From contig CANQYU010000004.1 in assembly GCA_947628145.1 (NCBI GenBank), forward strand, positions 1 to 44,473: a stretch of DNA of 44,473 nucleotides, given 5' to 3'. The notes beneath the pieces are model-generated. The model was given only the letters and a program-made list of their open reading frames with translations, was not told where the DNA came from and searched no databases. The position numbers were made by a program, and so were the translations under genes. Of the stretch, positions 1 through 44,473 are shown piece by piece. Position 1 is the stretch's first letter, and each line of letters begins with the position of its first letter. This DNA comes from an uncultured Bacilli bacterium (GTDB lineage: Bacteria; Bacillota_I; Bacilli_A; RF39; UBA660).

Positions 1-396
1 GCTAGTAGAATGCTTGCTAAATCTAATTATCATATTCATACCGATTCAATTAAAGAAAATATTATTCCTAAATTAACGGAAAAACAAAAACAATATGTAT
101 ACGCGGAAGAAGATGACGTTTTAAATGTTGCTTTATTTGGAATGACTGCAAAAGAATGGCGAGATAAAAATCCTAATATTGAGGGAAATATTCGAGATTA
201 TACGGATTTAAAACATTTACTAATTTTATGTAATTTAGAAAATACAAATGCTGAACTTATTAATGATGGCATACAACAAAAAGAAAGATTGATAAAGCTT
301 AATAATTCAGCTATTAGGCAAATGAAAATATTAGCAAATGATAAATCTATCAAAGAATTAGAAGATTTAAATAAAAAATTAATAAATACTAAATAG
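1..396 (+). CDS. KilA-N domain-containing protein, C-terminal part (truncated by window start)
   Basis: Frame is open from base 1 (A-S-R-M-L-A-K-S-N-Y-H-I-H-T-D...). The LNVALFGMTAKEWRDKNP..GNIRDYTDLKHLLILCNLENTNAELI segment is typical of the C-terminal half of KilA-N proteins. Confidence 0.7.
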   Translation, partial: ASRMLAKSNYHIHTDSIKENIIPKLTEKQKQYVYAEEDDVLNVALFGMTAKEWRDKNPNIEGNIRDYTDLKHLLILCNLENTNAELINDGIQQKERLIKLNNSAIRQMKILANDKSIKELEDLNKKLINTK

Positions 397-458
397 TTAT
401 GACAATTTAGAAAACAAACTTGCATATTATCAAAGCCAATATAAGGAGAAAAATATCT

Positions 459-1016
459 ATGAAAATTGAAAATAAATTACAAAGTATTAAAGTAATTAAC
501 GACTTAGGATTGAATAAATTTCCAGAACAACTGTTTAAAAGCGGTGAGGAATCTAAAGTTAAAAAATTTTTAAAACAATATCCTGCTCAATATTATGCTA
601 TTAGAGATAAATCTAAAGCTGGTGGAATATTTAAATTAAAAGTTGATTCTAACAAAGTTTTAGAAGAAATAAAAGATTATGATTTATTTACTATAAATGT
701 GAGTTCTATAAATTATGTAGAAAATCAATTATTGGTTGGTGAAATAGAACTTTCAAGTAATAATGAAATTTATGCCATATTAACTACAAATCCACAAGCA
801 TCAGTTAGAGATGCCATAGAACATCCAGAGTTTAATATTAAAACAGACATTTTTAATAATGCTTTATTAAATAAAATTCCTCATTTTAATTTTATATATA
901 ATTACTTAATATCTCACAATTTAAAAGATGTAATTGTTGAATTTGCCCTTTTTAATAAAGAGGTCGGTATTAAAAAAGAAAAAATTATTATTTATGAATT
1001 AAGAACTCATTATTAG
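459..1016 (+). CDS. hypothetical protein (~185 aa)
   Basis: ORF with ataaggagaaaaatatct ATG; start moved from 420 to 459 because of the RBS. No family recognised. Confidence 0.6.
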   Translation: MKIENKLQSIKVINDLGLNKFPEQLFKSGEESKVKKFLKQYPAQYYAIRDKSKAGGIFKLKVDSNKVLEEIKDYDLFTINVSSINYVENQLLVGEIELSSNNEIYAILTTNPQASVRDAIEHPEFNIKTDIFNNALLNKIPHFNFIYNYLISHNLKDVIVEFALFNKEVGIKKEKIIIYELRTHY

Positions 1017-1088
1017 AAAATTGTTATGTTTCTCCTCTACTCCACCAGTAAGTAATAAATAAACTTGTAGTTTGTAGAAAATAAATCT

Positions 1089-1114
1089 TAAAGAGCTAAA
1101 TATGCTCTTTATTT
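1089..1114 (+). terminator. terminator-like hairpin after the 459-1016 gene
   Basis: AAAGAGC-taaatat-GCTCTTT followed by ATTT. Confidence 0.5.
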
Positions 1115-1155
1115 ACGCCCTTGAAAAAAGTGTGCTTTTATGTTATTATGTATTT

Positions 1156-1271
1156 ATCAAGGAAACTTGCATAAAATAAAAAAGGAACATTCAATATTTC
1201 AGTGTTGAGTGTTACCAAATAAATTGTGTAGCACCTAATTCAAACTGTTTGAGTTAGGTGCACTTTTAATT
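1156..1271 (+). ncRNA. candidate antisense RNA (type I antitoxin), ~115 nt
   Basis: Promoter TTGAAA (1121-1126) -17 bp- TATTAT (1144-1149), extended -10 TGT. 5' hairpin CAAG-GAAA-CTTG. Hairpin AACATTCAA..TTGAGTGTT. Terminator hairpin GCACCTAATTCAAACTGTTTGAGTTAGGTGC then ACTTTTAATTT. Confidence 0.65.
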
Positions 1272-1406
1272 TAGAATTACAAAAAGTAATGCTATAAGTA
1301 AAAGAATGACAATGATTAAAGCAAAGATTAAAAAATCTTTCTTATACATCAAGCATCACCTCCAATCTATAAAGATAGAGGCAGCACCCAACTATTAAAT
1401 GTTCCT
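1178..1406 (-). ncRNA. candidate toxin mRNA, with complementary 5' and 3' ends
   Basis: Predicted 5' end AGGAACATTTAATA is complementary (one G-U) to 3' end TATTGAATGTTCC, followed by TTTTTT. 3' hairpin AACACTCAA..TTGAATGTT plus T-run is an intrinsic terminator. Confidence 0.55.
1266..1349 (-). CDS. candidate type I toxin: 27-aa hydrophobic peptide MYKKDFLIFALIIVILLLIALLFVILN
   Basis: Perfect SD GGAGGTGA (1356-1363) 6 nt before ATG; single TM-like segment; own promoter TTGCTT-17-TATAAT (extended -10 TGG) with -10 at 1413-1418; convergent with the candidate antisense RNA. Confidence 0.65.
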   Translation of the reverse strand: MYKKDFLIFALIIVILLLIALLFVILN

Positions 1407-1624
1407 AATAATATTATACCAAACATTTGTTTTTAAAGCAAGTTCTCTCCTAAATCAATATTCATTAATTTTTAGTTTATTATTTAAATATTTTTTAAAT
1501 TAATCTAGTCAAAACCTTATTTTTAACTTATAATTAAGAAGAGGTAATAAGGTTGAAAAAAATAATGACTAAATAAGCACGAAAAAAAGATTTTGAGAAA
1601 AATCGCAAAATTTTAAGTTTATAA

Positions 1625-1832
1625 TAACAAAAATAAAATGTTGTTGTAGGCATTGACTGAAAATTCTCAACTAGAAAACAAGAAATGATTTTCACATAGA
1701 TAAGGTTCCGTGCTCAATAAAGGCAACACTCATTTGTACACCAAGAATAATCGACACATATAATTATACGGGTTTAAGATAAGATTCTTAACACCACTCA
1801 CCTCGCCGTGCTCTGTAGTGTACCTGCAACAA
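1625..1832 (-). ncRNA. structured ncRNA of ~200 nt, family unassigned (6S-RNA-like size and rod layout)
   Basis: Minus-strand promoter TTGACT (1861-1866 rc) -16- TATAAT (1839-1844 rc). Closing stem TTGTTGCAGGTA (1821-1832) / TGCCTACAACAA (1641-1652). Internal rod GGCGA..TTAAGAATC / GATTATTCTTGG..TTGCC. Downstream hairpin GATTTT-TCTC-AAAATC-TTTTTTT (about 1586-1608). Confidence 0.5.
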
Positions 1833-1886
1833 ATTGTTATTATAAACGAAAAAGTTTAAAAGTCAATTTTTTCAACTCAATTTGTG

Positions 1887-1906
1887 CCTTTCAGAGGACT
1901 GAAAGG
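1887..1906. promoter_or_regulatory. perfect hairpin/inverted repeat upstream of desulfoferrodoxin
   Basis: CCTTTCAG-AGGA-CTGAAAGG, no T-run, about 27 bp before the ATG. Confidence 0.45.
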
Positions 1907-1932
1907 ACGAAAGAAAGGAATGTTAGTTAATT

Positions 1933-2304
1933 ATGAAAGAATTAATTTTAAAAAAATGTAATAGTTGTAATGCTCTAGTAAAAGTTATCCAAGATTGTCA
2001 TTGCCCTTGTGATATTTCTTGTTGTGATGAAAAAATGACAATTATGGAGGTTAATAGTACTGATGCTAGTTTTGAAAAACACGTTCCCACTTATGAAATC
2101 AAAGATAACAACTTAATAGTTAAAGTAAATCATGTCATGGAAGAAAAACATTTAATAAAGTGGCTCATGTTTCTTACTGAAAATAAAGAAACTACTGTCT
2201 ACTTTAAACCAGGAAAACCTGCCGAAGCAATATTTCCTTATGAAAAAGGCACTCTATATGCTTATTGCAATGAACATGGTTTATGGAAATGTAATGTAGA
2301 TTAA
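1933..2304 (+). CDS. desulfoferrodoxin / superoxide reductase family protein
   Basis: N-terminal Cys-rich domain (CNSCNA...CHCPCDISCCDEKM) and C-terminal neelaredoxin-like segment with HV, H and C..HGLWKC ligand region. Confidence 0.85.
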   Translation: MKELILKKCNSCNALVKVIQDCHCPCDISCCDEKMTIMEVNSTDASFEKHVPTYEIKDNNLIVKVNHVMEEKHLIKWLMFLTENKETTVYFKPGKPAEAIFPYEKGTLYAYCNEHGLWKCNVD

Positions 2305-2307
2305 GAA

Positions 2308-2335
2308 ACTCTCAAAAATGAGAGCTTTTTTTATT
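2308..2335 (+). terminator. intrinsic terminator
   Basis: ctctcaaaaatgagag followed by cTTTTTTTAT. Confidence 0.8.
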
Positions 2336-2360
2336 TATTGTTATTAAATTTTCAAACTAA

Positions 2361-2387
2361 AAAAAGCTTAATTTCTCTTAAGCTTAA
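2361..2387 (-). terminator. intrinsic terminator of tRNA-Gln
   Basis: Minus strand AAGCTTAAgagaaaTTAAGCTTTTTTT. Confidence 0.7.
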
Positions 2388-2395
2388 AAATCAAT

Positions 2396-2471
2396 TGGCT
2401 GCCCTGGTTGGGTTCGAACCAACGAAATTATAGGGTCAGAGCCTACTGCCTTACCACTTGGCCACAGGGCA
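2396..2471 (-). tRNA. tRNA-Gln(CTG), CCA encoded
   Basis: TGCCCTG acceptor with U1-A72; anticodon loop CTCTGAC between TAGG/CCTA; T-arm GTTGGTTCGAACCCAAC; ends CAGGGCAG-CCA. Confidence 0.95.
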
Positions 2472-2483
2472 ATAAAAAAATTA

Positions 2484-3044
2484 TCAAGAATTTTTATTAG
2501 TTCTCTCTAATTTTATTGTTTTATGTTCTAAAGAATGTAAGTAATCCATTAGACAAGTCTCGGTGACATGAAAATATCCCATTTCTTGTAAATCTTGAAC
2601 TTTTTTTTCATTCCATAATCCCATATTTTGCATTGGAATAGCCTTTAATTCCCCTGTATAAGTATTAATTCCAATAATATAAGTATGTATATAACACATA
2701 TTATTTACAACATTTTCACAATATACTTTTTGTAATACTTTATTTTTTCTTTTAAGTAATCTTGTTTTCAAAAATAAAAGAGGCTCATTTATCACTAAAT
2801 CATCAAAACTCTCATTATTTAAATCCGTAATGGCTAAAACCTGTTTATTTCTTAACATTTGAATTGTTTCTTCTAAGTTTTCTGGTTTAACACTTGTTAA
2901 AAGTTTAAAAAATCTATAACTTTCTTTTTTACCTTGAGCCTTTACCTCTGTTTTTATTCCACTTTGATATATATCTAATCTAATTTCTTTATCTTCTAAC
3001 TCTACATCAAAAGCATAAGAGTCTACATATTGTTTATCCGTCAT
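2484..3044 (-). CDS. hypothetical protein
   Basis: Long ORF; no recognised motif. Confidence 0.65.
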   Translation of the reverse strand: MTDKQYVDSYAFDVELEDKEIRLDIYQSGIKTEVKAQGKKESYRFFKLLTSVKPENLEETIQMLRNKQVLAITDLNNESFDDLVINEPLLFLKTRLLKRKNKVLQKVYCENVVNNMCYIHTYIIGINTYTGELKAIPMQNMGLWNEKKVQDLQEMGYFHVTETCLMDYLHSLEHKTIKLERTNKNS

Positions 3045-3105
3045 TTGTCTTCACCTTCTTGAAAATATATTATAACATAAACTTTATAAATAGAACAACA
3101 AAATA

Positions 3106-3723
3106 TTATTTTATTCTAGAAATAGATACTAATTCATTTTGGGTAAAAACTAGTTCTATTACTTTTATTCCATCCCATGTTCCATCAACAATTGCTTCTT
3201 CTTGGTAATTTAAAATTAATCTATTATCCAAGTTAAACCCCGGAGTACAATATTCACTAAGTAAACTAGTTATCGCCACATTATGTGTAAACATAGCAAT
3301 ACATTTATCCGCGTCCGTGTCTAAAACTTTATTTAAAAACCGAAGCATTCTTCTTTTTACATCATTAAGGGACTCTCCTCCACTTAATTTATAATTAAAA
3401 TCATTTTCTTGCAATTCATTTACCATCCGAATTTTTTGATTTCCTAAATTACCTATAACTCTTTCTCCTAATTCTTTACAAATATTAATTTCTAATTCTA
3501 AATTTTTAGCTAAATATTTAGCTGTTCCCAGACTCATTACATAATCTGAACTATAAATTACATTTACTTTTTGTAAAAAATTTTCTAAAGCTAATTTTCT
3601 ACTTTCTTCTTCCCCAGCTATACTTAAAATTCTTTTTTCTCTTCTATCTGCTAAAGTTTCACTTTCGGGAAAATTAAGATTATTCATCGTAAAACCATTA
3701 TTAATTAAATATATTGTTGTCAA
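3106..3723 (-). CDS. histidine phosphatase (phosphoglycerate mutase-like) superfamily protein, catalytic residues degenerate
   Basis: Fold pattern TTIYLINNG..SSDYVMSLGTAKYLAK..GGESLNDVKRRMLRFL..FTHNVAITSLL; RHG replaced by NNG. Confidence 0.75.
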   Translation of the reverse strand: MTTIYLINNGFTMNNLNFPESETLADRREKRILSIAGEEESRKLALENFLQKVNVIYSSDYVMSLGTAKYLAKNLELEINICKELGERVIGNLGNQKIRMVNELQENDFNYKLSGGESLNDVKRRMLRFLNKVLDTDADKCIAMFTHNVAITSLLSEYCTPGFNLDNRLILNYQEEAIVDGTWDGIKVIELVFTQNELVSISRIK

Positions 3724-4238
3724 TCAATAATCACTCCTAACACACCATAACTAAAAATAAGCATAATTATTCCAGCCATAACTACCCCTCCAATTGCCGC
3801 TAGAGCCGACTTTTTCTTATCCATGCCCAGCATTGAAGCTATTAAACAACCTGTCCATGCGCCTGTCCCAGGAAGAGGTATTCCTACAAATAAAACTAAG
3901 CCTAAATATTTTAATCTTTCTATTTGGGCTTTTTTACTATTAGCTTTATTTTCTAATTTAATTACTAACTTTCCTAGTTTTTTACTTTTATTTTTTAAAT
4001 AAGTAAATATTTTGGTAATAAACCACAAAATAAAAGGAATAGGAATAATATTCCCTAAAAAACAAACCATAAAACTAGGAACCATTGGGGCATTCATTAA
4101 TTTAGCCGCGATTAAGCCTCCTCTAAGCTCCAGGATAGGTAATAAAGAAATAACAAACATAACTAAATATTTCCCATACCATAAACTAGTTATGCTTCCA
4201 AATAAACCTACTATAAACTTTGCAATTTTATTGGCCAT
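3720..4238 (-). CDS. small multi-drug export protein family (COG2426-type membrane protein)
   Basis: LPILELRGGLIAA...GIPLPGTGAWTGCLIASMLG motifs; ATGA overlap with the downstream gene. Confidence 0.8.
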   Translation of the reverse strand: MANKIAKFIVGLFGSITSLWYGKYLVMFVISLLPILELRGGLIAAKLMNAPMVPSFMVCFLGNIIPIPFILWFITKIFTYLKNKSKKLGKLVIKLENKANSKKAQIERLKYLGLVLFVGIPLPGTGAWTGCLIASMLGMDKKKSALAAIGGVVMAGIIMLIFSYGVLGVIID

Positions 4239-4311
4239 ATAATTACCTCTATTTTAATTATAACGAAAATTTAAAATAAATCAAGCAAACATACTTAAAA
4301 ACCTTATTTGT

Positions 4312-4992
4312 TTAATTTCTTTTAGAAACAAAATCTAAATTATAAGCTTTTAAATAATTTTCAAAATTAGAAACATCAAATATTTCTTTAAATGGTCGAT
4401 GTAAATTTTCTGTATTTAAATAAGAATTTAATAAATCAGGCTCATATCCTCTAGCTATTAGTTCATTTTTAAACTCTCTAATTTGCTCTTGATATGTTCT
4501 CATAAATAAATATACTTCCCCTTTTTTACTTAAAATTATGCTTCGTTCCTCATCATGAAGAGTTTTCTTAGTACTTATAGCATATAAATAACCATCTTTA
4601 ATTAATCTTGCAATTTCGTCTTTTTCTATTTCATTAAATCCTGAATTTAAATTAATTTCTAGCACAATCCCTAATTGATTTATTTTTCGTAAAATAAAAT
4701 AAGTTAAATCTAATTCTTTAATAAATTTTAAAGCTGGAGTTTTGGCAAGCATTTCTAAACATTCTTTAACTGTTAAATTAGAAACTAAAATTGTATCTAA
4801 ATTAAAACCATCTTTTAATTGATAATTATTATTTTGAAACTCTATAATTGAATTTATTTTATTACAATTTTTATTTGAAAAAGAATATGGTTCATTAATC
4901 ATTGATATTAATATAGAAACATCTAAAGTATCTATTTTCCCTTTAAACTTTACTAAAGCCGCGGCGATTAATTGTTCAAACGTAATCGTCAT
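4312..4992 (-). CDS. hypothetical protein
   Basis: Long ORF; no recognised motif. Confidence 0.6.
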   Translation of the reverse strand: MTITFEQLIAAALVKFKGKIDTLDVSILISMINEPYSFSNKNCNKINSIIEFQNNNYQLKDGFNLDTILVSNLTVKECLEMLAKTPALKFIKELDLTYFILRKINQLGIVLEINLNSGFNEIEKDEIARLIKDGYLYAISTKKTLHDEERSIILSKKGEVYLFMRTYQEQIREFKNELIARGYEPDLLNSYLNTENLHRPFKEIFDVSNFENYLKAYNLDFVSKRN

Positions 4993-5115
4993 GTTATCCC
5001 TCTTTCTCGGCTTTCTATTATACCTTATATCCTATTTTTTAGCAACAATAAAACTATTTATTTACAAATTAAGACTTTTAATTTATAATTTTTTAAGAGA
5101 AAAGAGGAAAAAATA

Positions 5116-5625
5116 ATGCTTAACGTTGTTTTATTTGAACCCGAAATACCTGGAAATACTGGGAATATTATGCGTACCTGTGTTGCCACTAATACCACTT
5201 TACATTTAATTAAACCTTTAGGCTTTTCTTTAGAAGAAAAATATATTAAAAGAAGCGGAGTTAATTATATAGATAAATGTAAATATTATGTTTATGAAAA
5301 TATTAATGACTTTTTTGCTCAAAATAATGGAGAATATTTCTTTTTTACCCGATATGGTCATAAACCCCATTCTACCCCTAATTTTAAAAAAATTAAAAAA
5401 CCTATTTATTTAATTTTTGGTAAAGAATCAACCGGTATTCCTCGGGCAATATTAAAACCTTTTATTAATCGTTGTTATCGTATTCCTATGACCGCGAATG
5501 TCCGCGCTTTAAATTTATCTAACTCTGTTGCTATTGCTGTTTATGAGGTTTTAAGACAAAAAGATTATGAAAGCTTACTTTTTGACGAACCTCATAAAAG
5601 TAAAACTTTCATTGAAGAAGCCTAA
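5116..5625 (+). CDS. trmL: tRNA (cytidine(34)-2'-O)-methyltransferase TrmL (SPOUT)
   Basis: LFEPEIPGNTGNIMRTCVATNTTLHLIKPLGF ... LIFGKESTGIPRAI ... CYRIPMTANVRALNLSNSVAIAVYEVLRQ. Confidence 0.93.
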   Translation: MLNVVLFEPEIPGNTGNIMRTCVATNTTLHLIKPLGFSLEEKYIKRSGVNYIDKCKYYVYENINDFFAQNNGEYFFFTRYGHKPHSTPNFKKIKKPIYLIFGKESTGIPRAILKPFINRCYRIPMTANVRALNLSNSVAIAVYEVLRQKDYESLLFDEPHKSKTFIEEA

Positions 5626-5662
5626 AATAACCTTTAGATTCTTTTTTATATAAAAAAACTGG

Positions 5663-6403
5663 TTAACAACCAGCTTCTTTATCACAAGAATTACTTTTTA
5701 ATTCTTTAAACAACTCATCAAAAGTTGCTTTTAATTCTTTTTTCTCGTCCGCATTTAAACCTAACCATGGATCCGTTTGGCTTTCTACTGTTCCCTCATG
5801 GAACCCAATAATTTCGCCATTTTTTAAAACCACCACGGTTGGGGCATATAATCTTTTTTCTTTAGTATCATATTCTTTCTTATTACTTGTAATTTTATAT
5901 TCTGTTAAATATTCGTCTAAATATTCTAATATATCATAATAAGCGTCGGTACCTTTCTTAGTATTAACAACTTTTTTCTTTTTAACCTCAAAAGTTGAAC
6001 GAATATCTTTAACATCCACATAATATAAATTTTCTAACTCATTATCATCAAAGCTTTCAATTAAAGTTTCTACCATGCTTCGACACCAAGGACAACTATT
6101 AAAACCAAAGTATATAACTCCGGTTCCATTTTCTAAAACATCCAAAATTTCTTCGTCAGTTTTAATTTGAACGGGATTATTTTCTTTTAAAGAAACCTCT
6201 AAATAATCTTTATCACTATCATTTTTTGTGCCATTTAAACTTTCATATTGTTTTTTAAATTCTTTTGAAGACTCTGTTGCTAGTCGTTCTTGAATTTCTG
6301 GTTCTTCCTCTTCCTTATCTTTATAATCCAGATAAAATTTAAGGCCCACAGCTAAAACTAACACAACCCCAATAATTAGTCCAATTATTCTTTTCTTATC
6401 CAT
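5663..6403 (-). CDS. membrane-anchored thioredoxin-fold protein
   Basis: N-terminal TM; GVIYFGFNSCPWCRSMVETL CxxC motif; YAPTVVVLKNGEIIGFHEG cis-Pro strand. Confidence 0.75.
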   Translation of the reverse strand: MDKKRIIGLIIGVVLVLAVGLKFYLDYKDKEEEEPEIQERLATESSKEFKKQYESLNGTKNDSDKDYLEVSLKENNPVQIKTDEEILDVLENGTGVIYFGFNSCPWCRSMVETLIESFDDNELENLYYVDVKDIRSTFEVKKKKVVNTKKGTDAYYDILEYLDEYLTEYKITSNKKEYDTKEKRLYAPTVVVLKNGEIIGFHEGTVESQTDPWLGLNADEKKELKATFDELFKELKSNSCDKEAGC

Positions 6404-6447
6404 AACAACACCACCTAAATATAGTTTAGCTCATTTCTTTTAAAATT

Positions 6448-6585
6448 TCAACCTAAAAATCTTACGTAAACAGCCATCACACATACAAATAATAATATTG
6501 CTAATAATACAATAATTATTCCACTATTGCGGTTATTAATCTTTTTATATTTCAAAAGCTCACTATTTACATTCTTCTCTTCCAT
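6448..6585 (-). CDS. small single-TM protein, 45 aa (absent from supplied ORF track)
   Basis: MEEKNVNSELLKYKKINNRNSGIIIVLLAILLFVCVMAVYVRFLG with RBS AAGGTGGActtATG. Confidence 0.55.
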   Translation of the reverse strand: MEEKNVNSELLKYKKINNRNSGIIIVLLAILLFVCVMAVYVRFLG

Positions 6586-6767
6586 AAGTCCACCTTTTTT
6601 TCTATATCTATATTATAAGATATTATGAACTTTTTATATAGCATTAACTTTTAAATTATGTAAACTAACTGTTAATTAAAACTTATAGTAGACAAAATAC
6701 CCCTTTTTATAGTATAATGTTCTTTAGTTATGAACTTTATTTATTACTTTTGAAAGGAAGATTTTTA

Positions 6768-8444
6768 ATGAAAAATACTAATATGACTACGTCCGTCGTC
6801 GCTTTAGGTGGCCTTGGTGAAGTCGGTAAAAATATGTATGTCGTAACTCATAATGACGAATTAATTATTATAGACGCGGGAGTAATGTTCCCTGAAGATG
6901 ACCTTTTAGGTATTGATTATGTTATTCAAGATGTCAGTTTTTTAAAACAAAATGAAGACAAAATTAAAGGTTTATTTATAACTCATGGTCATGAAGACCA
7001 TATTGGTGGTATTTCTTTTCTTTTAAATTCTGTCAATATTCCGAAAATATATGCTTCTAAAATTGCTTCAGATTTAATTGTTAAAAAACTTATTGACCGT
7101 AATCTTAATTATGAAAATATCGAAATAGTTACCGAAGAAAGTGTTATTAAAACCAAATATTTTACTATTGAATTTATTGGTACTACTCACTCTATCCCTG
7201 GTTCTTTTGCTATTGCGGTTCATACTCCTAATGGGACAATCTTTGAAACCGGCGATTTTAAATTTGACTTAACTCCTATTGGTCCAATGGCTAATATTCA
7301 TAAAATGGCTGAATTAGGGAAAAAAGGAGTTACTCTTTTATTAAGTGATTCCACTAATGCTTTATCCGAAGGCTTCTCTAAAAGTGAATCTAGTGTTGAC
7401 GAAGCTTTAAATGATATTATTTCTAAACATTATGGTCGGGTTATTATTGCCACTTTTGCTTCTAATATTTATCGTTTAAAACATATTGTTGAAACTTGTC
7501 GGAAAAATAATCGTAAAATAATTATTGTCGGTCGTTCTATGGAAACTAGTGCCGAATTAGCAGTTAATAATGGTTTAATTGAAGATAAATCTATCTTTAT
7601 TGATAATAATCAAGCTAAAAGTTTAAAGAAAAAAGAAATATGTATTTTATGTACAGGAACCCAAGGTGAACCTCTTGCTGCTCTATCTCGTATTGCGAGT
7701 GGTATGCATAAACAAATAACTTTAATGCCTGACGATTTAGTTGTCTTCTCTTCTTCCCCTATCCCCGGAAATGCCGCTAGTATCAATCGGGTTATTAATA
7801 AGCTATATTTAAAAGGAGTCAAAGTTTATACTAATAAAACTTTCACTGATGTTCATACATCTGGTCACGCTAAAGAAGAAGAATTAAAATGGATGTTAAG
7901 AATTATTAATCCTAAATACTTTATGCCTATGCATGGCGAATATCGTATGTTAAAACAACATGGGGAAATTGCCGCGGCTTGTGGTATTCCTAAGGAAAAT
8001 ATCTTTATCTGTGAAAATGGCGAAATGTTAAACATCAATAATGGTATAGTTACTCGTGGTGAAACTGTTAAAAATGGTGATGTTTATGTTGATGGTTCTC
8101 GTATAGGTGATATTGGTTCGCAAGTCATTAAAGACCGTAAATTAATGTCTAGTGATGGTATTTTAGTAACTATTTTAAATATTAACACTTTAACTCGTGA
8201 ATTATTAATTAAACCTAATGTTACTACAAGAGGTTTCATAATGGTTAATGAAAATCCCGAATTAATTAGTAAAATTGAACATAAAATAACTGAAATAGTT
8301 AATAAATTTTTAAAAACAACTACTTATAATTATACGGATTTAAAAAATCAAGTTATCTTAGAACTATATCCTTTTATTAATGAACTTACTGGTCGACGTC
8401 CTATTATCCTACCTGTTATTATGGAGGTAAATAAAGCCAGTTAA
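6768..8444 (+). CDS. rnj: ribonuclease J
   Basis: Metallo-beta-lactamase HGHEDHIGG, DSTNA..GFSKSE, PGNAASINRVINKL, TSGHAKEEELKWMLRIINPKYFMPMHGEYRML. Start set at MKNTNM after GAAAGGAAG. Confidence 0.95.
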   Translation: MKNTNMTTSVVALGGLGEVGKNMYVVTHNDELIIIDAGVMFPEDDLLGIDYVIQDVSFLKQNEDKIKGLFITHGHEDHIGGISFLLNSVNIPKIYASKIASDLIVKKLIDRNLNYENIEIVTEESVIKTKYFTIEFIGTTHSIPGSFAIAVHTPNGTIFETGDFKFDLTPIGPMANIHKMAELGKKGVTLLLSDSTNALSEGFSKSESSVDEALNDIISKHYGRVIIATFASNIYRLKHIVETCRKNNRKIIIVGRSMETSAELAVNNGLIEDKSIFIDNNQAKSLKKKEICILCTGTQGEPLAALSRIASGMHKQITLMPDDLVVFSSSPIPGNAASINRVINKLYLKGVKVYTNKTFTDVHTSGHAKEEELKWMLRIINPKYFMPMHGEYRMLKQHGEIAAACGIPKENIFICENGEMLNINNGIVTRGETVKNGDVYVDGSRIGDIGSQVIKDRKLMSSDGILVTILNINTLTRELLIKPNVTTRGFIMVNENPELISKIEHKITEIVNKFLKTTTYNYTDLKNQVILELYPFINELTGRRPIILPVIMEVNKAS

Positions 8445-8445
8445 A

Positions 8446-8480
8446 AAAAAATAAAGACTAACCTTTATTTTTTTTTTATT
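8446..8480. terminator. bidirectional terminator
   Basis: aaaaaaaataaagactaacctttatttttttttt. Confidence 0.65.
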
Positions 8481-8971
8481 TAAAAATTTATTTTAAAATA
8501 TTCTTCGGCTTCTTTTCTATTTTTAGCTTGTAAATTATAGTTTCCATTTAATCTTATTCTAACTTTTAAAGGAAATAATTTTTTTAAAGATTTACCATAA
8601 TCTTCCCCATCCTCAGGTATTTCTTCTTTAAGAACTTTTATTTCCTTATTTTGTTCATTAATGGTAAATCTATAAGGAATCGAAAATCCACTTTCTTGAA
8701 TGATTTTTCCCTTTTCTAAATAATAGCTATCTCCATCAACTAAAGCATAAACATAAACATTATTTTTAACTCTTTTTGTTCCTAATATTTCCATATTAAC
8801 AAACCATTTTTCATTTTTTATTAAATTCTTTTCTTCTTCTTTCACCACATAATTTATTAATTCTCTTTTTAAAATTTTCTTTGATGGTATAGTTGTAACA
8901 TTTAATAAAAAGTTAACTAATAAAACACTAAATAAAATAACTATTAAACTTATTCCTAAATATTTTTTCAT
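8480..8971 (-). CDS. hypothetical membrane-anchored protein
   Basis: N-terminal signal anchor MKKYLGISLIVILFSVLLVNFLL. Confidence 0.6.
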   Translation of the reverse strand: MKKYLGISLIVILFSVLLVNFLLNVTTIPSKKILKRELINYVVKEEEKNLIKNEKWFVNMEILGTKRVKNNVYVYALVDGDSYYLEKGKIIQESGFSIPYRFTINEQNKEIKVLKEEIPEDGEDYGKSLKKLFPLKVRIRLNGNYNLQAKNRKEAEEYFKINF

Positions 8972-9055
8972 AATCTAACTCCCTAATTAATTTTAAACTA
9001 TTATAGCATAACTTAACCTAAGCTCTTTAAAATTTTAAGTCGTTAGACAGTTATT

Positions 9056-9919
9056 TTACTTTAATATTGCATGTCTTAATTTACCATCTTTAGTTTTTTC
9101 TAAATAAGTGACTGTAACTTGAATTTTAGGTTCAACAAATACTCCCTCTTCCCGAAAATTAATAAATTGCCCTTTAACTTTCTTTAAAGCTTTTAATTTT
9201 TTAATAATATCATTATTTTCTCCAACACTTACTTTTCCCACATAATATAATCCATCTTTTCTTTTTTCCCCTAGAAATAAACTATATTTTTCTTTATTAA
9301 AAATAAATCCATGAATATAAAATTCTCCATCTTTTATATTTTTTATTTTAAGCCAAGTATCTACTCTTTTATTAGGAATATATAAACTATCTTTTTCTTT
9401 AGCAACAATTCCCTCTAAATTTAATTTTTTTATTCTTTGAAACAACTTTGCGCCATCATTATACATTTTCGTTTTAATAAATATATTAGTATCTTGATAT
9501 TTATTTAATATTTCTTTTCTTTTTAATAATTCTAAATTAATTAAACTTTTATTTTGATAAATTATATCAAAAGCTATAAAATAAACTGGTATTTGATTTT
9601 CTAAATCTTCAGTTATATTTTTTAAATGATTTCGCTTTTGTAATAGTTGAAAACTTGGTTTTCCCTCCTTTAAAGCAATTATCTCTCCATCAAAAATAAC
9701 TTTCTCATTCTTCTTAATTAATTTTTGTATTTCCTTTAATTCCGGATAAAAATTAGTAATATCTTTACCATTTCGACTTATTATTTTAAAACTTTCTTTA
9801 CTTACATGAATTAAAGCTCTTATTCCATCAAATTTAACCTCATAAATATATTTTGAAGATTTAATTACCTTTGGAATTTCTTTTAAAAGCATAGGTCCAA
9901 TTTTATTATTATTAAACAT
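9056..9919 (-). CDS. ligD: ATP-dependent DNA ligase (LigD ligase-domain type)
   Basis: YEVKFDGIRALIHV nucleotidyl-lysine motif, DGEIIAL, EGIVAKEKDSLY, WLKIKN. Only the ligase domain is present. Confidence 0.88.
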   Translation of the reverse strand: MFNNNKIGPMLLKEIPKVIKSSKYIYEVKFDGIRALIHVSKESFKIISRNGKDITNFYPELKEIQKLIKKNEKVIFDGEIIALKEGKPSFQLLQKRNHLKNITEDLENQIPVYFIAFDIIYQNKSLINLELLKRKEILNKYQDTNIFIKTKMYNDGAKLFQRIKKLNLEGIVAKEKDSLYIPNKRVDTWLKIKNIKDGEFYIHGFIFNKEKYSLFLGEKRKDGLYYVGKVSVGENNDIIKKLKALKKVKGQFINFREEGVFVEPKIQVTVTYLEKTKDGKLRHAILK

Positions 9920-10664
9920 TTTTTAAACTTAACTCCAAAGCCGTCATTAAATCTTTAATATTTTTTTCTTGTTTAACTTTTGGCTTTTTAATTCTTTTGC
10001 CCTCTAACTTAGCAGTTAAAGCATCTTTTATTTTTGCTTGTTCTTCGTCAACTAATTCTTCTGGTTTAAATTTCATTTTTAAGGAATTAATTAAACTTAT
10101 GGCTAAATCAAGCTCTTTTTTGGAAAATTTAGCTTCCCCCACCTCTTCCGGAATTACTATTTCTTCTAAAAAATATAAAGTATTCATAATGAGTCCATCT
10201 CCAGTAAGTCTTAACGCCACATAATAAAACTTAGTTCCAATTATTGTTTTAGCAATAGCAACTTTTTTAGTAGTTTCTAAAGCTTTTTTAAATAAACTAA
10301 AGGCTTTACTTTTCGTACTTGTACTAACAAAATAACTTTTTTCTAAAAATATTGGCTCTATTTCTTTTATATCTACAAACCCGATAATCTCAATAACTTT
10401 TTCATCTTCACTTTTTAAATTATTAAATTCTTCATTACTTAAAGTTACATAATCATCCTTTTTATATTGATAACCTCTAATAATATCAGTTTGTTTTACT
10501 TCTTTTTTACAATGCGGACAATATTTTATATATTTAATTCTAGTTAAACACTTTTTATGCAATTGATTAAAAGAAACATCATTATTTTTAATAATAGGTC
10601 TTATTTCCACTGGTATACTTACTAATCCAAATGATATAGTTGTTTTTTTCATAAACTTAGTCAC
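9912..10664 (-). CDS. ku: non-homologous end-joining protein Ku
   Basis: TISFGLVSIPVEIRPII..NQLHKKCLTRIKY..CPHCKKEV..IIRGYQYKKDDYVTLSNEEF..SFFLEKSYFV-type pattern; overlaps the ligase gene by 8 nt. Confidence 0.92.
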   Translation of the reverse strand: MTKFMKKTTISFGLVSIPVEIRPIIKNNDVSFNQLHKKCLTRIKYIKYCPHCKKEVKQTDIIRGYQYKKDDYVTLSNEEFNNLKSEDEKVIEIIGFVDIKEIEPIFLEKSYFVSTSTKSKAFSLFKKALETTKKVAIAKTIIGTKFYYVALRLTGDGLIMNTLYFLEEIVIPEEVGEAKFSKKELDLAISLINSLKMKFKPEELVDEEQAKIKDALTAKLEGKRIKKPKVKQEKNIKDLMTALELSLKNV

Positions 10665-10715
10665 CTATTATTAAAGTGGAAGAAAATATCACTTTTATAC
10701 CAAAAGAAAACTATG

Positions 10716-11665
10716 TTATTCTTCTAACATAGTTAAATCTTCTTTATTTATACTTTCATATATTTTATTAGCCGTTTCCAAAACTAATAAAGGGTTTTTA
10801 GATATGGCTGTTTCGCCACTAAACATAATAGTTTTTACGCCTTTTTTAAATACCTCATATAAATCTATCGTTTCTGCTCTAGTTGGAAATAAATTAGTTT
10901 TAAGAGTTCTTAAAAAACCAGTACCTACGACTAATTTTTTAGTTGTTTTTAGAGTTTTCGTAACTAATAAATCTTGAATTCTTCCTAAATTATAAGGCTC
11001 AATAACTCCTAAATCTCCTCTAGCAATCATTATTCCCTCACTAGCCTTTAAAATTTCTTCATAGTTATTAATAGCTTCTTTAGTTTCAATTTTACTCATT
11101 ATTTTAGTCGTAGTATTTAAAGCTAGTTCTTTAACTTTTAAAATATCTTCTTTATTTCTCACAAAAGAAAGAGCCAGCCAATCTACCCATAAAGAAAATG
11201 CTTGTTTTATATCTTGTTTATCTTCTTCACTTAAAAATTCCACAGTTTTATTTAATCTTTCTGAGTACACCTTTGCTCCATTTTTTAAAGTACCTTAAAT
11301 TTCTTATTTCCTAAAAAACTTAAAGCAATTTGGGCATCGTCAATTAATAAAATATCATTTTCTTTTAAATTAGAAATATTTGCCGAAATTTCCAAATCTT
11401 CATATAAAACTAAAATATCATTTCTTTTTACGATTCTATTTTCTTTTAATTTAATTCTAATTTCTGGCCCTTTAGTATCTACCAATGTTTCTATTTTATA
11501 TCCTTTATTTTTTAAAATATTTATTCTTTTTACTATATCTTCTAAGTCATAATCAATATGAGACATATTAAACCTAATAATCCGCATTCCTTTTTCATAT
11601 AACTTAATTAACATTTCATTAGAATTAATACTCGGACCCATAGTACATATATAATCTGGTTTCAT
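10716..11665 (-). pseudogene. pyruvate-kinase-like gene split by a frameshift, lacking the C-terminal domain
   Basis: ORF 11285-11665 carries IRFNMSH and VDTKGPEIRI; ORF 10716-11270 carries MSKIETKEAI, IMIARGDLGV, PTRAETID, TIMFSGETA. They join in -1 frame at GTA CTT TAA AAA ATG. Confidence 0.75.
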
Positions 11666-11732
11666 AATTACCTCTTTTTAACAATTTTTAAAGTATATCA
11701 TAAAAATAATAAATGTCAAGAAAAAGAAGAAA

Positions 11733-13286
11733 CTATCTTGCTTCTTCAATTGCTCTTGTTTCTCTAATAACATTAATTTTAATAGTCCCTGGATATTGCA
11801 TTTCGGCTTCGATTTTATCTTTGATATCTCGGGCCATTTTATAACTTTTCGCATCATCAACTTCATCTGGTTTGACAATTACTCTAATTTCTCTACCAGC
11901 TTGAACTGCAAAAGTTTTTTCTACCCCCTCAAAAGAGTTTCCGATTTCTTCTAATTGACTTAAACGTTTCATGTAATTATCTAACGTATCATTCCGCGCT
12001 CCCGGTCTCGCCGCAGATAATGTATCGGCAATCTCTACTAATACCGAAATAACACTGGTCGCATCTTTATCTCCATGATGGGATTCTATCGCATTTATAA
12101 CTACATCGTCCTCATGATACTTACGAGCTAAATCGGCCCCAATTTCTACATGAGAACCCTCAATTTCAAAATCAATAGCTTTACCTATATCATGAAGCAA
12201 ACCAGCTCTTTTAGCCAAAGCTACATTTTCGCCTAATTCTTGAGCCATTAATCCCGTTAAATTAGCTACCTCAATTGAATGTTTAAGAGCATTCTGACCA
12301 TAACTAGAACGATATTTTAACTTACCTACTAAATTAATTAACTCCGGCTCCATTTTTACAATCCCTAAATCATATAAAGCCTGATTACCAACCTCCATAA
12401 TTTTAGTATTAATATCTTTTAAAGTTTTATCATAAACCTCTTCAATTCGCGCTGGATGTATTCTTCCATCTTTTATTAAAGTTTCAATGGTTACTTTAGC
12501 TATTTCTCTTCTTAAAGGGTCAAAAGAAGAAATAACAATAGCCTCCGGTGTATCGTCAATAATTAAATCTACACCTGTGACTGACTCAATTGTTCTAATA
12601 TTTCGTCCTTCTCTTCCAATTAATCTTCCTTTCATTTCGTCATTAGGTAAATCAATTGTACTAACCGTTTGTTCACTGGCAACATCTTCCGCATAACGTT
12701 CCATACTTGAAACAATTATTTGTTTTGCTTTTTCGTGAGCCTCCAACTTGGCATTTCTCTCCGCGTCTTTAATATAATCGGCAATTTCTTTAGCCATATC
12801 GTCTTCGACTCTCTTCATAATTAAATCATGAGCTTTTTCTCTTGAAAATTTGGCAATTTTCTCTAGTTCTTCTAATTCTTGTTTTAAAAGTTCATCCATT
12901 TTAAGCTCTTTTTCTTGTAATTCTTTTTGTTTTGCTAATAAATTATTTTCTTTTTCTTCGATTGTTACATCTTTCTTTTGTAACATTTCTTCTCTTTTAT
13001 CTAAAGAGGCTTCTCTTTGTAACAATCTAGTTTCATTGTCTTTAATCTCAGCTTTTTTTTCTTTTATTTCTTTATCAGTTTCTTGTTTTAATCTAAATGA
13101 CTCTTCTTTAAGCTCCATTAAAGAATCTCTTTTATATTTATCTGCTTCTTTTTTGGCATCTTCAATTAATTTATTAGCTCTATTTTCATTTTGATTATTT
13201 TTTATTGTATTAATAATTAAAATAATCCCAATTCCAACAAAAAATCCAATTATAAGAGTTAAAACGGACATTGCATTAAAATCCAT
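11733..13286 (-). CDS. rny: ribonuclease Y
   Basis: N-terminal TM, coiled coil, KH domain (GRLIGREGRNIRTIESVTGVDLIIDDTPEAI), HD motif (LLHDIGKAIDFE). Confidence 0.96.
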   Translation of the reverse strand: MDFNAMSVLTLIIGFFVGIGIILIINTIKNNQNENRANKLIEDAKKEADKYKRDSLMELKEESFRLKQETDKEIKEKKAEIKDNETRLLQREASLDKREEMLQKKDVTIEEKENNLLAKQKELQEKELKMDELLKQELEELEKIAKFSREKAHDLIMKRVEDDMAKEIADYIKDAERNAKLEAHEKAKQIIVSSMERYAEDVASEQTVSTIDLPNDEMKGRLIGREGRNIRTIESVTGVDLIIDDTPEAIVISSFDPLRREIAKVTIETLIKDGRIHPARIEEVYDKTLKDINTKIMEVGNQALYDLGIVKMEPELINLVGKLKYRSSYGQNALKHSIEVANLTGLMAQELGENVALAKRAGLLHDIGKAIDFEIEGSHVEIGADLARKYHEDDVVINAIESHHGDKDATSVISVLVEIADTLSAARPGARNDTLDNYMKRLSQLEEIGNSFEGVEKTFAVQAGREIRVIVKPDEVDDAKSYKMARDIKDKIEAEMQYPGTIKINVIRETRAIEEAR

Positions 13287-13399
13287 TTTAATATCTCCTA
13301 ACTTTATATATAGATTATAATAATATCTATAACCTAATTATAAAGGTAATTTCCTAATTAAGCAAGAAAAAAAGAATAATTTCTTTATTTTGTTAACTA

Positions 13400-14428
13400 T
13401 TATTCTTCTTTTTCTTTGGCCTCATCTAAAAAACCATAATGTTCCCGAACTTTTTTCTCTATTTCATCTCTTAATTCGGGATTTTCTTTTAAATAAATTT
13501 TTACATTTTCTTTGCCTTGACCAATTTTTTCGCCATTATAAGCATACCAAGCTCCACTTTTTTCTAAAATATCTAAAGACGCGGCAATGTCTATTAATTC
13601 TCCCTCTCGAGAAATACCTTCCCCATACATTATATCAACACAAGCAGTTTTAAAAGGCGGCGCAACCTTATTTTTTACCACTTTAATATTAGTTTTATTT
13701 CCCACTATTTGCTCGCCTACTTTAATTTGTTCGGCTCTTCTAATATCTAATCTAATAGTCGCATAAAACTTTAAAGCTCTTCCTCCTGGAGTTGTTTCAG
13801 GATTACCAAACATAACTCCTACTTTTTCTCTTAATTGATTTATAAATATTGCAGTTGTCTTAGTTTTATTAATTGTTCCCGATAATTTTCTTAAAGCTTG
13901 TGACATTAATCTTGCTTGTAAACCTACATGGCTATCGCCCATTTCTCCATCTATTTCAGCTTGAGGTACTAAAGCGGCAACCGAGTCAATAACTATAATA
14001 TTAACTGCTTCACTCCGTACTAAAGCATCACATATTTCTAAAGCTTGCTCTCCCGTATCAGGTTGAGAAAGTAAAAGCTCATTAATATCTACTCCTAAAG
14101 CTTTAGCATAAACTGGGTCTAAAGCATGTTCTGCATCAATAAAAGCAGCTCTTCCCCCTAATTTTTGAGCCTCCGCAATTGCTTGTAAAGCAATAGTCGT
14201 TTTTCCACTTGACTCTGGACCATATATTTCAATAATTCGTCCTTTAGGAAAACCTCCAACTCCTAAAGCAATATCTAAAGCTAGTGAACCACTAGATGTT
14301 ACATCAATTTTGGTATGCTCTTCACTACCAAGTTTCATTATGGCCCCAGCCCCAAATTGTTTTTCAATATCTGCTAAAACTTGCTCCAGGGCTTTATCTT
14401 TATTCTTTTCATCCTTAACTTGTTTCAT
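13400..14428 (-). CDS. recA: recombinase RecA
   Basis: [19 protein letters not shown] Walker [38 protein letters not shown]. Confidence 0.98.
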
Positions 14429-14456
14429 TTTATAATTCCTTTCTTAGTGCACTTTC

Positions 14457-14507
14457 ATTTTATTATAAAAAAAAGTATTTGTCAATAGTTTTTCGAACAA
14501 ATGTATA
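14457..14507 (-). promoter_or_regulatory. recA promoter with SOS-box-like site
   Basis: TTGACA (14480-14485 rc) -17- TAAAAT (14457-14462 rc). CGAACAAATGTATA at 14494-14507, upstream of the -35. Confidence 0.6.
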
Positions 14508-14566
14508 TATCGTTCCAAGCTTGCTAAATTTTTAACAATATGCTAAAATGATTTTAGGAGGTAAGT

Positions 14567-14947
14567 ATGTCAATTTATGAAACTTTAATGACATCAGGTT
14601 TTGAACTTGAAAATTATAAAGGCAGTCCTGAAGAAAAAATAGCTTTAAGAACTCTTGCAACCGAAATGGTCCCTTCAACTGATTTTACTTTTGGTGAAGA
14701 AGAAAATTCTAAAGCTAATTTTGCCGAGGTATTTAACTTTTTACTTGGTTTAAGTCCTGAAGCTCTAAAAGAGGGAAATAGCCTATTAGTTGAAAGATTA
14801 TTTAAAATCAAAGCTGATGCTTATATGAATTATAGTAATGCCCGAAGCTGGTATCTAAGCAATAAAGAAACTTTTGATGCTGCTTATTCCGCGGTATTAG
14901 ACTATATGCGAGAAAATAAACCCGATTTATTTCCTAAAACTAGATAA
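14567..14947 (+). CDS. hypothetical protein
   Basis: ORF with ttaGGAGGtaagt ATG; followed by terminator. Confidence 0.7.
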   Translation: MSIYETLMTSGFELENYKGSPEEKIALRTLATEMVPSTDFTFGEEENSKANFAEVFNFLLGLSPEALKEGNSLLVERLFKIKADAYMNYSNARSWYLSNKETFDAAYSAVLDYMRENKPDLFPKTR

Positions 14948-14963
14948 CATTCTAGTTTTTTTA
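14938..14963 (+). terminator. intrinsic terminator
   Basis: AAACTAGataacattCTAGTTTTTTT. Confidence 0.75.
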
Positions 14964-14998
14964 AAGCATTAAATCCCTTTAAAAAGCATATAAATTAT

Positions 14999-15195
14999 TT
15001 GACATATTCTAAAAAATGTGTATAATTATTAATGCAAGTACATGGCAGGGTTATCATTTCTTATAAAGTGTTTATTGCCAAAAATTTGGAGTAAAAGTAT
15101 TTTTAAAACTGCTAGAAAAGAAATTACCTAAATAAACTCCCTATAAGAAAAATAACTATCCTTTGTATTTAATTTATAGAAAGGAGAAATAAAAA
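14999..15195 (+). promoter_or_regulatory. rpsD promoter and structured leader (possible S4 autoregulatory element)
   Basis: TTGACA (14999-15004) -16- TATAAT (15021-15026). Long-range helix GGTTATCATTTCTTATA (15048-15064) / TATAAGAAAAATAACTATCC (15142-15161), GGAGT/ACTCC, and a possible crossing GCAG/CTGC pairing. Confidence 0.6.
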
Positions 15196-15798
15196 ATGGC
15201 TAGATATATTGGACCAGCTTATAAAAAATCTCGGAGATTAAACTTTTCTACTTTAGAAAATGGCAAAGATTTAGCTAAACGTCCATACGCTCCCGGTCAA
15301 CATGGTAATGACCGCCGTAAAAAATTAAGTGAATATGGTGTTCAATTACAAGAAAAACAAAAAGTTAAAATCATGTATGGCTTAAATGAAAAACAATTTA
15401 GAAGATTATTTGAAAAAGCTTCTAAAATGAAAGGCGTAACTGGCGAAAATATGTTAAGATTATTAGAATCTCGTTTAGATAATGTTGTTTATCGTATGGG
15501 ACTTGCTAATACTAGACGTGGAGCAAGACAAGTTGTTAACCATGGACATATTACTGTAAATGGTACTAAAGTTGATATTCCATCTTACTCTTGTAAACCA
15601 GGTGACGTTATTGCTGTTAAAGAAAATTCGATGGGACATCCCGCTATTAAAGCTTCTCTAGAAGCTAAAAATAGTCTTCCTGCTTTTGTAAACTTTGATG
15701 CTAACAAAATGTCTGGAACTTATGTAAGATATCCTGAAAGAAGCGAACTTAACGCCGAAATCAACGAATCATTAATTGTTGAATTCTATAATAGATAA
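15196..15798 (+). CDS. rpsD: 30S ribosomal protein S4
   Basis: [58 protein letters not shown]. Confidence 0.98.
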
Positions 15799-15830
15799 TA
15801 AAAAAACTATTCCCGCGAATAGTTTTTTTA
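15799..15830. terminator. bidirectional terminator
   Basis: aaaaaaACTATTCccgcGAATAGTttttt. Confidence 0.8.
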
Positions 15831-17102
15831 ATTGTCTTCTTTAACCATTTTAACTACTACTAATTCTTTAGTATTAATTTCTTTTATTACATCTCTTACT
15901 TCTTCTATAGTAATATCTTCGTATATATCTTTTAAATCAGGAACAATATCTCCATAATAAATAATATAATTTTGAATTAAATTATTAACACTTTCGACAT
16001 CTTCATAATTAAGTACTAAAGTAGCAATCGAAGAATTAATTTTTCTCCTTAAATCTTCCTCATTTATTTCTAAATTATTTAAAGCTTGAACAATTCTTTT
16101 TACCGCTTCATCCACATATTTACTTTCAATTGTAATATCAATAATTACATAATTATCGTCTACATATCTTGCTGTATTCATAAATGTTATTAACTCATCT
16201 TTAAGCATTTCTTCTTTTAAATCTGATGTATCGCCAAAATTACTAGCTAATATAATACTTAAAATAATATTTAATTTAACTGGCGAAATTTTTTTAAAAA
16301 CTTTTCTTTCTATTTTAAGCCCTATCTTAGCTTTATCCACCTCTACTTTAGCTTTTATAGTTAAATTATTTTTAACAACTCTTCTTGGTTCTCTTATTTC
16401 TTCCCTTATTGGTTCTTTATATTCTTTAAATTTCTTTTTAGCTAAATTATCATTAACTAATTTTTCTATTTCGTAAGGTTCCACATTCCCCGTTACTATT
16501 AAAAACATATTTTTAGGATGATAAAATGTTTCATAAACTAACTTAATATCTTTTAAATTAATATTTTTAATATCTTCTATTTCTCCCGATATTAAATATT
16601 TATATTTTTCTTTATGATATATACATTTATTAAATTCATTATGTAAATTATTAAAAGGTTGGTCTTTCCCCATTTTTATTTCTGAAGCAATAATCCCCTT
16701 TTCTTTTTTTATAATTTCTTTAGTAAAAAAAGGTTCAAATACATAATCTAATAAATTATTTAAATTATCTTTTATTTTATTAGTTCCAAATACTAAATAA
16801 CTAGTATATTTATATGTAGTAAAAGCATTTATATCGCTTCCTAAAGGTTCAAATAAATCATTAGCTGTTTGATTTTTAGAAATATTAAATTTAATATGCT
16901 CCATAAAATGAGCAATTCCATTAGGAACTTTTTCCAACTTATTATTAACTTTAAATTCGGTATGAATAGAACCAAATTTTACATTTAAAGATAAATAAAA
17001 GCTTTTAGCATATTCATTTTGCCATATATAAATAGGTAATCCTTCATTAGAAACTGTATAATATATTTCTTCATCAATACCCTTTATTTTAATTTTTTCC
17101 AT
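15828..17102 (-). CDS. M16 family metallopeptidase (YmfH-like)
   Basis: Inverted zinc motif HFMEH (GIAHFMEHIKFN) and downstream EKGIIASEI. Confidence 0.88.
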   Translation of the reverse strand: MEKIKIKGIDEEIYYTVSNEGLPIYIWQNEYAKSFYLSLNVKFGSIHTEFKVNNKLEKVPNGIAHFMEHIKFNISKNQTANDLFEPLGSDINAFTTYKYTSYLVFGTNKIKDNLNNLLDYVFEPFFTKEIIKKEKGIIASEIKMGKDQPFNNLHNEFNKCIYHKEKYKYLISGEIEDIKNINLKDIKLVYETFYHPKNMFLIVTGNVEPYEIEKLVNDNLAKKKFKEYKEPIREEIREPRRVVKNNLTIKAKVEVDKAKIGLKIERKVFKKISPVKLNIILSIILASNFGDTSDLKEEMLKDELITFMNTARYVDDNYVIIDITIESKYVDEAVKRIVQALNNLEINEEDLRRKINSSIATLVLNYEDVESVNNLIQNYIIYYGDIVPDLKDIYEDITIEEVRDVIKEINTKELVVVKMVKEDN

Positions 17103-18363
17103 CTTGCTTCTCTCCTTCTAAAACAAAGAATATATTTGGCTTTATTTTATTAGCCACTTTAACAATTTCTTCTTTGGTTATATCTTTTATTAATTTAATT
17201 CTTTCTTCAATAAGGGGTAAATTATCAAATACTTTAAATACATAATTATTAATAATACCCGCCGGACTATCTAAAGCTAAATTAAGTGAAAAAATAAAAT
17301 TTTCCTTAGCATATCCTAATTCTTCTTCACTAAACTTACCATTTTTCATTTCTCTAAAAGCTTGCGCAATTAACCTTTTCGCTTTTTTAACATCTTTTTT
17401 ATCAATCGATGTTTGAATTACTAATAAATTATCATATTTAAGATACATACTTTTTATTCCATAGCATAAAGAATTTTTCTCTCTTAATAATTGATATAAT
17501 TTAGAATTAAGTCCCCCAGCTCCTAAAATATAATTATAGAAATAAAAAGTTATTATTCTTTCTTTTTCACTTAAATTTTCTAAATTATATATTTCTACTA
17601 AACTAGTTTCAACAAAGTTACTTTTTTCTAAAATATTTTTCGTTTTCTTTACTCTTTTATTATCTACATATAATTCTAATTTTTTGGTTTTAATAACCGG
17701 ATTTTTAAAATATTTAAATATTAAATTAGCTATTTCGTCCATATCGACATTACCAACAATAAAAATATCGCATTGGGAATTCATTAAATCTTGATAAGCT
17801 TCATATAAAGTTTTAGGGGTAATAGCTTCTAATTCTTCTATAGAACCCATAACTCCATAACTACTCGGAGTGTCATCCCCTAAATTTTTTAAAGCTTTCT
17901 TTAAAGCTACTCTGCTAATATCTTCATTAATACTTAAAATCTCATCATGCATTCTATTTTTAACAATTTTAAAATTCTTTATATCAAACTCGGAAGCTTG
18001 AGTAAAAGGCTTTAAAATCATTTCAAACGGTAACTTAATAATTTCTTCTAAATAATTTTTATCATTTACATATTTTGGCTCTAAAAAACTTAAAACAAAA
18101 GATGTCATTAAAGTATGTCCTACTTTATTTACTACTCCATAAAAACTAGCTTGATATAATTCTTCTAATTTTTTCCCGACTTCTTTTCGACTTTTATATT
18201 CTTGGGAACAATCAGTCATTATATCCGCGAGCATTGTTTTAGCTACATCTTTTTCTTTCTTAGACTCATCTCGAAATATAATTTCCATATTAACTGTTTT
18301 AAATCTATTAGTTTTTATTGTATATATATTAAAAGATGGGTATTCATATTTTTTATATTCCAT
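17089..18363 (-). CDS. M16 family peptidase-like protein (YmfF-like, no HxxEH)
   Basis: M16 C-terminal-type segments (LGAGGLNSKLYQLLREKNSLCYGIKS). Start set at MEYKKY after GAGGTG. Confidence 0.82.
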   Translation of the reverse strand: MEYKKYEYPSFNIYTIKTNRFKTVNMEIIFRDESKKEKDVAKTMLADIMTDCSQEYKSRKEVGKKLEELYQASFYGVVNKVGHTLMTSFVLSFLEPKYVNDKNYLEEIIKLPFEMILKPFTQASEFDIKNFKIVKNRMHDEILSINEDISRVALKKALKNLGDDTPSSYGVMGSIEELEAITPKTLYEAYQDLMNSQCDIFIVGNVDMDEIANLIFKYFKNPVIKTKKLELYVDNKRVKKTKNILEKSNFVETSLVEIYNLENLSEKERIITFYFYNYILGAGGLNSKLYQLLREKNSLCYGIKSMYLKYDNLLVIQTSIDKKDVKKAKRLIAQAFREMKNGKFSEEELGYAKENFIFSLNLALDSPAGIINNYVFKVFDNLPLIEERIKLIKDITKEEIVKVANKIKPNIFFVLEGEKQDGKN

Positions 18364-18431
18364 AATACACCTCATTTTTTATTATAACACAAATAACTAT
18401 TTTTATTAATTTTTTCCCTATTGTTTTAAAA

Positions 18432-18524
18432 TTAATTTAATTGTAAACCTAAAGCTAAAATCCCCATAAAAATCACAAAATAAAATAATACAACTCCTCC
18501 ATAATTAACTAAAACTTTTTTCAT
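18432..18524 (-). CDS. 30-aa single-TM peptide MKKVLVNYGGVVLFYFVIFMGILALGLQLN, divergent from lexA (absent from supplied ORF track)
   Basis: RBS AGAGGTAAtattATG; promoter TTGAGC-18-TATAAT overlapped by two SOS-box-like sites. Confidence 0.65.
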   Translation of the reverse strand: MKKVLVNYGGVVLFYFVIFMGILALGLQLN

Positions 18525-18542
18525 AATATTACCTCTTTTCTA

Positions 18543-18577
18543 CGAACATTATATCGCATATACATATGTTCGCTCAA
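18543..18577 (-). promoter_or_regulatory. promoter of the 30-aa peptide with two LexA-box-like sites
   Basis: -10 TATAAT at 18548-18553 (rc), -35 TTGAGC at 18572-18577 (rc). Sites CGAACATATGTATA (18559-18572 rc) and CGATATAATGTTCG (18543-18556 rc). Confidence 0.65.
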
Positions 18578-18629
18578 TAGCAAAATTTAAATTTGACAAA
18601 TATTTTTTAAAAAGTGTCAATACACTTGT

Positions 18630-18658
18630 TTGACAATCATACGTTTTTGTGTTATTAT
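18630..18658 (+). promoter_or_regulatory. lexA promoter
   Basis: TTGACA (18630-18635) -17- TATTAT (18653-18658). Confidence 0.65.
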
Positions 18659-18678
18659 GAATGTGGAGGTAATAAAAA

Positions 18679-19305
18679 ATGGAAAAATTAAAACAAATAA
18701 CTGAAAAACAAAACAATGTTTTAGATTATATTAAAAAGTTTTCCGCGGAACATGGTTATCCCCCATCTATAAGAGAAATAGGAAAAGGTTTAGGCTTATC
18801 TAGCCCTGCGACTGTTCATACTCATGTGAAAAAATTATGTAATGCTGGATATTTAAAAGTTGATAATAATAAATTTAGAGCGATGGAGCTTTTAGTTGAT
18901 AATGAATATGCGGAAAAAGACGAAGAATTAGTTAAAGTTCCTCTTTTAGGAAAAATTACCGCGGGTTCTCCCATCGAAGCTATCGAAAGACCTAATGAAT
19001 TTTTTAGTCTTCCTGCCAGTTTAATTCCTGCGAAAGAAACTATTTTCACTTTAAATGTAAGTGGTGAATCAATGATTAATGCTGGTATTTATGATGGTGA
19101 TGTTGTAATTGTCCAAAAGCAAAGTACGGCGCGAAATGGTGACATCATTGTTGCCATGACTGACGCTAACGAGGTAACTTTAAAAACTTATTATAAAGAA
19201 AATGGCCATTTTCGTCTTCAACCTGAAAATGATACTATGGCCCCTATAATCTTAAATAATGTTACTGTTTTAGGCAAAGCCATTGGTTTATATCGAAAAT
19301 TTTAA
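18679..19305 (+). CDS. lexA: LexA repressor
   Basis: N-terminal HTH (PPSIREIGKGLGLSSPATVHTHVKKL), Ala-Gly cleavage site (ITAGSP), SGESM and VTLKTYYKE catalytic Ser/Lys. Confidence 0.97.
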   Translation: MEKLKQITEKQNNVLDYIKKFSAEHGYPPSIREIGKGLGLSSPATVHTHVKKLCNAGYLKVDNNKFRAMELLVDNEYAEKDEELVKVPLLGKITAGSPIEAIERPNEFFSLPASLIPAKETIFTLNVSGESMINAGIYDGDVVIVQKQSTARNGDIIVAMTDANEVTLKTYYKENGHFRLQPENDTMAPIILNNVTVLGKAIGLYRKF

Positions 19306-19330
19306 AAAGAGCCTAAATAGCTCTTTTAAT
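19304..19330. terminator. bidirectional terminator
   Basis: AAAAAGAGCctaaataGCTCTTTTA. Confidence 0.7.
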
Positions 19331-21502
19331 TTGTTCTAATAATTCTTCTATTTCTAAAGCATTTTCGTCAAATAACTCTAATCTAAAAACATTAACTCCC
19401 ATCTTTTTTATTTCGGCAATTTTATTTATTAAATTAATTTCTTTATTAGCCATTACATGAGTATAATTATCTTTAATTACTCTAAAGCTTCCTTGTTTAT
19501 TTTCAATACTATATTTTTTATTTTCTGTTAAATTTAAAGCTCGGAAAAAATCATATTTCATGACCATTAATTCTAACTTACCATACCCTATAATTTCTAT
19601 TTCTACCTCTTCTTCTAAATGTTCTAATAACTTAGCCATTTGACTCAAAGTAAGCTCAGGACTTAAAGTTACTCTTTTTACTCCCATTTGTTTTAATAAT
19701 CGAGCATAATAACTATTTACTACATTTAAATAATAATCACTTATAACCTCATTATTATTTCCATATTTTAAGCTTCCTGTTTCCCCAATTAATAGTTTTT
19801 TATTATTATATTCCTTATGTTCTTCAATTACTCGAGCTAAACGTAAATAGACATTGCCTAAATATCTATATTTTTGCTCTAATTTTTCCTCAGTCACATA
19901 TATATAATCTACTTTATTAATTAAAGCTTTAACTTGTTCTTCAGTTCTAGCCAAAGCACTTATTTTTAATGAACTCTTTCTATTAATTACTTTTGGCTCT
20001 GAAAAGTTTAACTTTTCCTTATTTCTATTAATATTTTTTCTTTTTTCTTCTAAAGCTTTAATTAATTCCCGGCGTATTTCATTTAACTTTCCAACCGGAA
20101 TAAATATATTATCTTCTATATCCCCTTTAAATTCATTAAGGATAAAAGGTGTATTTCCTAGTTTACCTAAAATTTCTTTTATTCTTGTTTTTTCTAAAGG
20201 ACTAGTCTTAGCCTCATTAACTATTTCGCCCCTATATTTTACCTCATTTTCACCAGCTTTATATTTAATTATTAATTGGGCATTTTTATGGGCATATATA
20301 TCAACATCAACTTTAATTTTTTTCTCTTTGGTATTTTTAATTTCTTCTTCTAACTTTTTATTTACCGTTAAAAGAACATCCCCTAACTCTTTTAAATTAA
20401 CTTTATTTTGAATAGTAACTATATCGCCCGCCTTAGCTTCATTAATCAGTTTACCATTTTGAGCATATAAAAAATTAACATACATTCCCTCTTTATTAGG
20501 TAATCTTATCGCATCTCCTTGTCTAAAATCATGACTAACTTTTATTTTTATTTTTTGCTCATCCCAAGCTATAACTTGCCCAACTTTAACTCCCTGATGG
20601 TTAGAGGAGTTTAAGCTTCTAAATTCTTCATCCGTATTTTGAAATAAATATCCTTTTGTAAATCCTCGATTAAATAAACTTTTTAAATTAAATATTTCTT
20701 CCGGAGTTAATTTATAGTTAGGCTCATCTAATATTTTTCTTTCTATTCTTGTTACATATCCAACATATTCTGGACTTTTCATACGTCCTTCTATTTTAAA
20801 ACTAAGAACTTTACTATTTTTAAGTTCTTCCCCATAATTAGTCGTATTAAGCTCTTTAGGACTTAATAAATACTGAGATTTTAAAATAGTTTTAGAATCA
20901 GCTTTTAAATCATATAAAACCCGACATAATCCCGCACATTCTCCGCGATTACCACTCCGGCCTAAAGTAAGTGCTGAAAAAAGACATTGTCCCGAATAAC
21001 AAACACATAAAGCTCCATATACAAATACCTCTAATTCCATTTCGACTGGTAAGGCATTAATTTGTTCTAAACTCATTTCCCGGGCTAAAACAACTCTTTT
21101 AACTCCTAAACTTTCTAAAAATTTAATTTGTTCTAAATTATGAGTATGAGCTTGCGTTGAAGCATGAATAGTCATTTTTGGAAAATATTTTCTAATTAAA
21201 GTAATTAAGCCCATATCTTGAACTATTAAAGCATCAACCCCTATATTATTTAAAAATTCTATATATTCTAAAACATCTTTTATTTCATCTTCATATATTA
21301 TTGTATTAACTGTTACATAAATTTTTACTCCATATAAATGGGCATATTTAACTGCTTCTTCTAATTCTTCATTTAAAAAATTTTTGGCAAACTTTCTAGC
21401 TCCATAGTTTTTCCCAGCTAAATAAACCGCGTCGGCCCCATTATGTATTGCTGCTTTTAAAGAAGCCCAATCCCCCGCTGGGCTTAATAATTCTTTTTTC
21501 AT
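19313..21502 (-). CDS. U32 family peptidase (DUF3656-type)
   Basis: KKELLSPAGDWASLKAAIHNGADAVYLAGKNYGARKFAKNF; YGALCVCYSGQCLFSALTLGRSGNRGECAGLCR. Confidence 0.92.
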   Translation of the reverse strand: MKKELLSPAGDWASLKAAIHNGADAVYLAGKNYGARKFAKNFLNEELEEAVKYAHLYGVKIYVTVNTIIYEDEIKDVLEYIEFLNNIGVDALIVQDMGLITLIRKYFPKMTIHASTQAHTHNLEQIKFLESLGVKRVVLAREMSLEQINALPVEMELEVFVYGALCVCYSGQCLFSALTLGRSGNRGECAGLCRVLYDLKADSKTILKSQYLLSPKELNTTNYGEELKNSKVLSFKIEGRMKSPEYVGYVTRIERKILDEPNYKLTPEEIFNLKSLFNRGFTKGYLFQNTDEEFRSLNSSNHQGVKVGQVIAWDEQKIKIKVSHDFRQGDAIRLPNKEGMYVNFLYAQNGKLINEAKAGDIVTIQNKVNLKELGDVLLTVNKKLEEEIKNTKEKKIKVDVDIYAHKNAQLIIKYKAGENEVKYRGEIVNEAKTSPLEKTRIKEILGKLGNTPFILNEFKGDIEDNIFIPVGKLNEIRRELIKALEEKRKNINRNKEKLNFSEPKVINRKSSLKISALARTEEQVKALINKVDYIYVTEEKLEQKYRYLGNVYLRLARVIEEHKEYNNKKLLIGETGSLKYGNNNEVISDYYLNVVNSYYARLLKQMGVKRVTLSPELTLSQMAKLLEHLEEEVEIEIIGYGKLELMVMKYDFFRALNLTENKKYSIENKQGSFRVIKDNYTHVMANKEINLINKIAEIKKMGVNVFRLELFDENALEIEELLEQIKRAI

Positions 21503-21529
21503 AAAACATCACATATATATTATACCATT

Positions 21530-21598
21530 TAAAAAGGAGAACAAGGTAAAATCTTTTTTAACAAAGATGTTAACTAGCTCTTACCTTCCAAACTCTCC
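21530..21598 (-). ncRNA. candidate small RNA (~70 nt) forming one long hairpin ending in a T-run
   Basis: Promoter TTGATT (21628-21633 rc) -17- TATAAT (21605-21610 rc). GGAGAGTTTGGAAGGTAA...TTACCTTGTTCTCC-TTTTT. Confidence 0.5.
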
Positions 21599-21680
21599 AT
21601 TTTCATTATATATACCTTACCTAGGAAAATCAATATTATTATTAAAAATTCAATATATTTTACAATTAAAAAGTCAAAAT

Positions 21681-22784
21681 TTAATTATTAATTAATACTT
21701 GATTTTCCATATTAGTAAGTTTATTAACATCAACTTGATTAATAGAATCAAATCTTTTTGTAATTTTTTCACTAGTTGTATTAAGTTCTTCCACATTTTT
21801 ACTTACTGTATTAATACTCCTTGCTAACTTATCCCATCTTTCTTTATATCTTGAAAATTCTAAAGATAATTTATTTAATTCTTCATGAATAACTTTAGCA
21901 TATTTATCTCTTTCCATATTTTTTAAAATCATTTCAATTACGGTTAAAGTACTCATTAAAGTCGTAGGACTAGTAATCCATACTTTTTTATTATAAGCAT
22001 AATTAAGTAAATCCGAATGATAAGCATTAACCTCCGCAAAAATAGCCTCGGCTGGTAAAAACATTATAGCTTCATTCGCCGTTTCTCCTGGAATAATATA
22101 TTTAGTACTAATCGCGTCTATATGTTTCTTAAAATCACTTTTAAAGTTTTTTTCAGCATTTAATCTTTCTTCGGAACTGAGTTTTTTATCAGTCATTCTT
22201 TCGTAATTTTCTAAAGGAAATTTGGAATCAATCGCAATTGTTCCCAAGGGCGCAGGTGCATATAAGATAGCATCAACAATAAAGCCATTACTCATTTTAT
22301 GTTGCAGAGCATAAATTCCATTAGATGTTGCCCCAAAAGCATTTTCTAAAATAAAATTTAAATTTACTTCCCCAAAAATACCCCGTGATTTTTTATCTGT
22401 TAAAATACTTTGTAAAGAAATAATATCACTACTTAATCCATCAATTTTCTTTTGAGCTTCATCAATTTTAGTTAATCTCTCTAAAACATTGGCAAAAGTT
22501 TTATTGGTTTTTTCTAAAGACTCATCTAATCTTTCCGTTACTTTATTGTTAATATCTGTTAATTTTCTTAAAACACTTTCATTTAAATTATCAAAATCTT
22601 TTCTTAAATCACTAGCAAAATTAACTTTAAAATCCCCAATTTCTTTTACTAATTCTAATTCTAACTTTCCTAATCTTTCCATTAATATAGAATCTTTATT
22701 TTCTGGCTTTTTAAATAAATTTATTACCAATAAAATAATTGTTACAACTAATAACCCAATAATTACATAATCCATCATTTCCAC
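21681..22784 (-). CDS. rmuC: DNA recombination protein RmuC
   Basis: N-terminal TM + coiled coil + FGEVNLNFILENAFG..VDAILYAP..IAIDSKFPLENYERM..ETANEAIMFLPAEAIFAEV. Confidence 0.94.
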   Translation of the reverse strand: MEMMDYVIIGLLVVTIILLVINLFKKPENKDSILMERLGKLELELVKEIGDFKVNFASDLRKDFDNLNESVLRKLTDINNKVTERLDESLEKTNKTFANVLERLTKIDEAQKKIDGLSSDIISLQSILTDKKSRGIFGEVNLNFILENAFGATSNGIYALQHKMSNGFIVDAILYAPAPLGTIAIDSKFPLENYERMTDKKLSSEERLNAEKNFKSDFKKHIDAISTKYIIPGETANEAIMFLPAEAIFAEVNAYHSDLLNYAYNKKVWITSPTTLMSTLTVIEMILKNMERDKYAKVIHEELNKLSLEFSRYKERWDKLARSINTVSKNVEELNTTSEKITKRFDSINQVDVNKLTNMENQVLINN

Positions 22785-22786
22785 CT

Positions 22787-23374
22787 CTACTTTATTTTTA
22801 ATTTTTTATTAATTAATAAACTAAATATATATGCTATAACTAAAATAACTCCTACTTTAACTAAATATCTAGGCTCTTTTATACTTTCTACTAACCCTAC
22901 TCCAATAAAACCCCAGAAATATACTAAAAATATTTTGCCAATTAATAAAGCGGTAATAAATTTTTTAGTTTTCATTTTAGATAAACCAGCGACTATATTT
23001 ACTAAAAAAGCGGGAGTAAAAGGAATAGCTATAATAGTCGTTAATTGTTCCAATTTTAAATTTGAAACATACTCAATTGTCTCTTCACTAATTATACCCT
23101 TTTTCTTTAAACGTTTATAGAGCCAAGTTTGAATATTTTTTCTAAATAGTAAAAAAGATGTAAAGCAACCTAAACAAGTACAAATCCAAGAAATAATAAA
23201 ACCCCAAATATTTCCAAAAGCTAAAAAGTTAATCGTAATAAAAACAAAAAGGGGTAAAATAGGAAGCATAGATTCAATAAATATACAAAAACATCCTACA
23301 TAAGGTCCCCAAACCCCTAAATTTTCTAAAGCATGCGTAATAAAAGTATCTATAACTTGAAACATAATAATCAC
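22787..23374 (-). CDS. DedA family / VTT-domain membrane protein
   Basis: Start-proximal FIESMLPILPLFVFITINFLAFG; AIPFTPAFLVNIVAGLSKM. Confidence 0.8.
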   Translation of the reverse strand: MIIMFQVIDTFITHALENLGVWGPYVGCFCIFIESMLPILPLFVFITINFLAFGNIWGFIISWICTCLGCFTSFLLFRKNIQTWLYKRLKKKGIISEETIEYVSNLKLEQLTTIIAIPFTPAFLVNIVAGLSKMKTKKFITALLIGKIFLVYFWGFIGVGLVESIKEPRYLVKVGVILVIAYIFSLLINKKLKIK

Positions 23375-23440
23375 TATGCTTATTATAATACAATTCCTCT
23401 TTAAATTATACTATAATATTGTAAATTGACATTCCAAACT

Positions 23441-25441
23441 TTAAAATATTAAATTAATTAATAAAGCTAAACCCATGCCCACCCCAAGAGGGATAATAAA
23501 GGCTAAAAAAGTATAAAAATTACTCTTTGTTTCTTTTTTTATTGTTAATAAAGTCGTAGAACATGGTTCATGAAACATCATTAATATAATAAAACATATC
23601 GCGGTTTTAATTGTCCAATTATTTAAAAGTAATATTTCTTTTAAAGCACCTACATTAGCAAAATCTGTTAAAGCTCCCGTTTTCAGATATCCCATAAGCA
23701 TTACTGGGACCACTATTTCATTCGCCGGAAATCCTAGTATTAAACCTAATAAAACTACTCCATCAACCCCTAAAATATGCCCAAATGGCTCTAAAAACTT
23801 AATTAAATAAATTAAAATAGCTTTGTTTCCTATTTTTACATTAGCTACAATCCAAATAATTAATCCTGCAAAAATAGCTACTTTAACCGCCCGTCCTAAA
23901 ACAAATATTGCTCTATTTTTAACACTATATTTAATAGTTTCCCAAATATTAGGTTTTCTATAAGAAGGTAATTCTAAAGTAAAACTTGAAGCTTTTCCCT
24001 TTAAAATAGTCTTAGATAAAATAAAACTAACTAAAAATGTAATTACTATTCCTAAAAATATAAACATCGTTAAAATCAAAGCACATAGAGCACTACTGAA
24101 TTTATTGGTTAATCCTACAAAAAACATTGTAATAATGGCTATTAAAGTAGGAAATTTACCATTACAAGGAACAAAAACATTAGTTAATATCGCTATTAAT
24201 CTTTCTCTTTTAGAATCAATAATCCGAGCTCCCGTTACTCCGACCGCATTACAACCTACTCCCATACACATTGTAAGTGCTTGCTTTCCACAAGCATCAC
24301 ATTTACTAAAAGCTTTATCCATATTAAAAGCTATTCTTGGTAGTACTCCTAAATCTTCTAAAAAAGTAAATAAAGGAAAGAATATCAGCATTGGAGGGAG
24401 CATGACAGAAACAACCCAATATAAAGTTTTATAAATTCCATTAACTAATAAATCAATTATTACTTTAGGTATTTTAATTAAATTTAAAATATTACTTAAA
24501 GGTTCTTCTAAACTTTGAAAGAAATTAAATAATAAATTAGATGGTGCATTAGCCCCTTTTATTGTAAGATAAAATATTCCAAACAAAAATAGTAACATTA
24601 TCGGAATTCCCCATATTTTACTAGTTAATATTTTATCTACTTTTAAAGCTTTTTGCTCATAATTAATATCTTTATAAGTAACAACATTTTTAAGTTTTAA
24701 TTTAACCTCTTTACTCATTTTAATAACTATTTCTAAACTTACATCAATATTTTCTAAATTTTCTTTTGCTTTTTTAGTTTTATTTCCTAAATTAATTAAA
24801 TTATTTTCCCGAAATTTATTAATATAATGCTCATTATTTTCTAATACTCTTAAAGCTAACCATTTTTTATTTTTAGTAGTTGCTATTTCTTCTTGAACTA
24901 ATTTTATTTGAGGTTCTAAAATACCATAATCAAGCTTTAAAAAATCTTTAGGCTGAGCCTTTTTTATAACTCTTAAAAGTTCTTCTAAACCTTCTTTTTC
25001 TTTAGCACTAGTTTTTACTAAAGGTAAATCTAAATTCTTTTGTAAAAGCTCATAATTAATTTCTATTCCCTTTTTTAAAGCTTCGTCAATTAAATTAATT
25101 ACAACTACAACATTCTTACATATTTCTTCTGTCTGTAAAACTAAATTAATTCCTTTATCTAAACTAGTCGCATCACATACCACGACAGCAACATCAAAGT
25201 GTTCATCAAAAATAAAATCCGTCGCGACTACCTCTTCTTTAGTTTTAGCTAATAAAGAATAAGTTCCCGGTAAATCATAAAATTCATATTTAACATTTTC
25301 AAAAACACAATCACCTTTGGTAAATTCAACTGTTTTTCCAGCCCAATTCCCAGTATGAACATCATTTTTAGTTAAAGCATTATAAATAGTTGATTTTCCC
25401 ACATTGGGAGTACCTATTAAAGCAACTTTAATTGTTTGCAT
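23441..25441 (-). CDS. feoB: ferrous iron transport protein B
   Basis: GTPNVGKSTIYNALT, DLPGTYSL, C-terminal gate domains (GVGCNAVGVTGARII, PCNGKFPTLIAII). Start set at MQTIKVALIG. Confidence 0.96.
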   Translation of the reverse strand: MQTIKVALIGTPNVGKSTIYNALTKNDVHTGNWAGKTVEFTKGDCVFENVKYEFYDLPGTYSLLAKTKEEVVATDFIFDEHFDVAVVVCDATSLDKGINLVLQTEEICKNVVVVINLIDEALKKGIEINYELLQKNLDLPLVKTSAKEKEGLEELLRVIKKAQPKDFLKLDYGILEPQIKLVQEEIATTKNKKWLALRVLENNEHYINKFRENNLINLGNKTKKAKENLENIDVSLEIVIKMSKEVKLKLKNVVTYKDINYEQKALKVDKILTSKIWGIPIMLLFLFGIFYLTIKGANAPSNLLFNFFQSLEEPLSNILNLIKIPKVIIDLLVNGIYKTLYWVVSVMLPPMLIFFPLFTFLEDLGVLPRIAFNMDKAFSKCDACGKQALTMCMGVGCNAVGVTGARIIDSKRERLIAILTNVFVPCNGKFPTLIAIITMFFVGLTNKFSSALCALILTMFIFLGIVITFLVSFILSKTILKGKASSFTLELPSYRKPNIWETIKYSVKNRAIFVLGRAVKVAIFAGLIIWIVANVKIGNKAILIYLIKFLEPFGHILGVDGVVLLGLILGFPANEIVVPVMLMGYLKTGALTDFANVGALKEILLLNNWTIKTAICFIILMMFHEPCSTTLLTIKKETKSNFYTFLAFIIPLGVGMGLALLINLIF

Positions 25442-25664
25442 ATTCCACCTCGATATTTTGAGCATCCCTATTTCTTAAAGCAAACACATTATTATTTATT
25501 TTAAAAGCTTTAGGGTCTTTAAAAGGACTTATTAAAACACACTTAACTCGCGCTTCCGGTATAAAACCTAAATCTAGTAATCTTCTTTTTAAAGAATTTT
25601 CCCCTTTTACTTTTTTAATTATTACTTCTTCTTCTAAAGTAATATCATTTAATGTATTAGTCAT
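25428..25664 (-). CDS. feoA: ferrous iron transport protein A
   Basis: LKRRLLDLGFIPEARVKCVLISPFKDPKAFKINNNVFALRNRDAQNIEV; overlaps feoB. Confidence 0.9.
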   Translation of the reverse strand: MTNTLNDITLEEEVIIKKVKGENSLKRRLLDLGFIPEARVKCVLISPFKDPKAFKINNNVFALRNRDAQNIEVEYANN

Positions 25665-25692
25665 TTATTTTAAACTCCTTTAATATAATTTA

Positions 25693-25710
25693 TTAGTTTC
25701 CTTAAACTAA
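25693..25710. promoter_or_regulatory. candidate metalloregulator operator
   Basis: Inverted repeat TTAGTTT-CCTT-AAACTAA in the feoA/dtxR-family intergenic region. Confidence 0.5.
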
Positions 25711-25750
25711 CAACTACTTTAATATATGCTAAAAAAAAGGACGTGTTATT

Positions 25751-26155
25751 ATGTCTGAAGAATATTTTACTTTAACTAATTATTTACATCAAAACTATAT
25801 TACTTACGCGATGGAAGATTATTTAGAAATGCTTTATCGAACTCATATCCAAAAAGAAACTTTAAATATTACTAAACTTAGTAAATTACTCCATGTAAAA
25901 AAATCATCTTGTAGTAAGATGGTCGCTAAATTAAAAAATTATGAATTAGTTACTAATATTAATAATGAATTATCTCTCACTAAAACTGGTTCTAAAATAG
26001 CTAAAGAACTTTATAACCGACATGAAATCTTAACCATATTTTTATCTAAATTAAATAAAAATAATTTTACTTTAGACCAAGTTGAGAAAATTGAGCATTT
26101 TATTGACCCCATAACTTTAAAAAATATTCAAAAATTAATTCATAATATAATTTAA
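25751..26155 (+). CDS. DtxR/MntR-family metal-dependent transcriptional regulator
   Basis: MEDYLEMLYRTHIQKETLNITKLSKLLHVKKSSCSKMVAKLKNYELV..LTKTGSKIAKELYNRHEILTIFL. Confidence 0.9.
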   Translation: MSEEYFTLTNYLHQNYITYAMEDYLEMLYRTHIQKETLNITKLSKLLHVKKSSCSKMVAKLKNYELVTNINNELSLTKTGSKIAKELYNRHEILTIFLSKLNKNNFTLDQVEKIEHFIDPITLKNIQKLIHNII

Positions 26156-26830
26156 TAACACTGGTGCTAAAATAATTAGAAGCATAATTGGAATAAAAAA
26201 TATAACACTTATTATACTAATTTTTGTTGGTAATTTTGCTATTTCCGCTTTAGCATCTAATCTTTGTTTTTCTCTTAAAAATTCTATTTGATTATACATA
26301 GAATCAATTATATTAGTCCCATAAGTATTTGCTTGAATCATATTTAATATTGCATTATTTATTGTTTCACTTGGTATTCTTTTTTTAAGAGAATCTAAAG
26401 CTTCATTAATACTTTTACCTAACCTAACCTCTTCTAACATATTTTTAAATTCTAAAGATATTTCCGAATCAATATTTTCCACGGTTAAATCAAGGGCATG
26501 TTTTAAATTTCTTCCTCCCTCTAAAGTTAAAACTAAAACCTCAAAAAAGAATAAAGCTTCTTTTTCTAATTTCTTCCCTCTTTTTTTAATATTATAATCA
26601 AAAACAAAATATTCGCTTCCCACATAAAAAGTTATAGCTATTAAAGGTGCTAAAATAAAACCATATTTAAAAGTAATAAAAATAATACCCCCGATTAAAA
26701 TAGTTAAAACTAATCTTAAAATTAAGAATTCCCCAACTTTAATATTACTATTTCCTAATTTTTTAACTTTAGTTTCTATTCTTTTAATTGTACTATTTAA
26801 AAATATTTTATCAACAATCGTTTTTCTCAT
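26135..26830 (-). CDS. TadC-like type II secretion F-domain protein
   Basis: LVLTLEGGRNLKHALDLTVENIDSEISLEFKNML; REKQRLDAKAEIAKLPTKISIISVIFFIPIMLLIILAP. Confidence 0.85.
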   Translation of the reverse strand: MRKTIVDKIFLNSTIKRIETKVKKLGNSNIKVGEFLILRLVLTILIGGIIFITFKYGFILAPLIAITFYVGSEYFVFDYNIKKRGKKLEKEALFFFEVLVLTLEGGRNLKHALDLTVENIDSEISLEFKNMLEEVRLGKSINEALDSLKKRIPSETINNAILNMIQANTYGTNIIDSMYNQIEFLREKQRLDAKAEIAKLPTKISIISVIFFIPIMLLIILAPVLLNYIMN

Positions 26831-27819
26831 AATTCCACCTCAAGTATTCTTCTTACAATTAAAATATATAAAATATATAATAGAATAATAAATACTAATA
26901 TAATAACTCCTAAAGGTGTTGTAAAAAATGGTTTAAAATAACTTGGATTTAATAAACCAATAATTAATATAAATATAAATGGTAAAAATATTAACATTCT
27001 AAACACAAATCTACTGGTCGCCGTTAAACTATTAAGTTCATTCTTTAAATTCTTCTTTTCAAAGAAAGATTTTTCAATTAAAGCAAATACTTTAATAATA
27101 TCTCCACCGGTTTTATTTAAAAGTGTTAAAGAAGAGGTAATATATTTAGCATCTTCTAATTGAACTCTTTCATAAAACCGTTCAAAAACCACATCTAAAC
27201 TAAGTCCATAAGTTATATCTAAATAAATTTTTTTAAACTCTTCTTGAATAGGTCCATCAAGTTCTTCTTTCACAACCTCGACTGCTTGCATTATATTTCT
27301 TCCACTTTGAAAAGCATTATTCATAATAATAATAGCTTTTAATAAATCATTTTCAATTTTTTTTCTTTTTTGATTAAATCTAATTTTTAAATAAATATCT
27401 GGTAATAAAAAGCTAATTATAAATATAATTAGAAAAAACATTATATCAAACTTAACTTTTTGAAACATTAAAGCTCCTAAACTAAGTATTATCATTATAA
27501 TAGCTATTATAAATTTATAAGCTACATAAAGCATTCCACTTTTATTTTTCTCTTCATAACTTACATATTTATTATATTTAGTCGCATATTTAGTTAAAAC
27601 CTCGGAATGTTCAAGTACTTTAGTTAACTCTAAAGCTATTTTAGCCATTAATTCTTTTAATTTATCAAATAAAGAAATAGTTATTTCTTTATTAGTATTT
27701 ATAGTAAATTTAGCTATTCTTTTTTCTAATTTTAAAGTATGTGAAAGCCGAAGTACATAAATTATTACTCCTAAAATAATTATTATTAAAGTTATTTGTA
27801 ATATTCTAACTCCGACCAT
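26827..27819 (-). CDS. TadB-like type II secretion F-domain protein
   Basis: IMNNAFQSGRNIMQAVEVVKEELDGPIQEEFKKIYLDITYGLSLDVVFERF; terminal TM helices. Confidence 0.85.
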   Translation of the reverse strand: MVGVRILQITLIIIILGVIIYVLRLSHTLKLEKRIAKFTINTNKEITISLFDKLKELMAKIALELTKVLEHSEVLTKYATKYNKYVSYEEKNKSGMLYVAYKFIIAIIMIILSLGALMFQKVKFDIMFFLIIFIISFLLPDIYLKIRFNQKRKKIENDLLKAIIIMNNAFQSGRNIMQAVEVVKEELDGPIQEEFKKIYLDITYGLSLDVVFERFYERVQLEDAKYITSSLTLLNKTGGDIIKVFALIEKSFFEKKNLKNELNSLTATSRFVFRMLIFLPFIFILIIGLLNPSYFKPFFTTPLGVIILVFIILLYILYILIVRRILEVEL

Positions 27820-27845
27820 TTTAACTCCTATCTATTTCTTTGGTC

Positions 27846-29213
27846 TTAACTAAAATCTTGCTTTCTATCTGGTAAATTATTATTTAAATTTGGCTCAAAT
27901 ATATCTTCTATATCCGTAATTCCTCGTGCTTTTATTTTTTTATAAACTTTAGGAACTCCATCATATAAAATAAATTCTCCATCTACTTCTCCCGTCTCGG
28001 TTAAACCTTTTTGTTCAAAAGCAAATATTTCTTTTAATTTAATTTCTCCATCTGTAAAATCTTCTAATTCGCAAATACTAGTTACTTTTCTTCTTCCATC
28101 ACTCATTCGCTCAACATTGACAATTAAATCTATTGCACTAATAATATACTCTCTTACCGCTTTAACTGGTATATCCATTCCACCCATTAAAACCATTGTT
28201 TCTAATCTATTTAAAGCATCGAGAGGTCCATTCGCATGCATAGTTGTTAAAGAGCCTTCATGTCCTGTATTCATTGCCTGTAACATATCAAAAGCTTCTT
28301 TTCCCCGAACTTCTCCGACAATTATTCTATCAGGTCGCATTCTAAGACTATTAATAACTAAATCTCTAATTGTTATTTCCCCATTTTCCGTATAATTAGT
28401 TCTTCTTGTCTCTAAAGAAATAACATGGGCCTGCTCCAACTTTAATTCCGCGGCATCTTCAATTGTAATAATTCGCTCATTATCGCCAATAAACCCACTT
28501 AAAATATTTAAAAGAGTTGTTTTCCCTGAGCCAGTTCCTCCACATACAATAATATTAAGTTTTCCCCTTACCGCGGCTTCTAAAAATCTGGCCATATAAG
28601 GCGTTAAAGTCCCAATTCTAATAAGCTCATCAATACTGCGCATAGATTCTTTAAATTTCCGAATTGTTACAACTGGTCCTTTAGTCGATAATGGTGGAAT
28701 AACGGCATTAATTCTTGAACCATCTAGTAATCTTGAATCCACCATCGGATTAGTCGCATCTATTGTTCTTCCTAAAGGTTGAATAAGTCTTTGAACCGTT
28801 CTTATAATATGTTCGTCATTAATAAAAGAAACACTCTCATCTTTACTTAAAACTCCATCTATTTCAATATATATCTCATTAGGAGAATTAATCATTATTT
28901 CCGTAATATTTTTACTATTTAATAACTCTGTAATTGGCCCATATCCATTTATTTCATTATCAATTAAATTATATAAATGGCTCCGCTCTAAATTAGATAA
29001 ATCATAGCCCTCAATGGTTTTATCAATTAAATCATTAAGCCATTCATCCAAGGCCATATCTTTAGGAATTTCTCTATCAATTAAATTTTCGACTATCTCC
29101 GTTCTTAATTTATCTAATAATTTTTTATCTTTAAATATTTCATAATCATTAATTATATTAATTTTTTTCTCTTTACTTTTTATATCAAAAGCATCTCTTA
29201 AACTTTGTTTCAT
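27846..29213 (-). CDS. TadA/CpaF family secretion ATPase
   Basis: IIVCGGTGSGKTTLLNILSGFIGDNERIITIEDAAELKL..RPDRIIVGEVRGKEAFDMLQAMNTGHEGSLTTMHAN. Confidence 0.97.
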   Translation of the reverse strand: MKQSLRDAFDIKSKEKKINIINDYEIFKDKKLLDKLRTEIVENLIDREIPKDMALDEWLNDLIDKTIEGYDLSNLERSHLYNLIDNEINGYGPITELLNSKNITEIMINSPNEIYIEIDGVLSKDESVSFINDEHIIRTVQRLIQPLGRTIDATNPMVDSRLLDGSRINAVIPPLSTKGPVVTIRKFKESMRSIDELIRIGTLTPYMARFLEAAVRGKLNIIVCGGTGSGKTTLLNILSGFIGDNERIITIEDAAELKLEQAHVISLETRRTNYTENGEITIRDLVINSLRMRPDRIIVGEVRGKEAFDMLQAMNTGHEGSLTTMHANGPLDALNRLETMVLMGGMDIPVKAVREYIISAIDLIVNVERMSDGRRKVTSICELEDFTDGEIKLKEIFAFEQKGLTETGEVDGEFILYDGVPKVYKKIKARGITDIEDIFEPNLNNNLPDRKQDFS

Positions 29214-29986
29214 GAGCTTGCCTCCTCATTATACATATCACTAATTAATCGCATTAATGTTGTATAATCTTTACTAAATAAAACTGGCATTTTTTCATCT
29301 AAAGTTATTATTTTTCCACTCATAACAATACTATCAATATTTTTAATATAAAAATCTTTCGAAATAACATAATCTATATTAGCATTAATTATATTTTTTA
29401 TATCATATAAACTAAAATATTTTTTAAAAGGCGCTACACTTTCATTTAAAACTACTTTAAAATTTCCATAATTTATATCTTTTAAAATAGTTAAAAGGCT
29501 TCGCATATTTTTTAAATCTAAAGGGTCATTAGTAATTAAAAATACTAATTTATCTACTAAATCCATCGTTGAAATATTTATTTCATTAAGGATATGACTT
29601 GTATCTATTAATACAATATCATAATTATATACGGCTTTATCAATTATTAATTCTACATATTTAGCATCTATTTTACTTGCTTGTCTTGGGTCTTTCGGAC
29701 TAGCTAAAACATCAATATATTCGTCATATTTACTTATATAATTCTTAAATTCTTTATAACGATTATTATTATAATCATCCACAAAATTATAAATGCTTTT
29801 ATTAACATCAATATTTAAAGCGGCACTAATTCCTCCACTAGCTAAATCAAAATCAATAATAAGTACTTTTTTTTCTAAATTTTCATATAAACCTGCTAAA
29901 TTTAAAGTGGTAATCGTTTTCCCCACTCCCCCTTTAGCCGAAGTAATACATATAGCTGTTCCCTTAGTATTCATTTTATCACCCAC
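29210..29986 (-). CDS. CpaE/MinD-like ParA-family ATPase
   Basis: CITSAKGGVGKTITTLNLAGLYE, VLIIDFDLASGG, YDIVLIDTSHILNE. Confidence 0.88.
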   Translation of the reverse strand: MGDKMNTKGTAICITSAKGGVGKTITTLNLAGLYENLEKKVLIIDFDLASGGISAALNIDVNKSIYNFVDDYNNNRYKEFKNYISKYDEYIDVLASPKDPRQASKIDAKYVELIIDKAVYNYDIVLIDTSHILNEINISTMDLVDKLVFLITNDPLDLKNMRSLLTILKDINYGNFKVVLNESVAPFKKYFSLYDIKNIINANIDYVISKDFYIKNIDSIVMSGKIITLDEKMPVLFSKDYTTLMRLISDMYNEEASS

Positions 29987-29989
29987 TTT

Positions 29990-30355
29990 TTATTCTATCA
30001 ATAATTTTCCATTTTGTTTAAAACCCCGAATATCAATTTTAACTTTATAACTATTAATTCCAACAATTTTACCAAAAATACTTTCTACATCTATTTCATT
30101 TTTTATTCTTATTTCATCATCTTTTACTAGAATTTCTAAATTAGTTATATCTATATCATTTATTTGCATTAATTTTTTTATTTTTTCTTCTTTCCCATTT
30201 TGAGAACTAACCTCTCTAATACTCATCCGACTTACATTTTCTAAGTGTTCTTTCTTATTACTTACTAAACCTACATCCACGACTAAAGCTAAAGCCGCGA
30301 CTAAAAGAGGAAATATTACAATAAATAAAACTAATACTTGCCCTTTTTTATTCAT
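29990..30355 (-). CDS. TadG/TadE-like pseudopilin
   Basis: MNKKGQVLVLFIVIFPLLVAALALVVDVG. Confidence 0.75.
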   Translation of the reverse strand: MNKKGQVLVLFIVIFPLLVAALALVVDVGLVSNKKEHLENVSRMSIREVSSQNGKEEKIKKLMQINDIDITNLEILVKDDEIRIKNEIDVESIFGKIVGINSYKVKIDIRGFKQNGKLLIE

Positions 30356-30683
30356 TTAAAATACTCCTAGAGACCTCTATTTTATAAGGGTTTTTAAAAA
30401 CTAAATTAAGTCCCGGCGTTAATATTTCTATATCTTTTGATAATTTTAAATTAGTATATTCCACCCCATTTTCAATTTTTATATTGGCCGTGGGCACGAT
30501 TTTTTCTTTTATTTCTTCTTCTGCATGTCCAGCTTCATATAAATTTACTACATCACCTATTTCGTCTTCTAATTTAATTTTTGTATAAAGTATTCTTCCT
30601 ATATCAAATACTCCCAGCAATAATAGTAAAAATATCGGTAAAATAATAATAAATTCCACTAAAGCTTGTCCCTTTTTTTTCAT
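30348..30683 (-). CDS. TadE-like pseudopilin
   Basis: MKKKGQALVEFIIILPIFLLLLLGVFDIGRIL. Confidence 0.88.
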   Translation of the reverse strand: MKKKGQALVEFIIILPIFLLLLLGVFDIGRILYTKIKLEDEIGDVVNLYEAGHAEEEIKEKIVPTANIKIENGVEYTNLKLSKDIEILTPGLNLVFKNPYKIEVSRSILNE

Positions 30684-30695
30684 TTTTTACCCCTT

Positions 30696-30899
30696 TTATT
30701 GAGTGCTATCTGTTTCCTCACATCTTCCCTCGCCTGGTTTATCCCCTTTAATATATTTTTCGTCTACCATCGAACAAGAAGTTTTCGTTAGAGCATCTTT
30801 CAAATATCCCCCAAAATAATTAACGAGAGCCATAGCAATAACACTAATAAGCGCTACAATAAGTACATATTCTACTAAAGCTTGTCCTCGTTTATTCAT
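30696..30899 (-). CDS. Flp family type IVb pilin
   Basis: MNKRGQALVEYVLIVALISVIAMALVNYFGGYLKDAL; start set at MNKRGQ after AAGGGTGaaagtt. Confidence 0.82.
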   Translation of the reverse strand: MNKRGQALVEYVLIVALISVIAMALVNYFGGYLKDALTKTSCSMVDEKYIKGDKPGEGRCEETDSTQ

Positions 30900-31014
30900 A
30901 ACTTTCACCCTTATCATAATTAATCATATAATAAAAACCCTAAAAAGTCAATTTTTAGAGCATTATTTATCATAAAAAATCACTAATTATGATACAATTA
31001 TTATAGGTGGTTAT

Positions 31015-31344
31015 ATGTATTTAAAAGTTAATAAAGAAAAGTATCCTATTCTTTTAGCTAACACCTTTTATAAAAGATTAACTGGTCTTATAGGTAAAAC
31101 TAATATTAATTATGGTATGCTTTTTCCCAAATGTAATTCTATTCATACTTATTTTATGAAAGAAAATATTGATATTCTAGGCTTAAATGAAAATAACGAA
31201 GTAATCTATAAATATGAAAATTTAAATTCTAATCGCATTATTAAAATTAGTAACACCCCTAAAAAAACAAGCATTTTAGAAATGCCTGCTAACTCTACTA
31301 AAAAAATTGCTATTGGAACAATTTTAACTTTTGAGGAAGATTAG
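31015..31344 (+). CDS. DUF192 family protein
   Basis: YKRLTGLIGKTNINYGMLFPKCNSIHTYFMKENIDILGLNENNEVI; EMPANSTKKIAIG. Confidence 0.85.
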   Translation: MYLKVNKEKYPILLANTFYKRLTGLIGKTNINYGMLFPKCNSIHTYFMKENIDILGLNENNEVIYKYENLNSNRIIKISNTPKKTSILEMPANSTKKIAIGTILTFEED

Positions 31345-31362
31345 TCTTCCTTTTTTTATTCT
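31334..31362 (+). terminator. intrinsic terminator
   Basis: GGAAGATTAGTCTTCCTTTTTTTATT. Confidence 0.75.
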
Positions 31363-32633
31363 TTAAATTCAAAAATATAATCACAAATAGCTACACTATC
31401 TCCCCGTTTTGCCCCTAATCTTTCTAATTCTTCTTCTACTCCCATTCCTTTCAGTTTTCGAGCAAAACGTACCACGGACTCATCCTCATTAAATCTTGTC
31501 ATTTTAAATAATTTTTCTAATTCTTTTCCCTCTAAAACCCAAATATCTCCCTCTTTAGTAATCGTAAAAGGTCGTTCATTTTTAAATTTATAAACTACAT
31601 GACTTTCCTCTTCTTCTTCTAAATAATCATCCTGAACTTCTTCTAAAATATCTGCTAATCTCTTAATTAATTTATCTAATCCTTTTTCATTAAGAGCACT
31701 TATTTCTATTATTTCTTGAGTAGGAAAACTTTTTTTAAATTCTTCTAAATTATCTTTAGCTGAAGGTAAATCCATTTTATTAGCAATTATTATTTCTTTT
31801 TTATTTGCTAGTTTATCACTATATTTTAATATTTCTTTTCTAATAACTAAATAATCATTAATTGGATTTCTCTCTTCTATTGCTCCCATATCAATTACAT
31901 GGGCAATAACTTTAGTCCTCATTGCATGTCTTAAAAATTTATGACCTAATCCAACTCCCTCACTAGCCCCCTCAATTAAACCTGGTAAATCGGCCATTAC
32001 AAAGCTTCGTCCATCTTTTAAATTAACTACGCCCAAATTTGGTTCTAAAGTTGTAAAATGATAACTAGCTATTTTTGGCTCTGCTTCACTTATATTCGCT
32101 AAAATAGTCGATTTTCCCACGCTAGGAAGCCCTACTAAACCTACATCCGCGAGCATTTTAAGTTCCAATTTTAAAACTTTAAATTCTCCCGGTTCTCCTA
32201 ATTCACTAATTCTAGGCGCTGGCGTACTATGAGTTTTAAAGGCCGCATTTCCTCGTCCTCCTCTTCCGCCTTTACAGACAACTACCTCTGTATTTGCTCC
32301 CACTAAATCAGCAATAACTAAATTTGTATCTAAATCGACAATTGTCGTTCCCTCTGGAACTTTAATAATAACATCTTGAGCATTAGCTCCCTGTCTATTA
32401 GCTCCTTTCCCATTTTCGCCTTTTTCCCCTTTAATAATTTTTTTATATCTTAAATCAATTAAAGTTTTAAGTCCTTTATCAACTTTAAAAATAATACTAG
32501 CCCCGGCACCACCATTTCCCCCATCAGGTCCACCCATGGCTACATATTTTTCTCTTCGAAAAGAAGTACATCCATCTCCTCCTTTTCCTGCCATAACTTT
32601 AATTGTTAATTCATCTACAAACATAAGCTTCAC
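31356..32633 (-). CDS. obg: GTPase Obg (ObgE/CgtA)
   Basis: FVDELTIKVMAGKGGDGCTSFRREKYVAMGGPDGGNGG glycine-rich domain; VGLPSVGKSTILANIS; C-terminal OCT domain. Confidence 0.98.
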   Translation of the reverse strand: MKLMFVDELTIKVMAGKGGDGCTSFRREKYVAMGGPDGGNGGAGASIIFKVDKGLKTLIDLRYKKIIKGEKGENGKGANRQGANAQDVIIKVPEGTTIVDLDTNLVIADLVGANTEVVVCKGGRGGRGNAAFKTHSTPAPRISELGEPGEFKVLKLELKMLADVGLVGLPSVGKSTILANISEAEPKIASYHFTTLEPNLGVVNLKDGRSFVMADLPGLIEGASEGVGLGHKFLRHAMRTKVIAHVIDMGAIEERNPINDYLVIRKEILKYSDKLANKKEIIIANKMDLPSAKDNLEEFKKSFPTQEIIEISALNEKGLDKLIKRLADILEEVQDDYLEEEEESHVVYKFKNERPFTITKEGDIWVLEGKELEKLFKMTRFNEDESVVRFARKLKGMGVEEELERLGAKRGDSVAICDYIFEFKE

Positions 32634-32675
32634 CTAATAATATTTTAACATAAATAATTTAATAGAACAATTAAA

Positions 32676-32722
32676 AAGAACATATGATTTAGGAACTAAT
32701 TTTTATTCCCTCATATGTTCTT
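32676..32722 (-). terminator. intrinsic terminator overlapping the 3' end of the upstream coding sequence
   Basis: 12-bp perfect inverted repeat AAGAACATATGA (32676-32687) / TCATATGTTCTT (32711-32722), minus strand followed by TTTTAATTG. Confidence 0.65.
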
Positions 32723-33430
32723 AATTCTTCTCTTGTTGCTTCATTATCTTTATAATAATATTTACACTCTATTAAAAATACCTCTTCGTCTGTTATAATT
32801 GGTTCTAAAACATATAACGCCCCATCTTCAAATTTAGCCATTATTTGTTCTTCGGTTCCATAAAATATATTATCTGAACTAATATAATGAACACTTTCGT
32901 CTTTTATAACTGCCCCATTTGGCACTAGTAAATCTCCTGAATCATTAAATAAAAAATAATAACTTTTCGCATATTTACCATAACAATCTATTTCTAATAA
33001 AATATAATCTAAATTATCAATTTTTACAATTTGAATATCTTCCATCTCTAATTTTATTTGAGATATTTCTTCATTTTCAAATAATTTTTCGGCCTCGTCA
33101 TCATCTAAAACTAAGTTAGAAATAACTCTCTCATCAATAATATTACCACCATCAAAGTAAACTATTAATTCTAAATTTCCCTCGTTCATTTCTTTTTCCA
33201 TATTTACTTTATACTCTAACTTAATTTTATGTCTTTGCCCATTTAAATAAACATTATAAAGCTCAGCTAAAATATTATCATTATAATTGCTATTAATAAG
33301 TTCTATTATTTCTTTTTTATTATTAGTTATTTCTGTTCTAATCCCCCTATTAGTTAAAGTATATATTGTAATACTACTTATTCCTATAAAAGCTAATATT
33401 CCTATTATTAAACTTATTATCTTCTTCATA
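32689..33430 (-). CDS. hypothetical membrane-anchored protein
   Basis: MKKIISLIIGILAFIGISSITIYTL anchor; start probably the internal MKK after AGGAGTTAAC. Confidence 0.65.
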
Positions 33431-33479
33431 ATGTTAACTCCTAACATCATTATTATATCAATAAACCCTCTTTTTTAAA

Positions 33480-33503
33480 ACAAAAAAAATCACTTATCGT
33501 GAT
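33480..33503 (-). terminator. intrinsic terminator
   Basis: Minus strand AATCACGATAAGTGATTTTTTTTG. Confidence 0.7.
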
Positions 33504-34498
33504 TATTTAAAAATATTAAAGAGTTTAGTCTTACTACCATTTCCTCCATTTAACCTTGAAAAGCCTAAAGCCACTAAAAAATCATCTAAAACTGGCTCAT
33601 GCTCTTTCTTATCGTCTAAATAAGGAATACTAAAGAATACTTTACTATTAGATTCTCTTTCAAAGTCCGCAATATCTCTATTAGTTAAAATACTTTTGTT
33701 AAGAACAATTCTTTTTTCTTTTAATCTCTCAAAAGCTTCTCTATCATTTCTAACTAGTTTATTAAGTTTAATTAACCCTGGTTCAACTAAATAAATAACC
33801 TCATTACATAAATCACTATGAACTGAATCATTTAAATCAATCAGAATTACCTCGGCTTCTGGTTCATTAGATATATTATAGGATAAATCTGCATCTTGAA
33901 TACTTTTTAAACTTTTATCATTTAAATAATGAAAATCTTCATTATTAACCTCTAAAGCCACTACATTATAAGCAACCTCTAAATGTTTTTTTAACATATA
34001 TATTAAAGTCGTCGCTCCCGCATGAGCAGTAACATTTTTAAAACCAATAATTCTTAATCCTCCACTACCAGTGCCGGTAAAAGAATCAAAATTCATAGTT
34101 GTATTTCCCTCAGCATTATTTAAATTATGATATTGAGCTACATCTTTATAAGTATTAGGATTATCAATTAAAAATTTAACCGCATTTATATTTCTAGTAA
34201 AATTATATATCCCCATCGATACTAATTGAGATAAATAAGCACTACTATTTACAGTCGCCGAATCGTCTAATAATAAAATTATTTTATTCATATCAAAATT
34301 AACAGATAATTTTTGAATATTTTTGATATTTTGATAACCTTTAAGGGCTGTAATATCAATAATCATTTTATTAAAGTAAAAATTAGTAAATTGCTCAACT
34401 AACTCTTCAACCTCAAATTCTCCATTAATACTTTTAATAACATCAATATCTAAAGTTGCTAAAATATTTTGATATTTATTTGAAACTATAACATTCAT
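33503..34498 (-). CDS. TadZ/CpaE-like protein with degenerate P-loop
   Basis: Receiver-like N-terminal half, then RIIGFKNVTAHAGATTLIYMLKKHL..VVALEVNNEDF..EVILIDLND resembling ParA/MinD folds without the Walker A lysine. Confidence 0.6.
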   Translation of the reverse strand: MNVIVSNKYQNILATLDIDVIKSINGEFEVEELVEQFTNFYFNKMIIDITALKGYQNIKNIQKLSVNFDMNKIILLLDDSATVNSSAYLSQLVSMGIYNFTRNINAVKFLIDNPNTYKDVAQYHNLNNAEGNTTMNFDSFTGTGSGGLRIIGFKNVTAHAGATTLIYMLKKHLEVAYNVVALEVNNEDFHYLNDKSLKSIQDADLSYNISNEPEAEVILIDLNDSVHSDLCNEVIYLVEPGLIKLNKLVRNDREAFERLKEKRIVLNKSILTNRDIADFERESNSKVFFSIPYLDDKKEHEPVLDDFLVALGFSRLNGGNGSKTKLFNIFK

Positions 34499-34510
34499 TG
34501 CAATTCTCCT

Positions 34511-35497
34511 TTAATTTCCCCATACCGCATAGACAACCGTATTTTCATAAATAGGTGTATCAAAAGTAAAATATCGACCATCCGCATATCTCCACCTTTG
34601 ATTAATGTTGCTAGACAAATTATAACCTGCTCTTTTTGGTAATAACCCAGAATTCACCGATTTTTGTCCTTTAACTATCGTTTCTTTAAATGTAGTCCAC
34701 CTTGTATCGTCTAAAAAATATCCTCCACTACCATTAAAAGTAAGCGTCACAGTATTACTTTCTGAACTACCACTGGCCGTCCATGAAGCAACAAGTTCGA
34801 TATTTCTATTTACACTAGAGCTAAAATCATATTGAGCACCATTCAAAGTCCACCCTGCAAATTGAAAACCACTTTTAACCGGGTCAGTTGGCCTCGTAGC
34901 CCTACCACCTGCAGCCACTATTTGGTTAGGAATGGAACCACTCCCACCACCTAAGTTAAACGTAACTGTATATGTAGTCCGGTTAGTATCTCCAGGCTCC
35001 GATACTTCCTCACATGAGCCTGAAACATTATAACAATAGGCTTCAAGGTCATAAGGTTTAAAACTATTAGTTGTCCCCTTTACACTAAATCCTGTAACTA
35101 AACTTAAAATTGGCAAATTAAATTTATAAAAAACTTCAACTTGATAATAATAAGTATTTTTTAAACCCTTATATTTATGTAAACAATAATAATATTTTTT
35201 ACCAGCTTTTGCTGTTTCTAAAGTTGTACTATCTAAATCTTCTGCTCCATAAATACCGGGCTTATCTTCGCCAGTACATACTCCTTTTGCTGTATAACCA
35301 TTAGTAGTTAAATATTGATTGACAATTCTAATTGAATTATCATTAAGGCCTTCATATTTCTCTACTATATTAACGATTTCATTTTTTACTTTAATAGACT
35401 TTGAATAATTAATAGTCAATATAATATATGTTGAAAATAAAAATATAAACGTGACCATTAATCCTAAAATCCATGTACTACCAATAGATTGTCTCAT
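34511..35497 (-). CDS. pilin-like protein with InlB-type (Listeria-Bacteroides) repeats
   Basis: MRQSIGSTW + TM; YTVTFNLGGGSGSIPNQIVAAGGRATRPTDPVKSGFQFAGWTLNGAQYDFSSSVNRNIELVASW repeat plus a second related repeat ending NTVVYAVWGN. Confidence 0.75.
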   Translation of the reverse strand: MRQSIGSTWILGLMVTFIFLFSTYIILTINYSKSIKVKNEIVNIVEKYEGLNDNSIRIVNQYLTTNGYTAKGVCTGEDKPGIYGAEDLDSTTLETAKAGKKYYYCLHKYKGLKNTYYYQVEVFYKFNLPILSLVTGFSVKGTTNSFKPYDLEAYCYNVSGSCEEVSEPGDTNRTTYTVTFNLGGGSGSIPNQIVAAGGRATRPTDPVKSGFQFAGWTLNGAQYDFSSSVNRNIELVASWTASGSSESNTVTLTFNGSGGYFLDDTRWTTFKETIVKGQKSVNSGLLPKRAGYNLSSNINQRWRYADGRYFTFDTPIYENTVVYAVWGN

Positions 35498-36012
35498 TAA
35501 ATATCACCTCCACACCATGAATATAAAGAAGCTTCATATTCGCATTCGTTAGGCGCATAAATTCTCGGTGTTTCACCTAAAACTGTGAAATTAAACAAAC
35601 TATTAAAAATTGGCAAATCTAATTGATAGAAAAGTTTTACTTGATAATATAAAGCATTAGGTAGTTCTGAATTGGCACTTACTCGTATTGCTTTAACACA
35701 AAACGCTGCATCTTTACCATTTGAAGCTAAACTACCATCTCTTTTAAAACCATACCAACCATCTTCACAATTACCATGACTATGATATGATACCTCGCCA
35801 AAATAATCTTGTATTTGTTCTTTAAAATTATAACAAATTTCTTGATTTTCATCCGTACATATTCCACCTTGATTTTTTATAATATTAACAATTTCATTTT
35901 TTACATTATAAGCTTTTGAATAATTAAGCGATAAACTAATATATCCTGTAAAAAGTAATACAAAAACAATAACTATATTAAATAATGAAACACCACCAAT
36001 TGACTCTTTCAT
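35497..36012 (-). CDS. pilin-like protein (paralogue of the N-terminal half of the 34511 gene)
   Basis: MKESIGGVSLFNIVIVFVLLFTGYISLSLNYSKAYNVKNEIVNII parallels MRQSIG...YIILTINYSKSIKVKNEIVNIV. Confidence 0.7.
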   Translation of the reverse strand: MKESIGGVSLFNIVIVFVLLFTGYISLSLNYSKAYNVKNEIVNIIKNQGGICTDENQEICYNFKEQIQDYFGEVSYHSHGNCEDGWYGFKRDGSLASNGKDAAFCVKAIRVSANSELPNALYYQVKLFYQLDLPIFNSLFNFTVLGETPRIYAPNECEYEASLYSWCGGDI

Positions 36013-36027
36013 TTCTTCACCTCAAAA

Positions 36028-36294
36028 TTACCCTTTCCAAGGACAAGTTATTGTTTTATTGCTTCCCTTTACCTGACACTCAACTAATCCATTAGCTGAT
36101 TCGGGAATATTACAATTACCATCTTTATCTTTATACGCATCCGGGCAAGTACATATAGCATCATTACAATTAGCACCCCGTACATAATTACTCCTAATAT
36201 ACGGCCATAGATATGAAAAGAAAAAAAGAGACAACATAGAAACTATTGTCACAACAATAACTGTCATATTAAGTTCGCCTTGTGCCTCTTTCAT
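36028..36294 (-). CDS. small Cys-rich pilin-like protein
   Basis: MKEAQGELNMTVIVVTIVSMLSLFFFSYLWPYIRSNY + six-Cys C-terminus. Confidence 0.7.
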   Translation of the reverse strand: MKEAQGELNMTVIVVTIVSMLSLFFFSYLWPYIRSNYVRGANCNDAICTCPDAYKDKDGNCNIPESANGLVECQVKGSNKTITCPWKG

Positions 36295-36309
36295 CCCTTT
36301 TTCCTCCTA

Positions 36310-36576
36310 TTATTTAGTACCCACCTGAGCATCTGGATTTGGACAAGCAATAGTAGTACTACTTATAGTACCATCATCTTGAAAATAATAACAATTACAA
36401 GTTTTATCATTACCATCCGTTCCACAATCACATGCTGTTGCATTAGAGCAACGTTGATTATTTTGAATAGTAGATTTTATACTAGGCCATACAAACGCAT
36501 AGAAGAATGCTGCAACTGCTGCAATAGCTACAACCGTAATAACTGTCATATTTAATTCTCCAGTAGCTTCTTTCAT
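36310..36576 (-). CDS. small Cys-rich pilin-like protein
   Basis: MKEATGELNMTVITVVAIAAVAAFFYAFVWPSIKSTI + six-Cys C-terminus. Confidence 0.7.
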   Translation of the reverse strand: MKEATGELNMTVITVVAIAAVAAFFYAFVWPSIKSTIQNNQRCSNATACDCGTDGNDKTCNCYYFQDDGTISSTTIACPNPDAQVGTK

Positions 36577-36741
36577 TTATTTTTTTCCTCCTTTTAGCTT
36601 AACTTAGCTTTCTATTATTTATTATAACTAAATTTATTTAAAATATCAATATGAACATCGAGATTTTGTCAAATAATTCAAAAATTATTGTCTAATATCC
36701 CATAATTATGTTAATATTAATTAAGAATAGAGGTGTTCTTA

Positions 36742-37413
36742 ATGAAAGAAAAATTTATAAATTTTTGTAAAGGTCTAGGAACTATTATTTTATATTTTGT
36801 TTTAACTATTGTAGCCAATATTTTATTTGGTAAATATTATTATAGTTCCAATTTACTATACGCAACCCTATCTCAATTAGGCACATATCTTCTTATTTTA
36901 ATTGTTTTAGTTATTATCTATCATGAAAGATTATTAAATGATTTCAAAAATTTTAAAAAAAGTTATTTTAAAATAGCTCTTAAATATTGGTTAATTGGTC
37001 TAGGAGCCATGCTTGCTTCTAATATCGTTATCTATTCTTTAGTTCAAAGACTACCAGTAAATGAAAGTGCTAATCGCGAACTTTTAGCTAATTATCCCTT
37101 AAGTATGCTCATTGCAACAACTATTTTAGGCCCTATCACTGAAGAAATAACTTTCCGTGCTAGTCTTAAAAATGCTTTTAATAATTGTTTAACTTTTTGT
37201 TTAGTATCCGCCCTATTTTTTGGTTCAGCCCATTTAATTGTTGCCTTTACATCCGAAAGTTTTAGCTTTCTTGAATTATTGTTTCTTATTCCTTATAGCC
37301 TTTTAGGCTTCTTCTTTGCTAAAGCTTTTTATGAAACTGATAATATATATACCTCAACTTTAATGCATATAATTCATAATACTATCGCCGTTATTTTAAT
37401 ATTTATATCTTAG
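36742..37413 (+). CDS. CPBP family intramembrane metalloprotease
   Basis: ITEEITFRASLKNAF (EExxxR), FGSAHLIVAF, MHIIHNTIAV; start after AGAGGTGttctta. Confidence 0.9.
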   Translation: MKEKFINFCKGLGTIILYFVLTIVANILFGKYYYSSNLLYATLSQLGTYLLILIVLVIIYHERLLNDFKNFKKSYFKIALKYWLIGLGAMLASNIVIYSLVQRLPVNESANRELLANYPLSMLIATTILGPITEEITFRASLKNAFNNCLTFCLVSALFFGSAHLIVAFTSESFSFLELLFLIPYSLLGFFFAKAFYETDNIYTSTLMHIIHNTIAVILIFIS

Positions 37414-37422
37414 AGGTGCCTT

Positions 37423-38247
37423 ATGGAAAAAACAAATAAACCTAAAAAACATTATTTTATTAGAACTATTTTTACTTTAATAATTATATTATTTTTAGTC
37501 TTTCTTTATGGTTATTACCTTGAACCCTATCGTTTAAAAGTCCATGAAATACCTATTTATAATTCTTCTTTAGATGCTAGTTATAATGGTTTAAAAATAG
37601 CGCACTTTTCCGATTTACATTATGGCCGAACTATTAATGAAAATGAACTTAAAAAAATTGTTAAAGAATTAAATAAATTAAATGCCGACATAGTTATATT
37701 TACTGGTGATTTATTTGATAATAAAGAAATCGCGGCTAAAAATGCCAAGCTTGTAACTAATTATTTTCAAAAAATTAATGCTAAACTAGCTAAATATGCT
37801 ATTATTGGGGATTATGATACCAAATATTTATCTACATATAATACTATTTTAGAAAATAGCTCTTTTACTCTTTTAAATAATACCTCTACTTTAATATATT
37901 ATAAAAGTACTATTCCCATTAATTTTGTCGGTTTAACTAATACTCAAAATATTAATGAACTATATGATAGTACTACCTTTAACATAACTTTAATCCATAA
38001 ACCTGACGAAGTAAGTAAACTTTCTAAAGCTAATTTAGTTTTTGCTGGTCATTCTTTAGGTGGTCAAATAAAAATCCCTTTTATTGGTGGGATTAGAAAA
38101 ATAAATGGGGCTAAAAAATATATAGAAAACCATTACGAAATAAATGACACATCTTTATATATATCTAATGGTTTAGGTACCCAAGATTTTAATTTCCGTT
38201 TCCTAAATACCCCTTCTATAACTTTATATCGTTTATATAATTCTTAA
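37423..38247 (+). CDS. metallophosphoesterase (YkuE-like)
   Basis: IAHFSDLHYGRT, IVIFTGDLFDN, LIHKPDE, VFAGHSLGGQIKIP. Confidence 0.9.
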   Translation: MEKTNKPKKHYFIRTIFTLIIILFLVFLYGYYLEPYRLKVHEIPIYNSSLDASYNGLKIAHFSDLHYGRTINENELKKIVKELNKLNADIVIFTGDLFDNKEIAAKNAKLVTNYFQKINAKLAKYAIIGDYDTKYLSTYNTILENSSFTLLNNTSTLIYYKSTIPINFVGLTNTQNINELYDSTTFNITLIHKPDEVSKLSKANLVFAGHSLGGQIKIPFIGGIRKINGAKKYIENHYEINDTSLYISNGLGTQDFNFRFLNTPSITLYRLYNS

Positions 38248-38254
38248 TATATTT

Positions 38255-38839
38255 CTAAATTAAGTTTAAAACATTTTGAACTATATATATAAAACTAGTT
38301 AAATAACTGGTTCCAATTAATAAAGCCCCCACTATATCACTAAAGTAATGTACTCCTAAAAATATTCGACTATAACCAATTATTAAAATAATTAATAATA
38401 AAATAACACTAAGAACTATTTTTAAAGGCAAAGTAATACTACTAATTAAAGCTAAAAATAATATAAAACCATAAAAACTTACAGCACTAACTGTATGTCC
38501 TGATGGATAACTATATCCTTTTTCATAAACTAATCTCTTTATATTTGGCCTTTCTCTTTTAATTATATTTTTAAATAAATATATTACTAAAGAATTATCT
38601 ACCATTAAAGCGATAAATAAATACGCGATTAGTTTTTCTTTTAAAAATAATAAAAAAACACCACAAACAAAAACCAAAAATATTGTACTAGCTAAATTAG
38701 TAAATAATTTATTAAAATTAATTAAAAATTCATTAAATTTGCATTTATTATATACTTTATTATCAATAACATTAAGTTTATTTTTAAGCATTAATAAAGT
38801 CCATATCAAAAATAAAATTAAACTAATTAAAATTATCAT
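38255..38839 (-). CDS. PAP2 family phosphatase
   Basis: KRERPN...SYPSGHTVSAVSFYGF...YSRIFLGVHYFSDIVGALLIG. Confidence 0.93.
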   Translation of the reverse strand: MIILISLILFLIWTLLMLKNKLNVIDNKVYNKCKFNEFLINFNKLFTNLASTIFLVFVCGVFLLFLKEKLIAYLFIALMVDNSLVIYLFKNIIKRERPNIKRLVYEKGYSYPSGHTVSAVSFYGFILFLALISSITLPLKIVLSVILLLIILIIGYSRIFLGVHYFSDIVGALLIGTSYLTSFIYIVQNVLNLI

Positions 38840-38908
38840 ATATACCTCTACTTAATTATACTTAAACTTTTAAATATTATCAATGCTATTGTCAACAAAT
38901 TTATATAA

Positions 38909-38986
38909 ATGCTAATTATCATTTTATTAATAGTCTCTGTAATGATTCTATGTATAAAAAATAGCACTCAATCTAGCATAGATTAA
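38909..38986 (+). CDS. possible degenerate toxin peptide MLIIILLIVSVMILCIKNSTQSSID (25 aa)
   Basis: Hydrophobic ORF convergent with an antitoxin-like sRNA; no recognisable SD. Confidence 0.25.
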   Translation: MLIIILLIVSVMILCIKNSTQSSID

Positions 38987-39064
38987 GTGCTTACCACTTA
39001 AGAGCAAGTACTCAACTCGGCAAAGTTAAGTCTTCTCTTTTTATTTTATGCAAGTTTCCTTGAC
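38956..39064 (-). ncRNA. candidate sRNA, same architecture as the antitoxin RNA at 1156
   Basis: Shares ATGTTATTATG..(T)TCAAGGAAACTTGCATAAAATAAAAA with the copy at 1139-1182; hairpin ACTTAACT..AGTTGAGT; terminator AGCACTTAATCTA-TGC-TAGATTGAGTGCT-ATTTTTT. Confidence 0.6.
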
Positions 39065-39137
39065 ATATTCATAATAACATACTTTTAACAAGTACGTTTT
39101 CTATTTTTACTCGATTTCTCCGAGTTTCCTCTCCGTT

Positions 39138-39223
39138 TGGTGCATGTGGTGGGACTTGAACCCACATAAAGTTGCCTTCGCCAGATTTTGAGTCTGGTGC
39201 GTCTACCATTCCGCCACACATGC
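39138..39223 (-). tRNA. tRNA-Leu(CAA), CCA encoded
   Basis: GCATGTG acceptor, anticodon stem-loop CCAGA-CTCAAAA-TCTGG, long variable arm, T-arm GTGGGTTCAAGTCCCAC. Confidence 0.95.
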
Positions 39224-39266
39224 AAGCAATATCATTATAACACACAAATATAAAAAAAAGAAGCTT

Positions 39267-39875
39267 TTAATCTTCAAGTATTATCCCTTTATCTCTAAGT
39301 ATTTCTATCATACTTAAAATAGATAAAGTTGAGCCAATTAAATCGTCGATGTTAATATTAACATCTTGAAATTTACATGTTTTTAAATCACATTTCAGAA
39401 ATTTAGTATCAATAAAATTATCTTTAATAAACTCACAATTAAACAGAACAGTATTTTTAAACTTACAATGCCGCTCAATATTTTCTCTAAAAATTAAATT
39501 ATCAATTCTTCCGTCAATTTGCCCATTTTCCCATTTAGAATATTGCATAACTCCCTCTTTAAATAAAATATCTTGCATTTTTGTTTCAAAAAAACTAACA
39601 TTAGTAAATTTTGAATTTAAAAAAGCCCCTTTATTAAAATTACATTCTAAAAAACTAGTATTTAAAAATTCACAATTAATAAATTTAACTTTAGCCAAAA
39701 AAGCATTATTAAAAATAACATCTTGAAATTTACAATTATAAAATTCTACTTCTCTTAAAGTTTGAAATTTAATTTCCAATTTATTTAATTCTTCTTTAGT
39801 AAATTTAACATTAGAAATATTCATTTCCTCATAATCCTTAAATTTACCATCTAAAAGTTCATGACTATACTCCAT
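39267..39875 (-). CDS. pentapeptide-repeat protein
   Basis: Repeated A/C(D/N)F-type motifs (FYNCKFQDVIFNNAFLAKVKFINCEFLNTSFLECNF). Start set at MEYSHE after AGAGGAGtcaa. Confidence 0.8.
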   Translation of the reverse strand: MEYSHELLDGKFKDYEEMNISNVKFTKEELNKLEIKFQTLREVEFYNCKFQDVIFNNAFLAKVKFINCEFLNTSFLECNFNKGAFLNSKFTNVSFFETKMQDILFKEGVMQYSKWENGQIDGRIDNLIFRENIERHCKFKNTVLFNCEFIKDNFIDTKFLKCDLKTCKFQDVNINIDDLIGSTLSILSMIEILRDKGIILED

Positions 39876-40434
39876 TTGACTCCTCTTTATATATTGATGT
39901 AAATAACTCTGTTTCCTTATCCTCATTTTTTTCTTCTGGTAATTCGGGTAATTCATTTAATGAAGAAAGTCCAAAGCAATCTAAAAATTCTCTTGTTGTT
40001 CGATATAAATTAGGTCTTCCAGGTAATTTAGATTTACCCGCTTCCTTAATTAAACCTTTCGCCACTAATCTCCGAATAATATAAATGCTTCCCACGCCGC
40101 GCATCTCATCTATCTCTATTCTCGTAATGGGTTGATTATAAGCAATTATCGCTAAAACCTCTAAAGCCGAAGGACTAAGTGTATTTGCCTCGGGATTTTC
40201 TACTAATTTTTGATAATATTCTTTATGTTCTTCTTTAGTTGTTAATTTAAAAGCATCCCCTAAATAACTTATTCTAAGTCCTCTATCTTTACTTTCATAA
40301 TTGCTTTTAAGTTTAAGTAATAATTCTTTTGCTTCATCCATATTTATATTCATAATCTCACAAAGACTATTAAGAGTTATGCCCTCATCCCCCACCACAA
40401 ATAATATTCCTTCTAAAATTCCTAACTTATCCAT
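39865..40434 (-). CDS. scpB: segregation and condensation protein B
   Basis: LEGILFVVGDEGITLNSL..LSPSALEVLAIIAYNQPITRIEIDEMRGVGS..LIKEAGKSKLPGRPNLYRTTREFLDCFGL. Confidence 0.96.
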   Translation of the reverse strand: MDKLGILEGILFVVGDEGITLNSLCEIMNINMDEAKELLLKLKSNYESKDRGLRISYLGDAFKLTTKEEHKEYYQKLVENPEANTLSPSALEVLAIIAYNQPITRIEIDEMRGVGSIYIIRRLVAKGLIKEAGKSKLPGRPNLYRTTREFLDCFGLSSLNELPELPEEKNEDKETELFTSIYKEESNGV

Positions 40435-41158
40435 GAACTTTCCTCTTCTCTATAAATATTGGTTTAAAATTATCTTCTTGACTTAAAGTTATTTCTTCAT
40501 TTTTACTCATAGTTAATACGGATAAGAAAGTAACAATTAAGAAATCCCGTTCATTTTCTTGAAATAAATCTAAAAATTCCACTTTATCTCTAACTGTTAA
40601 TATTTTTCTTATATCTTCAATTCTTTTTTCCACACTATACTCTCTATGAGTTATTTTAGTATTTAAAGGTTTAGCTAATTTTTCTCTTTCTTTTAAACTT
40701 TTTAAAGCTTCCACAAGTAAATCAATAGAAACATCAAAGTTATAATTTGGCTCAGGAATAATCTCCTCTAAATTCATTGGACTTTTAGTATAAAAATTAT
40801 TTCTTTTATTAAACATTTCTTCTAAAGAATTAGTTACTTTTTGATATTTTTCATATTCAATAATTTTTCTTCTTAAATCTTCTTCAGAATCAATATGAAA
40901 TTCTTCACTATTATTTTCTTCCACACTATCATCATTAACTAATAGTTTACTTTTTAAATGAATTAACTCCGCGGCCATGACTAAATAAGAACTGGCAATA
41001 TCAATATTTTTATTTTTTTGTTCTTCAATAAATACTAAATACTCTTCAATAATTACACGTATATCGATTTCGTAAATATCCATTTTAGAAGTTTTAACTA
41101 AATGTAAAAGAAGGTCTAAAGGCCCTTCAAAATCATTTATACTAAATTTATAATCCAT
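40427..41158 (-). CDS. scpA: segregation and condensation protein A
   Basis: FEGPLDLLLHLVKTSKMDIYEIDI..EYLVFIEEQKNKNIDIASSYLVMAAELIHLKSKLLV. Confidence 0.96.
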   Translation of the reverse strand: MDYKFSINDFEGPLDLLLHLVKTSKMDIYEIDIRVIIEEYLVFIEEQKNKNIDIASSYLVMAAELIHLKSKLLVNDDSVEENNSEEFHIDSEEDLRRKIIEYEKYQKVTNSLEEMFNKRNNFYTKSPMNLEEIIPEPNYNFDVSIDLLVEALKSLKEREKLAKPLNTKITHREYSVEKRIEDIRKILTVRDKVEFLDLFQENERDFLIVTFLSVLTMSKNEEITLSQEDNFKPIFIEKRKVHG

Positions 41159-41174
41159 AAAAACCTCTCATTTT

Positions 41175-42119
41175 TTATTCGCAAGTAAAACCTTGAGCTT
41201 TCATTTCAAAACTAACTACTTTTGGCTCAGTATCTAAAGAAAATGTGTCGGCACTATAAACATAAAATCTTTGTGCTTTAGTTAAATCCACATTAATTAC
41301 TACATTTAAACCCGTAGTTTCATTTCCTGAAAATAACGCACTTACTCCCGTTAAATTATTATAAGCACTAGCTGAAGCTGAATAATTACTATAATTTATT
41401 AAATAATTCTCGGCTGTGACTGGATAATTTAAAACACTATTAACGCTTTTTAATTTATTATCTTGAAATATATAAGTAACTTCTTCATAAGTATTTTTAC
41501 AAACGATACTTTCTATTCCCTCATCATTTGGAGTTAAATAAATCGGTGGATAATCAACTAAAGATTTTTTAACTATTGATATTTTCTTTAATGTACTAGC
41601 TACATCTGGAGCTAATTCTTGCGAAATACTTAAATTCCCATCTATTTCTAAATTATTACCTAATAATTTAGTTCTTTGTAATAAAGTTTGTTCTTCATTA
41701 TATAATTCTACATAATAATTTAAATTCGTTATATTAACATTTTTTTGGGAAATATTAAATACATTAAAAGTTAAAGTATTATTTTCGCTATCTAAATTAA
41801 AAGTATCAAAATTTAAATCTTCTGTTTCAATTTTTAAATCAGTTGTATAGTCATATAAAATTTGTTCTGGTTCTTCCTCATCCTCCGGAGGAGTTACTTG
41901 CGGAGGAACATAAGCTGGTCCCTTTATTGTTGGCTCAGGTTCTAATAATTTATTAACAAATTCCGATATTTCTGGCATAAAAATTACCGCTAAAATAAAT
42001 ATCGACATTATGATAAATATTCCGAGAGAACTCTTTCTTCTATTTTCAAATACCCCAATTGTTACTGGTTCTAGTTCGATTTGTTCTAATTTTACATTTT
42101 TAAACTTTTTTTTAGCCAT
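41175..42119 (-). CDS. hypothetical single-TM protein with Pro/Glu-rich linker
   Basis: TM IFIIMSIFILAVIFMPEI, then EPEPTIKGPAYVPPQVTPPEDEEEPE. Confidence 0.7.
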   Translation of the reverse strand: MAKKKFKNVKLEQIELEPVTIGVFENRRKSSLGIFIIMSIFILAVIFMPEISEFVNKLLEPEPTIKGPAYVPPQVTPPEDEEEPEQILYDYTTDLKIETEDLNFDTFNLDSENNTLTFNVFNISQKNVNITNLNYYVELYNEEQTLLQRTKLLGNNLEIDGNLSISQELAPDVASTLKKISIVKKSLVDYPPIYLTPNDEGIESIVCKNTYEEVTYIFQDNKLKSVNSVLNYPVTAENYLINYSNYSASASAYNNLTGVSALFSGNETTGLNVVINVDLTKAQRFYVYSADTFSLDTEPKVVSFEMKAQGFTCE

Positions 42120-42179
42120 TTTTATTCCCTCTTATCTTCCTCTATTATAACAGAAAAAAAAGCAAATAAAAAGAACTAA

Positions 42180-42530
42180 TTAGTCCTTTGGATCAAAAAA
42201 TATCGTTAATAGAGCTGCAAATACGACTGCCCCCACAATCGCGGCCCCTCCATTTACTAAAATACCGGTAAATATTCCTAGTATTCCTTTACTTTGAAAA
42301 CCCTCTATCCCCCCTTTATATAGAAGATAACCAAAGTTAGAAATAATGGTGGAAGCTCCTCCGCCGGCTAATTTAATTAATTTATCATAGAGCCCAAAAA
42401 AGCCTAAAATAGCTCCTAAAACTGTAAACATTGAAGTTATATGCCCAGGGGTTAATTTTGTATTATCTAAAATAAGTTGAGCGACTAAACAAAATAAACC
42501 GGCGACAATAAAAGCCCAAATAAATGTCAT
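42180..42530 (-). CDS. spoVAE: stage V sporulation protein AE (SpoVAE/SpoVAEB)
   Basis: LILDNTKLTPGHITSMFTVLGAILGFFGLYDKLIKLAGGGASTIISNFGYLLYKG. Confidence 0.92.
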   Translation of the reverse strand: MTFIWAFIVAGLFCLVAQLILDNTKLTPGHITSMFTVLGAILGFFGLYDKLIKLAGGGASTIISNFGYLLYKGGIEGFQSKGILGIFTGILVNGGAAIVGAVVFAALLTIFFDPKD

Positions 42531-43504
42531 TATAATACCTCCAAACTAACCGCATGGGCTATACCCGGAATGCCTAACTTTTGATTAGCCATTGTAACCG
42601 ATTGTAAAGAACCCGTGGCAATTATTAATATTTTTTTATATTTTTTTGAATTAATAATTTTATTAAATAAAACTAAGGGTAAAGCAACTGGTCCACTTGC
42701 CCCCGCATAAGTTTCTTGACTATTTGAATAAATTTCACATCCTGCGTCTATATATTTTTTTAAATTAATATCATGTACTTGAGCTAACATTTCTAAAAAT
42801 ATTTCTTTTCCAACTTTTCCTAAATCCCCAGTTAATATTAAATCATAATAACTAGCATTTCTTTTCATTTCATTTAAATGCGTAACTAAAGTTTTAACGG
42901 CCGCGGGAGCCATAACTGCGCCCATATTATTTACATCTTTAATTCCCATATCGACACTTTCGCCAATGGTGGCACTTTCAACTTTAATATTTGTAGCTTC
43001 ATTAGTAAGTAAGGTTGAAACCGCCCCCGTCGCTGTAAAAGTCGTGGTATGTTTTTTAGCTGCCCCATATTCTACTGGATATCTAAATTGTCTTTCCGCA
43101 TTTAAATTATGACTACTAGTAACACTAACTACTTTTTTCGCTAATTTACTACTTATAAATGTTGCTCCCACAATCAATTCTTCACAAAATGTTGCACAAG
43201 CACTATAAACTCCTAAATAAGGAATTTTAAATCTTGAGGCATTATAACTACTAATGCTAGTTTGATTAATTAAATCTCCCCCAATTAATAAATCAATTTT
43301 ACTATCAGTTAATTTATTATAATTAAGAAGATTATCAACCACCACCTGTTGCATTTTTACCTCCGCTTGTTCAAATGTTTTTTCGCCATAATAATAATCA
43401 TCAATTGTTAAATCATAGTTATTTAAAAGTCCATCTTTTTCTAAAGGACCTGCTAAAGTAAAATAATCTTTTAAATAAACATTATTAAATTTTTTACTAG
43501 CCAA
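42530..43504 (-). CDS. spoVAD: stage V sporulation protein AD
   Basis: Thiolase-like fold; AGPLEKDG, LIGGDLINQ, YLGVYSACATFCEEL, TSSHNLNAERQFRYPVEYG, TGDLGKVGKEI. Confidence 0.95.
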   Translation of the reverse strand: MASKKFNNVYLKDYFTLAGPLEKDGLLNNYDLTIDDYYYGEKTFEQAEVKMQQVVVDNLLNYNKLTDSKIDLLIGGDLINQTSISSYNASRFKIPYLGVYSACATFCEELIVGATFISSKLAKKVVSVTSSHNLNAERQFRYPVEYGAAKKHTTTFTATGAVSTLLTNEATNIKVESATIGESVDMGIKDVNNMGAVMAPAAVKTLVTHLNEMKRNASYYDLILTGDLGKVGKEIFLEMLAQVHDINLKKYIDAGCEIYSNSQETYAGASGPVALPLVLFNKIINSKKYKKILIIATGSLQSVTMANQKLGIPGIAHAVSLEVL

Positions 43505-43934
43505 GAGTAATCACCTTCACAATCACTAAAACAAAAGAACTTAATATTCCAAATAAAATAACGCTTCCAGCTAATTTAAAAAAATTTGCTCCAAGACCCG
43601 TAATTAATCCCTCTTTTTTATAATCTAAAGCACTACTTGATATCGAATGAGCAAACCCGGTCGTCGGTAAAAGTAACCCAGCCTTAGCTTTACTCATCCA
43701 ATTATCAAAGAAACCTAAAGCTGTAAATAAAGAAGCTCCAAATATTATAATAAGACAAGTCCAGGTACTCGCATCAACTCTTGATAAATCAAAAATACCC
43801 ATTAATATTTTAATTATTCCCTCGGCCATAAAACCTATTAAACCTCCGACTAAAAAAGCTATTAAAGCATTTTCTACTTTATTTTCTTGCGGTTCATGTT
43901 TTTTCACTAACTTTTGATATTCATCTTTATTCAT
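43497..43934 (-). CDS. spoVAC: stage V sporulation protein AC
   Basis: YQKLVKKHEPQ...AFLVGGLIGFMAEGI..LLLPTTGFAHSISSSALDYKKEGLITGLGANFFKLAGSVILFG; start after GGAGGcgttt. Confidence 0.95.
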   Translation of the reverse strand: MNKDEYQKLVKKHEPQENKVENALIAFLVGGLIGFMAEGIIKILMGIFDLSRVDASTWTCLIIIFGASLFTALGFFDNWMSKAKAGLLLPTTGFAHSISSSALDYKKEGLITGLGANFFKLAGSVILFGILSSFVLVIVKVITLG

Positions 43935-43965
43935 AAACGCCTCCATTCTTATTATGAAATAAATT

Positions 43966-43997
43966 AAAAAAAGTTATACATTTTTGTGTATAACTTT
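43966..43997. terminator. bidirectional terminator
   Basis: AAAAAAGTTATACATTTTTGTGTATAACTTT. Confidence 0.7.
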
Positions 43998-44014
43998 AAG
44001 CTTATTAACAAATT

Positions 44015-44473
44015 TTAAACTGGTACCTCTTCTTTTTCATATAAAACAACTTTACCTTTTTTTAAACTTTCTTTAACATCAATAACTCTTTGATTAGAAG
44101 AGCCACAATATTTTAAAAGAAAACTATGTAATTCATCTTTATATTGTCCATCAACTAAGACATCAATATAATTTAATACCTCTTTATCCATCAAGTCTCT
44201 ATCCATTAAAAAACCTGACCAAGCCCAAATTGTTTTATTGGGATAAACTGCTTTAAATCTTTTTGCTAATTTGGTAGTTCCCTCAATATTTTTAGGATGC
44301 ATTGGCTCGCCCCCTAAAATAGATAAACCCTCTATATAATCATATTTAGCTAAATCAATTATTTTATCAATTACCTCATCATTAAATTCTTTTCCCCCTG
44401 CAAAATCATGGGTTTCCGGATTAAAGCAATTATAACAATGAAAAGCACAACCTTGCATAAATATTGATACTCT
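44015..44473 (-). CDS. nrdG: anaerobic ribonucleoside-triphosphate reductase activating protein (radical SAM), truncated by window end
   Basis: RVSIFMQGCAFHCYNCFNPETHDFAGG...GLSILGGEPMHPKNI; frame open to the window edge. Confidence 0.92.
   Translation of the reverse strand, partial: RVSIFMQGCAFHCYNCFNPETHDFAGGKEFNDEVIDKIIDLAKYDYIEGLSILGGEPMHPKNIEGTTKLAKRFKAVYPNKTIWAWSGFLMDRDLMDKEVLNYIDVLVDGQYKDELHSFLLKYCGSSNQRVIDVKESLKKGKVVLYEKEEVPV

Follow-up and report, generated by a model that had tools for sequence, protein, structure and literature searches.

Gene content of the locus

The window, i.e. the whole 44,473-nt stretch of DNA that was analysed, carries both lexA and recA, and an unannotated ORF of 30 codons (the microgene) is placed upstream of lexA on the opposite strand (Table 1), its ATG start codon occupying positions 18524-18522. 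The ORF, its ribosome-binding site, its promoter and two LexA-box-like sites all lie where the preliminary description had located them, and the neighbour from which the microgene was said to diverge is a true lexA, as judged by its TIGR00498 score. The encoded peptide begins with a KK-containing N-terminus, after which the best 19-residue hydropathy mean reaches 2.48 (at residue 11), and it ends 2-3 residues past the end of the helix; a single-pass, N-in/C-out topology is predicted from these features. Neither the 30-aa peptide nor any of the homologues tested is matched by a Pfam or NCBIfam model, and annotation that relies on such models would therefore overlook what is probably an SOS checkpoint gene in a gut lineage.

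Table 1. Positions of genes and putative regulatory elements in the window
Feature	Position	Strand	Basis
30-aa single-helix membrane microprotein ORF (stop included)	18432..18524	-	ORF sequence; homologues opposite lexA; pN/pS
Shine-Dalgarno sequence AGAGG	18532..18536	-	sequence; GGAG-type ribosome-binding site kept in relatives
Microgene promoter TTGAGC-18-TATAAT	18548..18577	-	sequence; kept across the genus
Putative LexA box 1, CGAACATATGTATA, in the spacer of the microgene promoter	18559..18572	-	sequence; genus conservation
Putative LexA box 2, CGATATAATGTTCG, over the microgene -10	18543..18556	-	sequence; genus conservation
Putative third box, CAAACAAGTGTATT, overlapping the lexA -35	18619..18632	-	sequence; family-wide CAAACAnnTGTTyn-type site
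lexA promoter TTGACA-17-TATTAT	18630..18658	+	sequence
lexA	18679..19305	+	TIGR00498, 215.8 bits, above cut-off; PF00717 and PF01726 match
SOS box upstream of recA, CGAACAAATGTATA	14494..14507	+	sequence match to box 1
recA	13400..14428	-	confirmed as genuine

Box 1 agrees with the recA-upstream site at 13 of 14 positions, as had been claimed, and box 2 is two bases off CGAACN4GTTCG. The third, lexA-proximal box, which was absent from the earlier list of sites, is probably involved in lexA autoregulation. Exact matches to CGAACANNTGTWTW occur only three times in the whole genome: at recA, at the microgene site and on another contig (C18, positions 16342-16355), where the match stands at the start of a 114-aa ORF of unknown kind and may be due to chance. 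An exact search of the same genome for CGAACNTATGTTCG gave no match; in this genus the box has a shifted form. When up to three mismatches to the degenerate box were permitted, the AT-rich window contained 39 matches versus 44 expected; as single degenerate boxes are therefore not significant, their conservation was tested instead.

Conservation of the microgene

One hundred relatives were searched with the peptide and with LexA, and the regions upstream of lexA were then read. A homologue opposite lexA was found in 26 of the 30 members of the genus with a readable locus and in 17 of 23 other genera of the family, while in G012 and G027, two more members of the genus, the microgene is located on a contig separate from that of lexA. 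The gene is not universal, as four members of the genus and several genera are devoid of it. Over the first 26 codons of the 26 genus sequences, identity amounts to 0.71, 0.85 and 0.55 at the first, second and third codon positions, frame 0 alone is free of stop codons in every sequence, and pN/pS equals 0.44. Six residues (M1, G9, G10, Y15, F19 and G21) do not vary among 27 sequences, and V17 and I18 are nearly invariant. On this comparative evidence the ORF is a real, evolutionarily conserved gene, the product of which has a membrane segment under purifying selection; the decay that would be expected of a spurious frame was not seen in relatives, and the synteny that the preliminary description proposed to check is present within the genus and beyond it. 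A one-sided helical face, sought in the periodicity of conservation, was not significant.

In two species (G019, locus L038, and G003, locus L040) lexA and the microgene are separated by about 0.8 kb, in which a membrane-protein gene is located. The inserted gene carries an ABC_trans_CmpB domain (PF06541), and despite the insertion the SOS promoter has remained with the microgene.

Conservation of the operator

Throughout the genus the microgene promoter takes the form TTGnnCGAACAnATGTatnTgCGATATAATGTTCG, which comprises two box-like sites 16 bp apart, one in the spacer and the other over the -10. Of 36 genus genomes, 25 each contain a single copy of this 30-bp two-box element, against 0 matches in the control. 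In the other genera the -35/-10 spacer of this gene mostly contains TTGACACGAACnnnnGTTCGTG or a sequence close to it, a site of the CGAACN4GTTCG type, which is the Bacillus-type LexA box. The genus thus has two degenerate boxes (18543-18572 in the window) versus the single near-canonical box of its sister genera, and its layout is apparently a re-design of the LexA operator. Across the family, a separate box of the CAAACAnnTGTTyn type overlaps the -35 of the lexA promoter itself. Loci without the microgene also lack its operator, yet mostly retain a recognisable lexA box.

Comparative genomics strongly supports SOS control of the microgene, which DNA damage very probably turns on; we infer that LexA binds its promoter and that the gene is inducible. 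Two parts of the preliminary reading, SOS control and a conserved membrane microprotein, thus stand on comparative grounds, and its third part, the inhibition of division, is an analogy with the position, topology and promoter of YneA and SosA. A literature search combining RF39 with SOS and lexA found no papers.

Loss of the extracellular tail

In relatives the homologues are 42-53 aa long and consist of a membrane helix followed by a short tail with a loosely shared, VAINK-like C-terminus. A stop codon at about 30 aa occurs only in the window's genome (G000) and in G013, G014 and G012, which indicates that the 30-aa form is a derived, tail-less version of the longer family, a point absent from the preliminary description. 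In a tree of the neighbouring protein YfmF, G000, G013 and G014 form one clade (support 98/92) nested among tailed species, and G012 falls outside it; a single change is allowed by 1% of the bootstrap trees. The tail was likely lost twice in the genus, independently in G012, and we call this likely rather than proven because the forks near G012 are weakly supported. We considered the possibility that tail loss followed loss of the CtpA protease and rejected it, as three of the tail-less genomes (G000, G013 and G014) do have CtpA.

The three species of the tail-less clade show pN/pS values of 0.20-0.27 (Fisher p 0.0007-0.015 in three comparisons that are not independent), so selection on the helix continued after loss of the tail. 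Among nine relatives of 48 aa the ratio is 0.33 for the helix versus 0.94 for the tail, the latter figure being inflated by the ungapped comparison, so that "weakly constrained" is the safe reading of the tail. As judged by these ratios, the constraint is located in the helix also in the tailed relatives.

Other genes divergent from lexA

At the lexA locus of a Lachnospiraceae genome (L167) the place of the microgene is occupied by a TM-LysM protein, whose best match is YneA (53.5 bits, with a cut-off of 60). In two more distant members of the class (G081 and G092; loci L085 and L087) a lexA-divergent gene for a 57-aa membrane protein, which matches no family, is followed by a DUF896 gene, an order also seen in the yneA-yneB-ynzC region of Bacillus. 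This 57-aa gene stands behind SOS-like boxes. At yet another locus (L163) a LexA-box promoter about 140 bp upstream of lexA and opposite to it drives a 68-aa, soluble-looking ORF without a family match, a candidate case of the microgene's place being taken by another SOS gene.

Proposed function and alternative explanations

The SOS division inhibitors that have been characterised in Gram-positive bacteria have a single helix, and their genes are commonly neighbours of lexA (PMC6851548). The helix of YneA binds the seventh transmembrane segment of FtsW (PMC13396833). Low-confidence AlphaFold 3 models place SosA and SidA at FtsW as well (PMC13396833). FtsW-family proteins are present in the window's genome, where three SEDS candidates lie on contigs C13, C33 and C59, and on these grounds the peptide is proposed to hold FtsW during the SOS response. 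We consider it fairly probable that the microgene encodes a LexA-repressed, SOS-induced inhibitor of late division acting on FtsW, an equivalent of YneA and SosA with a helix of the size of SidA, where division inhibition and the FtsW target are suggested by analogy only. In undamaged cells LexA would occupy both operators, one in the promoter spacer and the other over the -10. Following DNA damage, RecA-triggered cleavage of LexA would open the promoter, and the 30-residue N-in/C-out peptide would be made; its helix would then most likely bind the septal peptidoglycan synthase (FtsW, by analogy with YneA and SidA) at one of the transmembrane segments, so that division would be held until repair is finished. 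With the extracellular tail gone in the window's clade, it is the helix itself that must, in our proposal, carry the activity.

The derived tail-less state matters because a LysM domain in YneA, or a tail in SosA, is essential for activity. The YneA helix alone localises and does not inhibit, YneA needs its extracellular LysM domain for activity (PMC13396833), and SosA deprived of its 30-40 C-terminal residues, i.e. its outer segment, is inactive. Consequently, the tail-less form may not inhibit division in their way: it must either act like SidA of Caulobacter, a 29-aa SOS-induced peptide that blocks division through FtsW without an outer domain (PMC4211646), or do something weaker or different. 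The latter would be the case if the helix did not itself block division and instead modulated another membrane protein (a transporter, protease or sensor), or were a degraded YneA-like septum localiser or competitor. The behaviour of the truncated YneA and SosA and the loss of the tail in the window's clade agree with such a role; however, the tailed relatives are also constrained in the helix over the tail and SidA inhibits division with little more than a helix, and we regard this explanation as unlikely.

It also seems rather improbable that the microgene encodes a membrane-active peptide of the TisB/DinQ kind, resembling a type I toxin, which would cause depolarisation and dormancy, not a specific division block. 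Size, the single helix and LexA control fit, but a search for an antisense or overlapping small-RNA antitoxin yielded no opposite-strand promoter-like site over the ORF and no Rfam match. Moreover, the invariant G9, G10, Y15, F19 and G21 suggest a specific partner, the lexA-divergent place belongs to division inhibitors, and sister forms carry an outer tail. Finally, a non-coding origin (a chance ORF, a leader peptide or part of a regulatory RNA), compatible with the shortness of the ORF and its lack of annotation-model matches, is largely refuted and extremely improbable in view of the frame-specific conservation, codon-position pattern and synonymous bias, the joint retention of promoter and ORF in the two species with an insertion, and the promoter-like site that the next gene on the strand has of its own.

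There is no settled account of the way in which small membrane proteins arrest septal wall synthesis in response to DNA damage: YneA needs LysM and SosA its outer segment. Proteins of the TM-LysM, TM-tail and TM-only kinds, found behind the same type of lexA-divergent promoter, constitute a natural series in which the sufficiency of the helix is directly testable. We tentatively suggest, as a possibility falling somewhat short of probable, that in a Gram-positive lineage a bare membrane helix may by itself be the complete SOS division inhibitor; the extracellular part essential to YneA and SosA would have been dispensable and was lost, probably twice, in this genus, which would leave a natural TM-only checkpoint peptide.

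Comparison with known SOS-induced membrane peptides

TisB and DinQ have the membrane itself as their target and are under the control of small RNAs. They share with the window peptide a similar size, a single helix and LexA control; neither the scan for opposite-strand promoters over its ORF nor the Rfam search showed a small RNA of this sort. DinQ is a known SOS-induced membrane peptide (PMC3567139).

SidA is alike in having about 30 residues, almost all of them in the membrane helix, and an SOS-box promoter, but it is proteobacterial. Its likeness in size is probably convergent, because the ancestors of the window form were longer and had a tail.

YneA of Bacillus subtilis resembles the window peptide in being encoded divergently from lexA, in its LexA-box promoter and in its single N-terminal membrane helix (the topology of the window peptide being a prediction). 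In contrast to YneA, which has an extracellular LysM domain, the window peptide stops at about the membrane, and no sequence similarity between the two is detectable. It does not match the YneA model NF010723, and no match above the cut-off of this model occurs anywhere in the genome; a candidate for a hidden YneA on contig C22 was rejected, as it is a below-cut-off LysM-repeat protein without a leading membrane helix.

SosA of Staphylococcus aureus, which adjoins lexA, has a single helix and no LysM domain and is SOS-controlled (PMC6851548), as the microgene appears to be. However, SosA has 77 aa and an essential membrane-proximal outer segment that the 30-aa form lacks; the tailed relatives match SosA in plan, although their tail is weakly constrained. 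The window peptide is thus not YneA, having neither LysM nor a sequence match, and by its anatomy it is not SosA, as there is no outer segment. It is a positional equivalent of both and probably a functional one.
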